A stretch of DNA of 64,000 bases from assembly GCA_016756835.1 (NCBI GenBank), contig JAESPE010000005.1, positions 1-64,000 of the forward strand, read 5' to 3'. The notes under the pieces are model-generated. The model was given only the letters and a program-made list of their open reading frames with translations. It had not been told where the DNA came from and made no database searches. The stretch is from a gamma proteobacterium endosymbiont of Lamellibrachia anaximandri. Its GTDB lineage: Bacteria > Pseudomonadota > Gammaproteobacteria > Chromatiales > Chromatiaceae. Below are positions 1-64,000 of this stretch, one piece after another; position 1 is the first letter of the stretch; each line of letters starts with the position of its first letter. The translations under genes and the position numbers were made by a program.

Positions 1-118
1 TGCTTCCCCTCTGGCGCAAGGCACGCCGGGTAAGCAGTGCGGCCTCGCGGCTACCGGGGACTACCAGCCTTCGCTTCGCTCTCCATGGCTGGCAGCGAAC
101 GCAACTGTTTACGATAAG

Positions 119-946
119 GTGATCAGTGCCATTGAACACTATTTTTTTCTCTACTGCAAAAGCCATCCCGACATCTGCACTGAGGTCGGCACCACATCAT
201 CAATCCCAACTAATCTGAAACCCGAATGGTCCAAACATAGCGACTTGATCATCACACTCGGATCAAAAGCTGCAAAATTTACGCGGGATCATGGCGTCAC
301 GAACAAGACCGTCCACGCAATGATACCGATGCTACCGGATAGAAAATCAAACATCAGCGACAGACTCTTTCAGGAGACGGATACGATCTATCTCAATCAG
401 CCACTTGAACGCAGCCTCAGGCTGGCAAAACTCTCTACTGGCGGAGGAAAACGTATCGGAATATTGGTCCACAAGAATAACCGTCCTTCTGAATCCATCT
501 TGAGAAACAGCGAAAATAAGCTGGGAATCACAATAACACTGGCAGAAGTTGTCAACAGCAAAGAACTTGGCAGCAAACTTGGTAAATTATTGGAAAGTTC
601 AGACGTTCTTCTGGCGCTGCCCGATGCCAACATCCATAACAGAAAGACCATATCCAATATACTTACATCCACCTACCGCAAACAGGTGCCCGTTGTGGGA
701 TTTTCAGCCGCCTATGTAAAGGCCGGCGCCATTTCCGCTGTTCATTCCACCCCCGATGATATTGCACGGCATATAGTCGATGTCTCCGGCAGCCATCTCA
801 ACGTAAAAAGCGATCTTATAATAGGGCCGAAATACCCGAAATATTTCTCTGTCAGCGTCAATAGAAAAGTAGCAAGGTCATTGGGGATTAAACTTCCTTC
901 AGAAACCCGCCTCAGAGATGAGATCAGTGCAGGTGAAACACCATGA
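119..946 (+). CDS. ABC-type substrate-binding protein (PF04392-like), possibly starting upstream of the window
   Basis: 275 aa; C-terminal VNRKVARSLGIKLPSETRLRDEI resembles the end of this family. GTG start at 119, but the frame stays open to the window edge, so the 5' end is uncertain. Overlaps the downstream kinase ORF. Confidence 0.6.
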   Translation: MISAIEHYFFLYCKSHPDICTEVGTTSSIPTNLKPEWSKHSDLIITLGSKAAKFTRDHGVTNKTVHAMIPMLPDRKSNISDRLFQETDTIYLNQPLERSLRLAKLSTGGGKRIGILVHKNNRPSESILRNSENKLGITITLAEVVNSKELGSKLGKLLESSDVLLALPDANIHNRKTISNILTSTYRKQVPVVGFSAAYVKAGAISAVHSTPDDIARHIVDVSGSHLNVKSDLIIGPKYPKYFSVSVNRKVARSLGIKLPSETRLRDEISAGETP

Positions 947-3735
947 TCCTGAATCAATTTAAAACCTTCAGAACACAAGCATTGATTGCAGGATTACTGC
1001 CCGCAATCGCCCTGGCAGTGCCATTGATCACCTATCTGATCAATACGCAATTGGATAATCTCTTCGATGCATTCAACGAACGTGGACAGGCAATTGCCAA
1101 TGAAGCCGCCGCATTAAGCACTACCGGATTGTTTACCCGTGACCCGGCAACCCTGAAAACAAATCTAAAATCGATCTTTCGTCATAGTGACGTCAGTGAA
1201 ATTCGGGTACTAGACGAATCAAATAACACACTTGCCAAAATAAATAGTCATCCCAATAATCCAATGCCAGGAAATATCAACTCCACCGACAACCATATTA
1301 TTTTTCGTGCACATGTCGGCCAGGAAATCATTCCGATTGATGTTTCCGACTATCCTGAACAAAGCGAGGAACCTGAAATATCCACTTTGTCAGGTTCCGC
1401 TCCGCTAGGCAGTGTTGCCATCACTATCAGCACAAAAAGACTGCTGGCCAACGAAAGCCGAGTTATGCGCAACAGTCTTCTTATGTTGTGGTTCGGGTTA
1501 ATTGGAACCATTCTCTTCTCACTTGCGCTCAGCAAACGGGTTACGAGGCCGATTTCGCGCCTGACTAAGGCAGTGCTGCAGATGCGAAGCGGTGATTTCT
1601 CCACCTTGGTTCCAGAAAAGTCTTACCAGGAAATCGCCAGTCTTGAAGAGAGTTTCAACATGATGGCCAGAGAGTTGAAACTGTCCCGAGAGACCATGCA
1701 ACAGCAGATTGTTCAGGCGACGTCAGACCTGACTCAAACAATGGAAGCACTTGAAATACAGAATGTCGAACTCGACCTGGCAAGAAAACGTGCGCTCATG
1801 GCAAGCCATGTAAAATCTGAATTTCTCGCCAATATGAGTCATGAGATCAGAACACCCATGAATGGCGTTCTGGGTTTTGCGAACTTACTCAAAAAAATGA
1901 ATCTTGATAAAAAACAGAAAGATGTCGTCAACACAATCACCAAATCTGCTACCAACTTACTGGAGATCATCAACCATATCCTGGACTATTCAAAGCTTGA
2001 ATACGGCAGACTGGAACCAGACAGCTCAAGTTTTTCTGTGACCGAGTGTTTTGAAGATCCCGTTGTACTGCTGGCACCATCTGCCCAGGATAAAGACCTG
2101 GAACTTGTACTGATGGTCTACTCCGACGTTCCTGACAGACTGATCGGCGATATAACCAGAATCAGGCAAATTCTTGTCAATCTGTTGAGTAATGCAATCA
2201 AATTCACTCACACGGGTGAAGTCATTGTTCGGGTCATGCTTGAGCATGAAACAGATAGCGAATGTACACTGAGTTTCACGGTAACCGATACAGGCATTGG
2301 CATCGACCATGATGCGCAAGAGCATCTTTTCCATGCATTTCAACAAGCTGATACATCTACCAGCAGAATGTATGGCGGCACCGGCCTCGGGCTGAGCATT
2401 TCCAGGAAGTTGGCCCAATCGATGGGTGGCAGCATCAAGGTGGACAGTGCGCGTGGGCAGGGTTCCTGTTTCCGGGTCACGCTGACTCTGAAAAAAGATG
2501 ACACTGAAAGCAACAAACCACAATCAGCACAATTCTATAACAAAAGCTGCCTGATCATCGATCAGCACAAACTATCTCGCCTATCCATCAAACATCAATT
2601 TCTTAAACGAGGATTTTTGACCAAAGATTTGGAGACTGTTGACACGGATGAACCGATCCTCTCTCTTGCAGATTTGATCGTATGCGGCTTTACAAAAGAT
2701 GAAATCACCTCAGGTTACGCAGATATAACAGCAAAGGGTTTCCTGACTTCTTTCAATCTTCCTGTCCTGGTACTTCTCAGTACATCAGATCGAAACACCA
2801 TAGAAAATTTCCACATCGACAATACTACCTGGTCTCTTTCCAAACCCTTGGGCAGCGAGACTCTCAATAACATCCTTAAGGAGATTTTTTCCGCCGGTGA
2901 AGCTCACGACCACTCAACAATTGCCTCAAACATTGAAAGCGACACCTCATTAAAGGGGAAACGAATCCTTGTCGTGGATGACAATCACATTAATCTGGAA
3001 CTGATGAACATCCTTCTTTCTGAAAAGGGCGCTATTGTTTCAGAAGCGAATACCGGCACTGAAGCCATTGATCTGGCCACAAAAAACCAGTTTGACCTGA
3101 TACTAATGGATGTCCACATGCCGAAACTCAAAGGTACGGACGCCGCAAAAATAATTCGTGAGAACTGTGAGAATCATTCCAACTCACCGCCGATCGTCGC
3201 ACTCACTGCTGACGTGGTACCCGAGACACGAAATGAGGTAATAGCTGCGGGCATGGATGGTTATCTGCTAAAACCATATACCGAATCTCAACTTCTAAAT
3301 GTAATACTTTCACTGTTACGGGGGGAAAAGCCTCAACTGGCTCAGGCGATGGCAACTGCAAATGAGTCAGTTGATTCAGACGCTGACCTCCCAATCAGGG
3401 ATGAAGAAAAAGCGTTAAATATTGCTGGAGGCAATAAAAAACTTGTGGATGAAATGTTCAACCAGTTTTGCAATGAACTGCCGGAACAGGCCGGGGTAAT
3501 CCGTGGGAATCATGCTGCCCGGCAGTGGGACGATCTCAGAGAGAATGTTCACCGCCTGCATGGAGCCACTTCAATCTGCGGGGTTCCAGCATTGAATCTT
3601 GCTGTCACTCTCCTGGAAGCGGCCAGCAAATCAAGAGACGAAGCAAAAACTCTGGAAAAACTGCAGCGATTCAATCACGAAGTCGGACGTCTCCTTGATT
3701 TCAGGGACCGGAAACAGGAGCAGCACAGCGATTAA
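943..3735 (+). CDS. Hybrid sensor histidine kinase/response regulator (HAMP, HisKA, HATPase, REC, Hpt), BarA-like
   Basis: H-box SHEIRTPMNG, G boxes DTGIGI and GGTGLGLSI, REC LILMDVHMPKLKG, Hpt HRLHGATSICG, N-terminal TM segments. Confidence 0.9.
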   Translation: MILNQFKTFRTQALIAGLLPAIALAVPLITYLINTQLDNLFDAFNERGQAIANEAAALSTTGLFTRDPATLKTNLKSIFRHSDVSEIRVLDESNNTLAKINSHPNNPMPGNINSTDNHIIFRAHVGQEIIPIDVSDYPEQSEEPEISTLSGSAPLGSVAITISTKRLLANESRVMRNSLLMLWFGLIGTILFSLALSKRVTRPISRLTKAVLQMRSGDFSTLVPEKSYQEIASLEESFNMMARELKLSRETMQQQIVQATSDLTQTMEALEIQNVELDLARKRALMASHVKSEFLANMSHEIRTPMNGVLGFANLLKKMNLDKKQKDVVNTITKSATNLLEIINHILDYSKLEYGRLEPDSSSFSVTECFEDPVVLLAPSAQDKDLELVLMVYSDVPDRLIGDITRIRQILVNLLSNAIKFTHTGEVIVRVMLEHETDSECTLSFTVTDTGIGIDHDAQEHLFHAFQQADTSTSRMYGGTGLGLSISRKLAQSMGGSIKVDSARGQGSCFRVTLTLKKDDTESNKPQSAQFYNKSCLIIDQHKLSRLSIKHQFLKRGFLTKDLETVDTDEPILSLADLIVCGFTKDEITSGYADITAKGFLTSFNLPVLVLLSTSDRNTIENFHIDNTTWSLSKPLGSETLNNILKEIFSAGEAHDHSTIASNIESDTSLKGKRILVVDDNHINLELMNILLSEKGAIVSEANTGTEAIDLATKNQFDLILMDVHMPKLKGTDAAKIIRENCENHSNSPPIVALTADVVPETRNEVIAAGMDGYLLKPYTESQLLNVILSLLRGEKPQLAQAMATANESVDSDADLPIRDEEKALNIAGGNKKLVDEMFNQFCNELPEQAGVIRGNHAARQWDDLRENVHRLHGATSICGVPALNLAVTLLEAASKSRDEAKTLEKLQRFNHEVGRLLDFRDRKQEQHSD

Positions 3736-4970
3736 CAGGCCCTAATCACCGCCGTGCAGTTTGTTCCACCAAAACCAAACGCATTCACCATGGCAGTACA
3801 ACTCCTGGACAAAGGCTGGGCCTTGTTTGCCACATAGTTCAAGTCACACTTGGGATCCGGGTTATCCAGGTTGATGGTGGGGATGGCGATACCCTTGTTG
3901 AGACTCAACAGTGCCGAGATCAGTCCGAAGACACCCGAAGCACCCAAAGTATGCCCCAGCATCGACTTGCCTGAAGTAATCGGAACAACGGCGGCACGCT
4001 CACCAAACACCGCTTTTATGGCGTCGGTTTCTGTCACATCGTTAGCCTCGGTCCCCGTTCCATGGGCATGGATATAGTCAACGTCATCAGGGGTAATCCC
4101 TGCGCTTTTCAGCGCGTTGCCCATCACATCAACCTCATGCTCCATACTTGGCCGAGTGATGTGACCATGACAGGTATTAGAGGCATATCCATCCACAAAG
4201 CCGAGTATTTTTGCGCCACGACTACGAGCGTGCGCCTCGCTCTCCAAAATGACATAGGCGGCACCCTCCGCCAATACCAAACCACTACGATCACCGCTGA
4301 ACGGGCGCGAAGCAGCTGCGGGATCCCCCCCCCAAGACGACATGACCCGCATGCTATGCCAGGCGGAGTAGAGAGGGCGGGAGAGGGGAGCATCGCTACC
4401 GCCTGCCACAATAAGGTCTGCTCGATCATCACGAATAGCGCGGCAGGCTTCTCCCAAGGCCTGCAGACCGGCGGCGCAAGCGGTTGAGACAGTAAGTGAC
4501 TCGCCGGCAAAGCCAAAATGCATTGCGATCTCAGAGGCGCCTGAATTATTCATCACCCGCACGATAGCAAGCGGACTAATACGAGGGTCGTCAGGCTTGG
4601 CAGTGTATTTCAGGCAGGCGGTTTCATGGGTGGTCACACCACCGATACCCGTGCCGGAATAGACACCATAGCGGGCCCGCTTCTCACTACCCATTTCTAT
4701 GCCCGCCTGAGCCAGAGCCTGACTGGCTGCAACCAACCCCATTGCACTGCAGGGGTCTATCCTGATGTATTTTTTCTTATAGAAAGAGCTCTCGGAAAGT
4801 CCCTCGACCTGACCGGCAACCTTACAACCAAAATTGGCTGAATCAAAACGCTCGATCGGTCGAATGCCGCTGACGCCGGCGACCGAGTTCTTCCAGAAAG
4901 CGTTGATGTCGTTACCAACCGGCGACACCACCCCAAGGCCTGTGATCGCCACCCTGCCGCCAGCGCTCAT
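3732..4970 (-). CDS. Beta-ketoacyl-ACP synthase (FabF/KAS-II-like)
   Basis: Active-site STACAAG, HAHGTGT and GHTLGASG motifs. Confidence 0.88.
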   Translation of the reverse strand: MSAGGRVAITGLGVVSPVGNDINAFWKNSVAGVSGIRPIERFDSANFGCKVAGQVEGLSESSFYKKKYIRIDPCSAMGLVAASQALAQAGIEMGSEKRARYGVYSGTGIGGVTTHETACLKYTAKPDDPRISPLAIVRVMNNSGASEIAMHFGFAGESLTVSTACAAGLQALGEACRAIRDDRADLIVAGGSDAPLSRPLYSAWHSMRVMSSWGGDPAAASRPFSGDRSGLVLAEGAAYVILESEAHARSRGAKILGFVDGYASNTCHGHITRPSMEHEVDVMGNALKSAGITPDDVDYIHAHGTGTEANDVTETDAIKAVFGERAAVVPITSGKSMLGHTLGASGVFGLISALLSLNKGIAIPTINLDNPDPKCDLNYVANKAQPLSRSCTAMVNAFGFGGTNCTAVIRAC

Positions 4971-5251
4971 GAAGCTGACTTGGCAGCAATAATCAGGTCG
5001 GCAATATCGTCTGTGGTTTTAATCTCTTTAAGCTGTTCATCACTGAAACCACCGGCAGTCTTAACGTCGAACTTGTCCTCTATTTCAAAGATGATTTCAA
5101 CAAAAGAGAGAGAGTCAATCTCCAATTCGGTGAGATTGTCCAGATTATTCTCGTCGTACTCGACCTCATCGACCTCCAACTGCTCCTTGATAATCTCACG
5201 CAGCCGGGTCTTGATCTCTTCCCGATCCAATTGTTGCTCCGGGTTCCCCAT
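4967..5251 (-). CDS. Acyl carrier protein
   Basis: 94 aa acidic protein with ELEIDSLSFVEI phosphopantetheine site; overlaps the ketosynthase start by 4 nt. Confidence 0.85.
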   Translation of the reverse strand: MGNPEQQLDREEIKTRLREIIKEQLEVDEVEYDENNLDNLTELEIDSLSFVEIIFEIEDKFDVKTAGGFSDEQLKEIKTTDDIADLIIAAKSAS

Positions 5252-5446
5252 AAAATAACTCCTGACTCTTATCCTCTGTTTTATTTTCGCGCCAGCTGAC
5301 GCTCATTTTTTGGGTGTCACTTCCAAGATGGCTCTGCCCAATCCGGTGTATCATCACCAGTTCGCGCCATTATCCACCCAAAAACCCTCCAATTTCCAGA
5401 ATATATGCACTCTCCGTAAGGAACCTCTGATTCGATCAAGAGTTCC

Positions 5447-6016
5447 TTAATCCTCCAGGAGACGTCTGACCGGCCCGAATGAACGACGGTGGATCGGCGT
5501 GACACCCAATTCCCTGAGCGCCTCCAGATGCATCTTGGTGGGGTAGCCTTTATGTCTCGCCAGACCATAACCGGGATAGCGCTGATCCATCTCCACCATC
5601 TCCCGGTCACGGGCAACCTTGGCAATGATGGAGGCTGCACCGATCGCTTTGACACTGCTGTCGCCGCCGATGATCGCCTCCACCTCACAGGACAGGCTTG
5701 GAACATGTTTGCCATCCACCAGCGCCTTGTGCGGTGACATATGCAACGCTTCAACCGCCCGCTGCATAGCCAGCAGACTGGCCTGAAGGATATTGATCTC
5801 GTCGATCTCCTCGACCTCCGCACGCCCAAGCGCCCAGGCAAGGGAGCTTTCGCGAATCAACCCGGAGAGGATTTCACGGCGCTTTTCACTGAGCTTTTTG
5901 GAATCCGCCAAACCCTCTATCGGGTTTGCCGGATCGAGAATCACCGCAGCAGCCACCACGGGACCCGCCAATGGCCCACGTCCCACCTCATCCACGCCGG
6001 CAATGAAAAAGTCCAT
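5447..6016 (-). CDS. rnhB: Ribonuclease HII
   Basis: N-terminal [23 protein letters not shown]; lies downstream of lpxB. Confidence 0.95.
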
Positions 6017-6031
6017 CTCAGAACTCCTTTT

Positions 6032-7171
6032 TTATTGATCGATAAGTGCCAACACTGCATCCGCAGCACGGTTTGCGGCATCACAACGCAACCCTTCGTG
6101 CAACTGCCGATATCTAGCGACGACGTCAGCCCGCCTGGCCGGTGATTCGAGAAAATCGAGCAGCGCCTGCCCAAGCACTTCCGGCCTGACCTCACCCTGT
6201 AGAAACTCCGGTGCGAGGCGCTCTTCAGCAATCAGATTGGCCATCGCCATGTGGGGGATCTTCACAAGATTGAAGGTCTTTACCAGCCAGTATGTCAGAG
6301 CTGCCAACCGGTAACCTACAACCATTGGACGTTTCAATAGAAGTGTTTCCAGCGTCGCAGTGCCCGAGGCAGTCAGCACAACGTCAGCCGCCTGGATCGC
6401 CTTACGCGCCTCGCCATCGAGCAGGATGATGGGTAGATCCGGCGCAACCTCAACCATCTGCTCAGAAAAAGCTGTCCGAATCTTCGCGTTCACCATCGGC
6501 GCCACAAATTGCAGCTCAGGATGGCGCTGCAAACACCAGATCGCAGTCTGCAAAAAAGGCGCCGACAGCATGCCGAGTTCACTCATGCGGCTGCCGGGCA
6601 GAATCGCAATAACGGGGCGGTCGGGATCAAGCCCCAGCTCGGATCTGATGCCTTCCGGCGCTGTCGACTCAAAGGGAATCTCATCCGCCAAAGGATGCCC
6701 CACATAGTTGGCGGTTACACTGTTCCGTTGGAGAAAACCCACTTCAAAGGGGAAGATGCATAACATCAGATCCACTGCCCGGCGCAGTTTTTTTACGCGC
6801 TTCTGACGCCAGGCCCAGACGGTCGGACTGACAAAGTGGGCAGTCCGGATACCCTCGGCTTTGAGTCGGGTTTCCAGCGCCAGATTGAAATCCGGCGCAT
6901 CCACACCAAGAAAGAGGTCCGGGGGGTCAATCTGGAAATGGTGGAAAAGCCTGCGCCGCAGAGAGAGCAGTCCCGGCAGGTGCTTCAGCACCTCCACCAG
7001 CCCCATCACAGGATCCATGCGTGCCAGACTCTTGCAGCCTTCGGCCTCCATTGCAGGACCGGTCATACCCTCAAAGCGTAATTCAGGCCGTTTTGCCTTC
7101 AGTGCATGGATCAGGGAGGCGGCGAGTTGATCACCGGAGACTTCATTGGCGACTATACCAATTCGAGTCAT
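6032..7171 (-). CDS. lpxB: Lipid-A-disaccharide synthase
   Basis: GEVSGDQ-like N-terminus (VANEVSGDQLAASL), PTVWAWRQKRVKK; overlaps lpxA by 1 nt. Confidence 0.95.
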   Translation of the reverse strand: MTRIGIVANEVSGDQLAASLIHALKAKRPELRFEGMTGPAMEAEGCKSLARMDPVMGLVEVLKHLPGLLSLRRRLFHHFQIDPPDLFLGVDAPDFNLALETRLKAEGIRTAHFVSPTVWAWRQKRVKKLRRAVDLMLCIFPFEVGFLQRNSVTANYVGHPLADEIPFESTAPEGIRSELGLDPDRPVIAILPGSRMSELGMLSAPFLQTAIWCLQRHPELQFVAPMVNAKIRTAFSEQMVEVAPDLPIILLDGEARKAIQAADVVLTASGTATLETLLLKRPMVVGYRLAALTYWLVKTFNLVKIPHMAMANLIAEERLAPEFLQGEVRPEVLGQALLDFLESPARRADVVARYRQLHEGLRCDAANRAADAVLALIDQ

Positions 7172-7947
7172 TAGCGGAGGATACTGCGTCCGCCCTGCGC
7201 AATAAAATCCACCATAATGCCGACTTCTGGCGCCTCGCCCGCTATCTCACGAATCGATTCAATCGCCTCTTCCAGCCGCAACTGGGACTTGTAGAGCAGT
7301 TTGTAGGCACGCTTGATCTGGCGGATCGCCTGCTCGCTGTATTGACGGCGCCGCAGCCCTTCAGTATTGATGCCGTAGGGTTTCGCCGGGTGTCCTGAGA
7401 CCATTACATAGGGCGGCAGGTCCTTGGAGATCACCGAACCCATGGCGCAAAAGCTGTAGGCGCCGATGCGACAGAATTGATGGACGATAGTAAATCCGCC
7501 GAGAATGGTGTGATCGCTGATATGCACATGACCACCAATAGAAGCGGCGTTGGCCATGATGACGTCGTTACCGATCTGGCAGTCGTGAGCCACATGGGTA
7601 TAGGCCATGAAGAGATTATCATTGCCAATGCGGGTTGTTCCCGTATCCTGTTGCGTTCCCCGATTGATGGTGACGAACTCACGGATGACGTTACGGTCGC
7701 CGATCTCCAACCCTGTCGGCTCGCCGCCATACTTTTTGTCCTGTGGATCCTCGCCGACCGAGGCAAACTGAAAGATACGATTATCTTCACCTATCCTTGT
7801 CGGGCCGTTGATAACGACGTGAGGGCCGATGGTGGTACCTTGGCCGATCTTCACATCGGCCCCGATCACCGAGAATGGACCGATAGAAACCCCTTCGCCC
7901 AACTCCGCGGAGGGATCGATCACCGCCCGTTGATCGATTTGACTCAT
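7171..7947 (-). CDS. lpxA: Acyl-ACP--UDP-N-acetylglucosamine O-acyltransferase
   Basis: Hexapeptide-repeat left-handed beta helix, [11 protein letters not shown]; operon context. Confidence 0.95.
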
Positions 7948-8396
7948 GCCTCAGTGGCGTCTCTTGCGGTGCAGATGACCTCTGCAGTAGCCGCCACCTT
8001 CCCATCCACCCTGGCGACGCCTGAGAAGATGCCCATACCACGTCTCATCGCAGTCTGAGTCACCTCCAGTTCAAGCTGATCACCGGGCACCACCGGGCGT
8101 TTGAAACGCGCCTTGTTGATCCCGACAAACAGATAGATGGTATTTTCGTTAGCGGTCTCCGGATGGGACTCACGAGCCAGCAGGCCGGTAGCCTGCGCCA
8201 TCGCCTCGACGATCAAAACACCCGGCATTACCGGTTTGATGGGAAAATGTCCGTTGAAGAAGGGTTCGTTGTAGGTCACATTTTTCAATGCCAACAGACG
8301 TTTGTCCTTCTCGAACTCCAATACCCGATCTATCAATAAAAACGGATAGCGGTGCGGTAACAGGCGCAGCACCTTCTCGATGTCCATCACAACCAA
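7944..8396 (-). CDS. fabZ: 3-hydroxyacyl-ACP dehydratase
   Basis: [14 protein letters not shown] and [14 protein letters not shown] motifs. Confidence 0.95.
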
Positions 8397-8420
8397 CGTT
8401 CTCTCCCCTTGATCAATGCG

Positions 8421-9458
8421 TTATCCATCCTGGTCCGTGGAAACTGATTCCACCTTTTTTTCCAGGCGCTGTAGACGCTTCGCCATCTCATCCAGTTGGC
8501 GAATACGCGCCACGGCCTTACGCCACTGCTTGTTGTCCATGGCGGGCAGATTGCCACTGTAGTACCCCGGCTCAGAAAAGGAACGGGTAACCATGCTCGC
8601 TCCCGAAAAGTGTACATTATCGCCGATATCCAGGTGGCCGACGAGCCCGACCATACCCCCCAGGGTACAATTGCGGCCAATATGGGTCGAACCCGCTACC
8701 GCCACTCCACTCGCCATTGCGGTATTGGTGCCGACAATAACGTTGTGGGCGATCTGGATCAGGTTATCCAGTTTGACCCCGTCTTCCAGCACCGTGTCCT
8801 CCAGTGCACCCCGGTCGATGGTGGTGTTGGCACCCACTTCCACATCGTTCCCAAGACGGACTCTGCCTGTCTGGGGTACCTTCTCCCATCGACCATCGTC
8901 GTTTGCCAGACCGAAACCGTCACTCCCAAGAACGGCACCCGGATGGATCAGGCAGCGCTCTCCCACATGAGTCCCATGGCAGAGCGTCACATTGGCTACG
9001 AGGCGTGATTCATCAGCAACGACACAATCATGCTCAATGATACACCCCGGTCCGATATATACGCCTGCCCCGATACGGCTGCCTGCACCCACGACTGCGC
9101 AGGGACCGACAAAGGCTGACAGGTCGATACTGGCTAAGGTATCCACCACCGCAGAAACGTGGCAGCCCGGCTCAAAGGCAGGGACAGGATTGAGTTGACG
9201 GGAGACCCTCGCATAAGCGAGGTAAGGGTTGTCACTCAGTAATAGAGCGGTGCTGCAGTATTCGGCATCCTCCGGTCTCAGAATCACCGCAGCCGCGGCC
9301 GTCTTTTTCAGATGACGCCGATATTTTGTGTTCGCCAGAAAACTGACCTCATCCGGCCCGGCCTGTTGCAGGGTCGCAACCTTTGAGATCAGAATCTGCG
9401 GATCGCCACGCAGTTCAGCCCCTGCAATCTCCGCCAAGACTCCCAGTCGAACCGCCAA
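8421..9458 (-). CDS. lpxD: UDP-3-O-(3-hydroxymyristoyl)glucosamine N-acyltransferase
   Basis: Hexapeptide repeats, IGANTTIDRGALEDT-like segment, operon context. Confidence 0.95.
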   Translation of the reverse strand: MAVRLGVLAEIAGAELRGDPQILISKVATLQQAGPDEVSFLANTKYRRHLKKTAAAAVILRPEDAEYCSTALLLSDNPYLAYARVSRQLNPVPAFEPGCHVSAVVDTLASIDLSAFVGPCAVVGAGSRIGAGVYIGPGCIIEHDCVVADESRLVANVTLCHGTHVGERCLIHPGAVLGSDGFGLANDDGRWEKVPQTGRVRLGNDVEVGANTTIDRGALEDTVLEDGVKLDNLIQIAHNVIVGTNTAMASGVAVAGSTHIGRNCTLGGMVGLVGHLDIGDNVHFSGASMVTRSFSEPGYYSGNLPAMDNKQWRKAVARIRQLDEMAKRLQRLEKKVESVSTDQDG

Positions 9459-9469
9459 TCCCCAGACTC

Positions 9470-9985
9470 CTACTTCGCTTGGATCTGTCCCAACTTCTCC
9501 AGGACTTTGTCGGAAATATCGATCTTCTCGCTGAAATAGACCACACCATCGGACAGGATCAGGTCGATCTTCTCCTCTTTGCCGACCTGCTGAATCACTT
9601 CCCGTACCCGTTGCCGCAGTTTCTTGAATTCTTCATTCTGTCTCAGGTTGAGATCCTCGCGAAATTCAGTCTGCGCATTCTTGAGCTTACGGCGACGGGA
9701 GAGAATATCGCGCTCCAGGCGCTTCACTTCTGACTCACTCATCACGGCACCATCACGTTGCAGCTTGTCTTCGAGCTGCTTCAGCTGCTTTTTACTGGAA
9801 AGCAGATCTTTCTCACGACGGGAGAACTCTGCCTGCAGACGTTTACGGGCCTCTTTGTACTGCAACGACTCCTCAAAAACCTTGGTTGCGTTGACAAAGG
9901 CAATACTATAACTCTCCGCCAGAACATTGCCCGCGAAAAAAGTCAGCAACAGCAGAAAAACACCAATCTTACCCAATCTTTTCAC
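9470..9985 (-). CDS. skp: OmpH/Skp family periplasmic chaperone
   Basis: Signal peptide, coiled-coil charged body, located between bamA and lpxD. Confidence 0.85.
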   Translation of the reverse strand: MKRLGKIGVFLLLLTFFAGNVLAESYSIAFVNATKVFEESLQYKEARKRLQAEFSRREKDLLSSKKQLKQLEDKLQRDGAVMSESEVKRLERDILSRRRKLKNAQTEFREDLNLRQNEEFKKLRQRVREVIQQVGKEEKIDLILSDGVVYFSEKIDISDKVLEKLGQIQAK

Positions 9986-10003
9986 AAAATCACTCCCACT
10001 TAA

Positions 10004-12304
10004 TCAATATGTGGTCCCGAAGCTAAACTGCAGCGTCTCCACAGAATCACCGACTTTATCGTTCAAAGGATACCCCAGACTAAAAGCCAAGGCTCCCACC
10101 GGTGATAACCAGGAGAGCATGAGACCGGTAGAGTAGCGTACCTCATCTAATTCGAAACCATTACCAAACTTTACATCAAAAACATTTCCGGCATCCAGAA
10201 ACACGCCCCAGCGCATCGTGCTTTTAAATGAGTCGACAGGAGGAGGAGCCAGCAACTCTATTTGACCCGTCAATTTCGAATTTGCTCCCAACGCATCACC
10301 AAAAGAGTCCCGCGGACCGAGGGTATTTTCCTCAAAGCCACGTACTGTGCCAATGCCGCCTGCAAAAAAGTTACGGTAAAACGGCAGTACCGGGGTATCT
10401 GAGTAGCTGTCTCCGTAACCCAGTTCGCCGTTGAACCTGAGCGTAAGGGCTTTTGTCAAAGGAATATAGCGAGTGTGCTTGTAGTGGAGGCGATAATACT
10501 GCAGATCACTGCCAGGCACGGTCACCTCCAGCGCGGCCACCTGCTTACCCCCAACAGTGGGAAAGATGGCACGATCCCGGGTATCACGGGTCCAGCTGAC
10601 GAGCGTCTCCAGATCCCGAAATTGGTCGCCATTCACCTCTTCGAATTTCAGCACCTCATCTGATGGAGAGTCACCCAACACGAACTTGGTATCCTCAAAG
10701 GCCAGACTGAAACGCAGCCTGTCGTATTCCGTGATGGGCAGGCCGAAGCTGACCCCTACGCGACTGACATCCGTCGCATAACTGGAAATATTGAGTTCAC
10801 CAAAATCAGTGGCGCGATAGGAAAACTCAAACCCGCGACTAATGCCGTTAATAGTATAGTATGGGTTGTTATAGGAAATATTGAACTTCTTGTTTGCCTT
10901 ACTGGTGTCGAAACCGGTACTGACCCGCTTGCCGGTACCGAGAAAATTGTCTTGGGTAATGCTTGCATTGAACATCAGGCCCTGGGTCTGAGAGAAGCCG
11001 ATACCCGCCGACAGATTACCGGAAGCCTTCTCTTTTACCTTGAAATTAACATCCACCTGATCAGTCCGCCCAGGAACAGCGGGGGTCTCGACATTCACCT
11101 CTTCGAAATAACCCAGGCGCTGCAGGCGTTCACGGGACAATCGCACCATCTCCCCCGAAAACCAGGCAGATTCCATCTGCCGCAGCTCCCTGCGAAGCAC
11201 CTCGTCCCGCGTCGCTGCGTTACCACTCATATCGATGTGGCGAACATAGACCCGTTTACCCGGGTCGACAAAATAGGTGATCGCCACCTGGCGGTTTTCG
11301 CGATCGATATCGGGAATGCTGTTGACGTTGGCGAAGGCGTAACCGGCATCCGACAGAAGGCTGTTGACCCGCTCCGCACTGGCGGTAGTCTTTTTACGGG
11401 AGAAAACCTCGCCCCGTTTGAGGTGAATCAGCGGAAAAAGCTCTTCCAAAGGCACGATCAACTCCCCCGCAAGCTTGATGTCACTGAGAGTGAACACCTC
11501 ACCTTCAGAGACTACGACCGTGACATAGATATCTTTCTTGTCCGGCGTAATGGAAACCTGGGTGGAGTCTATCTTGAAATCGATAAATCCCCTATCGAGA
11601 TAGTAGGAGCGCAGTTTCTCCAGATCACCCGAAAGCGCCTGTTTCGAGTATTTGTCTCTATCGGAGAAGAAGTCGTACCAGCTCGGAATACCGAGAGCAA
11701 ACTCATCCAGCAGCTCATCATCTTCAAAAGCCTGATTGCCGATGAGGTTAATCTTCTTGATGCGGGCGGTGATGCCCTCTGAAATTTCGATATCCACGGC
11801 CACCCGGTTACGTTCCAGGGGCGTAACTGTGGATTCGATCCTGACACCATACTTGCCGCGGGAGAAATACTGGCGGTTCAACTCCTGCTCGACCCGCTCC
11901 AGCAGCGCACGTTTGAAGACCCGGCCTTCAGCCAGGCCTATATCCTTCAGGCCGGCCTTCAGCCTATCGGTATCCAGATCTTTGTTACCGCTCAGGTTGA
12001 TCTCCGATACTGCCGGCCGTTCACGCACGAACACCACCAGCACTTCATCCTCCCTTTCGAGGCGCACATCCTTGAAAAAGCCCGTTTTGAACAGTGTTCG
12101 GATGATGCCGGCCGTGTCTCCCGATGATACCTGGTCGCCCACCTTTACCGGCAGATAGTTGAACACCGTACCTGCGGAGATACGCTGCAAACCTTCTATC
12201 CGTATATCTTCCACGACAAACGACGAAGCGCCCATAACGGCAGCCGTCATCAGCAACAAGATCAAACCGGAAAGGGATCTTTTCAGGACACCCAGCAACG
12301 ACAT
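10004..12304 (-). CDS. bamA: Outer membrane protein assembly factor BamA
   Basis: POTRA repeats and Omp85 barrel with [13 protein letters not shown]; ends in aromatic QFSFGTTY. Confidence 0.96.
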
Positions 12305-12426
12305 AATATTAGATTTTTTTTACCTGCGACCATTGCCGCCTGTGGCGATTGTCCCAAACATAAGGGATCAGCGGGAGTGAAGACCGGACTCCACATAAGC
12401 GGGGTAGTATAAGTGATATTTTGCCG

Positions 12427-13791
12427 CTAGCCCAGCAAACGACTGAGATCCACATAGAAGGCAAGACTCATCATTGCCAATAGCAGAATCATCCCAATTT
12501 TCTGTCCATGTTCCATAAAGGTTTCCGATAAAGGTCCCCCTTTGATTGCCTCAAGCAGAAAAAAGAGGAGGTGCCCACCATCCAGAATCGGGATCGGCAG
12601 CAGATTCAGCACACCGAGACTGATACTCACCACAGCGAGGAATTTAAGGAAATCGATCAGACCGTAACTGGCGGTTTTACCCGCATACTCAGCGATGGAG
12701 ATCGGACCACTGAGATTCTTTACCGAGACCTCACCAATCACCATCTTGCCGAGCATTTTCAGCATCAGCAGAGAGAGATCCCAAGTCTTGTACAACGACT
12801 TGCCAACGGCCTCCAGAGGACCATAACGAATCTCTGTCTGGTAGTCGTCCATCAGGTGGGGCGGCACATGCACGCTGGCACCAATTCGACCGATGCTTTC
12901 GCCCTCACTTTCAATTGCCGCCGGGGTCAGTTCAAGGCGGATCAAACTCCCTGCACGCTCGACCTCTAGAGCCATGCGCTGCTCCGGTCGCGCCCGTACA
13001 TACTTCACCCATTCGACCCAACTCTCCAGGGATTGGCCATCAACGGAGAGCAACAGGTCGCCGGTTTTCAATCCATCCCTGTCTGCGGCTTCACCCGACA
13101 ACAGTGTACCGATAACCGGCGCGACTACGGGACGCTTGGGCGTAATCCCCAGATTCTGCAGAATCCGGGCCTCCTCAGACATCTCCTGAAGCCGCCCGGC
13201 GTCAAGCCATCGAACCGCCTCCCGGCCACTCTCATCTTCGACCCTTACTGCGATCTGTCCGACATTCAGTGATTCCGCCAACAGCATGTAGACAGCTGTC
13301 TCCCAAGTCGGAGTAGACTCCTGATTGACGGAGAGTATGCGGTCTCCAGTCTGAAACCCGGCCTGCTCAGCAATGGATTCGGCCTTGACCTCCCCCACCA
13401 GCGGCTTGATGCCGGTATCCCCCGTCACGAAGATCAGCCAGAAGGCGAAGACGGCAAACAGCAGATTGAACAGAGGGCCCGCCAGTACAATTGCCGTCCT
13501 GGAAGCCAGCGTCTGTCTGTTGAAGGCCCGATCCAGTTCACCGGGATCGACCGGCGCCTCCCGCTCATCCAGCATCTTCACATAACCGCCCAGAGGGATG
13601 GCGGCAAGGACATATTCGGTGCCGTCATTCTTGCCGACACGCTTCCAAAGCGGTTTGCCAAAGCCGACGGAGAAACGCAGTACCTTCACACCGACCCTGC
13701 GGGCCACCCAGAAGTGACCGAACTCGTGTACGGTAATCAGAATACCCAGCGCAACGACAAACGCCGCGATTGTAAAAAGCAGTGAATCCAT
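12427..13791 (-). CDS. rseP: RIP metalloprotease (site-2 protease family)
   Basis: HEFGHFWVARRVGVKVLRFSVGFG and NLLPIPILDGGHL motifs, PDZ region. Confidence 0.95.
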   Translation of the reverse strand: MDSLLFTIAAFVVALGILITVHEFGHFWVARRVGVKVLRFSVGFGKPLWKRVGKNDGTEYVLAAIPLGGYVKMLDEREAPVDPGELDRAFNRQTLASRTAIVLAGPLFNLLFAVFAFWLIFVTGDTGIKPLVGEVKAESIAEQAGFQTGDRILSVNQESTPTWETAVYMLLAESLNVGQIAVRVEDESGREAVRWLDAGRLQEMSEEARILQNLGITPKRPVVAPVIGTLLSGEAADRDGLKTGDLLLSVDGQSLESWVEWVKYVRARPEQRMALEVERAGSLIRLELTPAAIESEGESIGRIGASVHVPPHLMDDYQTEIRYGPLEAVGKSLYKTWDLSLLMLKMLGKMVIGEVSVKNLSGPISIAEYAGKTASYGLIDFLKFLAVVSISLGVLNLLPIPILDGGHLLFFLLEAIKGGPLSETFMEHGQKIGMILLLAMMSLAFYVDLSRLLG

Positions 13792-13943
13792 AATAAAAAA
13801 TGTAGTCTATTCAGACTTATATCGAGTGAGACTTCGCCTCAAACCTTCGAGGGTTATTTTATCCGCAAAACGCGCAAATAAACGCAAAAAGCTTGCTGAC
13901 TACGGGTTTCCAACATATTTGTGTATTTCGCGTTATTTGCGGA

Positions 13944-15119
13944 CTATGCGCTTAAAAGTGCTTGTTCCGCAAAGACTCGGGCTTGGCGATCTTGATCCAG
14001 CAACTGTTCCAGACTGCCGGCAGGCATGACCTCCAAAGCGTTCAGGGTCCTTTCCACCAGCGTGGGTATACCGAGAAAACCGAGATGACCCTCAAGAAAG
14101 GCCTGCACCGCCACCTCATTCGCAGCATTCAGCACCGCGGGGGCAGTCCCACCCACCTCGATCGCCTCATAGGCAAGTCGCAAACAGGGAAAACGCTCAA
14201 GATCAGGGGCCTCAAAATCGAGTCTGGCAATCTGAAACAGATCCAGGCGGTCCACGCCGGAATCGATGCGCTCCGGCCAAGCAAGGGCGTGAGCAATGGG
14301 TGTGCGCATATCGGGATTACCCAACTGTGCCAGCACCGAGCCATCATTGTACTCCACCATTGAGTGGATCACGCTCTGTGGATGCAGCACCACCTGAATC
14401 TGCTGCGGTGAAGTGTGAAACAGCCAGCAGGCCTCGATCACCTCCAGCCCCTTGTTCATCATGGTGGCGGAATCGACGGATATCTTGCGCCCCATATCCC
14501 AGTTTGGATGGGCGCAGGCCTGCTCGGGGGTAACGGTCTTCAAGCCCTCCAGCGGCATAGTGCGAAAAGGCCCGCCAGATGCAGTCAGAAGAATATTGCG
14601 TACCCCAACCTGTTCCAATCCGCGCTGAAAGTCAGCCGGCATGCATTGAAAGACCGCATTGTGTTCGCTGTCTATGGGCAGAATCTCCGCCTCATGCGCC
14701 TCAGCAGCTTCCATGAAGAGGCGCCCGGAAACCACCAACGCCTCTTTATTCGCCAGCAGAACCCGCTTGCCCGCACGCACTGCTGCCATTGCTGGCAGCA
14801 GACCGGCAGCCCCGACAATCGCCGCCATCACATAATCGGCCTCCGGCATGGCGGCAACCTGCTCAAGACCGGCAACACCGGATAATACCTCAACGTCACT
14901 GCCATTTTCGGCCAACCGCTTTGCCAACTCCGCAGCTGATGTTGCATCCGCCATCACCGCAATCTGCGGTTTGAAGCTGAGGCACTGACCGAGCAGACCG
15001 TCCACATCGCGGTTAGCAGTCAATGCAACCACGCGGTAGCGCTCAGGGTGACGGGTCACCACATCCAGGGTACTGAGACCGATAGAGCCGGTGGAACCCA
15101 GTACGGTAAGCCCCTTCAT
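13944..15119 (-). CDS. dxr: 1-deoxy-D-xylulose-5-phosphate reductoisomerase
   Basis: [32 protein letters not shown]. Confidence 0.96.
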
Positions 15120-15940
15120 CCGATCTTCCCCATCAGCATCAATCCCAGCACAAAAACAGGACCGGCGGCAGTCAGGCTGTCGAGGCGATCCAGCATGCCC
15201 CCATGCCCAGGCAGCAAAGTACCGCTATCTTTCATGTTACGCAGGCGTTTTAGCACGCTCTCAAAAAGATCCCCAATCACGGAGAAGATCACAGTTAACA
15301 CGCAGAGCAACAGCGCCAGCGGGTACTCCGCAAGGGAGAATCCCTGCCACCAAGCAAAAAATAAGCCACATATCAGAGAACCTGCGATAGCGCCGTAGAC
15401 CCCTTCCCGGGTCTTACCGGGACTGACCTCGGGGGCAAGTTTGGTGCGACCAAAGCGACGACCGGCGAAATAGGCGCCGATATCTGCAGCCCAGATCAGG
15501 ATCAACAGAAACAACAGCAATTGCGGGCCCTGTTCAGGCACCTGATGGAGCGTCACCCATGCCAGCCACGCCGGCACCAAAACAATGATACCCTCCAAAC
15601 TTTGGGTCAGGCTAAAACCCTCTACCACGGCGCCACCGCGAAAGTGTCGTAACCGCATCAACACAACCAACCACCAGAAAACCACCAGCGCAAACAGCCA
15701 GAACAGTAGTGTAGGTGCCTTCAACAGCATCGCTACGGCAGCCACGCAGAGTCCCAAAACCAGGATATAGCCAAACTGGCCAACAGGGCCGTTTGTGCCG
15801 GAAAGACGCGCCCATTCAAACCCACACATAGCCAAAAACAGGGCCAACGCCAGTGCGAGGTAGAGTGTGGGCGACCAGAGAACCCCGGTAACAATCAGAG
15901 GAGCGAGAGCCAGTGCTGTCAGAACACGCTGCTTTAGCAT
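15116..15940 (-). CDS. cdsA: Phosphatidate cytidylyltransferase
   Basis: Polytopic membrane protein with [37 protein letters not shown] signature; start set at internal MLKQRV (ORF track begins at 16039). Confidence 0.92.
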
Positions 15941-15947
15941 CAGCGAC

Positions 15948-16757
15948 TCAGGAGGCCTCAGCCTTGTGATCTCCCACCTGCTCACCGGTACGACCAAAAC
16001 GGCGCTGGCGTCCCGCAAAATCGGCGAGTGCGTCTTCAAAAGCCGCCGTATCGAAATCGGGCCATAGCAGATCAGTGAAGTAGAGTTCGGAATAGGCGGC
16101 CTGCCAGAGCAGGAAATTACTTAGCCTCTGCTCCCCGCCGGTACGAATAAAGAGATCCGGATTCGGCAGATCGGGAAAAGAGAGTGCACCGGCCAACGAC
16201 GCTTCATCGATATCCTCGGGAGAGAACTCGCCTGCCGCCACTGCCCTGGCCAGGGATTTGGCCGCTTGAGTAATATCCCAGCGACCGCCGTAGTTGGCGG
16301 CGACCTGCAGGGTCAGGCCACGATTTTCGGCCGTCAATTCCTCGACTTCCAGGATTCTGCGCTGCAGCTTTTCGGAAAAAGCCTCACGCTCCCCAATAAT
16401 TTTCAGTCGAACACCATTTCGGTGCAGACGACGTGCCTCTTTACCCAGGGCGCGAATGAAAAGATCCATGATCAGGCCGACCTCTTTCTTGGGCCGGTGC
16501 CAGTTTTCACTGCTGAAGGCAAAAAGGGTAAGGACCTGGATCTTTTTCTGCACACAGCATTCGACAATGTTGCGCACCGCATCCACGCCGACGGGATGAC
16601 CCGCGTAGCGGGGCAGACCACGGCGTTGCGCCCAGCGGCCGTTACCATCCATGATGATTGCGACATGTCCAGGCAGTCGGCCTTCGGCCTCCGAACTGTC
16701 CGATTGGGTTCCGTTCATCATCACCTTGATTCGCTCAAAACGAACTGTCACCGGCAA
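15948..16757 (-). CDS. uppS: Isoprenyl (undecaprenyl diphosphate) synthase
   Basis: HVAIIMDGNGRWAQRRGLPRYAGH; true start may be internal (MMNGTQ, about 16721). Confidence 0.93.
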   Translation of the reverse strand: MPVTVRFERIKVMMNGTQSDSSEAEGRLPGHVAIIMDGNGRWAQRRGLPRYAGHPVGVDAVRNIVECCVQKKIQVLTLFAFSSENWHRPKKEVGLIMDLFIRALGKEARRLHRNGVRLKIIGEREAFSEKLQRRILEVEELTAENRGLTLQVAANYGGRWDITQAAKSLARAVAAGEFSPEDIDEASLAGALSFPDLPNPDLFIRTGGEQRLSNFLLWQAAYSELYFTDLLWPDFDTAAFEDALADFAGRQRRFGRTGEQVGDHKAEAS

Positions 16758-16766
16758 CAGTGATCA

Positions 16767-16953
16767 GGGAGCCTCTGAATAAGTCTGGGCCGTTCAGATT
16801 GTGAGATGAAATGTGCTGATTTTCAACGAAAAACCTGTTTGGAACAGGTTTTCGCGTTAGCCCCGAAGGGGTGTGGCCCATGGATGGGCTACACAAAAAG
16901 CAGCGCGTTTTAGCCGCAAGCTGTAGGTCCATGACTTGTTCAGAGACTCCTTT
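16767..16953 (+). repeat. MITE-like element with imperfect terminal inverted repeats
   Basis: Left end GGGAGCCTCTGAATAAGTC (16767-16785); right end reverse complement AAAGGAGTCTCTGAACAAGTC (16933-16953); internal perfect hairpin AAAACCTGTT-TGG-AACAGGTTTT (16830-16852). Confidence 0.5.
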
Positions 16954-17509
16954 AGATTTCCATCAAATCCTTTTCTTTCACCGCCAGTGCCGCATCCACC
17001 TCTTTGACGTGCTGATCGGTCAGTTTTTGAATGATCTCCTGCCCACGACGTTCATCGTCTTCGGAGATCATCTTCTCCTTCATGTGATCCTTGAGATTAT
17101 GATTGGCATCACGACGAATATTACGGATTGCCACCCGCGCATTTTCCGCCTCATGACGCACCACGCGAATCAGATCCTTGCGTCGCTCCTCCGTCAACGG
17201 CGGCATGGGAACCCGGATCACTGCCCCGGCACTCATGGGATTGAGGCCCAGATCAGAGGTTAAAATCGCCTTCTCGACCACTGCGATCATCGGTCGTTCC
17301 CAAGGGGTCACTGCAAGGGTACGACCATCTTCCACATTGATATTGGCAACCTGACTCAGCGGCACTTCGGAACCATAATAGTCAACCCGGATATGGTCCA
17401 GCAGACTTGGATGGGCTCGCCCGGTACGCACTTTCGCCAACTCGTGGGAGAGCGCCTCAACGCTCTTGCCCATACGGGTGTCAGCATCACTCTTGATATC
17501 GTCGATCAT
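16952..17509 (-). CDS. frr: Ribosome recycling factor
   Basis: [36 protein letters not shown]. Confidence 0.96.
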
Positions 17510-17510
17510 G

Positions 17511-18233
17511 TTACTCGCCCTTTTCTACCAAGGAGCCGATGACTTCTCCGCGCATCAGACGCAAGAGAGCCCCGGAATCATTGATGTTCATAATTCGTAG
17601 CGGCATATCGTTATCCCTGCAGAGCACAATCGCAGTTGCATCCATCACCTGCAGGTTCTCCGCCAAAGCCCGATTGTAGGTGAGACGGGGATAGAATTCA
17701 GCATCGGGATCCTTCACTGGATCCGCTGAGTAGACGCCGTTTACCTTGGTCGCCTTGATCATCATGTCAGCCTGGATCTCGACTGCACGCAGACTCGCGG
17801 CGGAATCGGTGGTGAAATAGGGATTGCCGGTGCCTGCAGCCAGGATGGCCACCCGACCCGCATCCAGGTGTCGCCTGGCATCCCTCGCTGTGAAAGGCTC
17901 ACAGACATCAGGCATGCTCAGTGCAGAGAGCACTCTGGCCTCAATGCCGATCTTTGTGAGAGCATCCTGCATCGCCAGGGAGTTCATCACAGTGGCAAGC
18001 ATGCCCATGTGATCGCCGGTCACCCGATCAAGACCACCCTGTGCCAGACCGGCACCGCGGAAGATATTTCCGCCACCAATCACCAACCCCACCTCTAGAC
18101 CGGCCTCAACGAGGTCCCGCACCTCACCCGCAGTACGCGCCATCACCTCAGGTGAAATCCCAAAGTCGCCAGAACCCATCAGGGCTTCGCCACTAAGCTT
18201 GAGCAGGATACGCCGACAGATCAAATCCGACAT
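17511..18233 (-). CDS. pyrH: UMP kinase
   Basis: [35 protein letters not shown]. Confidence 0.96.
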
Positions 18234-18337
18234 GCTGAACCGATTCCTAATTTGAGATTAACCGAATGATAAGACGCAGAGAGGAAATATTCCATTTTCC
18301 ACGGATATTTCAGCTCCACAAGCCCCGTGTCCACATC

Positions 18338-18381
18338 CGTCCCCTCTGCACCGGAGCAAACGCTCCGGTGCAGAGGGGACG
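18338..18381. other. Perfect 20-bp inverted repeat with 4-nt loop between tsf and pyrH
   Basis: CGTCCCCTCTGCACCGGAGC-AAAC-GCTCCGGTGCAGAGGGGACG. Confidence 0.85.
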
Positions 18382-18389
18382 ACAGAAGT

Positions 18390-19274
18390 TTACATCTTGG
18401 CTTGCGCCCGGACCTCTGCAGCGAAATCTTCCTTCTTCTTCTCGATACCTTCGCCAACCTCAAAGCGGCTGAATTGGGCAATTGCGGCACCCTTGCTCTT
18501 CAACAACTTCTCGATGGTGAAATCCGCATCCTTGACGAAAACCTGGCCCAGCAGAGTATTTTCCGCCAGATATTTGCGCATACGGCCATCGACCATCTTC
18601 TCGACGATGTTGTCCGGTTTGCCACTCTCCCTGGCCTGCGCGGTAACGATCTCGCGCTCCTTGTCCAGCATATCCTGGGGCATATCGTCAGCGGAGAGGC
18701 AGACTGGGTTGGTTGCGGCAATATGCATTGCCAAATCCTTGCCCAGATCGCCCTCGTCGCTCTCAACTTCGACCACAACACCGATACGTACGCCGTGGCT
18801 GTAGCTGACCAGGGCACCCTTGTCGGCCTGCAAACGGGTAAAGCGACGCACGTTCATGTTCTCACCCAACTTGGAGATCAGCGCCTCGCGGGCCTGATTT
18901 ACAGTGGTCTCTTCGCCTTCGTGAAGAGATTGCCCCATCAGCGTCTCAACGTCATCCGCACCGCCGTTGAGCGCCCTCTCTGCCACAGCGCCGGCAAAGG
19001 AGGTGAAGTTCTCGTCCTTGGCCACAAAATCGGTTTCACAGTTAACTTCAACCATCGCTGCCTGGGTGTTGTCAGCGTTGAAGCTGATCACAATCACACC
19101 TTCCGCTGCGGTACGGCCCGCTTTCTTGGCGGCCTTGGCCTGGCCCGATTTGCGCATCGCCTCGATTGCCGCTTCGATATCGCCATCGACCTCTACCAAG
19201 GCCTTCTTGCACTCCATCATGCCTGCGCCGGTACGCTCGCGCAGCTCTTTAACCTGAGAGGCTGTAATCGCCAT
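18390..19274 (-). CDS. tsf: Elongation factor Ts
   Basis: [31 protein letters not shown]. Confidence 0.97.
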
Positions 19275-19310
19275 CTTTCCTACCTCAAAATCGTATCTTC
19301 AAATGTAAAC

Positions 19311-19343
19311 CGACCGGATCACGCTGAAGGCATGATCCGGTCG
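19311..19343 (-). promoter_or_regulatory. rpsB-tsf intercistronic hairpin
   Basis: 11-bp stem CGACCGGATCA / TGATCCGGTCG with 11-nt loop. Confidence 0.5.
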
Positions 19344-19369
19344 TCAATCCAGAAAACCTGTCGACTGCT

Positions 19370-20116
19370 TCAGGATTTGTCGCCTTTGACCTCGACAAAC
19401 TCCTCTTCGCTGCCAGCCGCCACATGGGCCGCGCTCGTGCGACCTTCAAGAATCGCTGCAGATGCGCCCTGTGTGTAGAGCTGGATCGCCCGGATTGCGT
19501 CATCATTTCCGGGGATCACGTAATCGATAGCCTCGGGGTTGTTATTGGTATCAACCACACCGATAACTGGGATGCCCAGCTTACGGGCCTCAGAGATTGC
19601 GATGTCTTCATGACCCACATCGATCACAAACATGGCATCGGGCAATTTGCCCATATCTTTGATGCCGCCGAGACTGCGATCCAATTTCTCCATCTCGCGG
19701 TGAAGATTCAGTGCCTCTTTCTTCTTGAAACGCTGCTCGACACTGCCATCCTCAAACATGCTTTCCAGCTCTTTGAGGCGTTTGATCGACTGTTTGATGG
19801 TTTTGAAATTGGTCAGCATGCCGCCGAGCCAACGATGATTGACGTAGGGCATGTTGCAGCGTACTGCCTCTTCACGCACCGCATCGCGGGCTGCACGCTT
19901 GGTGCCGACAAACATGATCTTGCCGCCGTTCGCCGCAAGCGAACCGATAAAGTTCATGGCGTCGTTAAAGAGGGGGAGGGTCTTCTCAAGATTGACGATA
20001 TGAATCTTGCTACGATGACCGAAGATGTAGGGCCCCATCTTGGGGTTCCAGTAACGGGTCTGATGCCCGAAGTGTACGCCTGCTTCCAGCATCTGGCGCA
20101 TGGATACTGCACTCAT
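19370..20116 (-). CDS. rpsB: 30S ribosomal protein S2
   Basis: [27 protein letters not shown]; start set at internal Met (ORF track begins at 20155). Confidence 0.96.
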
Positions 20117-20148
20117 GAGTGACTCCTGATTGTATTGGGTTAGGCCTC

Positions 20149-20215
20149 CATACATCCCATGAATCGACCTCCCCGCAGAAGCTGGGAGGCACCCCGAACC
20201 ATGTGCCGATGTATG
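20149..20215 (-). promoter_or_regulatory. Structured rpsB 5' leader, candidate S2 autoregulatory RNA
   Basis: Closing stem CATACATC (20149-20156)/GATGTATG (20208-20215) enclosing CCTCCC/GGGAGG and an overlapping GGCAC/GTGCC pairing, immediately upstream of rpsB. Confidence 0.45.
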
Positions 20216-20385
20216 TGTGGATTAGTTTTGCTCCCGCACGGGAAAAACCCCGTAAAGTGAGCAGCGCGAACCGTTTGCGATTCAGCGGGGCGTTTTATAC
20301 CATACCCGGCGGATTGCGACAAATCCCTGGCACCTTGTTTCCGACCTCCTTTTCCCCAAATTTTCATGACCCCTTTTAAAGAATT

Positions 20386-21162
20386 ATGAGCGTAACGATC
20401 AAAACAGCGGACGAGATAGAGAAGATGCGAGTCGCTGGCCGCCTGGCCGCCGAGGTACTGGAGATGATCGAGCCTCATGTCAAACCCGGGGTCACCACGG
20501 AGGAACTGGACAAGATCTGCCACGACTACATCGTCGACGTGCAGCAGGCCATCCCTGCCCCGCTAAACTACCGGGGGTTTCCAAAGTCTATCTGCAGCTC
20601 GGTCAACCAGCAGGTCTGCCACGGCATTCCCGCCGACAAAAAGCTGAAAAAGGGGGATATCGTCAACCTAGACATCACTGTCATCAAGGACGGCTATCAC
20701 GGAGATACCAGTAAGATGTTCAGCGTGGGGGAGACCTCCATCCTCGCCAAACGGTTGATAGAGGTCACCCGAAAAGCCCTTTGGGTCGGCATCGACGAGG
20801 TTCGTCCCGGCGCCCAGCTTGGCGACATCGGCCACAAGATTCAGGATTTTGTCGAGCAACACCACTACTCCGTGGTGCGCGAATATTGCGGTCACGGCAT
20901 CGGCAAAGAGTTTCACGAAGATCCTCAGGTACTGCACTACGGCAGTCCGGGGTCGGGCTTGGTACTCCAACCCGGCATGTGCTTCACCATCGAACCCATG
21001 GTCAATGCAGGCAAGCGCCAGATAAAACTCCGTCCCGATGGCTGGACCGTGGTCACCAAAGACCGCAGCCTCTCCGCGCAGTATGAGCACACCCTGCTGG
21101 TGACTGAAACCAGCTGTGAGGTGCTGACCCTGCGTGCTGAAGAAGCCGATACCACCCACTGA
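20386..21162 (+). CDS. map: Type I methionyl aminopeptidase
   Basis: GHGIGKEFHEDPQVLHYG and FTIEPMV motifs. Confidence 0.96.
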   Translation: MSVTIKTADEIEKMRVAGRLAAEVLEMIEPHVKPGVTTEELDKICHDYIVDVQQAIPAPLNYRGFPKSICSSVNQQVCHGIPADKKLKKGDIVNLDITVIKDGYHGDTSKMFSVGETSILAKRLIEVTRKALWVGIDEVRPGAQLGDIGHKIQDFVEQHHYSVVREYCGHGIGKEFHEDPQVLHYGSPGSGLVLQPGMCFTIEPMVNAGKRQIKLRPDGWTVVTKDRSLSAQYEHTLLVTETSCEVLTLRAEEADTTH

Positions 21163-21179
21163 CCCCGGTAAACTGATCG

Positions 21180-23813
21180 ATGTTCGACTTCTCTGTACTT
21201 GACCAATCGCTGGCAGGCACCTCATCCGCCCCTATCCCGGTTTTTCGTGACTTTCTGGAGCAGGGCACTGCAACGATCAGGGAATGGTTCAATCAGGAAC
21301 AGCCCATAACCGAACTCGTGGCCGCCCGCGCCCACCTGGTCGATGCCGTCCTGGAGCGCGCCTGGAATCTCCACTTCCAGGATTCCACAAACGCTGCACT
21401 GGTCGCAGTGGGTGGATATGGCCGGGGAGAACTCCATCCGGCTTCAGATATCGACCTGCAGATTCTGCTCGACCACGAAGATCACTTCGAACAGCTGCAG
21501 GAACCCTTGGGCCAGTTTCTCAGCCTGCTCTGGGACATCGGACTGGAAGTTGGCCACAGCGTACGCACCATTGAGGATTGCATCCGGGAAGCATCAAATG
21601 ACATCACGGTTGCCACCAACCTGATGGAATCCCGGCTGCTGGTCGGGCCTGAGACCCTCTTCAAGACGATGCGGGAAGCCACCAGCCCCGCTAGGATTTG
21701 GGACAGCAAGCGCTTTTTTGAAGCGAAATTTGCAGAACAGCAGGCACGGCATCAAAAATTCGAGGACAGCGAAAGCAACCTGGAGCCCAATCTGAAGGAG
21801 AGTCCAGGCGGATTGCGGGATATCCAGATGATCGGCTGGGTGGTGAAACGCCACTTCCAAGCCGACACTTTGCGCGATCTGGTGAGTCACGGCTTCCTCA
21901 GCGAGGACGAATACCAGACACTGATCGAAGGTCAGGATTATCTCTGGCGCATCCGTTTCGCCCTGCATACCCTCACAGGCAGGCACGGAGACATTTTACT
22001 CTTCGACTATCAGCGCACCCTGGCAAACCAGTTTGGTTACGATGACAATACCAGCAACCTGGCGGTGGAGCAGTTTATGCAGCTCTTCTACCGGACAACG
22101 CTGGAGCTGAACCGCCTCAACGAAATCCTTCTGCAGCACTTCCAGGAAGCGATCCTGCTGGAGAACAAGCTGGATGCCCCCGTTTCTCACGGCAACCGTT
22201 TCCAAAGCCGCAACAGGTTTCTCGAGGTCACCCATCCGGATGTCTTCTCCCGCACCCCCACCGCCCTGCTGGAACTCTTTCTTATCCTGCAGGAGAACCC
22301 GGAATTAAAAGGTGTCAGAGCCAGTACCATCCGCCTGCTGCGGGACAATATTCAGCTGATCAACAGCGCCTTCCGCGCAGACATCCGGGCACAGAGCCTG
22401 TTCATGGAGATCCTGCGCCAACCCAGGGGCATAACCCGGGAACTGCGCCGCATGAATCGCTATGGCATCCTCGCTGCCTACATTCCAGCCTTTGAAAATA
22501 TTGTCGGACGTATGCAGTACGACCTGTTTCACGTCTATACCGTGGATGAACACACATTGATGGTACTGCGTAACCTGCGCCGTCTGTCGGTTCCGGAACT
22601 CGCTGAAGAAACCCCCTTCTGCACCCAACTGTTCCGCACCCTGCCGAAGAAAGAGCTGATCTATCTGGCCGCCCTCTTCCACGACATCGCCAAAGGACGT
22701 GGCGGCAATCACTCCATACTCGGTGAGAAGGACGCGGTGGACTTCTGCCGCCTACACCATCTCAGCGAATATGACAGCCATTTGGTCGGCTGGCTGGTGC
22801 GCAACCATCTGGTCATGTCCATGACCGCCCAGCGCAAGGACATCAACGACCCGGACGTCATCCAGGCGTTTGCTGAAAACGCCGGGAACACAATGCACCT
22901 CGACTATCTCTATCTGCTGACAGTCGCTGACAGCTGGGCTACCAATCCGAAACGCTGGAACTCATGGAAAGAGTCACTGCTGCGGGATCTCTACAAATCC
23001 ACCCGTCGTGCCCTGCAGCGCGGGCTGGACAACCCACTGGCGCAGGAGGAGTTGATCCGGGAGACAAAATACGAAACGATGGAACTGCTGGCCAAGGCCG
23101 GACACGACGAGAGAGAGATTCTCCGCCTCTGGCAATCCTTCAACCCGGAGTATTTTCTCTCGCACTCTCCCAATTCGATCTGCCGGCAGATTCAGGCCAT
23201 CATCACCACGCCACCGGAAGACCTGCCGCTGGTCGCAATCCATGAAACCGCCGAACACGGCGGCAGCGACGTACTCTACTACGGACCGGATCGCGACAAT
23301 CTGTTTGCCGTCATGACCACCCTGCTGGATCAGCTGGGTCTGTCCATCGTCAACTCCCGCATCATGAGCACGACCCAAGGATTTTCTCTCGACTCATTCC
23401 TGGTCATGGAGGAGGATGGCGATCCTGTCCAGCCTGGCCATCGTACCGAAGAGATCATCACCACCCTGAAAGCCGGATTGACTCAGAAAGACGGCCGGCC
23501 TCTCAAAGTGCATCGCCGCATGCCCCGCCAGCATAAGAGCTTCGACACCCCGACCCGCATCTTCTTCTCCCAGGATCCCGCTTACAACCGCACAGTGATG
23601 CGTCTGATCGCCCTTGACCGGCCGGGACTGTTGTCGGAAGTGGGACAGGCCTTCGCCGCCTGCGACATTCGTCTGCAGCACGCAAAGATCGCGACCATCG
23701 GCGCAGAGGTGGAGGATATCTTTTTCATCACCGACCGGGAGAACCGGCCGTTATTGGAAAAACATCAGCTGGAGTGTCTGGAAGACGCCGTCACCACGCG
23801 GCTACCGGAATAG
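21180..23813 (+). CDS. glnD: Bifunctional uridylyltransferase/uridylyl-removing enzyme
   Basis: GGYGRGELHPASDIDL, HD motif LFHDIAKGRGG, C-terminal ACT domains. Confidence 0.95.
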   Translation: MFDFSVLDQSLAGTSSAPIPVFRDFLEQGTATIREWFNQEQPITELVAARAHLVDAVLERAWNLHFQDSTNAALVAVGGYGRGELHPASDIDLQILLDHEDHFEQLQEPLGQFLSLLWDIGLEVGHSVRTIEDCIREASNDITVATNLMESRLLVGPETLFKTMREATSPARIWDSKRFFEAKFAEQQARHQKFEDSESNLEPNLKESPGGLRDIQMIGWVVKRHFQADTLRDLVSHGFLSEDEYQTLIEGQDYLWRIRFALHTLTGRHGDILLFDYQRTLANQFGYDDNTSNLAVEQFMQLFYRTTLELNRLNEILLQHFQEAILLENKLDAPVSHGNRFQSRNRFLEVTHPDVFSRTPTALLELFLILQENPELKGVRASTIRLLRDNIQLINSAFRADIRAQSLFMEILRQPRGITRELRRMNRYGILAAYIPAFENIVGRMQYDLFHVYTVDEHTLMVLRNLRRLSVPELAEETPFCTQLFRTLPKKELIYLAALFHDIAKGRGGNHSILGEKDAVDFCRLHHLSEYDSHLVGWLVRNHLVMSMTAQRKDINDPDVIQAFAENAGNTMHLDYLYLLTVADSWATNPKRWNSWKESLLRDLYKSTRRALQRGLDNPLAQEELIRETKYETMELLAKAGHDEREILRLWQSFNPEYFLSHSPNSICRQIQAIITTPPEDLPLVAIHETAEHGGSDVLYYGPDRDNLFAVMTTLLDQLGLSIVNSRIMSTTQGFSLDSFLVMEEDGDPVQPGHRTEEIITTLKAGLTQKDGRPLKVHRRMPRQHKSFDTPTRIFFSQDPAYNRTVMRLIALDRPGLLSEVGQAFAACDIRLQHAKIATIGAEVEDIFFITDRENRPLLEKHQLECLEDAVTTRLPE

Positions 23814-23841
23814 CATTCAGCAGGGCGCCCCGCAAGTGAAA

Positions 23842-25014
23842 TCAGCGCTTGCTGCCCAACTTGCCGCCACTCCCCTGCAGTGAGAGCAGGTTGGAGTCGA
23901 AGACATAGGTCCGCCTGCCCTTCTCCCGAAACCTCTCCAGCGCCAGCTTGATGACACGGGTGGTCAGGGCTGCAAACGAAACGCCGCTCGCCTCCCAGAG
24001 GTAAAACGCCAGTGATCCGGGGATGGTATTGATCTCGTTGACAAAGACATCACCGCGCTCCTCATCAACAAGAAAGTCGATACGAACCACTCCACTCGCG
24101 CCGATCAGGCTGAACGTCTCTTTTGCCAACTGGCGGATCCTGTCCGCCAGTTCCCCGGGTATCTCCGCCGGCAGCACGCGATCGGTGGAGCTGATACCCT
24201 TGGTCTTGCCACCCTGATATTTGTCGGCAAAATTCAGGATACCACTGGAACGCAGAGGCTCTTCCAGTGCCGCAACCTCCGACTCATCCCGGTTACCCAG
24301 CACCGAGGCATTGATCTCCTTGAGTCGGGTCACCATACGTTCAACCAGGATCGAAGGATCGTACTGACCGGCGTTTTCGATCGCCTCCTCCAACTCCGCT
24401 TTCGAGGCAGCGACACTGATGCCGATGCTCGACCCAAGATTCGCCGGTTTGACCACTACCGGGTAACCCAATTTTGACTGGATCCGGTCGATAATCGCCC
24501 GCCTGTCCTGATACCAGGCTTCCATTCGACAACTCTCCGACTCCACTACCGGGATGCCGTTACCCCGCAGCAAGGTCTTGGTCAGGATCTTGTCCATGCC
24601 GATGACCGACGCAGAGACGTCACAGCCTGCATAGGGAACACCTGCCATCTCAAGTAGCCCCTGAAGGGTGCCGTCCTCGCCATTGGTGCCGTGAATAACG
24701 GGAAAGACGATATCAAGCTTTTCGATGAGGTTGTTTTTAAGACGGGCAGGAGGAACACGGTAGAGTTCAAGCTGCCCACCATCTCCGTGAGGCATAACTT
24801 CTGTACTTTCGGAAAGCAGGGTTTCCAGCTGCTTGAAGTTGTCGATCTCAGACAGCTTATCACCGATGTACCACTCACCCATTTTACTGATGTAAACCGG
24901 CGTCACGCGGTATAGATCGGCATCGATTGCATGGACGACCTGCAGACCGGAAATGATGGAGACCTCATGCTCTACCGAGCGGCCACCAAAAAAGACGCCA
25001 ACATTGGGTTTCAT
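23842..25014 (-). CDS. ddl: D-alanine--D-alanine ligase family protein
   Basis: FGGRSVEHEVSIISG, VIHGTNGEDGTLQG, VVKPANLGSSIGIS, VNEINTIPGSLAFYLWEASG. Confidence 0.9.
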   Translation of the reverse strand: MKPNVGVFFGGRSVEHEVSIISGLQVVHAIDADLYRVTPVYISKMGEWYIGDKLSEIDNFKQLETLLSESTEVMPHGDGGQLELYRVPPARLKNNLIEKLDIVFPVIHGTNGEDGTLQGLLEMAGVPYAGCDVSASVIGMDKILTKTLLRGNGIPVVESESCRMEAWYQDRRAIIDRIQSKLGYPVVVKPANLGSSIGISVAASKAELEEAIENAGQYDPSILVERMVTRLKEINASVLGNRDESEVAALEEPLRSSGILNFADKYQGGKTKGISSTDRVLPAEIPGELADRIRQLAKETFSLIGASGVVRIDFLVDEERGDVFVNEINTIPGSLAFYLWEASGVSFAALTTRVIKLALERFREKGRRTYVFDSNLLSLQGSGGKLGSKR

Positions 25015-25203
25015 CGACTACACCTTCAACTCACGCAAATTCGAAATATTGCCTTCACCACGAAGAACACAAAGAGCACGAAGGTTTGAGATCTCCCTAC
25101 GGTCGAGATAACAATAATGCAATTAGTCAAATCCTCCCTGACGAAACATTTTCTTCGTGTCCTTCGTGTTCTTCGTGGTTAATTATGTTTTTTCAATCGG
25201 GCA

Positions 25204-26808
25204 CTAATTATAAGTATCCGGCAGATCATTTTCATAGAGCACTACATCACCCTCCCGCGAGATCTTCGCAAAATGGTCATTGGCCTCATTCAGATGAGCC
25301 GCAATATAGATCTGGTTCTCCGGATAACCTTCCGAAACCAACCCCTCATAGATCGGTTTGGCCTGCTCGATACCTACCAGAATCGCATAGTCACAGCGGC
25401 TAGCCGCATAGGCGCCAAGAAGGCGATTCTCCTCCGCCTCCGTTTCGCCAAGCTCAACCATGCCCGGAGTGATCAGCACCTTTCTGTTGCCCTCAATCTC
25501 CCGCAGCACATCCAGGGCGGCACGCGCCCCCATTGGATTGGAGCTGAACGCATCGTCAACGATGGTGATACCCGCGGCACTCTTTTTCACGTTCAATCGA
25601 TGCGGCGCCGGCTGCAGCGAACGCACCGTCGCTTTGATCCGGTTTTCCGGCACACCCAGCTCCATCGCCACTGCGACTGCAGAGACGATGTTGTAGATAT
25701 TGTTTTTTCCCAGAAGACGGGTCTCCAGCAGCAGCGTCTCCCCGCTCGGTAAAGAGAGCGTGAGCGCGGTCAGGCCATTGGCCAGATATTTTATCTCGCG
25801 CGCCGCATAATCCGCTCCGGGAGAATCAACGCCAAAACTGACAACCTTCGCCTGAGTCCTGCCTCGCACTTCAGCAAAACTCTCATCATCCGCATTGAGA
25901 AACGCGATGCCATCGGATGGCAGGAATTCGACCAACTCCGATTTGGTTTTCACGATATTGGCAAGACTCTTGAACATCTCCAGATGCTGTTTGCCGATGG
26001 TGGTGATCAAACCGTACCTGGGGTGCACCAGTTCGCAGATCTCCCGGATATCACCCGGCTGTTTGGCCCCCATCTCCACCAGGAAGAGGTCATGAATCGG
26101 CTTGAGCTTCTCCCTGATAATACGAGTCACCCCAAGCAAGGTATTGAAACTGCCCGGCGTCATCAATGCATTGTATTTGGACAGCAACAGTTCATTCAGG
26201 ATGAATTTGGTACTGGTCTTGCCATAACTCCCGGTGATACCGACCACCTGAAGCCCCGGCATGCCGTTGATGATCTTCCCCGCATCGCCGATGTACCACT
26301 TGGCGATGGCCGACTCCACCGGCACCGCCAACAGGTTGGCCACGACCAGCAGCCAGGGCAGCAACAGCAGGAGCAGGCCCAGCATGAGAAAGAGAGAGAA
26401 ATAGGGGATCGGAGACAATCCCGTCGCGCCGAGAAATAACGCCAGCAGCGATGCCCCCAACCAGATCAGGAAGGTTGCCGCCATCAGGCGTTTGACCCGT
26501 CCTGTCACCACCAGCGGTTTTTTTACCGGCACTTTGGGGCGTTTCAGACTGAGCAGCAGGAATCCCCCGATCCAGATGCCGAAAAACAGCCCGCTGTTCC
26601 AGTAAAACAGAAGCGACACAAGCGGTAGCAGCGAAACCGGGCCAATACGTTTAAGCAGATCCTCGTTCAGCCAACGCAGATAACGTTCGTTGCGATAGGA
26701 GTTGAGCTGCAGCATGTGCAGGTAGTGCAGAACTGCGCGTCCGACGATAACAGCGTAGAGCGTCAGGGCAAGCAGCACAGCAAGCGTCTGGAACAGGGCA
26801 GCCCCCAT
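25204..26808 (-). CDS. Mur ligase family protein (MurF-like) with N-terminal transmembrane segments
   Basis: VVGITGSYGKTSTKFIL P-loop, LFLVEMGAKQPGDI, IVDDAFSSNPMGARAAL; several hydrophobic helices at the N-terminus. Confidence 0.88.
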   Translation of the reverse strand: MGAALFQTLAVLLALTLYAVIVGRAVLHYLHMLQLNSYRNERYLRWLNEDLLKRIGPVSLLPLVSLLFYWNSGLFFGIWIGGFLLLSLKRPKVPVKKPLVVTGRVKRLMAATFLIWLGASLLALFLGATGLSPIPYFSLFLMLGLLLLLLPWLLVVANLLAVPVESAIAKWYIGDAGKIINGMPGLQVVGITGSYGKTSTKFILNELLLSKYNALMTPGSFNTLLGVTRIIREKLKPIHDLFLVEMGAKQPGDIREICELVHPRYGLITTIGKQHLEMFKSLANIVKTKSELVEFLPSDGIAFLNADDESFAEVRGRTQAKVVSFGVDSPGADYAAREIKYLANGLTALTLSLPSGETLLLETRLLGKNNIYNIVSAVAVAMELGVPENRIKATVRSLQPAPHRLNVKKSAAGITIVDDAFSSNPMGARAALDVLREIEGNRKVLITPGMVELGETEAEENRLLGAYAASRCDYAILVGIEQAKPIYEGLVSEGYPENQIYIAAHLNEANDHFAKISREGDVVLYENDLPDTYN

Positions 26809-26811
26809 GAA

Positions 26812-27516
26812 TCAGGTTTCCATTTTCAGAAAATAGTCGACGATGATCTGGAACTCGCCAGGCCTTTCCAGATAGGAGAAGTGTCCTGCCCCCTTGATGA
26901 GCGCCAGGCCACAATCGGGTATCTGCGCCTCCATCACCTTTGCCTGATAGAGAGGCGTGTCCAGATCGTTCTCCCCCCAAACCAGCAGGGTGGGCGCTTT
27001 GATCCCGGACAGCAGAGGTGTCAGATCTTCATTCACCACCTTCACCAGGGTCTGTCGCATGACAGGGGAGGCATTGCGATAATCTTCGGAACCGGCACGT
27101 CCGCGCATCTTTTCCAGTAGTGGTGGATAGAGCCGGCCCAGGACATTTTTCATCAGTTTGTATGAATAGACCTTGAGATAGTAGTTCAGGCTGCGGCGGG
27201 GTTTGACCCCGGCACTGTCCACCAGGATCAATTTTCTGACCGACATCTTCGCCGCCAGCCGGATCGCCAGCCGACCACCGAAGGAGTGACCGATGATCGC
27301 AGGATTTTCGATCCCCATCTCACTGATGAAACTCTCCACCAACGCCGCATATTCCGTCGTTCCCCATGGGGATTCCGGCTCCCGGCTTTCACCGAAACCG
27401 GGAAGATCCAAAGCGTAGACACAATATTTTTTCGCCAGATGCTGCCTGACAGCCGCAAAACTTCCGAGATCGCTACCCCAGCCGTGCAGAATAAGCACAC
27501 GACTCCCACTGCCCAT
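26812..27516 (-). CDS. Alpha/beta hydrolase
   Basis: LHGWGSD, GHSFGGRLA nucleophile elbow, GAGHFSYLERP. Confidence 0.9.
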   Translation of the reverse strand: MGSGSRVLILHGWGSDLGSFAAVRQHLAKKYCVYALDLPGFGESREPESPWGTTEYAALVESFISEMGIENPAIIGHSFGGRLAIRLAAKMSVRKLILVDSAGVKPRRSLNYYLKVYSYKLMKNVLGRLYPPLLEKMRGRAGSEDYRNASPVMRQTLVKVVNEDLTPLLSGIKAPTLLVWGENDLDTPLYQAKVMEAQIPDCGLALIKGAGHFSYLERPGEFQIIVDYFLKMET

Positions 27517-27585
27517 AACATCATAGTGGAGACGAATATTGTGGATAGTAGTGTAAATCGTTATCTCCCGGCCAGACAGTGAGGT

Positions 27586-27657
27586 TGCCGGTTCCGCTGC
27601 GCTTGAACTGGCCTACTGCTGAACTTGTAGGCCTGATCAAGCGTAGCGGATCAGGCA
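27586..27657. repeat. REP-like palindrome doublet (inverted plus direct copy)
   Basis: TGCCGGTTCCGCTGCGCTTGAACTGGCCTAC (27586-27616) and GTAGGCCTGATCAAGCGTAGCGGATCAGGCA (27627-27657). Confidence 0.75.
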
Positions 27658-27671
27658 ATACGCTGGGTCAA

Positions 27672-30600
27672 CTAAGCGGGGGTACCCGCAGGCCGCAGGG
27701 GGTCCGCACCAATAGTGCCGATCAGACTCTGCAGATAGTCATCACTCCGCACCGCAACGAGCCGCGCTTCAGCCACATCAAGTCGCGATGCTATACCCAT
27801 CTTTTCAGCCACATCCGCATAACCAGGCCGGCTGAGGAAATCCTGCAGGTAATCGACATGACGCTCCCAGAGCGTTATTTCCCGAACCTGTTTCACCCGC
27901 AGACGCTCCTGGTACCAATCCGATGCCAACAGGTAGTCGCTGGTGAACATGGCGCGAATCTCCGGGTCATGCACTGCCTTACCTTTGTACTCGCCCTTCG
28001 CCATGATATGCAGCACAGCCTTCAACGGCGGACAGGCATCCTCAACACTGCCGTCATCCAGATACTGCTGAGCAACTCTCTGTTGTGCCTCGATGATATT
28101 GTCGATGCCATCCGCAAAGACATCCAGGCCCTGCAGTTCCGGTTTCAGGATACTTTCGGTCAGCACCGTGTTGGCATTATCGAAAATCTTGCCGAGGAAG
28201 CCGTGTACAAAACGATCTGTAATACGATAACCCAACCGACTCGCCAAAATCCGATGACCGTTATGCTCAAAGTCTTCCAGGGGTTCAAGGTAGCCGTTCT
28301 CGATGAGATAGGCTGGGTCACGTTCATGCTCGTCCAACCGCGCCCAGACCTCTGGGATCAACAGGCTGATATCGTGGTCAACCCGCACGTTCGGACCGAC
28401 ATACCCGGCAGAACTGGAAAAACCCGGATAACCCGTAAGAATGAACGAGACCAGCGCATTGTTGAGATCTGCAGTGGCGCGCAGGGCATTGAAAGGCCCC
28501 TTGGTCAGCGCACCCTCACTCCCCGCCCCGGTGGTGGAGGGAGACTTACCGGTGAGACTGCAGACAAAGTCCATGAACAGCTCGGGCAGTTCCTGATAAT
28601 GGATCGGGTTATAGACCGCCAGGGAGCGAATACCTTGTTCAGGCGGATTATTGCGGCGTCCGGCCAGCACCGCATCGACCGGATGACAAACCTTCTTCCC
28701 CAATGGCAGCTTACGATGGAATCGCGCGCCAATCTCCGCCACGTAGGCGCGTATCGGCTCCACCAGATCCTGTCGGGTCTGCAGATAGCGGGGGTTCTTG
28801 CTCGGCTTTCCATCCACCAGCCGCGGATGGGCGGATGAGACCACGTAACCACTCTGCGCTTCGTGGGCACCCGTAAGCAACTCTCGCATGGGCTGGGTGA
28901 AGTTGCAGAGATTCAGCACATCCTCCACCACCTCAGTTAATTTCTCTCCGTTCAGCGGTTCAAAATTGGCAAGAAAATTCCCAGGCTGGGACATATCGAA
29001 TTCGGTCTGCTTGTCGAAGCCGGGGATGACGGCATCATCCGGACGCTGGAACAGACGATATTCGCAGTTGGCAGTCAATTTGACGCTGCGATCATTGTCA
29101 TATCCACAACGGCAGTCATCAAGGGATTTCGCTCTGACCACCACCGAAGTGGTGATGTCGTCTTCCATCTGAATCTTGTCAGCTGCGATGAAATCCTGCC
29201 GTACCTTGAAGATGCGCCACTCACCGCGCTCATCGAAACCGACGCGCAGATAGGAGGCGATGATGCGGCGATCCAGCAACTTCAGTTCATGGCCTGCCGC
29301 ACCGTCAATCTCATCCACTGAAATATATTTGCGCCAGTTAGTGCCCCAGAATGGCCGGTAGAAGCGTTTGATGACAAAGGCCAGCGCCAGGATGCGCGGC
29401 GGAATCGACTCCAGCCAGGCATTGTACTCATCAGTGTAACTGGGGGAGGGGGTCATCAATTTGATGAAGGAGCCCAGGCTGCGCTCCATACTCAGCGGCT
29501 TACGGCTGGGGTCCCGGTCCACGCTCTCAAAACTGGACTTCAAACGATCACTATAATCCCGGTCGTAGATCTCCTGCACACGGTCGAGATCGACCTGCAA
29601 CTCATCGACGAAGAGGGGGCCGTAGATCACCGCATCGTCGAGAGACTTGGAGATCTCCGATTTGCCTCCACCGGAGACGGTGCTGGGTTTGTGACAAAAA
29701 GCCCCCTCGGGGTCGGTACCGATCAGACGCCAGGAGGGGGCGTCCGGATGCTTTTGCATCTCTATTTTATAGCCGTTGGGCTGGATATAGATCTTGCCCG
29801 GCTGCAGACGGATAACATGGGACTCTCCATCCCGCAGGAAGGCGATGCTCTGCTCCTGCAGATCCATGCGCAGATCCTGAGGCACATAGACCACATCGGG
29901 GAAGCGCTTATCGATGCCGTGCCCCTCAGGCTGCAGATTCATGATATCGCCGTAGCGCTCCAGCACATCCTGAAAACTGTAACCCGGCTCCCGGGTCGTG
30001 GAGTCGACACCATATTCGATACCGTGGTTACGGCGTGGGAAGGCCAGTGCTCCACCGGCATGCTCCTCTTCCGACAGACCAAAAAGATTGGCGGCGAAAC
30101 CGATCTGGGTCTTGACCTCTTTCTTGCAATAGCCGTAATAGTTATCCGCAAGGATGGTGACGATCACGCCGCTCTCATCACGGGCAGTGATCTTAAAGGC
30201 CTGACCATCGTTGTAGCGTTCGTCTTCCGACTGCCAGCACATGCCTTCCGCCCGTTGACGCTCACTGGCATCGTCGAAGTGGGGCAGCCCTACAGACTTT
30301 TTGGTGAGCTGGGTGAGATGGGGCGCGAGAATGACGCAACCGGTCTGTCCGGTCCAGTGATCCACATCCAGGGCGGAATCGAACTCCGGCAGCAGAGGGC
30401 TGCCGCCGTTGCCGAAGATGCTCTCGACAAAATCGAGGTTACTGACCAGGTTACCCGGCGCGAAGAAGCGGATCTCCATGCTCTTCTCGCTATCCTGGCC
30501 GGGGATCTCCGGACAGACCGTGGGGCGCAACAGCAGGGAGACAAACATCTTCGCCTGCTCTTCCAACGCTGAGGTAAAAGGTATCTGCAGCAGTTCATCC

Positions 30601-31205
30601 GGCGGATTCATTGCGGCTGTCAGCATGAAGGCAAAACAGCGCTTCGGCACCACCTTCTTGTCACCGGGAACCGGCAGCCCACCATCGGCAATATGAAAAG
30701 AACCCTTGGTGGTCCGGCGATCGCTGGCGGGATTGTGCAGCACACCCTGCTTCGTCCGGAAACTGTTGACGATATCCGAGTGGAACTCGTCCTCGCCCAA
30801 CGGCAGGGAGAGCTCCCGGGCTACGCCATGCCTGTCAAGGATGAAGGTCATGGCGGGTAGCTTGGGCATCTCCTCTTCAGGAATACCCTCGAGATAACGT
30901 TCCAAAAATGACTGGATACGTTGGTCAGCGGGACAGAGGTAGTCGGTGAGTAACCGGTTCTTCTCCCGGTAACTCTTGAGCAGATCCTGGGCGGTGGAAA
31001 GAAACCCCTCATCTCCGCCGACAACTGTGGGTTGACCCGAAGATGCCAGTTTCAGGTTGATATAGAGCTGTAGCTTTTTGCTCTCTTCTTCCGGATCTGC
31101 CGGAGTATCTTTAAGACCGAGGGAACGCTCGAAGTCCATGACTTCTCCAAATCTGTTAACCGCGCGCATCCTGCCCGAAGCGCCGTCCAGATTCAAGTCT
31201 GACAC
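27672..31205 (-). CDS. Large (1177 aa) conserved protein, tentatively PPi-type phosphoenolpyruvate carboxykinase
   Basis: Single 3.5-kb ORF; TVSGGGKSEISKSLDDAVI phosphate-loop-like segment and STTGAGSEGALTKGPFNAL. Family assignment is from recall of PPi-PEPCK size and motif style, not a search. Confidence 0.45.
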   Translation of the reverse strand: MSDLNLDGASGRMRAVNRFGEVMDFERSLGLKDTPADPEEESKKLQLYINLKLASSGQPTVVGGDEGFLSTAQDLLKSYREKNRLLTDYLCPADQRIQSFLERYLEGIPEEEMPKLPAMTFILDRHGVARELSLPLGEDEFHSDIVNSFRTKQGVLHNPASDRRTTKGSFHIADGGLPVPGDKKVVPKRCFAFMLTAAMNPPDELLQIPFTSALEEQAKMFVSLLLRPTVCPEIPGQDSEKSMEIRFFAPGNLVSNLDFVESIFGNGGSPLLPEFDSALDVDHWTGQTGCVILAPHLTQLTKKSVGLPHFDDASERQRAEGMCWQSEDERYNDGQAFKITARDESGVIVTILADNYYGYCKKEVKTQIGFAANLFGLSEEEHAGGALAFPRRNHGIEYGVDSTTREPGYSFQDVLERYGDIMNLQPEGHGIDKRFPDVVYVPQDLRMDLQEQSIAFLRDGESHVIRLQPGKIYIQPNGYKIEMQKHPDAPSWRLIGTDPEGAFCHKPSTVSGGGKSEISKSLDDAVIYGPLFVDELQVDLDRVQEIYDRDYSDRLKSSFESVDRDPSRKPLSMERSLGSFIKLMTPSPSYTDEYNAWLESIPPRILALAFVIKRFYRPFWGTNWRKYISVDEIDGAAGHELKLLDRRIIASYLRVGFDERGEWRIFKVRQDFIAADKIQMEDDITTSVVVRAKSLDDCRCGYDNDRSVKLTANCEYRLFQRPDDAVIPGFDKQTEFDMSQPGNFLANFEPLNGEKLTEVVEDVLNLCNFTQPMRELLTGAHEAQSGYVVSSAHPRLVDGKPSKNPRYLQTRQDLVEPIRAYVAEIGARFHRKLPLGKKVCHPVDAVLAGRRNNPPEQGIRSLAVYNPIHYQELPELFMDFVCSLTGKSPSTTGAGSEGALTKGPFNALRATADLNNALVSFILTGYPGFSSSAGYVGPNVRVDHDISLLIPEVWARLDEHERDPAYLIENGYLEPLEDFEHNGHRILASRLGYRITDRFVHGFLGKIFDNANTVLTESILKPELQGLDVFADGIDNIIEAQQRVAQQYLDDGSVEDACPPLKAVLHIMAKGEYKGKAVHDPEIRAMFTSDYLLASDWYQERLRVKQVREITLWERHVDYLQDFLSRPGYADVAEKMGIASRLDVAEARLVAVRSDDYLQSLIGTIGADPLRPAGTPA

Positions 31206-31376
31206 ATCTCAAACCGGACCAACACAACCCTTAAAAAGAAGTTCTTTTACTTTAATAAACAATCTATTAAAGAAATATCGCCGGGTTTTTACAGGTCTTC
31301 AGAAAACCTATGAAATCTTTCATTGCCTGAGGCGAACAAGAGGAAACCGGGCAGAAATACCTACCAAGTGATGTCT

Positions 31377-31820
31377 TTACTTAGCTGCCGATTGCATGCA
31401 GCTATCCATCTCGGCACTGCTGGCACTCTTTCCCAGACAGCCTTTTATCGCCTCGCTCCGCTTGATCGACATGTTCAGATCTTTCACCATCTGAGCCTTC
31501 ATTTCCGGACTCCATTTGATATCTTTCGGGTCTGGCGCGAGCGGTGGTTTGCCGTGAGAACTATCCTTACCTCCGCTTATGGAGCGCATGGCCTGCTCTC
31601 TGGCCTCGGTCATAATGGCAACACACTTCATCAGATCATCCTTGCTGGATGTCCCCTCCAGACAGGTCAGGGTCTTTTTCATCGCAGGTATGCTCGTCTC
31701 CATCACAGGAAGCATCCTCTGCTTTGCCATCTTGAACATCTGCTCCTTGTCCATCTGTCCCTGCGGGGACTGCGCAAAGACGATCGCCGGCAGCAGCAAG
31801 ATCGGTAGCAGATATTTCAT
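31377..31820 (-). CDS. Secreted/periplasmic hypothetical protein
   Basis: N-terminal signal peptide MKYLLPILLLPAIVFA. Confidence 0.6.
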   Translation of the reverse strand: MKYLLPILLLPAIVFAQSPQGQMDKEQMFKMAKQRMLPVMETSIPAMKKTLTCLEGTSSKDDLMKCVAIMTEAREQAMRSISGGKDSSHGKPPLAPDPKDIKWSPEMKAQMVKDLNMSIKRSEAIKGCLGKSASSAEMDSCMQSAAK

Positions 31821-31858
31821 TGGCTTCTCCTGGGGATTATTTGGACGGCCATACTACC

Positions 31859-32287
31859 CTATTCTGCAACGGGAGGCTTTTGTGCATTACCTTCATTGCC
31901 TGGCGACCCGGCCACACTGGAGGGCATTTTCCCGACCGAGCGCAGATCGACCAATTTGTTGAGCAGGTCAAACCAGAAGGGTGCGCCCATGGAGATCGCA
32001 AGGATAGTGATCAACAGACCGGTCATCTTGACCAACACCGCCCAAAATCGGCTCTCTCTGTCTCCTTTCGCATCTTCCCGGTTCTGCCAGAATTTTGTTA
32101 CCGACTCGCTATCCCAGCCCAGGGACAGTGATAGACCTTCAATTTTCTTAACAACCTCCTTGTAATCCTGATCCTTTGTCAGGACATCTTCATCACTCTT
32201 TGCAAGCTGCTCTGCCTGCGCCACCAGGGCTGTACGCACACCGGAATCATGCCACAGCACATGGGCGATATGGATAGTGTCGACCAA
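31859..32287 (-). pseudogene. 5'-truncated membrane protein remnant
   Basis: ORF opens with TTG directly into DTIHIAHVLW...AQAEQLA, which reads as an internal segment; N-terminal part is missing and the 5' edge coincides with the inverted motif at 32286. Confidence 0.5.
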
Positions 32288-32323
32288 AAAGGGACAGATT
32301 TATTTCCCATAAATAAATCTGTC
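32286..32323. repeat. Left boundary motif of the RND cassette with a perfect 13-bp hairpin
   Basis: AAAAAGGGACAGATTTATTTCCCATAAATAAATCTGTC; GACAGATTTATTT / AAATAAATCTGTC, loop CCCAT (32293-32323). Confidence 0.7.
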
Positions 32324-32385
32324 TGCTTTCTCTTCCTTTCTCTTGGCCTTCTCTGCATCCTGGGTCAGCAGTTCGTCTGCACTGA

Positions 32386-35300
32386 TCACCCGGGCTGGGT
32401 GGAGACCTCTGCAGACTGAGGACTCTTGACGCTGTAAAACACAGCATAAATCACCGGTATGATCCCCAGTGTCAAAATGGTGGAGAGCAAAATCCCGGCA
32501 ATGATGGCGACCGCCATCGGCTCCCACATTTCACCCCCTCCCAGGTAGAGAGGAATCAGGCCCAGCACGGTGGTGGCTGTAGTGAGCAGGATGGGGCGCA
32601 GGCGGCGTTGGGCGGCTTCGATGATGGCCTGTTGCGGTGGTAGTCCGTTGACATCCAGTTCAAACTGGATGCGTTCCAGAAGGACGATGGCGTTGTTGAT
32701 GACGATGCCGGCCAGAGAGATCACGCCCAGCAGGGTCATGAAGCCGAAGAAGGAGTCAGCGACGATGAGTCCGTAGATCACGCCGATGAGTCCCAAGGGG
32801 ATGGTGAGGATCACGATGAGTGATTTGCGCAAGGAGTTGAACTGGGCCACCAGCAGCATGATGATGATGAAGCCGGCGATGGGCAGTTTTTCGGCGATGG
32901 ACTGGGTGGCGGCGCCAGAGGATTCGGCCTCGCCGCCGAGTTCGTAGCGATAGCCGGGTGGCCAGCCAACCTGTTGGGCCGTCAGCCAGGGCCTAAGCGC
33001 GGCGAAGGCTACGGCCGCAGTACTGCCTTCCTCTAGCTGTGCACCGACGGAAACTGTTTTCATTCGATCCCGGCGCAGAATTTTCGAGGCATCCCACAGC
33101 ACATCCATGTCCGCGACCTGTTTGAGCGGGACAGCTTCACCAGTGGCCTGTGAATAGACCGACAGGGCTTCAAGCTTGCCAATGTCCTGTCGGTCGGCGG
33201 TGGAGGAGCGCAGCATGACCGGAATCACTTCGTCGTCCTCGCGGAACTGGGTGAGCTCCATACCGCTCAGGCCGGCCTGTAGGGAAACGGCGATGTCCTC
33301 GCTGGAGACACCGGAGCGCAGAGCCCGCGACTGGTCGATCTTGACGGCCAGTTTCTTAATGCGCCGACCCCAGTCATCGTTGATGTTCTGCAGCCCGGGA
33401 ATCCCCCTCATTTTCTGCTTGACCTGGGCGACCAGAGAGAAGAGTTCGTCCGTATCGCGACCGGACAGGCGGACTTCCACCGGGTTAGCGATGGCCGCGC
33501 CGTTTTCGAAACGGCGCATGGTCACGCGCAGATCAGGGAAATTTTCGAAGGTGTAGCGGTCGAGCTTTTCCATCAGCCCCGTGATCGCCTCTGCGGAGGT
33601 CGCGTGCACGATGATCAGGGCGTAGTTGGAACTGACCGAATGGGGCGTATGAGTGAGCACGAAGCGCATTCCGCCAAAGCCGATGTAACTCACGGTGCGG
33701 GTGACGCCTTCGGTCTGCTCCGTAGCTCCATCTGAAGTTGGTTGTGCGGGTTTCAGTTCATCCTCAATAAAGCCCTCAACCTGTTCCACCACCGATTCGG
33801 TGGTTTCAATGGAGGTGCCCAGGGGCAGTTCCAGTTCGAGTTTGAAGTAGGTTCGATCCGATGGCGGAAAGAAGATGTTGGGAATAAAGCGGAAGCTGTA
33901 GAGTGCGCTTGCGAACACCAGGGCGATGATCAACAGAGTGGAAAACCGGAATCTGAGCAGCAGCTTCAACATGCCCCGATAACTGCGGAAGAAGGCGCTG
34001 TCGAAGCTCTCCTGCTGCTGATCCACCTTGAGAAAGTTGACCGCCAGCATGGGAATGACCGTCAGTGACAGGATCCAGGAACAGAGCAGGGTAATGGTGA
34101 CGACCTTGAACAGGGAGGCGGTGAATTCACCTGTGGTGGATTCGGCCAGAAAAATAGGCAGAAAGGCAGCAGAGGTGGTCAGGGAGGAGGTGAGCAGCGG
34201 AACGCGCAGTTCGGCAGCGGAGTCGACGGCTGACTTGACCGGCTTCATGCCGTTGGCCATGCGCGTCATGATACTTTCTGACATGACGATGCCGTTGTCC
34301 ACCAGCATGCCCAGGGCAATGATCAGGGCGGCCAGCGAGATCTGATCCAGTCCGATGTCGAAGAAGGACATGATCAGCATGGTGATGATCATACTGGCGG
34401 GAATCAGGGCTGCGACGATCAAGCCACTGCGCAGCCCCAGTGAGATGATCATTACCGCTGCCACCACGGCAATGGCTTGCAGCAGATTGGAGATGAAGCT
34501 GTTGACCTTATCCCGAACCTCATCGGGAGTGAAATGCACGGTATCCAGATTGAGACCCAATGGGTAGGCTCTCTGCAGGTTTGCCAGGACTTCCGATACC
34601 TGCCTGCCGAGCATGATGTTGTTGCCGCCCTCGCGCATGGAGATGCCCAAGGCCAGGGCGGGTATGTCATTGGCATGGATCTTGGTGGTCGGCGGATCGA
34701 TGTAGCCGCGCCAGACCTTGGCCACATCCTTTAAATAGATCAGGGTGCGATTACCCGGCACCTGGATGATGGTGTGGCGAATATCTTCCAGAGTTTCGTA
34801 GTTGCCGCTGGGTTCCAGATCGATGCGTTCCCGGCCGAGGGTCACCGTGCCACCGGCAATAATGATGTTGCGGCTGGCCAGCATCTGGCTGAGTTGTGCG
34901 GGTGATATACCCAGTTCCGTCAGACGCGCATTGTTGTATTCCACAAAGATGCGTTCGTCCTGGGCGCCGTAGAGCTGCACCTTGGCGGCATCCGGTAGGC
35001 GCAATAGTTCATCGCGGGTCTGTTCGGCAAAGTCATTCAGCTCGGCATAGCTGAAATCCGGCCCGGTAACGCTGATGACGATGTCGAACACGTCGCCGAA
35101 TTCATCGTTGACGATGGGACCGACAATGCCGTCCGGCAGATCACCCGCCGCGCTGTCGATCTTGCGTCGCAGATCATCCCAGATCGGTCGCATGATCGCG
35201 TAGCTCTCGCTGATATTGACCGAGATGATGGAGACGCCTGCACGGGATTCGCTGCTGACGAAATCCAGCTCCGGAATCTGCTGAATGACTGTTTCCAGCT

Positions 35301-35496
35301 TATCTGTCACAAGTTGTTCGACACGTTGTGGACTGGCGCCAGGGAAATAGGTTGTGACTTGGGCGGTGCGGATGACGAAGCCCGGATCGTAGGCGCGGGG
35401 CATCTTGGTGAACGCATCAATGCCCGCCAACAGCAGAACCACCAACAGGACCAGGGTCGTGCGGTTGTTCTTCAGCGCGAACTCGGTGATATTCAA
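32386..35496 (-). CDS. RND efflux transporter permease (AcrB/MMPL-type HAE family)
   Basis: 1036 aa, MNITEFALKNNRTTLVLLVVLLLAGIDAFTKMPRAYDPGF, multiple TM helices, GxxxNNAIVLLERI. Confidence 0.93.
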   Translation of the reverse strand: MNITEFALKNNRTTLVLLVVLLLAGIDAFTKMPRAYDPGFVIRTAQVTTYFPGASPQRVEQLVTDKLETVIQQIPELDFVSSESRAGVSIISVNISESYAIMRPIWDDLRRKIDSAAGDLPDGIVGPIVNDEFGDVFDIVISVTGPDFSYAELNDFAEQTRDELLRLPDAAKVQLYGAQDERIFVEYNNARLTELGISPAQLSQMLASRNIIIAGGTVTLGRERIDLEPSGNYETLEDIRHTIIQVPGNRTLIYLKDVAKVWRGYIDPPTTKIHANDIPALALGISMREGGNNIMLGRQVSEVLANLQRAYPLGLNLDTVHFTPDEVRDKVNSFISNLLQAIAVVAAVMIISLGLRSGLIVAALIPASMIITMLIMSFFDIGLDQISLAALIIALGMLVDNGIVMSESIMTRMANGMKPVKSAVDSAAELRVPLLTSSLTTSAAFLPIFLAESTTGEFTASLFKVVTITLLCSWILSLTVIPMLAVNFLKVDQQQESFDSAFFRSYRGMLKLLLRFRFSTLLIIALVFASALYSFRFIPNIFFPPSDRTYFKLELELPLGTSIETTESVVEQVEGFIEDELKPAQPTSDGATEQTEGVTRTVSYIGFGGMRFVLTHTPHSVSSNYALIIVHATSAEAITGLMEKLDRYTFENFPDLRVTMRRFENGAAIANPVEVRLSGRDTDELFSLVAQVKQKMRGIPGLQNINDDWGRRIKKLAVKIDQSRALRSGVSSEDIAVSLQAGLSGMELTQFREDDEVIPVMLRSSTADRQDIGKLEALSVYSQATGEAVPLKQVADMDVLWDASKILRRDRMKTVSVGAQLEEGSTAAVAFAALRPWLTAQQVGWPPGYRYELGGEAESSGAATQSIAEKLPIAGFIIIMLLVAQFNSLRKSLIVILTIPLGLIGVIYGLIVADSFFGFMTLLGVISLAGIVINNAIVLLERIQFELDVNGLPPQQAIIEAAQRRLRPILLTTATTVLGLIPLYLGGGEMWEPMAVAIIAGILLSTILTLGIIPVIYAVFYSVKSPQSAEVSTQPG

Positions 35497-36596
35497 GGCT
35501 TCGGGCTCCAGCGGACTTTCATCTCCGGCTGCGCCTGGCTCATGCCCGCAGTGAGGATGTGATCACCCCGTTTCAGGCCCGATGTGATGAGCAAGCCACG
35601 GGCGTCAAGCTCGCCGGTGGTGACGGTGCGGCGTTGGATAACGCCGACACCACTCCTGTTGGTCTTGGGATTGGTGTCAGATTCAGCCAGTGCCTCCACC
35701 ACATACACATAACGCCCTTCCGTATCTTCCAGCACAGAAGAGGCGGGTACGTGGAATACGGCGGCAATATCCTCTGCCCTGCTCTCTGTCTCGATGATCA
35801 CCACCGCGCTCATGCCGGGGAGGATGGTGTAGCCCTTCACACGGGGCATGGTGAAGGTCACTTCATAGGTCTGGTTCTCCTCGTCCGCGCTGGTCGCCGC
35901 CTCCTTGAGTTTTAACGGAAAGCGCTGTTCGGCGATGGCATCAAAATGTACGAAGTAGGAGTGGACCTGGCTGCCCTTCCGAGTGCGCAACATGATGCTT
36001 TCAGGCACATTGATCTGGATGGTGAGCGTGGATATATCCTGCAGGGTGACGACCTGGGTCTGTGGAGTCACTTCCTCGTGTATTTCGGCAAAACGTCTCG
36101 CGAGGCGGCCATCAAAGGAAGCGCGCAACACGGTGTGATTCAGGTTTTGTCTTGTCGCCTCCAACTGGGCCTCTGCGGTGGCGAATTTTGCGTTGAGCTT
36201 GTCGAAATCGGATTGGGAAATATGGCCGGGGCCGACGAGTTTCTTGCCGCGCTGGAAATTGGATTGGGCGGTCTCGTAGCTGGCCAGGCTGGACTTCAGT
36301 TCAATCCGGGCGTCAGTCTGATCAAGCTTGGCAATGACATCTCCCTTTTTGACCTTCTCACCCTCCTTGACAGGCATCTCATTGATGATGCCTGTAACAC
36401 GGAAACTGAGATTGGCGCTACGGGCGGCATCCACTACAGCAGGAAATTCGCGAGTGGCCTTTGTGACGGTGGGTTCGACCTCCAGGGCACGAACAGGACG
36501 GAGGATTTCCGGCGGAGCGACAGCTGCGGTCTCAGTTCCACAGGAATGCAACAGTGGGCTGAATGCCAGGCTCAACAGTAGCGGGGTTATTTTCAT
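35493..36596 (-). CDS. RND efflux periplasmic adaptor (membrane fusion) protein
   Basis: Lipoprotein-like signal, VKEGEKVKKGDVIAKLDQTDARIEL barrel-sandwich hybrid; overlaps the permease. Confidence 0.92.
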   Translation of the reverse strand: MKITPLLLSLAFSPLLHSCGTETAAVAPPEILRPVRALEVEPTVTKATREFPAVVDAARSANLSFRVTGIINEMPVKEGEKVKKGDVIAKLDQTDARIELKSSLASYETAQSNFQRGKKLVGPGHISQSDFDKLNAKFATAEAQLEATRQNLNHTVLRASFDGRLARRFAEIHEEVTPQTQVVTLQDISTLTIQINVPESIMLRTRKGSQVHSYFVHFDAIAEQRFPLKLKEAATSADEENQTYEVTFTMPRVKGYTILPGMSAVVIIETESRAEDIAAVFHVPASSVLEDTEGRYVYVVEALAESDTNPKTNRSGVGVIQRRTVTTGELDARGLLITSGLKRGDHILTAGMSQAQPEMKVRWSPKP

Positions 36597-36707
36597 TTTT
36601 CTATTTACAGTCCGTGTCTATGGAATCAAGTTCAGCCGAAAGCTCACTCCAAGGCAGATACCAACAGGGATTTTAACACCTTAATGGCAGGAGAAAGGGG
36701 AATTGAA

Positions 36708-36734
36708 AATAAACTTGTCCCCCTTTTTGTTAAA
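36708..36734. repeat. Right boundary motif of the RND cassette (inverted relative to 32286)
   Basis: Reverse complement reads AACAAAAAGGGGGACAAGTTTATTTTC, matching the left motif AAAAAGGGACAGATTTATTT. Confidence 0.6.
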
Positions 36735-36764
36735 TTCCTAACGCCCATAGCCGGTCGTGCGCGA

Positions 36765-37139
36765 TCAGTCCCGATCCTCCATTACGCAGTCGAGCAACAT
36801 TCCGGGGATCCCTTCAGCACCGCCCAGATAGGGGGCAATCCTGATCTTCACCCCAGGATGCTTATGTTGGGTCTTCTCCACCTCCTGCGGAATATCGAGA
36901 CTTACATGGCGGCCTGCTGAGAGAAAATAGGGCAGTACGACCACCTCTTGCGCACCTGCGGAAATACACCGTTCGATCCCCTCGGGGATGGAGGGATCAG
37001 CAAGTTCCAGATAGGCGCAGCTCACTGAATGGTAGCTATCCCCCGCCTCTGCTCTCACCCGCTCTGTCAGCCGCCGGATCTCTTCATTGGAGGCCTCCCG
37101 GCGACTGCCGTGTGCCACAATCAGCAGCGCCCTGTTCAC
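36765..37139 (-). CDS. cbiX: Short CbiX/SirB-type sirohydrochlorin chelatase
   Basis: LLIVAHGSRREASNEEI, VVVLPYFLSAGRHVSLDIP. Confidence 0.82.
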   Translation of the reverse strand: MNRALLIVAHGSRREASNEEIRRLTERVRAEAGDSYHSVSCAYLELADPSIPEGIERCISAGAQEVVVLPYFLSAGRHVSLDIPQEVEKTQHKHPGVKIRIAPYLGGAEGIPGMLLDCVMEDRD

Positions 37140-39787
37140 TTTACCTCCAGACTCTTGGAGGCGATCTCGAAGAGATCCCGTGAGATGTCCGGCGTTGCGA
37201 GCACCCGTTGAAATGCGCGCTTCATCAACGTCTGACGCACCTCGTCATAACGCCGCCAGCGGGCCATGATGCGCATCATTCGGGCTGCAACCTGGGGGTT
37301 AAGCCGGTCCAGTTCCAGGACCTTGTCGCTCAGAAAGCGGTAGCCGGAGCCATCCAGCGCATGAAAGCCGGTGATATTGCCACTGCAAAAGGCGCCGATC
37401 AGACTGCGCACTTTGTTGGGGTTCTGCATGGAGAAGGCCGGATGGATCATCAACCGTTTTACGGCATCCAGCGTCGAGGGTAATCGGGAGAGCGCCTGTA
37501 CCGAGAACCATTTGTCCATCACCAGCAGGTCGTCCCGCCAGCGAGTTTCGAATGCCGCAAGGGCAGCCTCTCTCTCAGGAGAGTCTGTGTTGGTCAGCGC
37601 CGAGAGTGCCGCCATGACATCGGTCATGTTGTGCGACGCCTCGAATTGGGCCAAACAGAGGTCGCGGATAACCTGCTCATCGAGCAGCATGAGATAACCG
37701 AGGCAGACATTCTTCAGGCTGCGGCGGGCGATGGCGTCGGAGCCGATGGTGTACGCACCCGATTCTGTATTGGCATGGTAGACCTCAAGCAGCGAGATTT
37801 TCAGCGCCACGGCAAGTTGCCGTTTCACCGCCTCCCGCGCTATGTGAATACCATCGACATCCACCTCCGCCATCTGATCACCCAGCAGGGATTCGGAAGG
37901 TAGGGTCAACACCTCGGCCAGCAACGCCTTATCGGCCTGTTGGTCGGTCAGCGCCTTATGAAAGGCATCGATAAACCCTTGCGGCACTGCCAATTTGGTC
38001 CCTGCACGAGATGCATCCAGAAGCTGCAGAATAATGCGTTGGGCCAGCGTCTGGGCGGCATCCCAACGGTTGAAGTCATCGTTGTCATGGGCCATCAGGA
38101 ACATCAGTTCCGCATCGCTGTAACCATAATCGATCTTGACCGGCGCAGAGAGTCCCCGCAGCAGTGAAGGCACGGGGCTGGATAGCACATTGATGAAATG
38201 AAAAGTCTCTACTGCCTGGCGCAACTCAAGGAGCCGCGTCCCTCCACCTGGCTCCGCTTCGCCCTTCAACTGCAGTGGAATATCCGCTCCCGTCTCATCG
38301 AGCAGCCCTAGGGCCAGGGGGATGTGAAACGGTGGCTTGTTCTTCTGTCCACGCGTGTCGGGACAGTGCTGGGTGACCTGCAGACTGTAGACTTGTGCAG
38401 CGACATCGTAATCCGCCTCCACCCGCAGTTCCGGGGTACCGGCGAGACTATACCAGTGCTTGAATTGAGAGAGATCCCGTCCACCGGCATCCTCCATACA
38501 TCGTACAAAATCCTCAGTGGTGACCGCCTGGCCGTCATGCCGTTCAAAATAGAGATCGGTGGCCTTGCGATAGTCAGCTTCACCCAGCAGATTGTGCTGC
38601 ATGCGCACCACCTCGGCACCCTTCTCATAGACAGTCACGGTGTAGAAATTGTTGATCTCCATATAGGCATCGGGACGGATCGGATGGGCCATGGGACCGG
38701 CATCCTCGGCAAACTGATGAGCGCGCAGCAGCCGCACATCCTCGATGCGCTTGACGCCCCGGGAGCCCATGTCCGCTGAAAACTCCTGGTCCCGAAACAC
38801 TGTCAGTCCCTCTTTCAGGCTGAGCTGAAACCAATCCCGGCAGGTGATGCGATTACCGGTCCAGTTATGAAAATATTCGTGGGCGATGACCCCTTCGATA
38901 CCCTGAAAATCACGATCGGTGGCACTGTCTGGACGGGCCAGCACGAACTTGGAATTGAAGACATTGAGGCCTTTGTTCTCCATCGCCCCCATGTTGAAAT
39001 CGTTGACCGCCACGATCATGTAGATATCCAGGTCGTACTCACGACCATAGTGCTGCTCATCCCAGGCCATGGCGTGTTTCAGGGATTGCATGGCGTGATC
39101 GCACTTCTCGATATTTTCCGGTTCCACGTAGATGCGCAGATCCACCTCGCGTCCCGAAATGGTGGTATAGCTGTCTTGAATAAAGCGCAGATCACCCGCC
39201 ACCAGAGCAAAGAGATAGCAGGGCTTGGGAAAGGGGTCTTCCCAGCGAACCCGGTGACGGCCCTGATCGAGTTCCTCTTCCTGAACCCGGTTGCCGTTGG
39301 AGAGCAATACCGGATAGCGCTTTCTGTCAGCACTGATGGTGGTGCTGAAGCGGGCCATAACATCGGGCCGGTCAGGAAAATAGGTGATACGGCGAAACCC
39401 TTCGGCCTCGCATTGAGTACAGAACATGCCACCAGAGCGATAGAGCCCTTCCAGTGCAGTATTCTCCTGGGGGCGTATCAACACACGGGTTTCCAGTTCA
39501 AACTGTTCAGGTGGATTATCGATGGTCAGGGATGTGTCATCCAGCCGATAGGCATCGCCCCCCAGCACAGCATCATCGAGCCGCACGGACTCCAGCTCCA
39601 GCCGCTCGCCATTCAACAGGAAGGCGCGCTCGTCGCCTTCAAAGGCAGGGTTACGGCGTACCTTCAGACGACTTTCAACACGAGCGTAGTCCTCGTGGAG
39701 ATCTAAATTCAGGTCGACCTGATCCACCAGATAAGCCGGTGGCAAATAGTCCTTCAAATGGATGGTAACAGGGGTATCGGAGCGCAT
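37136..39787 (-). CDS. pepN: Aminopeptidase N
   Basis: GAMENKGLNVFNSK, VIAHEYFHNWTGNRITCRDWFQLSLKEGLT; start set at MRSDTPVTI. Confidence 0.95.
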   Translation of the reverse strand: MRSDTPVTIHLKDYLPPAYLVDQVDLNLDLHEDYARVESRLKVRRNPAFEGDERAFLLNGERLELESVRLDDAVLGGDAYRLDDTSLTIDNPPEQFELETRVLIRPQENTALEGLYRSGGMFCTQCEAEGFRRITYFPDRPDVMARFSTTISADRKRYPVLLSNGNRVQEEELDQGRHRVRWEDPFPKPCYLFALVAGDLRFIQDSYTTISGREVDLRIYVEPENIEKCDHAMQSLKHAMAWDEQHYGREYDLDIYMIVAVNDFNMGAMENKGLNVFNSKFVLARPDSATDRDFQGIEGVIAHEYFHNWTGNRITCRDWFQLSLKEGLTVFRDQEFSADMGSRGVKRIEDVRLLRAHQFAEDAGPMAHPIRPDAYMEINNFYTVTVYEKGAEVVRMQHNLLGEADYRKATDLYFERHDGQAVTTEDFVRCMEDAGGRDLSQFKHWYSLAGTPELRVEADYDVAAQVYSLQVTQHCPDTRGQKNKPPFHIPLALGLLDETGADIPLQLKGEAEPGGGTRLLELRQAVETFHFINVLSSPVPSLLRGLSAPVKIDYGYSDAELMFLMAHDNDDFNRWDAAQTLAQRIILQLLDASRAGTKLAVPQGFIDAFHKALTDQQADKALLAEVLTLPSESLLGDQMAEVDVDGIHIAREAVKRQLAVALKISLLEVYHANTESGAYTIGSDAIARRSLKNVCLGYLMLLDEQVIRDLCLAQFEASHNMTDVMAALSALTNTDSPEREAALAAFETRWRDDLLVMDKWFSVQALSRLPSTLDAVKRLMIHPAFSMQNPNKVRSLIGAFCSGNITGFHALDGSGYRFLSDKVLELDRLNPQVAARMMRIMARWRRYDEVRQTLMKRAFQRVLATPDISRDLFEIASKSLEVK

Positions 39788-40089
39788 GTGTAGTCCCGGA
39801 AATCGTTCAAGGCGCTCCATGTTATAGCCAAACCGAAGAATCTTAAAACCCACCGAGGTAAAGTTCTTCTGCGCTACCACATAAAACCATTCTCATGTCA
39901 TGGTGTTCGTGGAACTCTGCTGATGTGGCTGTTAAGATTGAAGCATTGAATGAAACAATGCTTTTTTCAATGATTTACTGAAGACTCAAAGAGTTACATA
40001 ACAATTTCTGAAAATCATCTCTGCCCCGTCTCCCTTTCCATCAGGGTCTGGAGCCTTGCTGATCACTTTTACCAAGAGGAATTTACCCC

Positions 40090-40353
40090 ATGCCTAAAGT
40101 GGTGATGTATACCACGGCGGTCTGCCCCTATTGCGTACGCGCCAAGTTCATGCTGAAAAACAAGCAGGTGGACTACGAGGAGATCCGCATCGATACCGAC
40201 CACGAAGCGATGCAGATCATGATGCAGCGCAGTCGGCGCAACACAGTGCCGCAGATCTTCATCGACGAATACCATGTCGGCGGTTATGACGACATGGCTG
40301 CCCTTGAAATGGCTGGTCGCCTGGACGAACTGCTCGGTGTGGCGGAAAGCTGA
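40090..40353 (+). CDS. grxC: Glutaredoxin 3
   Basis: CPYC active site (TTAVCPYCVRAKFML), TVPQIFIDEYHVGGYDDM. Confidence 0.95.
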   Translation: MPKVVMYTTAVCPYCVRAKFMLKNKQVDYEEIRIDTDHEAMQIMMQRSRRNTVPQIFIDEYHVGGYDDMAALEMAGRLDELLGVAES

Positions 40354-40358
40354 TCCGC

Positions 40359-40757
40359 ATGAATGAAACGGCAGGCAAGGTTCGGCTCGACAAATGGCTG
40401 TGGGCAGCTCGCTTTTTCAAGACTCGTCAACTCGCCTGCGAAGCAATAAATGGTGGCAAAGTTCATCTCAACGGCCAGCGCACAAAACCTGGCCGTGAGC
40501 TCAAGGTCGGTTCACATCTGCAGATCCATAAAGGCTCACTTGAATGGGATGTGAAGGTACGGGTACTGGCCTCAAAACGACGTCCTGCCAGGGAGGCACT
40601 TGAATTCTACGAAGAGTCGGCTGAGAGTGAACAGCAGCGACAGAAGATTACCGAAGAGCAGCGTTTGCAGCGTGCCATGGAACCACGGCCAGTGCGTGGC
40701 AAAATGAACAAGAAAGATCGCCGTATGATCCACCGTTTTACCAACAAGGGGACCTGA
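40359..40757 (+). CDS. hslR: S4-domain RNA-binding protein, heat shock protein 15 family
   Basis: VRLDKWLWAARFFKTRQLACEAINGGKVHLNGQRTKPGREL. Confidence 0.9.
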   Translation: MNETAGKVRLDKWLWAARFFKTRQLACEAINGGKVHLNGQRTKPGRELKVGSHLQIHKGSLEWDVKVRVLASKRRPAREALEFYEESAESEQQRQKITEEQRLQRAMEPRPVRGKMNKKDRRMIHRFTNKGT

Positions 40758-40764
40758 AGCCAGC

Positions 40765-41223
40765 ATGGACCAGGATGCATACCATCGCACTTACCGGGAG
40801 ATCAACGACCGTTACTGCCCTTTCGAGCGGAGCATCCTGAACGATAAATGCAGCTGCGGTGAGTCAAAGCGATTCTACCTGGCGGAGCGTGTCGGGGTGC
40901 ATTGTGAATCAGACCAGGGACAGGCCCAGTGCATGGAACTGCTCGAACTGCTCCGTCATCACGCCCGCTTTGCACTGAAATCCAATGACCGGAACGCAAC
41001 ACTGCCCCATGGCCAGGCGATGCGCCTGCAGGTCGGTGGAGTACGTGGACTGTTTTCCGAGATCTATCCGGAAGAACCGGTGCCCGAACCGGTTGGCGAC
41101 ATATTCACACTGGTCAGCAGCGCCATCGATAAATTCAATTCACTGGATGAATTGCCGTTCCAACCCATCATCCAGCAGGTGGCCGCCTATCGAGGGCGCC
41201 AGCGATCAAATCCCAATAAATAA
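40765..41223 (+). CDS. Conserved hypothetical protein with an N-terminal cysteine cluster
   Basis: CPFERSILNDKCSCGESKRFYLAERVGVHCESDQGQAQCMELL. Confidence 0.65.
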   Translation: MDQDAYHRTYREINDRYCPFERSILNDKCSCGESKRFYLAERVGVHCESDQGQAQCMELLELLRHHARFALKSNDRNATLPHGQAMRLQVGGVRGLFSEIYPEEPVPEPVGDIFTLVSSAIDKFNSLDELPFQPIIQQVAAYRGRQRSNPNK

Positions 41224-41277
41224 TGTAACTGTTCAAGACGTAGGTCCGACCCGCTACGATTGATCGGGCGTACCACT

Positions 41278-42405
41278 TTAGGTTCCCATCCCCTTCAGCA
41301 CACGCAGATATGCCATCAATGGTGTAAATACCGGTTCCAACTTACGGCGCATCAGAGAGCCGATCGCGTCAGAATGACTGAATACAGGACGCACGACGCC
41401 ATACCCCATGCCGGAAAAAATACGCATCGCCTTTAACTCTCCCGCCAACTCAGGCACAGCATCCAGGCAACTCTGAAAGGCGTGACTGCCGGCCTTTCCT
41501 GCAAGAAGCTGTTCCGCTTCCTCTTCCAGCGCTTCAAGGGTCAGATCGGGGTTTCCTTCAGGCCTCAGTGGCGTGAAATAGTCTCGCAGGACATCGAGCA
41601 GCAGGGTAACCACCTCCTGATTCGCGGGCTTGGCCATCACCCGCCCGACTGTATCGATGAAGCTTTGGCCCGGAGCAGAGAGTATCTTCAACACTATGTC
41701 AGCATATGGGTTTCCGAGCTCTGCAAGCGCAACGAGCGAACCTGCGTGGTTGTCCCGGTCTCCGCGCGGTTGCACCTGTTCCGGCAACTGATCCGGTATG
41801 CTGGCAAGAAACCCGAGATAGTAGACAGATTTGCGACTGCAACGTTTCCATAACTTCTGTCTGACTTCATCCGAAACCAATCCCGGTTGAAGGACGAGTT
41901 TCAGGCTTTCCACCATCATCTCCGGTTCAGTCTCAAAGGGGAGGTATTCGATCAGAAACTCCGCCAACTCAGCACCCATCTCTCCGGCAACCACAGCTGG
42001 ACTGGCAAGCATACGCCGGGCATTCTCCGGCGCCTGACTGGACCACCAGGCAAGGCGCGCCAGCTCATCGGTCAGTCCGTCGGCACAGGTGACGGCGACA
42101 ACCGCTTCCGGTTCACCAAGCAGGAGAAGTTGCTCAAGATTTTCGCACCGGGTCTGACCCATTCGGGTCCAGCGTTTGAGAAAAAGCGGGTAGCCACCGG
42201 GTGATCCCGTCGCATGACCGGACAGTAGTTCCCGCACCCGGCCAAGATATTGGTCGTCACGGCAGTTGGGATTGAGCTGAATTCTGGCCTCACCCTTGTC
42301 GGAGAGACCGTATAGCGTCATTGAAGACTCATTGATTCTGATGGCGCGGGGTTTAGTGGCAAGCAGCACATTCAGACGCAGCGCGTCTTCGTTGGATAGA
42401 TCCAT
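41278..42405 (-). CDS. dsrS: DsrS-like protein
   Basis: 375 aa, last gene in the dsr order N-R-S known from Allochromatium vinosum; mainly positional. Confidence 0.7.
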   Translation of the reverse strand: MDLSNEDALRLNVLLATKPRAIRINESSMTLYGLSDKGEARIQLNPNCRDDQYLGRVRELLSGHATGSPGGYPLFLKRWTRMGQTRCENLEQLLLLGEPEAVVAVTCADGLTDELARLAWWSSQAPENARRMLASPAVVAGEMGAELAEFLIEYLPFETEPEMMVESLKLVLQPGLVSDEVRQKLWKRCSRKSVYYLGFLASIPDQLPEQVQPRGDRDNHAGSLVALAELGNPYADIVLKILSAPGQSFIDTVGRVMAKPANQEVVTLLLDVLRDYFTPLRPEGNPDLTLEALEEEAEQLLAGKAGSHAFQSCLDAVPELAGELKAMRIFSGMGYGVVRPVFSHSDAIGSLMRRKLEPVFTPLMAYLRVLKGMGT

Positions 42406-42501
42406 CAGAAGGTGGCTCCGGGAGTGGTTGGGTGCTTTTATCCTGTTGAAGGGGACGGGCGGTTTTGGCCTGGGCAGTACCGCTGTTCAATGAATGGAGA
42501 A

Positions 42502-42834
42502 TCACTCCTCTTGATCGGTGTTCTCAGCTACAGGAGGAACATAATTGGCGTCTTTCGGATTGATGAAGATGAACTGCTTCTCGCCATCTTCCGTCTCCAC
42601 GTAATCCATGATCGTTTCATTTAGCATCGGAACATATTCGGGCTCCATAACCAAGTCGATGCCCTCTGAGATAAAGGTTATATCGTCATCCTTCACCTCG
42701 TCGAATCCCATCAGATAGTCAAATGCTCCATCTTCCTTCTTACGAGTTGCAAAACGTAGCACCATACCCTCTGTTCCGCCCTGCTCTGCTGCCTGGGCAA
42801 TCTGTTCAGCCGCCCTTTTGGTCAATTTAAACAT
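42502..42834 (-). CDS. dsrR: DsrR, A-type (IscA-like) carrier homologue lacking cysteines
   Basis: IscA-like start MFKLTKRAAEQIAQAA; no Cys in the sequence; position between dsrN and dsrS. Confidence 0.85.
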   Translation of the reverse strand: MFKLTKRAAEQIAQAAEQGGTEGMVLRFATRKKEDGAFDYLMGFDEVKDDDITFISEGIDLVMEPEYVPMLNETIMDYVETEDGEKQFIFINPKDANYVPPVAENTDQEE

Positions 42835-44245
42835 CTTTATTACTACCTTGATTTCCCATTTTCAGCGCTTTTATTGCCCTGACATGCGACAAAAAGCGCT
42901 CTACCCAGTGACATCCACCCACATTTCGCATGTGCGTGTAGTTAGCAAGCAGGTTTTTGTAGATATAGCCGTCATGCCTGCTGTCGATTCCTGTGCCTCG
43001 GACCACTTTATAGGCAAAGTCGCTACTTTCAGCATCCAACCCTTCGAGAGCCGAGTAGTGGAACTCATGAGCGTTGATGATGCCATCGCCATTTTTTTCC
43101 GCGACTTCAGCCCAGCGGGAGTTGCCTGATTCCGTGAGACGGACGTAGCCCCGACCTTGTGGTCTTTCATGCATGACCGCATCAGCAGAAATTATACCGA
43201 CCATTCTACATTTTTTGCCTTGCCAGGTCAGGCTTCTGCAAAGGTACATCAACCCTCCACATTCTGCGTAAACCGCTCCATCCTGCTCGATATAGTCTCT
43301 GATTGCCTCTCGGATCGAAGTATTTGCCTCAAGCGCGTCCATCGACGTCTCGGGAAATCCCCCACCGATGAAGAGTCCATCGACCTCAGGCAGTCGTTCA
43401 TCGTTCAGGGTGTCGAAAGGAACCAGTTCGGCCCCATGGCACCGTAATGCCTCCAGGTCATCGGGGTAGTAGAACCCAAAGGCCATGTCTTTCGGGTAAC
43501 CTATTCGCAATATGCCATCTTGATGTGAAGTCTCCTCCACAGCCGCTAAGCGGGGAACGCTGCGGGCTTCTCCGGCAATTTCTATCAGCCTGTCGAGATC
43601 GACACAGTCGGTTACCGTCTTAGCCAGATAGTCGATGACCTCTTCTGCCTGCGAGCGTTCATTGTTCGGCACCAACCCCAAATGCCGCTCATCAATTCCC
43701 AGTGACGGATCATTGGCGACAGCCCCCAGAACGGGAATGTCAGTATAGTGCTCTACGACATTTACCAACTTCGATTCGTGACGACTGCCACCGACTTGAT
43801 TGAGGATGACACCTGAGATGGAGATGTTGTGGTCAAAAGCCTGGTATCCCAGCAGCAACGGAGCAATTCCGCGGGTCATGCCTTTTGTATTGATAACCAG
43901 AACAACAGGAACATCCAGCAGGGCTGCCAAGGCAGCATTGCTGTTGCTGCCTTCAATATCCAAACCATCATAGAGTCCCTTATTACCCTCGATGAGGCCA
44001 ATATCCGCCCCTTGCATTCGACGGCGATAGAGCACTTCAATCTCTTCCCGATGCATAGTGTAGAAATCGAGATTGTAGCAGCCACGCCCAGTTGCCGAGT
44101 GCAGCCAAAGCGGATCAATGTAGTCGGGACCTTTTTTGAAGGACTGGACCGTCAGGCCGCGACTGGCGAGAGCACGCCCCAATCCAATAGAGAGGGTGGT
44201 CTTCCCGGAGGACTTATGCGCAGCAGAGATATAGATAGAGGCCAC
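42827..44245 (-). CDS. dsrN: DsrN, cobyrinate a,c-diamide synthase-like (siroheme amidation)
   Basis: AAHKSSGKTTLSIGLGRAL P-loop, FIGGGFPE and YAECGGLMYLC glutamine amidotransferase motifs. Confidence 0.9.
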   Translation of the reverse strand: MASIYISAAHKSSGKTTLSIGLGRALASRGLTVQSFKKGPDYIDPLWLHSATGRGCYNLDFYTMHREEIEVLYRRRMQGADIGLIEGNKGLYDGLDIEGSNSNAALAALLDVPVVLVINTKGMTRGIAPLLLGYQAFDHNISISGVILNQVGGSRHESKLVNVVEHYTDIPVLGAVANDPSLGIDERHLGLVPNNERSQAEEVIDYLAKTVTDCVDLDRLIEIAGEARSVPRLAAVEETSHQDGILRIGYPKDMAFGFYYPDDLEALRCHGAELVPFDTLNDERLPEVDGLFIGGGFPETSMDALEANTSIREAIRDYIEQDGAVYAECGGLMYLCRSLTWQGKKCRMVGIISADAVMHERPQGRGYVRLTESGNSRWAEVAEKNGDGIINAHEFHYSALEGLDAESSDFAYKVVRGTGIDSRHDGYIYKNLLANYTHMRNVGGCHWVERFLSHVRAIKALKMGNQGSNKDV

Positions 44246-44262
44246 AGGCTTTTTCTTTCGTG

Positions 44263-44302
44263 CAAAAAAATACCCACCGTCAGCACATGCTGACGGTGGG
44301 TA
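44263..44302 (-). terminator. Rho-independent terminator/attenuator between dsrP and dsrN
   Basis: Perfect palindrome AATACCCACCGTCAGCA-CA-TGCTGACGGTGGGTATT; read on the minus strand it is followed by a T run (A7 on the plus strand at its left edge). Confidence 0.8.
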
Positions 44303-44338
44303 TTCTTATTGTCTTACAGCCAGATTACAAGCTGTAAA

Positions 44339-45541
44339 TCAGGCACTCTCCCCCGGATCCTCCAGGGATTCAGGGAATACCTTGAACATACGGGCACCAA
44401 CAGCAACCATCGTCATGGCGATGGCGATGCCACCAATGCCAAGCAGCATTTCCGGAAGGCTGGGCGCATAGGCGCCCACGGTCCCATCATAGAAGCTGCT
44501 CTCAAGCACTTCCTTACCCGGAAAAACTGACATCGGGAAGGCCTGTCCACCTATTACGATCACATAGATCTGGAAGAAACCGCCGATCAATACCATCATT
44601 GAAGCTGCAGCAATAGCCCAGCGGGCTTTATCAAACGCCGGAGAGTAGATCAGGAACAGCGGAATAACGCCGCCAATCAACACCTGACCAATCCAGAACA
44701 TTGCGGTATACACTCCACCATTGAGCAGAATAAAACTCTCGACGCCATGGTGCTGAGTTACATATAGATTAGTGAGGTTGAAGACAAGTGCAAAGTAGAG
44801 CACCGCACCGACAAATACTCCCAACAAGTTCTTCAGGCGCGCCAGACGCAAATCACCCAATTCACGATCACCCCACATATAGGCGGCAATCAGGGTAATG
44901 ATGAAGAATGCCAATCCGTAGCTGAAGGACATGATAATAAACATCGGCGCCATGATCGCGGCATCATAGGCCTCGCGGGCGACCAGAAAACCAAAGATAG
45001 AACCGGTACCGGTAGTCAGTGCAAGACGCCAAAAGAAAGCTGCAAAACCAATCGGGCGGTAGTAACGGTTGGCCTTTCTATCCATCATGGCCCAAAGATA
45101 GAGGCCCACGATAGCGAAGAAACCGGAATAGAGGATAATGTTCCAGGCAAAGATCGATTTGAAATTGTAGTAGGTCATGGCAATGATCAGACGATCAGGC
45201 CGCCCTAGATCCAGCAGCAGCACTACCAAGCCCCCGGCCAGTAAACCAATCGCTAGCAGACTCGAAAAACGCCCGAGGGGCTTGTACATCGGCCCGCCGA
45301 ACACCGAGCCAATCGACGCCACATTCAAAGCGCCGGACGCAGCTACAATCAGGAAGATTGCAAAGACATGCGGTAATCCCCAAACAATCTGGTTGGACAT
45401 CCCGGTCACCCAGTGACCATTATGCTCCATGTAGAATGCCGCCCCCAATGCGATAGCTACAATCGTACCGAGCAATGCCATCCCCGCCCAATAGCGGACA
45501 GGTGTTCCGCAGTAGAGTTCACGATAATACATCTTACTCAT
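44339..45541 (-). CDS. dsrP: DsrP, NrfD-type integral membrane quinone-interacting subunit
   Basis: Polytopic membrane protein, position after dsrO. Confidence 0.92.
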   Translation of the reverse strand: MSKMYYRELYCGTPVRYWAGMALLGTIVAIALGAAFYMEHNGHWVTGMSNQIVWGLPHVFAIFLIVAASGALNVASIGSVFGGPMYKPLGRFSSLLAIGLLAGGLVVLLLDLGRPDRLIIAMTYYNFKSIFAWNIILYSGFFAIVGLYLWAMMDRKANRYYRPIGFAAFFWRLALTTGTGSIFGFLVAREAYDAAIMAPMFIIMSFSYGLAFFIITLIAAYMWGDRELGDLRLARLKNLLGVFVGAVLYFALVFNLTNLYVTQHHGVESFILLNGGVYTAMFWIGQVLIGGVIPLFLIYSPAFDKARWAIAAASMMVLIGGFFQIYVIVIGGQAFPMSVFPGKEVLESSFYDGTVGAYAPSLPEMLLGIGGIAIAMTMVAVGARMFKVFPESLEDPGESA

Positions 45542-45561
45542 GTTCTATACGCCCCCTGCTA

Positions 45562-46314
45562 TCACAGATTCGAATACCGGACACCGGTATTCAGTTTGAG
45601 GTCAGCGCGAATCTGCCGACTATTCTGTGATTTAAGTGCTTGACTGATTTCGCTATCGGGATCTTTCAGGTCGCCAAAGACAATCGCCCCATGCCCAGTA
45701 TCGTGGCAGGCCTCCTGGCAGGCAGTCACCGTCTCACCACGATCAATACGGTGTACACACATCGTGCAGCCCTCAACACACCCCTTACCTCGAGGCGCGT
45801 TAACGGATTGGTCCTCAAGGTCTTCATGCACGAAGGAACGCGCCTTGTAAGGGCAAGCCATCATGCAGTAGCGGCAACCGATACAGATATGGCGATCCAC
45901 CAACACAATTCCATCTGTGCGCTTGAAAGATGCCCCTGTTGGGCAGACATCGACACAAGGTGGATGTTCACAATGCTGGCACATCATCACCAGGCGATTG
46001 ATATGCCCGGTACTGTTATCCTTCAGTTTGACGGCGCGAATCCACTGTGCATCAGTCGCCGGTCTGCCGTGTCCGGTCAAGCCGTGTTCACTGTTACAGG
46101 CATCGACACAGGCACTGCAGCCTTCTGCGCATTTATTCGCGTCGATCAACATCCCCCAGCGATGCTTGGCGGACGCACCCTGGGATTCAGGGTCAGCGCC
46201 GGCCACTGTATGCAGGAGTACACCTGGAGCGACGACAACCGCTCCAGCCGCTGCAACTGTCGTTCCGACAAACTTGCGGCGGTTCATATCCGGCTGGTCA
46301 TTTTTAACACTCAC
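45562..46314 (-). CDS. dsrO: DsrO, periplasmic ferredoxin-like 4Fe-4S subunit
   Basis: Twin-arginine-like NRRKFVGTTVAAAGAV; several CxxCxxC clusters including HICIGCRYCMMACPY. Confidence 0.93.
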   Translation of the reverse strand: MSVKNDQPDMNRRKFVGTTVAAAGAVVVAPGVLLHTVAGADPESQGASAKHRWGMLIDANKCAEGCSACVDACNSEHGLTGHGRPATDAQWIRAVKLKDNSTGHINRLVMMCQHCEHPPCVDVCPTGASFKRTDGIVLVDRHICIGCRYCMMACPYKARSFVHEDLEDQSVNAPRGKGCVEGCTMCVHRIDRGETVTACQEACHDTGHGAIVFGDLKDPDSEISQALKSQNSRQIRADLKLNTGVRYSNL

Positions 46315-46332
46315 GATCAGTCTCTCCGCATA

Positions 46333-46833
46333 TTACCTGGCAGACTCGCTGCCGGCATGGATAACAGGATGCCACTCTTTCAACGATGAGGCGTTGAGGC
46401 TCTGGAACTTCATCCGTTCGAGGTCTACCGCCCCAAGGGAGCCCTTGCCCTGCATAGGTGTCGTTCGGTGACACTGGAAACAGGCAGGACTCACAGCCAC
46501 ATAGGCATGACAAGCCTCGCAGAACTGGCCTTCATCAGTCACCGGAACCGCATTGCCATCACTATCTTTGGATGCATGGCATTCAACGCAGTCAATAAGA
46601 CTGAACTTAGCTCCGCGAATACCGTCACGCACGGTCTCAACCCGCTGATGCTTGAGGTAATCCATGTGGTTTCGACGAATATCATTCGTCTCCGCCACAC
46701 AGCTCTCCATCGAAGCCGCCTTCGAGCCCTTGATTACGGCGGTATCACCTGTAGCTTGCAGGCTGGTCACTGCGAAAGCAGCACCTGCCAACAGGTAGGT
46801 GAAACGCCTGATGCTGTTGAAAGAACTTCGCAT
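46333..46833 (-). CDS. dsrJ: DsrJ, triheme c-type cytochrome
   Basis: Three CXXCH motifs (CVECH, CEACH, CFQCH); signal peptide after MRSSFNS; ORF track start at 46911 overlaps dsrL. Confidence 0.92.
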   Translation of the reverse strand: MRSSFNSIRRFTYLLAGAAFAVTSLQATGDTAVIKGSKAASMESCVAETNDIRRNHMDYLKHQRVETVRDGIRGAKFSLIDCVECHASKDSDGNAVPVTDEGQFCEACHAYVAVSPACFQCHRTTPMQGKGSLGAVDLERMKFQSLNASSLKEWHPVIHAGSESAR

Positions 46834-46846
46834 CACAGCTCCTATA

Positions 46847-48802
46847 TTATTCGCCGAGACCCATCTGAATGTAGCCTGTAGGACAGACATCGGTGCAAAC
46901 GTGGCAGCCAATGCACTTGAAATAGTCGGTATCTACATAACGACCGGTGGTTGATTCGCCACGTTTGACACGGAAGACCGCATCCTGGGGACAGAAAATC
47001 ACGCAGTTGTCACATTCGAAGCACATGCCGCAACTCATGCAACGCTTCGCCTCTGCCTGAACCTGTTCAGTGTTCAGAGGGATCAGGCGCTCTTTGAAGT
47101 GGCCAAGCACGTCGTCCGAACTGGGGACCTCTTCGTTACGGATATTACGGGGCGTCGGCTCGAAGTAACCCAGAAAGAGTTGATCCGCAGGAATAATCTC
47201 CTGCTTGGAACGATCCTCAAAGTTATGCACTGCATACTTGGCAGAATTGGTGCCGCGCAGGTCACTTTCGGTTTTGTCGAAGTGCTCGGGTTCCATGTGC
47301 GCCTCTTTCAGCTTCTCCAGGAGGCTGAAATGGTGAACATCGACCTTGGGACGTTTCCCCTGTTCTTCGTGCTTGAGGAAGTGATCGATACTTTCAGAGG
47401 CGATGGAAGCCTGACCAATCGCAGTCGTCAGTAGATGCGGGCGGATGATGTCACCTGCCACGAAGTGACCCGGCTTACCGGGTATCTGATAAAGCTTGTC
47501 GGAATCGATGAGACCACGACCGTTATCGAAATCCTCAAGGCCGGTCATATCACCACCCTGACCAATCGCTGCAACGATGAGATCCGCTTCGAGAACACGC
47601 TCGGTACCCTCTGTGGGGATGGGCGTCATACCATCCATGGTGCAGTCGCACACTCTCAGTGCCTTTGCCCGGCCGTCTTCACCCTTGATCACTTCCAGGG
47701 GCATCACACCGTCGAGGATGGTAACACCCTCAGTCGTTGCATCACTGATCTCGTGCTCCGCAGCCATCATCTCAGGCTTGAGGAAGAGAGAGGTCAGTGT
47801 CACATCAGAACCCTGCGCTGCAGCAGCACTTGCGGCATCATGAGCAACGAAACCGTCTTTCACAACCAGCTCAGGGCGGTCAGTCGGATTGGTATGTTCG
47901 ATGTGTCCAAGGCGACGGGCAACCGACACCACGTCGATAGAGGTATCACCACCACCGATACAGATCACCTTGTCGGCGGTCACTTTCATGCGGCCTTCGT
48001 TAAAGGCCTTGAGGAAGGCAACACCGCTAATGCAGTTGGGGGTATCGTCCCAACCGGGAATAGGCAGGCCCCGGCCACTCTGACATCCCAGTGCCCAGAG
48101 AAGCGCATCATACTCTTTCTCGACATCAGCAACCGCCACGTCTTTACCGACGCGCGTCTCCATGCGCAGTTCAACGCCCATATCGACAATACGCTGAAGT
48201 TCAGCGCCCAGCTTGTCACGGGGAATACGATAGCCGGGGATGCCATAGCGCATCATACCGCCAAGTTCCTTGTTCTCGTCGAACAGGGTGACGGCATGGC
48301 CCATACGGCGCAGCTGGAAGGCTGCCGCCATACCGGCGGGACCACCACCGATGACCGCTACCTTCTTACCGGTATCTTCACCAGCGGTAAACGAGTAACC
48401 CTGCTCAATGGCGTTGTCGCCGATGAACTGCTCAACTGAGTTGATACCGACAAAGTCTTCAACCTCGTTACGGTTACAGCCATCCTGACAAGGCGCAGGG
48501 CAGACACGTCCCATCATTGAAGGAAAAGGATTGGAGCCGGTGGCACGCTCGAACGCATACTGTTGCCACTCTTCACCCTCTACCGGCTTCTCCTGTTCAC
48601 GAACGATCGCCAACCAACCACGGATATCGTGTCCGGAAGGGCAGCTGCCCTGGCACGGTGGGGTGCGATGGATATAGGTAGGACACTTATGGGAGGTGTC
48701 CTGAACAAAAATCTTGTCTGTCCAGTCATCCCACTGATCGTCACCCTCTTCATACCGACGCCAGGTGATATCTTTTTTCATCTCTTCACTAGGAGTAGCC
48801 AT
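46847..48802 (-). CDS. dsrL: DsrL, FeS flavoprotein oxidoreductase (GltD-like)
   Basis: VAVIGGGPAGMAAAFQLRRMGH; C-terminal ferredoxin clusters CIGCHVCTDVCP. Confidence 0.93.
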   Translation of the reverse strand: MATPSEEMKKDITWRRYEEGDDQWDDWTDKIFVQDTSHKCPTYIHRTPPCQGSCPSGHDIRGWLAIVREQEKPVEGEEWQQYAFERATGSNPFPSMMGRVCPAPCQDGCNRNEVEDFVGINSVEQFIGDNAIEQGYSFTAGEDTGKKVAVIGGGPAGMAAAFQLRRMGHAVTLFDENKELGGMMRYGIPGYRIPRDKLGAELQRIVDMGVELRMETRVGKDVAVADVEKEYDALLWALGCQSGRGLPIPGWDDTPNCISGVAFLKAFNEGRMKVTADKVICIGGGDTSIDVVSVARRLGHIEHTNPTDRPELVVKDGFVAHDAASAAAAQGSDVTLTSLFLKPEMMAAEHEISDATTEGVTILDGVMPLEVIKGEDGRAKALRVCDCTMDGMTPIPTEGTERVLEADLIVAAIGQGGDMTGLEDFDNGRGLIDSDKLYQIPGKPGHFVAGDIIRPHLLTTAIGQASIASESIDHFLKHEEQGKRPKVDVHHFSLLEKLKEAHMEPEHFDKTESDLRGTNSAKYAVHNFEDRSKQEIIPADQLFLGYFEPTPRNIRNEEVPSSDDVLGHFKERLIPLNTEQVQAEAKRCMSCGMCFECDNCVIFCPQDAVFRVKRGESTTGRYVDTDYFKCIGCHVCTDVCPTGYIQMGLGE

Positions 48803-48889
48803 TTTTGTCTCCTTAACCTATATCTAATTTTTCGAATCGCCGGTCAGCATCACAACTTACCGGTGAATATTTAACCGCTAGTCTAAACT

Positions 48890-50428
48890 TTAATCGTCGT
48901 CATCTTCGCCATAACCAGGAGCTTCTTCCGGCGGCGTTTTTCTGTTCAGCACGATGGCATCACTTACCAACTGGTGAACACTGACAATCTGATACATGTC
49001 CATGCCGTAGTAGGGCAGAACCTTGGTAAACTGGCTCTTACAGATGGCGCAGATCGCCGCCATGTGGGTAACACCTTTCTCGTTCATGACGTTCTGAAGC
49101 GCAGTCATGCGGGGCAGTGCGCCCTTGACCCGAATTTCCATCAGGTCATCAGTCAGCAGACCGCCACCACCACCGCAGCAGAAGGTCCGTTCGTGGATCG
49201 TATCCCACTCCATGTCATAAAAATTGTTGCAAACCGCCTTGATGACATTGCGTGGAATATCGAACTGGCCCCCCGGGGTGTCCCCCATGCGGGTGGCACG
49301 CGCCACATTGCAGGAGTCGTGGAACGTGAGCGTCTTGTCATCGTTCTCGGACTTATCCAGCTCCAGGGTACCCTGCTGGATCTCATTCCAGGTAAATTCG
49401 CAGATATGCTGCGGCACCGGGTAGTCAGGATCCAGGAAGTCGAATGGGCCGGCCAAGGTATTCAGGAAGCTATAGGCCACGCGCCAGGCGTGTCCACACT
49501 CGCCAAACACGATGCGTTTGACGCCCAGTTCCAGTGCGGCCTCACGTACCCGCAGGGAGATGCGTCGCATGTTTTCGTAGGAACCGATAAACATACCGAA
49601 GTTGGCCGCCTCTGACGCCGTGGTACTCAGAGTCCAGCTAACGCCCGCTTCGTGAAATACCTTTCCGTAGCCGATCAGGCCGTCTACATGGGGCTCTGCA
49701 AAAAAGTCCGCAGAGGGGGTAACCAGGAGGATATCCGCGCCCTTGACATCCAGGGGATATTTAACAGCGACTTCGTCCTCGTCGTAAACATCCTCTTCAA
49801 GGCCTTCCAGTGTATCGGCCAGCGCGGGGCCAGGCAGGCCCAGGTTGTTGCCGATCTTAAACACCTTGGCGATGATTTCGTTACAGTACTTCTGACCTAC
49901 GCCGACCTGCGCCATGATCTCGCGGGCAGCCATGGATATCTCTGCAGTATCGATACCGTAGGGGCAGAATACTGAGCAGCGACGACACTGCGAACACTGA
50001 TGAAAATAGCTATACCAGTCGTCGAGCACCTCTTCCGTCAGGTCTGCCGCACCAACCAGTTTTGGGAAGTATTTGCCCGCAAAAGTAAAGTAGCGGCGAT
50101 AGACCTTACGCAATAGGTCCTGGCGCCCGACAGGCATGTTCTTGGGATCCTTGGTACCCAGAAAGTAGTGACACTTGTCCGTGCAGGAACCACATTTCAC
50201 ACAGGAATCAAGGTAGACCCGAAACGAGCGGTAGCGACTCAGCAGGTCACCCATCTTCTCGATGGCTCTATCATGCCAGTCGTCAACCTTTTCACCCGGA
50301 AAACCCAGTGGTTCCTGGTGCTCAGGTTTGGCCACAAAGCACGTAGTGTGCGCCATAGCCCCTTCTTCGATATTCGGAACATCAACAAATTCTGAAAGTT
50401 CCGGTGTTTCAAATTTCGCCTTAGCCAT
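48890..50428 (-). CDS. dsrK: DsrK, HdrD-like CCG-domain FeS protein
   Basis: CVKCGSCTDKCHYF, CSQCRRCSVFCPYG, FCCGGGGGLL. Confidence 0.94.
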   Translation of the reverse strand: MAKAKFETPELSEFVDVPNIEEGAMAHTTCFVAKPEHQEPLGFPGEKVDDWHDRAIEKMGDLLSRYRSFRVYLDSCVKCGSCTDKCHYFLGTKDPKNMPVGRQDLLRKVYRRYFTFAGKYFPKLVGAADLTEEVLDDWYSYFHQCSQCRRCSVFCPYGIDTAEISMAAREIMAQVGVGQKYCNEIIAKVFKIGNNLGLPGPALADTLEGLEEDVYDEDEVAVKYPLDVKGADILLVTPSADFFAEPHVDGLIGYGKVFHEAGVSWTLSTTASEAANFGMFIGSYENMRRISLRVREAALELGVKRIVFGECGHAWRVAYSFLNTLAGPFDFLDPDYPVPQHICEFTWNEIQQGTLELDKSENDDKTLTFHDSCNVARATRMGDTPGGQFDIPRNVIKAVCNNFYDMEWDTIHERTFCCGGGGGLLTDDLMEIRVKGALPRMTALQNVMNEKGVTHMAAICAICKSQFTKVLPYYGMDMYQIVSVHQLVSDAIVLNRKTPPEEAPGYGEDDDD

Positions 50429-50458
50429 CTGCAGCCCTCTTAGGCCAAGTTGATATTC

Positions 50459-51181
50459 TTAGGATTCTTCGAGCTTTTTCGCCCAAGGAGCCAAGTGCCG
50501 TTTCTCACGTGGATTATCGACCTGGTTTCGGGACGGGCTGAAGAATATGCCAGGGATATGCAGCAATTTGCTGAAGGGCAAAATGATCATCAGCACGGCG
50601 ACAAGTGTCAGATGCATGATCAGCGCAAAATCCATCGGCAGTTCGCCACCACTGAAGGTAAACAGCCCGCCGAAGAACTGCTTGACCATAACAACGTCAG
50701 TGTGGATAAGGAATGTCATCATCAAGCCGCTAAAGCCGATGAAGATGAGCAGTAGCAACATCAGGTAGTCTGAAGGTGCTGAAATATAACGTACACGATC
50801 AACGAAAATGCGGCGCAGGAAGAGACCACCGAGTCCGGCAACCATGGCAAAACCTGCATAGATACCAAAAGGCTGGATCAGTGCGATCGGAAGCGGAACG
50901 GGATCGACAAAATAACGGACATGACGTGCCAGCACCACAAACAACCCCATGTGGAACATCCAGGAAAAGATCCAAGTCCACTTGGTGCTTTTGAAAAGGC
51001 TTTCAAAGAAAACCACTTCACGGAACATACGCATTACCACACCGGTCTGAGTCACAGGGGCCGGGGTGGTGGGAATCTTTAATGGTGCAGGTGTCTTGGC
51101 GTACTGCACAATTTTACGTGCCAGACCAAGTACCAGAACGATGGTCGCTACGATAAACAGCAACGCGTAGACTGTTGACAT
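50459..51181 (-). CDS. dsrM: DsrM, membrane cytochrome b subunit
   Basis: TM helices, NarI-like; between dsrC and dsrK. Confidence 0.92.
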   Translation of the reverse strand: MSTVYALLFIVATIVLVLGLARKIVQYAKTPAPLKIPTTPAPVTQTGVVMRMFREVVFFESLFKSTKWTWIFSWMFHMGLFVVLARHVRYFVDPVPLPIALIQPFGIYAGFAMVAGLGGLFLRRIFVDRVRYISAPSDYLMLLLLIFIGFSGLMMTFLIHTDVVMVKQFFGGLFTFSGGELPMDFALIMHLTLVAVLMIILPFSKLLHIPGIFFSPSRNQVDNPREKRHLAPWAKKLEES

Positions 51182-51211
51182 GTTCCTGCGTTCCTCAGAA
51201 GGATTAAATGA

Positions 51212-51235
51212 CCGGGAGGAAAAAACTCCTCCCGG
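51212..51235 (-). promoter_or_regulatory. dsrC-dsrM intercistronic hairpin
   Basis: CCGGGAGG / CCTCCCGG stem with 8-nt loop. Confidence 0.55.
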
Positions 51236-51249
51236 ACTTCAGCTACTGC

Positions 51250-51582
51250 TTAGATGCAGCCAGTAGGCTTGGGCAGACCGGCAAAACGGCAAGCCTGTTT
51301 ACCAGGACCGTAAGGGAACAGACCGTACAGGTACTTGCTGTTGCCCTTCTCTTTGCCCAGTTTCTTACCAACAGCCTTGGTCAGAACGCGAACAGCTGGA
51401 GCAATCTGGTACTCTTCGTAGTATTCACGCAGGAAGTTAATGATATCCCAGTGCTCATCAGTCAGCTCAAGGTCATCTTCCTTCGCCATCTCTTCTGCAA
51501 CTACGGGCTCCCAATCAGCCAGAGTTACCAGGTAACCCTCTTCGTCAGTCTCAAAAACTTTACCGTTAGCTTCGATAGCCAT
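51250..51582 (-). CDS. dsrC: DsrC sulfur-carrier protein
   Basis: C-terminal KQACRFAGLPKPTGCI with both conserved cysteines. Confidence 0.97.
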   Translation of the reverse strand: MAIEANGKVFETDEEGYLVTLADWEPVVAEEMAKEDDLELTDEHWDIINFLREYYEEYQIAPAVRVLTKAVGKKLGKEKGNSKYLYGLFPYGPGKQACRFAGLPKPTGCI

Positions 51583-51623
51583 TGTATTTCTCCAATAGAG
51601 TTAAATTATTCAGTTGGGATTTA

Positions 51624-51929
51624 TCAGACCCAAGCCGAAACTTTATCGTTTTCGACAGCCAGGTTGACAAAACCCGCGTAATCCACAACTTCAATGCCTT
51701 CAGCAAGCTTCTCTTCAGAGATGCCACGGGCCTTCAGGTCAGGGCCAAGGGCATAAAACTTGACACCGGATGCTGCAGCCACCTTCTCAGCAACGGCGTT
51801 ACCCTTCATTGCCCCATAAACACCATCTTCATACATCAGGACGGCGCTACCCTCTTTTGCATAACCCAGGCAATCTGCCAGTGAGTTCTTCTCAAAGGGG
51901 GATTTATTAACAGTATGCAAAGTACTCAT
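51624..51929 (-). CDS. dsrH: DsrH (TusB-like)
   Basis: LADCLGYAKEGSAVLMYEDGVYGA; operon position. Confidence 0.93.
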   Translation of the reverse strand: MSTLHTVNKSPFEKNSLADCLGYAKEGSAVLMYEDGVYGAMKGNAVAEKVAAASGVKFYALGPDLKARGISEEKLAEGIEVVDYAGFVNLAVENDKVSAWV

Positions 51930-51944
51930 GCGATCTCTCCGCCT

Positions 51945-52355
51945 TTAGAAGCTATAGACAATGTCCTGGTCATCCAGAACATCCGCCAGTTCATCGCGAC
52001 TGACGAGACGAATCGAATCCTTCTCTGCCCAGTCGTCATCTTCGTCTTCCCAAGTGAGAGGCATCAGATCATCAAGGGTCAGACCCCGCTCTTCCAGAGA
52101 CTCTTTCTCCACATAGAGCTTGGTAACATCATAATCACCCAGCGCCTTGTAAGTAGTGGAGAAGTTCTTCATACCGGACTCAGAAGTATCCTGCCCTTCG
52201 AGCAACTGATAAACCCCATCTCCGATAAACGCCAGACTGACATCCTGATCGAACGCAGCACCAATCAGTACAACTTCCAGTGACTCCCACGCATAGATGG
52301 TTCCGTAGGGAGCACGGCGGTTGAGATACATGAATTTCTTGATAGTTTCAGACAT
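51945..52355 (-). CDS. dsrF: DsrF (TusC-like)
   Basis: RRAPYGTIYAWESLEVVLIGAAFDQDVSLAFIGDGVYQL. Confidence 0.93.
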   Translation of the reverse strand: MSETIKKFMYLNRRAPYGTIYAWESLEVVLIGAAFDQDVSLAFIGDGVYQLLEGQDTSESGMKNFSTTYKALGDYDVTKLYVEKESLEERGLTLDDLMPLTWEDEDDDWAEKDSIRLVSRDELADVLDDQDIVYSF

Positions 52356-52371
52356 CGTTCAACCTCTAATC

Positions 52372-52764
52372 TCAATCACCGAAAACAACGAGACGCTCGG
52401 ACTGTATACCCGCTTCGATCAACTGACCGAGACCGGAGATCCGGAAGCCGTCAGCGATGTTCTGGGCATCTTTACCGTTACGTTGCATCTCACCCTCGTC
52501 CACAATTCCGCGACGTTGCGCGGCTGCCACGCAGACAACCAGATCGAGATCGTGTGCCTTACCCAGTTCCGACCAGCGATTGACGATATTTCTGTCATCC
52601 TGGGGAGGAGTGGTGAGATTGGTGCCGTTGTTCACGCCGTCGTGATAGAAGAAGACACGCATGATCTCGTGCCCTGCATCCAACGCGGCCTTGGCGAACT
52701 GGTAGGCCGAATCAGTCGCTTGATGCTGATAGGGCCCCTCGTTTACCTGAATCGCAAATTTCAT
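52372..52764 (-). CDS. dsrE: DsrE (TusD-like)
   Basis: MKFAIQVNEGPYQHQATDSAYQFAKAAL, VVCVAAAQRRGI. Confidence 0.94.
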   Translation of the reverse strand: MKFAIQVNEGPYQHQATDSAYQFAKAALDAGHEIMRVFFYHDGVNNGTNLTTPPQDDRNIVNRWSELGKAHDLDLVVCVAAAQRRGIVDEGEMQRNGKDAQNIADGFRISGLGQLIEAGIQSERLVVFGD

Positions 52765-52808
52765 CAGTTATAACCTTCCTGTTGAAAGACTTGAGCTTGG
52801 CTCTGCAA

Positions 52809-53894
52809 TCAGAACCGTATATGAGCAGAAGCGTTCAGGTTGGCACGACCGCCACGCCAATTATCGATGTGATACTTGGTAAAAGGCAGTCCGGTCTTCT
52901 CGAAGAAGCTCGGCCATCCGATACGCTCGGCCCATTCGCCCATGCGCTCGTAGTCTTTCGCATCCGCCTTGTAGGCAGCCAGAATCTGCTTAACGATTTT
53001 GGAGACCTCAGGCCAACGCGGTGGGTTGTTCGGAATACCGGATGCAACCAGCTTGTGAAAGGTAGGCTTGGAACGAGCATTGGAGTGCTTACCGCCAACC
53101 CAAACTGCGAAATTGGAGTGCTCAGGATCATTGATCTGCATCGGAGGACATGGCGGAAAGCATGCGCCGCAGCAGATACACTTCTTCTCATCAACTTCGA
53201 GAGAAGGTTTGCCGTTAACCATTGCAGGACGAATAGCCGCTACCGGGCAACGAGCCACAACTGTAGGACGTTCACAAACGTTACCGACCTGAGAGTGATC
53301 GATCTTCGGCGGCTTGGTGTGCTGAATGTTGATCGCGATATCACCCTGGCCGCCGCAGTTGATCTGACAGCAGGAAGAGGTCAGACGAACACGGTTCGGC
53401 ATCTCTTCATGGGTGAACTCGTCGATGATCTCATCCATCAGCGCTTTAACAGCACCGGATGCGTCAGTACCGGGAATATCGCAGTGCAACCAACCCTGGG
53501 TATGGGATACGGTGGAGACGGAGTTACCGGTACCACCAATCGGGTTGCCGTGAGCCGTCAATGCGTCGATCAGCGGCTGAACCTTGGATTCCTCGCTAAC
53601 CATGAACTCCATGTTGGAGCGAATGGTAAAACGGACATAACCTTCTGCAAAATCATCGGCGATATCCATCAACTCGCGAATCTGATGAATGTCCATCTGT
53701 CGGGATGTAGCAGCACGGACAGTCCAGATCTCGTCACCGCTATGAGCCACATGATGCAAAACACCAGGGCGTGGACGATCATGATACTTCCAGTTACCGT
53801 AGTTCTTCTTCATTACAGGATGCAAGAACTCCTGTATATCACGTACGCCCATCTCGTCTGGCATGCGAGGTGCTTCAGCCATGCTAACCTCCAA
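52809..53894 (-). CDS. dsrB: Dissimilatory sulfite reductase beta subunit (oxidative type)
   Basis: SSCCQINCGG siroheme/FeS cysteines, ferredoxin domain CICCGACFPPCPP. Confidence 0.96.
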   Translation of the reverse strand: MEVSMAEAPRMPDEMGVRDIQEFLHPVMKKNYGNWKYHDRPRPGVLHHVAHSGDEIWTVRAATSRQMDIHQIRELMDIADDFAEGYVRFTIRSNMEFMVSEESKVQPLIDALTAHGNPIGGTGNSVSTVSHTQGWLHCDIPGTDASGAVKALMDEIIDEFTHEEMPNRVRLTSSCCQINCGGQGDIAINIQHTKPPKIDHSQVGNVCERPTVVARCPVAAIRPAMVNGKPSLEVDEKKCICCGACFPPCPPMQINDPEHSNFAVWVGGKHSNARSKPTFHKLVASGIPNNPPRWPEVSKIVKQILAAYKADAKDYERMGEWAERIGWPSFFEKTGLPFTKYHIDNWRGGRANLNASAHIRF

Positions 53895-53945
53895 ATTTCA
53901 ATAATCGAATTCTATTCTACGCAATAGCGTTGATGTGTGATTGAC

Positions 53946-53989
53946 ATGAAACAAATCACCGGGAAATAATTCCCAGCAATTTGTTTCAT
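53946..53989 (-). promoter_or_regulatory. dsrA-dsrB intercistronic two-part hairpin
   Basis: Outer stem ATGAAACAAAT / ATTTGTTTCAT (11 bp), inner GGGAA-ATAA-TTCCC. Confidence 0.6.
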
Positions 53990-53993
53990 CGCC

Positions 53994-55235
53994 TTACTTG
54001 GCTTTGCGCTCAGCCCACTTGGCAGCTTCCTCATCCCAGTTGTCCATACGGACATAAGGATTGGTGCGAGGCTGGGCGATCATATTCGGATCGATCTCGA
54101 TACCGATACCTTCCAGGAAGTTGGTCAGACCAATACGTTCGATCATCTCACCGGTACGTTCGTGCTCCAGTGCGTTCTCTGCAAAGAAGTCCAGAACTTC
54201 GGTACCCAGCTCTTCCAGCCATTCGAAATCCTCATCGGTTTCCATCTTGTGGAAAGGCACGATTACGGTACCCATCAGATCGCCGATCTTCAGAGTACGC
54301 TTACCGCCAATCAGAACGCTGACGCCACCATCATCACCCGGAGAGAGGGCCTTGTTCATGACGTTCAGGCAGTGCATGCAACGCACGCAGTTGCCGTTAT
54401 CAACCGCCAGGGTATCGTCGTCGTTCAGTGAGAGCGCCTGAGTCGGGCAGCGGGTGATGACATTGTCGATCACATACTTGCGGCCTTTGTTCTCCACGAA
54501 AGCCTTGACCTCAGCCTGGTCGACCTTCATGTCGTCGCGCCATGTACCGATGACAGCGAAATCAGAACGATGAATGGCGTTCATGCAATCGTTCGCGCAG
54601 CCGGAAACCTTATACTTCATCTTGTAAGGCAGAGCCGGACGATGCAGGTCGTCAAGCGCATTGTTCACCAGGGTACGCATTGCCCGGCCTTCGTCGAAGT
54701 TGGACTGCTCGCAACGGGCAGCACCGACGCAGGACATGGAGGTACGCACGGCGGGACCCGCGCCGCCCATGTCAAAGCCCATCTCATTGATTTCATTAAA
54801 GAATGGCTGAACGTTCGCAGAGGAGCAACCCTGGAACATGATATCGCCAGACTGGCCGATACCGCAGATCAGACCGGATCCGTACTTCTCCCAGATATCG
54901 CACATGTCGCGCAGTGTCTTGGTATCGAAGTGAGAGCCAGGAGGTGGCATGATGCGAATAGTGTGAAATTCAGCCGCATCAGGGAATTTGGGGGTTCCGT
55001 CCTCGTTCTTCAGCTCGGTAAAGCGGGGGATGACACCACCACCGTAGCCTACAACACCAACGGTGCCGCCCTTCCAGTAGCCCTTCTTGGTCTCGTAGGA
55101 GGTCTCCAGCTGACCCAGCAGGTCAACTGCAATGTCGTTATCTTTCGCAAGGCGCTTGATACCGCTGATAAAGCTCGGCCAAGGGCCGCTCTCCAGCTGA
55201 TCAAGCATGGGGGTGTCATGCATCTGTTTTGCCAT
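53994..55235 (-). CDS. dsrA: Dissimilatory sulfite reductase alpha subunit (oxidative type)
   Basis: MAKQMHDTPMLDQLESGPWPSF, MSCVGAARCEQSN, KYKVSGCANDCMNA, CVRCMHCLNVM. Confidence 0.96.
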   Translation of the reverse strand: MAKQMHDTPMLDQLESGPWPSFISGIKRLAKDNDIAVDLLGQLETSYETKKGYWKGGTVGVVGYGGGVIPRFTELKNEDGTPKFPDAAEFHTIRIMPPPGSHFDTKTLRDMCDIWEKYGSGLICGIGQSGDIMFQGCSSANVQPFFNEINEMGFDMGGAGPAVRTSMSCVGAARCEQSNFDEGRAMRTLVNNALDDLHRPALPYKMKYKVSGCANDCMNAIHRSDFAVIGTWRDDMKVDQAEVKAFVENKGRKYVIDNVITRCPTQALSLNDDDTLAVDNGNCVRCMHCLNVMNKALSPGDDGGVSVLIGGKRTLKIGDLMGTVIVPFHKMETDEDFEWLEELGTEVLDFFAENALEHERTGEMIERIGLTNFLEGIGIEIDPNMIAQPRTNPYVRMDNWDEEAAKWAERKAK

Positions 55236-55449
55236 CACTCTTTCTCCCAATGGTCGTTTGTGTAGGGTATTTGGCCGATTGATATCCTGTTTTAATTAGC
55301 CCGGCCATAACACCGTGCGCAGGAACAGCCTCTTCCCCTGCAATACATTACCGCTGCAGGTTGAAGACCTGCTCCTACTGGCGGCCAATTTTAGGAGTTC
55401 CTAATGCAGCACCATATCCTTCCGATGGGGGGGGGGTCCGGCTTTCTTC

Positions 55450-55465
55450 TATCCCATATGGGATA
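55450..55465. promoter_or_regulatory. 16-bp perfect palindrome, candidate operator in the divergent dsr intergenic region
   Basis: TATCCCATATGGGATA. Confidence 0.45.
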
Positions 55466-55698
55466 TATGCAATCGCTCCACGATGTATTGCACACTCAAT
55501 CAGTGGCACTAAATATCTAACAATTACAATTAGTAAGAAAATATAATTGAGTTTGCAGACATATAAACGACCGTAAATCTCAATAAGCTATATCCCCATT
55601 AATAGAATATGATTGAGTCAACAATCTGGATAACGCACTACATAAATACCTCATGAATAGTTGAGTAATTTACTATGTAATCGCGTTCCCCAATTCGT

Positions 55699-55704
55699 TA
55701 TAAT
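55699..55704 (+). promoter_or_regulatory. Candidate -10 box for the plus-strand accessory operon
   Basis: TATAAT, 42 nt upstream of the sORF ATG; weak -35. Confidence 0.4.
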
Positions 55705-55745
55705 CTCACCCCTGAAACAATTTTGAGCCAAGCGTAACCCAAACA

Positions 55746-55922
55746 ATGCTCTATCTAAGTGAAGTAATGATGCAGAATCCTGACTTCGAGACATTTGAAC
55801 AGCTTCAGATCGCCGTCAAGGAGCGCTCGAAAACAGAGATGTTTTTCCGCATTGACGTAAAACCACCCTATCCGGATACACCGGAGAACTGGGAAGACCG
55901 ACTGGAAGCCAGTTTTACCTAA
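55746..55922 (+). CDS. 58-aa small ORF (absent from the supplied ORF track)
   Basis: MLYLSEVMMQNPDFETFEQLQIAVKERSKTEMFFRIDVKPPYPDTPENWEDRLEASFT, uninterrupted, followed 26 nt later by the 236-aa ORF. Confidence 0.5.
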   Translation: MLYLSEVMMQNPDFETFEQLQIAVKERSKTEMFFRIDVKPPYPDTPENWEDRLEASFT

Positions 55923-55948
55923 CACTTGTTACACAACGAGAAGTACCC

Positions 55949-56659
55949 GTGAAATATCTCGAATCAGAAACCTTCATCGGTGATGCCGAATGCTCAGATG
56001 ATGCCGTCAAACCGACCCAGCAACTTGAGCAACGCCTCAAAAAACTGCTGGGAGAAGTCAGCGCACTCCCAAACGATATCTCTGTCGAACAACGCCTCAA
56101 GCCCATCCTTGAGAGCGGCTATATCATGCTCGATCTTGACCGCCTGGATGAAGCCTGGGAGATAACCCGCCCCACACTTGACCAAGCCATATCAGCCGGG
56201 TTGTGGCTGCAGGCGGTCGAAGCCTGCGACATTCTCTATCAGACCGGCAATGACAACGCCCTCAGAGCGCTGGCCCACGGTATCTGGCTCGGTGTCACCT
56301 TCCCCATCGAACCGGGACTGAGCGTCGCCATGCTGCAGCACCTGGTCGACGAGACACCGGACAACTCCGATGGCGCGGCCGTTGCCGCCGCCACTGCCGG
56401 CTATATCGTGGACATGCGTACCGAGGAGCCGGATCGGGAAGAGTTGAAGTTTTTTACCAACCAATTGATGGGCCAGGTCGCCCGCCGCCACAGTCAGGTC
56501 GAGGAGCAGGAGATCTTCGATTTTTGGGTGGAGCGCATGGAACTGGATGACCCCTCCAAGTTTTTACCCCGACTGGCCCAGGTGCTGGACATCGTCAACG
56601 AAGACGGCTGGTGGTTCGATCGCGATAAACTTCGAGATCAGATTCCTGCGGATCAGTAA
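55949..56659 (+). CDS. Conserved hypothetical, probably all-helical, 236 aa
   Basis: GTG start; tight spacing with the next ORF. Confidence 0.75.
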   Translation: MKYLESETFIGDAECSDDAVKPTQQLEQRLKKLLGEVSALPNDISVEQRLKPILESGYIMLDLDRLDEAWEITRPTLDQAISAGLWLQAVEACDILYQTGNDNALRALAHGIWLGVTFPIEPGLSVAMLQHLVDETPDNSDGAAVAAATAGYIVDMRTEEPDREELKFFTNQLMGQVARRHSQVEEQEIFDFWVERMELDDPSKFLPRLAQVLDIVNEDGWWFDRDKLRDQIPADQ

Positions 56660-56674
56660 CTCATAGAGACCCAT

Positions 56675-57334
56675 ATGTTCTGGCAAGAGGAAAGTGATGA
56701 GACGGTCTATGTCGTACCCGACGATGTAATAGACCTTGCCTACCAGATGAAGTGCCGGGCGCTGCCGGTCGATCACGCCTGGCCGCTGGCTTCAGCGATA
56801 CATCAGGCACTGCCCTGGTTTGCCAAGGAGCCGCAGGCAGGCTTGCACCTCATATACGGCGCCGACTCCGGCAACGGCTGGGAGCGTCCCCAGGATGCCG
56901 CTGACACCCTCTATCTCTCACGCCGCACCCGTCTTATCCTGCGACTACCCAAAGAGCGCCTCCCCGACGCCGAGGCCCTCACCGGTCAGACCCTGGACGT
57001 GGCAGGCAATCTACTGACGATCGGCAAGGGCATCCCCCGACTGCTTGGCATGACCACCACCCTCTACTCCCGCTTTGTCGTGGACGAAACGGACGGGGAC
57101 GAGGATCAGTTTATTTCAGCAGCTGTCAAAGGTCTGCACGCCCTGAATCTGCGCTTCAAGAAAATACTCAGCGGCAGGCCTTTCGCCTTCTCCACACCGG
57201 AAGGTGAGATTTCGACTCGGAGTTTGATGGTAGCCGGCCTGTCCCTGAATGATGCAGTGAGACTACAGGAGAACGGCCTGGGTCCCCTCCGAAATCGCGG
57301 ATTCGGCTTGTTCGTTCCCCAAAAGTCTGTTTAA
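56675..57334 (+). CDS. Cas6/Cmx6-like RAMP-fold protein (type I-MYXAN Cas6 family-like)
   Basis: N-terminal VIDLAYQMKCRALPVDHAWPLASAIHQALPW, YGADSGNGW, LYLSRRTRLILRLPKERL, C-terminal glycine-rich loop GLGPLRNRGFGLFVPQK. Confidence 0.7.
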   Translation: MFWQEESDETVYVVPDDVIDLAYQMKCRALPVDHAWPLASAIHQALPWFAKEPQAGLHLIYGADSGNGWERPQDAADTLYLSRRTRLILRLPKERLPDAEALTGQTLDVAGNLLTIGKGIPRLLGMTTTLYSRFVVDETDGDEDQFISAAVKGLHALNLRFKKILSGRPFAFSTPEGEISTRSLMVAGLSLNDAVRLQENGLGPLRNRGFGLFVPQKSV

Positions 57335-57413
57335 TATATAGCGTTTTAATGATTTTCTTGATTGGCGGGTGTATGCAAGTCATCCGTCACAAATGCACAC
57401 GAAGGAGAAATCA

Positions 57414-57758
57414 ATGTCGTACGAAGTAAATGGCGCAACCGTCGAGGCCGACGATCATGGTTATCTGGTCAATTCAGCCGACTGGAATGAGGATGTCGCC
57501 AAAGCCATCGCCGCTGCCGAAGGTATTGAGCTGTCCGAAAAGGGTTGGGATATCGTCAACTACCTGCGGGATGAGTACCTCAACAACAACGGTAACCAGC
57601 CCAATGAACGCAACATGGTCAAGCACTTCAAGAAAGTCTGGACCGACATCCCGAAAATGGACACCAAGGTACTCTACAATGAGTTCCCCACTGGCCCTGC
57701 GAAGCAGGCGGGGAAGATTGCCGGTACGCCTGAGACCAAGCGTAAGGGCGGTTATTGA
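57414..57758 (+). CDS. DsrC/TusE/RspA family paralogue lacking both C-terminal cysteines
   Basis: GYLVNSADWNEDVAKAIA...LSEKGWDIVNYLRDEY aligns with DsrC; C-terminus KQAGKIAGTPETKRKGGY has no Cys. SD GGAGAA upstream of ATG at 57414. Confidence 0.9.
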   Translation: MSYEVNGATVEADDHGYLVNSADWNEDVAKAIAAAEGIELSEKGWDIVNYLRDEYLNNNGNQPNERNMVKHFKKVWTDIPKMDTKVLYNEFPTGPAKQAGKIAGTPETKRKGGY

Positions 57759-57833
57759 TCTTTAAGGCTAAAGGTGGCCGTGCCAATGGATGGGCCGATC
57801 ACTGGCATTTCTACCGTTGGTGACTGAAGGTCC

Positions 57834-57922
57834 GTAGGCCGGTTCAAGCGTAGCGGAACCGGCAACCTATCTCGCTCTGCCAAAGCCAGGATGCCCGATC
57901 CGCTACGCTTGATCGGGCTTAC
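57834..57922. repeat. REP-like palindrome doublet
   Basis: GTAGGCCGGTTCAAGCGTAGCGGAACCGGCA (57834-57864) and inverted TGCCCGATCCGCTACGCTTGATCGGGCTTAC (57892-57922). Confidence 0.8.
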
Positions 57923-57927
57923 AAGCC

Positions 57928-58305
57928 TTAGCCTTTAGCCTCCAAAATCGCCTCCATATCCGCCTCCCGAACAGGAAAAGTGCAAACACCAAACAGCGGA
58001 TAGCGCTGCTGCACCTTATCGAGCCGGTATTGGTGATTGGGATCGTATAGGACAATGACCCGACTATCAGGACTGTATTTCTGCAGGGTCGCCATCAGCG
58101 ACTCAAGGTTACTCATCCGGTCACGGAACTCCGGATCAAAATTAAACTCCGTAACCACCACTACAGGTGTGTGCTTTTTCAGCCAGGCCTGCGCCTTTCG
58201 CACCGAATTGACCATCTCGACCTGATAGCCGTGGCGTTGATAGAGCGGTGTAAAGTTGGGATAGCCCCCAAACTCCACCACCGCAAGTAATTCCTGATCT
58301 TTCAT
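57928..58305 (-). CDS. Receiver-domain-like protein of 125 aa, probably lacking the phospho-acceptor Asp
   Basis: Alternating alpha/beta pattern; beta-3 region VVVVTEFNFDPEF. Confidence 0.5.
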   Translation of the reverse strand: MKDQELLAVVEFGGYPNFTPLYQRHGYQVEMVNSVRKAQAWLKKHTPVVVVTEFNFDPEFRDRMSNLESLMATLQKYSPDSRVIVLYDPNHQYRLDKVQQRYPLFGVCTFPVREADMEAILEAKG

Positions 58306-58407
58306 GTGCTTGATTTTATCCCCTCACGAAACGAAGATTCAGGCTGGATTTTAACTGTTAAGACGAGTCTGTTCATGCTGCTGAAGCTGATTATTGGTGA
58401 ATATTCC

Positions 58408-58692
58408 ATGGATATGGAGATCCGGGAGAACTACCTGGAGACGATGACCGACTCCTTCGACAAAATGGATCGGGAGATGCGACTGGGTGTGCAACTCGGC
58501 CAACAGTGGGTGGGCGACCCCACTCAGCTCCAGCGCTGTCAGGTCGCAGCAGACAAACTGCTGTCTGCGATTGAAAACCACAATGAAACCCTGGCAATGT
58601 TGACGGGGGGGTATATCGCTTCACGCCTTTCCGGCATCAAGCAGATCAAGATCAACACCGACGGGGAACCGGCGGAGACTGAATTTCACTAG
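58408..58692 (+). CDS. Small conserved hypothetical, 94 aa
   Basis: MDMEIRENYLETMTDSFDKMDREMRLG...; start chosen internally in the 58306 ORF. Confidence 0.55.
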   Translation: MDMEIRENYLETMTDSFDKMDREMRLGVQLGQQWVGDPTQLQRCQVAADKLLSAIENHNETLAMLTGGYIASRLSGIKQIKINTDGEPAETEFH

Positions 58693-58713
58693 GGATTGCG
58701 CATAGTTTAGCCC

Positions 58714-58803
58714 GTAGGCCTGATCAAGCGTAGCGGATCAGGCAGTGGGTTCGGTACAACCAACAGGCTTCGTGCCGGTTCCGCTACGCTTGAACCGGCC
58801 TAC
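58714..58803. repeat. REP-like palindrome doublet
   Basis: GTAGGCCTGATCAAGCGTAGCGGATCAGGCA (58714-58744) and inverted TGCCGGTTCCGCTACGCTTGAACCGGCCTAC (58773-58803). Confidence 0.8.
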
Positions 58804-58815
58804 ATCCCTGTTCTC

Positions 58816-59859
58816 TCAGAGTTTATTCTGCTCGACCAATACCGCTATCGGTCGAGCCGATTCGGCGCCATACCGATCAAAAAGATTGAGCAGACGGGTT
58901 CCCAGATGCGCCCAGTGCTGTTCCCCGCTGGCGGCTATACGCGTCAATCTTGACAGATCTCCGGTTGCGACCCATCTATCATAGGCTTTGATCAAGGCGG
59001 GAAAGAGGGTCTTGCGCATCCCCCCAAGGCTGCCGACATAGAAGTGCAGTGAGGCAGCATCCGCCTTTTTCACAAGCGCCGGGAGGGTCACAAGACAGTC
59101 AGCCCAGTGATCTCTCACGGCACGGGCCATCAACTCCGCCGGGGAGTGGACCACAGACATCACCATCTCATTCCAGGCGTCGCCGACCTCCCTGCCTACC
59201 CGATACTCACCCCGCTCATGCAACAGCACAGCGTTCAGCTCATTCTCAACCATGGCATCGAGAGAAACTTCCAGAGCATCCTCGAAATCGTAACAGGCAA
59301 AGGCCCGCCCCAACGCATTATCAGGCCGGCGCCAACGCCAGCTCTCCAACTTCTCCCACAACAGTCGCCGGAAAGACTCGCGGCGGATATATATTCGGTC
59401 ACCCTGGGTCATGGCCGCCGGCGCCGCCAGGTCCCGGGCCAACTCCCGGCCCGCCACCAATACGGAGACCGACCCCGGCTCCTCCCTGCGTTCCAGGTGA
59501 CCAAGAAAAAACAGCGGCTTGTTTTTAACCCCATAGCCGGCACTGTAAACCAATCCCAGAGGTTCCAGCTCCCGATAGATCTCTTCCACCGCAAAGGGAT
59601 CGAAAACCCGCCCACCCAGGGACAGATCGGCAAAAGCCACATCATCGAGTTCACCCCAGAGGGCCTCCCGCTCGCTCAGCCAATCTCCAACCTCGGCTTT
59701 CGGCAGCTGAACATCGTAGGCCAACCCCTTCTCCCAACGGTAGAACTCCCGCATCTTCATAAGATAGGTGCAGAGGCCATACTCCGCACCATGATGGGCA
59801 TCGGAGATATGGCAGTTGTGCTGCACGGCAGCAGTAAACTGTTGCAGAGAATCACGCAT
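58816..59859 (-). CDS. Conserved hypothetical of 347 aa (Sfum_1244-like by recall)
   Basis: Single long ORF; NCHISDAHHGAEYGLCTYLMKMREFYRWEKGL N-terminal block. Confidence 0.6.
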   Translation of the reverse strand: MRDSLQQFTAAVQHNCHISDAHHGAEYGLCTYLMKMREFYRWEKGLAYDVQLPKAEVGDWLSEREALWGELDDVAFADLSLGGRVFDPFAVEEIYRELEPLGLVYSAGYGVKNKPLFFLGHLERREEPGSVSVLVAGRELARDLAAPAAMTQGDRIYIRRESFRRLLWEKLESWRWRRPDNALGRAFACYDFEDALEVSLDAMVENELNAVLLHERGEYRVGREVGDAWNEMVMSVVHSPAELMARAVRDHWADCLVTLPALVKKADAASLHFYVGSLGGMRKTLFPALIKAYDRWVATGDLSRLTRIAASGEQHWAHLGTRLLNLFDRYGAESARPIAVLVEQNKL

Positions 59860-59964
59860 TAATCTGGCCGTTGAAATTCACTATTTTCCTAGTAAAATAG
59901 TTGGGTATTCGTTGAAGGTAGCACGCCCACCGAACGCATCCAAGTCGGAATATCCCGCGAGAAA

Positions 59965-60585
59965 GTGCCTAAACTCACCGCCACACAGGCAGTTGAGATG
60001 TGGACGCGTGCAGTTACAGGAGAGACCATCTTGGGCATCCGCATCAAAAGCCAGTGGCACCGCGAGGAGACCGACCGTTCTCCCAAAGAGATCGGCGGCG
60101 CCATCGCCTTCATCGCCTGGAGGATCGCCCTCGACAAGGCGATCACCCTCCACGGTGAAGACTATGTTTACCACAATGACCAGCAGCGCCTCGGCGTCAT
60201 CGCTGAGTACCTGGCGTTTGAGACTCAAATCGCCGACCGCATCGTTTATGAGCAGATGAAACCGGAAGAGCGCCAGGAACTGGTAACCGAACTGGTACTG
60301 AAACTGGCTAATCACTATCAGGACAATGCCAGGGAGATGGTAGGTCCAGGCGATCACGCCGACCAGTTCATCAAGCTGTTCAACCAGCGTTCCGGCGAGT
60401 ATGCCGAGTTCAAACTCACTGACGACGGCCCCAGCTATCCTTTCTTCCGCCATCTTGGCTTCGAGATCCAACAGGTTATGGGCGGGGAGCAGGAGAATCA
60501 CTGGGTCATCGATCAGGTGATGGATAGAGACGCGCCTGACGTCTACAAACAGCTGTCCCGTGCGGTCAAAAACCTCTTTTACTAG
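59965..60585 (+). CDS. Conserved hypothetical, 206 aa, upstream of the AAA-VWA pair
   Basis: ORF ends 9 nt before the AAA+ gene. Confidence 0.7.
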   Translation: MPKLTATQAVEMWTRAVTGETILGIRIKSQWHREETDRSPKEIGGAIAFIAWRIALDKAITLHGEDYVYHNDQQRLGVIAEYLAFETQIADRIVYEQMKPEERQELVTELVLKLANHYQDNAREMVGPGDHADQFIKLFNQRSGEYAEFKLTDDGPSYPFFRHLGFEIQQVMGGEQENHWVIDQVMDRDAPDVYKQLSRAVKNLFY

Positions 60586-60593
60586 GATTCAAA

Positions 60594-61637
60594 ATGCGTC
60601 CCACACAGTTGTTGACCATCCTTGAGCAGGAGTTCACCAGCACCCGCTTCGGACACCACACCCCGGTCATGCTCTGGGGACCACCCGGCGTCGGCAAGTC
60701 CGATATGGTGCGGCAGGTGGGCGAAAAGCACACTGTGCCGGTAATCGATATCCGCCTCTCCCAGATGGAACCCAGCGATCTGCGCGGCATCCCTTTCCGG
60801 GTAGAGAGCCGGGTCGATTGGGCGATCCCCTCGATTCTGCCGGATGCAGCGCGTCACGGAGATGCGGGCATCCTCTTTCTGGACGAGATCACCTCTGCCC
60901 CGCCCACCGTCTCCGCCGCCGCCTATCAATTGATCCTCGACCGCCGGTTGGGGGAGTACCAGGTGCCCGATGGCTGGGCCATCTTCGCTGCCGGCAACCG
61001 CCAGGGCGACCGGGGCGTCACCTATAGCATGCCTGCACCGCTGGCCAACCGCTTCTCTCACTTCGAGGTAGAGGTAAATCTGGATGACTGGGTCGCCTGG
61101 GCCTACCGCAACAACATTGATGAGCGGGTCATCGCCTTCCTGCGCTTTCGCCCTGAACTGTTGTTCGACTTTGATCCGGCCCACAACCCGGTGGCCTTCC
61201 CCTCCCCCCGTTCCTGGGAGTTCGCCCATCGGGGACTGCACAAATTCGACAGTCATCCCAACTTGCTGCAGGGGGCGCTGCAGGCCTGTATCGGTCCCGC
61301 TGCAGGCATAGAGTTGAAGGCATTTGTGGACAGCCTCGACAAGATGCCCGACCTTGATGCAATCCTTGCCGGTGAGGATGTCCCGGTACCCACCGAGATC
61401 GACCTGCAGTACGCCGTCGCCGCCGCCTTGGTGGGACGCGCCATCCGCGCCCAAGAGGGAGACGACCGCAAGGAGATTCATGGTCGCATTCTCGACTACG
61501 CCGGACGTTTCCCACAGCGCGAGATGGGGGTGATGCTGGTCTCAGACATGCATCGCGCCATCGGCAACGAACTCTTCGAAGTGTCACAGTTTTCCACTTG
61601 GGCACAGGCAATCTCTGATGTGATGTTGTTTGAATGA
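60594..61637 (+). CDS. MoxR-type AAA+ ATPase
   Basis: Walker A GPPGVGKSDMVRQ, Walker B GILFLDEITSAPP, AAGNRQGDRGVTYSMPAPLANRFSHF. Confidence 0.9.
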   Translation: MRPTQLLTILEQEFTSTRFGHHTPVMLWGPPGVGKSDMVRQVGEKHTVPVIDIRLSQMEPSDLRGIPFRVESRVDWAIPSILPDAARHGDAGILFLDEITSAPPTVSAAAYQLILDRRLGEYQVPDGWAIFAAGNRQGDRGVTYSMPAPLANRFSHFEVEVNLDDWVAWAYRNNIDERVIAFLRFRPELLFDFDPAHNPVAFPSPRSWEFAHRGLHKFDSHPNLLQGALQACIGPAAGIELKAFVDSLDKMPDLDAILAGEDVPVPTEIDLQYAVAAALVGRAIRAQEGDDRKEIHGRILDYAGRFPQREMGVMLVSDMHRAIGNELFEVSQFSTWAQAISDVMLFE

Positions 61638-61662
61638 GTCCGCAAATGGACGCTGATAAACA

Positions 61663-62892
61663 ATGGACATAGAACATATCGAAACCAAGCTGGCCGCAGC
61701 CCGCACCAAGCTGATCCTGGATAAGCCGTTCCTGGGTGCGCTGGTCCTGCGCCTGCCTATGGAAGAGGCCGATGAAGCCTGGTGCCCCACCACCGCCACA
61801 GATGCCCGCAAGTTCTACTACAACCCTGAATACATCGACCGGCTGACCCTGTACGAAACCCAGTTCATGCTGGCCCACGAGGCACTGCACTGCGCCCTCT
61901 CCCACTTCGCCCGCCGCCAGCATCGCCACAAACTGCACTGGGATATGGCCTGTGACTATGCCATCAACCCGCTGCTGATAGGCGAGGACTTAAAACCACC
62001 TCCCGGTTCCCTCATCATGCCCATGTTCAAGGACATGACCGCCGAAGAGATCTACCCCTGTCTGGATGAGAAGGACGACGAGGTACCGCTGGACAACCAC
62101 GTCTACGATAAAGAGAACACCAAGGGATCCGGCAGCAGCAAGAACGAGAGAGATCTCTCCTCCAGCGAGCCCGATACTGAGACCTCGGAGTCGGGGGATA
62201 ACGGCCAGGACGCCGGAGACGGTAGCGGCGGCGCTTCCCAGCCTCCGCCCCTGTCGGCAGAAGAGCAGGATACCCTCAACATCCAGTGGCAGCAGCGCCT
62301 GGCGGGAGCCGCCCAGCAGGCGATGCAGGCCGGTAAACTGGATGGCGCCATGGCCCGCATGGTGGACCATCTACTGCAGCCCCAGCTCCCCTGGCGGGTT
62401 CTGCTGGCCCACTACATGACCGCCGCCGCACGGGACGATTTCAGCTACATGCGCCCCTCCCGCCATGAGGGAGAGTTCATCCTGCCCAGCCTGCGCAGCA
62501 ACCAGGTGGAACTGGTAGTGGCGCTGGACACCAGCGGCTCCATCCAGGAGCAGGAGATGGGAGAGTTTCTGGCCGAGGTCAACGCCCTCAAAGGACAGAT
62601 ACGCGCCCGGGTCACCCTGCTCGCCTGCGACTCACAACTGGCGGCGGAGGCACCCTGGATCTACGAGACCTGGGACGAATTCGAGCTTCCGAAGGCCATC
62701 TCCGGCGGTGGCGGCACCAGTTTCAGGCCAGTGTTCGAGTGGGTAAACAAGCAGGGTCTGCAACCTGATCTGCTGGTCTACTTTACCGATGCGGAGGGAG
62801 CATTCCCTGAACACGAGCCGCCTTACCCCGTGACCTGGCTGGTCAAGGGCAAGGAGAAAACTCCTTGGGGACAGCGAATCCAGCTGAACTAG
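61663..62892 (+). CDS. VWA-domain protein with N-terminal putative metallopeptidase-like domain (DUF2201-type)
   Basis: HExxH in FMLAHEALHCALSHF, MIDAS LVVALDTSGSIQ. Confidence 0.88.
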   Translation: MDIEHIETKLAAARTKLILDKPFLGALVLRLPMEEADEAWCPTTATDARKFYYNPEYIDRLTLYETQFMLAHEALHCALSHFARRQHRHKLHWDMACDYAINPLLIGEDLKPPPGSLIMPMFKDMTAEEIYPCLDEKDDEVPLDNHVYDKENTKGSGSSKNERDLSSSEPDTETSESGDNGQDAGDGSGGASQPPPLSAEEQDTLNIQWQQRLAGAAQQAMQAGKLDGAMARMVDHLLQPQLPWRVLLAHYMTAAARDDFSYMRPSRHEGEFILPSLRSNQVELVVALDTSGSIQEQEMGEFLAEVNALKGQIRARVTLLACDSQLAAEAPWIYETWDEFELPKAISGGGGTSFRPVFEWVNKQGLQPDLLVYFTDAEGAFPEHEPPYPVTWLVKGKEKTPWGQRIQLN

Positions 62893-62978
62893 GAACAACA
62901 GCCCAACGTACCACGCTGGCACCACCGACAAACAGTCGATATTATTAAGGGAACTCCAGCCACCAAATACAATCCATT

Positions 62979-64000
62979 ATGGGTATGGATAGACACAGCA
63001 GCACCCCGATTTTTCCGCTATTCGCCCTCCTCATCTCCCTCTGCATCGGCTCCACCGCTACTGCATTCGGTGCAGTGCCTGTCAATGGGACAAACGAAGA
63101 GAATATCCGCCTGCCGGAACTGGGATCACCATCAGATCAATATCTGACGCCGGCTGACGAGGCCCGTCTCGGACGCGCCTTCATGCAGAGCATCCTGGAA
63201 ACGCAGCCAGTCCTGGATGACCCGCTGATCACGGAATATATCCAGACGCTGGGCAACCGGCTGCTCAATAAAAGTGAAGCTGCAGGCCAGGAATACCGCT
63301 TTTTTGTCATCGAAGAACCGATGATCAATGCATTCGCCGGGCCAGGTGGCCATATCGGTATCTACACCGGCCTCATACTGGCCACCCAGAGTGAAAGTGA
63401 GCTGGCTTCTGTAATCGCCCACGAAATCGCCCATGTCACGCAGAAGCATCTACTGCGCGCCTTCGACGCCGCCAACCGTATGAGCGGCAAGACCGCTGTA
63501 CTCATGCTGGCGGCTATCCTGGTGGGCATCGCCGGTTCCACCGATGCCGGTATCGCCTTGGCCTCGGGCGTTCAGGCCGGAGCACTGCAGGAGCAGATCA
63601 ATTTCACCCGCAGCAACGAGCAGGAGGCTGATCACGTCGGTATCAAGATCCTGGCAGATGCCGAACTGGATCCCCGCTCCATGCCGGTCTTCTTCGAGCG
63701 CCTGACCCACGCCAACCGGCTCTTCGACAGCGGCATCCCGGAGATGCTGCGCACCCACCCGGTCACCACCAATCGCATTGCGGACGCCTTGGGACGCGCC
63801 GAGACCTATTCCTACAAGCAGTACAGCAGCGACCTGCGCTACTTTCTCACCCGTGAAACCCTGCGCATGCGGCAGTTCGAAAAGTCTGACGAGGCTGTGG
63901 AGCATTTCCGTAGTGGCCTCGAAGAGGGACGTTATCTGAACAAAGAAGCACACCAGTTTGGTTATGCCCTGGCACTCGCCAAGGATCGCAACTTCCCGGC
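62979..64000 (+). CDS. M48 family metalloprotease (BepA/YfgC-like), truncated by the window end
   Basis: Signal peptide, ASVIAHEIAHVTQKH zinc motif, FTRSNEQEADHVGIKIL; no stop before 64000, so missing from the ORF track. Confidence 0.9.
   Translation, partial: MGMDRHSSTPIFPLFALLISLCIGSTATAFGAVPVNGTNEENIRLPELGSPSDQYLTPADEARLGRAFMQSILETQPVLDDPLITEYIQTLGNRLLNKSEAAGQEYRFFVIEEPMINAFAGPGGHIGIYTGLILATQSESELASVIAHEIAHVTQKHLLRAFDAANRMSGKTAVLMLAAILVGIAGSTDAGIALASGVQAGALQEQINFTRSNEQEADHVGIKILADAELDPRSMPVFFERLTHANRLFDSGIPEMLRTHPVTTNRIADALGRAETYSYKQYSSDLRYFLTRETLRMRQFEKSDEAVEHFRSGLEEGRYLNKEAHQFGYALALAKDRNFP

Follow-up and report, generated by a model that had tools for sequence, protein, structure and literature searches.

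A cysteine-free DsrC-fold protein encoded with a Cas6-like protein beside the reverse-Dsr genes of sulfur-oxidising Gammaproteobacteria

Introduction

Purple sulfur bacteria, SUP05 and animal symbionts owe their sulfur oxidation to the reverse-Dsr pathway, the control of which is poorly understood. In a 64,000-nucleotide stretch of the genome of a Lamellibrachia symbiont (hereafter the window), a gene lying close to the dsr cluster encodes a DsrC homologue that lacks the redox cysteines of DsrC, which raises the question of what such a protein might do there. The RspA group of the DsrC superfamily, reportedly described by Venceslau et al. in 2014, is said to combine the DsrC fold with the loss of both conserved cysteines and has been proposed to be regulatory. 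A role of DsrC itself in transcription regulation has been cited (PMC7787665), and DsrR is reported to participate in the regulation of sulfur oxidation (PMC11406059).

Results

RspA is a conserved protein that has lost both redox cysteines

The features of the window on which the analysis draws are as follows.

51250–51582, minus strand: canonical dsrC, with both arm cysteines (KQACRFAGLPKPTGCI), within dsrABEFHCMK
53997–55235, minus strand: dsrA, start of the divergent dsrABEFHCMK cluster
55450–55465, no strand assigned: 16-bp palindrome TATCCCATATGGGATA, consensus TATCYC-NWWN-GRGATA, about 215 nt upstream of dsrA
55746–55922, plus strand: orf59, small conserved protein of 58 residues (ending in FFRIDVKPPYPDTPENWEDRLEASFT)
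55949–56659, plus strand: orfX, all-helical TPR-like protein of 236 residues (predicted model, pLDDT 88.3)
56675–57334, plus strand: cas6L, Cas6-like protein of 219 residues with a Cas6 fold, G-rich loop and invariant His34 (profiles, predicted model, invariant columns)
57402–57407, plus strand: AAGGAG ribosome-binding site of rspA (direct sequence reading)
57414–57758, plus strand: rspA, cysteine-free DsrC-fold protein of 114 residues with C-terminus KRKGGY (PF04358, conserved tail, monophyly, dN/dS)

Direct reading of the sequence places the ATG of rspA at 57414 and its stop codon at 57756–57758, with not a single cysteine in all 114 residues of the product. The protein belongs to the DsrC/TusE/DsvC superfamily, scoring 108.5 bits against the PF04358 (DsrC) profile (cut-off 24.9) and 93.5 bits against TIGR03342 (cut-off 53.5), so that a preliminary description of this DNA was right to call it a DsrC paralogue without either redox cysteine. 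The alignment with canonical DsrC that was also described there spans residues 1–107 at 41% identity; the coordinates given for canonical dsrC were correct, its minus strand having been left unstated. RspA lacks the two C-terminal arm cysteines that mark DsrC as a sulfur or trisulfide carrier, and the earlier statement that it cannot carry a trisulfide is a direct consequence of the sequence. Nor is it a TusE, since glycine occupies the position of the penultimate TusE cysteine, and the score against the TusE equivalog profile is 80.7 bits (cut-off 191). A DsrC fold with neither conserved cysteine is what characterises RspA, a label that we take to fit this protein.

The cysteine-free end is a shared trait of the whole group. 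The RKGGY tail was found in 80 of 80 named RspA orthologues and in 31 of 31 orthologues from relatives, ruling out a 3′ frameshift that masks cysteines, which the preliminary description had named as the finding that would overturn its claim. In a phylogeny of the DsrC family, as had been suggested there, RspA orthologues form one clade separate from canonical DsrC (support 96/96), in a tree built on only 113 columns and containing three other paralogues as long branches. Comparison of rspA with a 93%-identical orthologue gave a dN/dS of 0.055, indicating strong purifying selection, and values across orf59, orfX, cas6L and rspA range from 0.05 to 0.15; furthermore, RspA and Cas6L are retained by reduced genomes of 1.0–1.5 Mb. 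From these comparisons, decay and a frameshift can both be dismissed as the origin of RspA. It is common to find more than one DsrC copy, and such copies often carry the plain annotation DsrC or TusE, as would be expected if RspA were an ordinary redundant copy, decayed or with no special role; we regard this as very improbable given the low dN/dS, the universal RKGGY tail, the monophyly and the retention in reduced genomes.

Relative to canonical DsrC, RspA retains the KQ...AGLP stem of the arm, while the arm itself is two residues longer and both of its cysteines are replaced. The DsrC-invariant stretch YQIAPAVRVLTKA-GKK is absent, and RspA carries a conserved pattern of its own instead (LRdE...nQP..R...W). 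RspA therefore has a conserved surface distinct from that of DsrC, an argument for a partner of its own.

Further DsrC-family proteins are present in the same genome (4.14 Mb in 263 contigs), which encodes five PF04358 proteins, two of them besides RspA without arm cysteines. The genome falls within the genus of a Lamellibrachia tubeworm symbiont (G004, matching L070), so that its owner is Endoriftia-like or closely related. One DsrC-family protein without arm cysteines (L067, G000:C187, 6275–6706) has the C-terminus KTKGEH and follows narHJI-like nitrate reductase genes. Two other DsrC-family paralogues (L069, G000:C113, 5602–6003; L068, G000:C195, 850–1275) comprise one cysteine-free protein and one in which the two arm cysteines are differently spaced (MACRYAGLSVPVGRSCL). 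A second dsrA-like gene (G000:C68:3389–4621) shares 68% identity with dsrA of the window. In the Endoriftia tubeworm symbiont, several DsrC-family copies have been detected as proteins (PMC7787665), and T. syntrophicum has an extra DsrC-like gene, THSYN_22565, with a locus number just past the dsr cluster; judged solely by that number, this gene may be rspA.

rspA closes a gene module that is conserved next to dsr

In the window, rspA is the last gene in the order orf59-orfX-cas6L-rspA, which diverges from dsrA (dsrABEFHCMK). The order and its divergence from dsr are kept in most rspA-bearing genera of the family, and the same layout recurs in named Gammaproteobacteria, including Sedimenticola, Thiodiazotropha, the Lamellibrachia symbiont, Thioalkalivibrio, Thiothrix, Lamprocystis, Thiohalocapsa and Thiorhodococcus, with orfX going undetected in some of these named loci (Thioalkalivibrio, Thiothrix). 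The preliminary description had pointed to the Cas6-like protein as a possible partner and had overlooked the strict conservation of the module as a whole, the more important finding here. orf59 is present in the window, in 24 of the 31 loci of relatives and in most dsr-linked named loci, with a dN/dS of 0.048. The product of orfX has no match in Pfam or NCBIfam and none by sequence in the PDB, and its model gave only weak Foldseek matches, mostly to helical-repeat or TPR proteins.

Cas6L and RspA both track the presence of dsrA. Among 369 sampled Gammaproteobacteria, PF09559, the family of Cas6L, occurs in 118 genomes, almost always as a single copy, and dsrA in 118, with 111 genomes having both. 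RspA, counted when the match reaches the tail, occurs in 110 of the 369, and 103 of these also have dsrA (Fisher p = 5e-76 and 2e-65 for co-occurrence with dsrA, p-values that ignore shared ancestry). A full-length RspA match is missing from 15 of the 118 dsrA genomes; since absence was called from a single, stringently thresholded query, some of these may hold divergent copies, and the presence–absence counts are limited by genome sampling and completeness. In a phylum sample, PF09559 was found in 3 of 249 genomes, in all three beside dsr genes. A putative regulatory role for RspA is consistent with a monophyletic, conserved and cysteine-free clade locked beside dsr.

The linkage has exceptions. 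In Beggiatoa-type and SUP05 loci, and in some from purple sulfur bacteria and Alphaproteobacteria, rspA stands alone with no linked Cas6-like gene, and its neighbours there (signal peptidase, EPSP synthase, CHAD/CYTH and others) reveal no common theme. One genome rated 100% complete (G175) keeps orf59, Cas6L and RspA (L188, at the end of G175:C42), and neither dsrA nor a second DsrC-family protein was found in it; the dsr side of the module there ends near the contig end, so a dsr contig may be missing.

The Cas6-like protein is linked to dsr and not to CRISPR

The product of cas6L matches PF09559 at 177 bits and TIGR02807 at 105 bits (cut-off 98.85), and its predicted model (pLDDT 90.5) superposes on the Cas6 of type I-B CAST (8fcu/8fcj) with TM scores of 0.81–0.83. 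Its invariant columns, H34, G201, G203, G209 and G211, include a candidate catalytic histidine and a G-rich loop, the combination that together with the fold marks a Cas6. Association with a CRISPR array or cas genes is lacking: at this locus, no array adjoins cas6L, and the linkage is to dsr instead of cas. Among 14 PF09559-bearing genomes, four (G056, G057, G060 and G064) have no Cas1 match, and the Cas1 matches in the symbiont's own genome are weak or partial and lie on other contigs, which argues that CRISPR is not what keeps cas6L. Thiococcus pfennigii has a second, CRISPR-linked relative beside a 37-repeat array (L202); the dsr-linked proteins have an SGNGWERP loop (invariant G68 and W69) that this CRISPR-linked protein lacks. 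Pfam, NCBIfam and PADLOC all label the dsr-linked gene at 56675–57334 as Cas6, and because these resources apply this name to a sulfur-oxidation gene, dsr loci are open to being misread as CRISPR.

The loop, absent from the CRISPR-linked Thiococcus protein, suggests a partner other than CRISPR RNA, and the TPR-like orfX suggests protein–protein work. Both would suit a module devoted to the maturation or assembly of Dsr proteins, in which RspA is a dummy DsrC and the Cas6 fold a protein-binding scaffold with no nuclease activity. We consider such a unit improbable, as the invariant candidate catalytic histidine and the G-rich RNA-binding loop would be superfluous in a pure scaffold.

A palindrome upstream of dsrA is present irrespective of RspA

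The palindrome at 55450–55465 is the sole perfect TATCCC-N4-GGGATA site in the genome, and 43 of 52 named loci have a site with at most one mismatch to the degenerate consensus at a similar position upstream of dsrA. As an RNA hairpin, it favours neither strand clearly (21 GU pairs to 21 mismatches in the orf59 sense, 13 to 29 in the dsrA sense), and the centre of its loop is A/T-rich, making a DNA operator the likelier interpretation of these sequences.

RspA might accordingly be imagined as a DNA-binding transcription factor acting at this palindrome, all the more so as a genome paper reports that A. vinosum DsrC binds upstream of dsr (PMC5944118). Against this, the presence of the palindrome shows no association with RspA, being just as common where a dsrA genome lacks a full RspA match (9 of 14) as where it has one (15 of 25), in a comparison of hand-picked regions with no random draw, and rspA is kept in G175, where dsrA was not detected. 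We therefore rejected RspA as the palindrome binder and give a transcription-factor role little credence. The palindrome was absent from all four tested genomes without a Cas6-like gene, a small, non-random sample in which some regions are short or partial.

Searches for an RNA target yielded no candidate, which speaks against the RNA-directed role of Cas6L that we favour below. We found no conserved Cas6 target hairpin in the gap between cas6L and rspA, and a dsrA-leader hairpin (GCAGGT-CTTCA-ACCTGC in the window) was discarded because it was no better than shuffled sequences and showed no conservation. An Rfam scan of 55200–58000 returned a lone sub-threshold microRNA match on an inverted repeat, which we put down to chance. 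Between rspA and the gene that follows it lies an inverted repeat (57830–57925, CAAGCGTAGCGG ... CCGCTACGCTTG) that is possibly a REP-like element.

RspA is also encoded on phage-like contigs

RspA proteins with the RKGGY tail are also encoded by two contigs of IMG/VR, in surroundings that look phage-like. On one (L252), the gene at 5974–6315 adjoins a Mom-like gene; on the other (L254, 219,676 bp, carrying a head-closure gene), RspA directly follows a canonical two-cysteine DsrC (5643–6339). No Cas6-like gene was found in the examined DNA of these contigs, and since rspA is also unlinked from cas6L in several bacterial lineages, RspA may not need Cas6L. A published survey, which counted five DsrC proteins of phages that lack both cysteine motifs, proposes that DsrC proteins missing at least one cysteine mostly act as TusE (PMC8190135). 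At least the L252 and L254 proteins belong to RspA instead of TusE, and other cysteine-free phage 'DsrC' sequences may likewise be RspA.

The preliminary description suggested that RspA may be a decoy of DsrAB/DsrC interactions; as a competitive decoy or inhibitor, RspA would take the place of DsrC by inserting its cysteine-free arm into DsrAB or by docking on DsrEFH or DsrK. The adjacency of DsrC and RspA on the 220-kb contig speaks for this, as does the retention of the DsrC fold and of the KQ...AGLP stem despite the loss of both cysteines; the arm that is two residues longer with a basic RKGGY end, the replacement of the YQIAPAVRVLTKA stretch, and the persistence of rspA in G175, where neither dsrA nor another DsrC-family protein was detected, do not sit well with it. 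A decoy is thus possible, though unlikely, and weaker than the adaptor role that we favour.

Discussion

Our best explanation, put forward tentatively, is that RspA is a redox-dead docking or adaptor subunit with a DsrC fold, serving a dedicated module for the control of reverse-Dsr sulfur oxidation together with orf59, orfX and a CRISPR-independent Cas6-type protein. It draws on the linkage to dsr, the co-occurrence with dsrA, the single clade, the purifying selection, the new arm and the Cas6 fold. In this scheme, RspA would have kept the DsrC fold and lost its redox and sulfur-carrier chemistry; the Cas6-like protein would bind, and probably cleave, a specific RNA, with a dsr-related transcript as the most plausible candidate; and RspA, by way of its DsrC-like body and invariant RKGGY arm, would couple this activity to whatever state the sulfur-oxidation machinery is in. 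We infer that the four module proteins are physically associated, that RNA is the substrate and that dsr expression is the output, with control probably exerted post-transcriptionally through the Cas6-like protein.

More broadly, reverse-Dsr sulfur oxidation across Gammaproteobacteria might be under dedicated post-transcriptional control by a Cas6-type endoribonuclease that has left CRISPR, acting jointly with RspA and with one TPR-like and one small protein, and phages of these bacteria would carry RspA as well, a generalisation that we consider possible and still rather doubtful. A dsr-linked module that pairs a cysteine-free DsrC with a CRISPR-free Cas6 offers concrete genes and a concrete biochemical assay for a pathway with poorly understood control.

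In our literature search, we found no description of the RKGGY signature, the operon with a Cas6-like gene or phage-borne RspA, no paper tying RspA to DsrC, and none, among those consulted, tying Cas6 to dsr. To the RspA group as proposed, the present analysis adds this signature, the conserved operon and the phage-borne members. Canonical DsrC of A. vinosum (PDB 1yx3) is the top PDB match of the RspA profile (E 1e-29) and shares with RspA the fold and the KQ...AGLP stem, whereas RspA lacks both arm cysteines, has a longer arm and has the YQIAPAVRVLTKA stretch replaced. TusE belongs to the same Pfam family and keeps the penultimate cysteine, where RspA has glycine. Cas6/Cmx6 proteins (PF09559, TIGR02807; Cas6 of type I-B CAST, PDB 8fcj) have the fold and G-rich loop in common with Cas6L, and its candidate catalytic histidine is also present in the CRISPR-linked Thiococcus relative; Cas6L differs from them in residing in a dsr locus with no adjoining array, in occurring without Cas1 and in its extra SGNGWERP loop.
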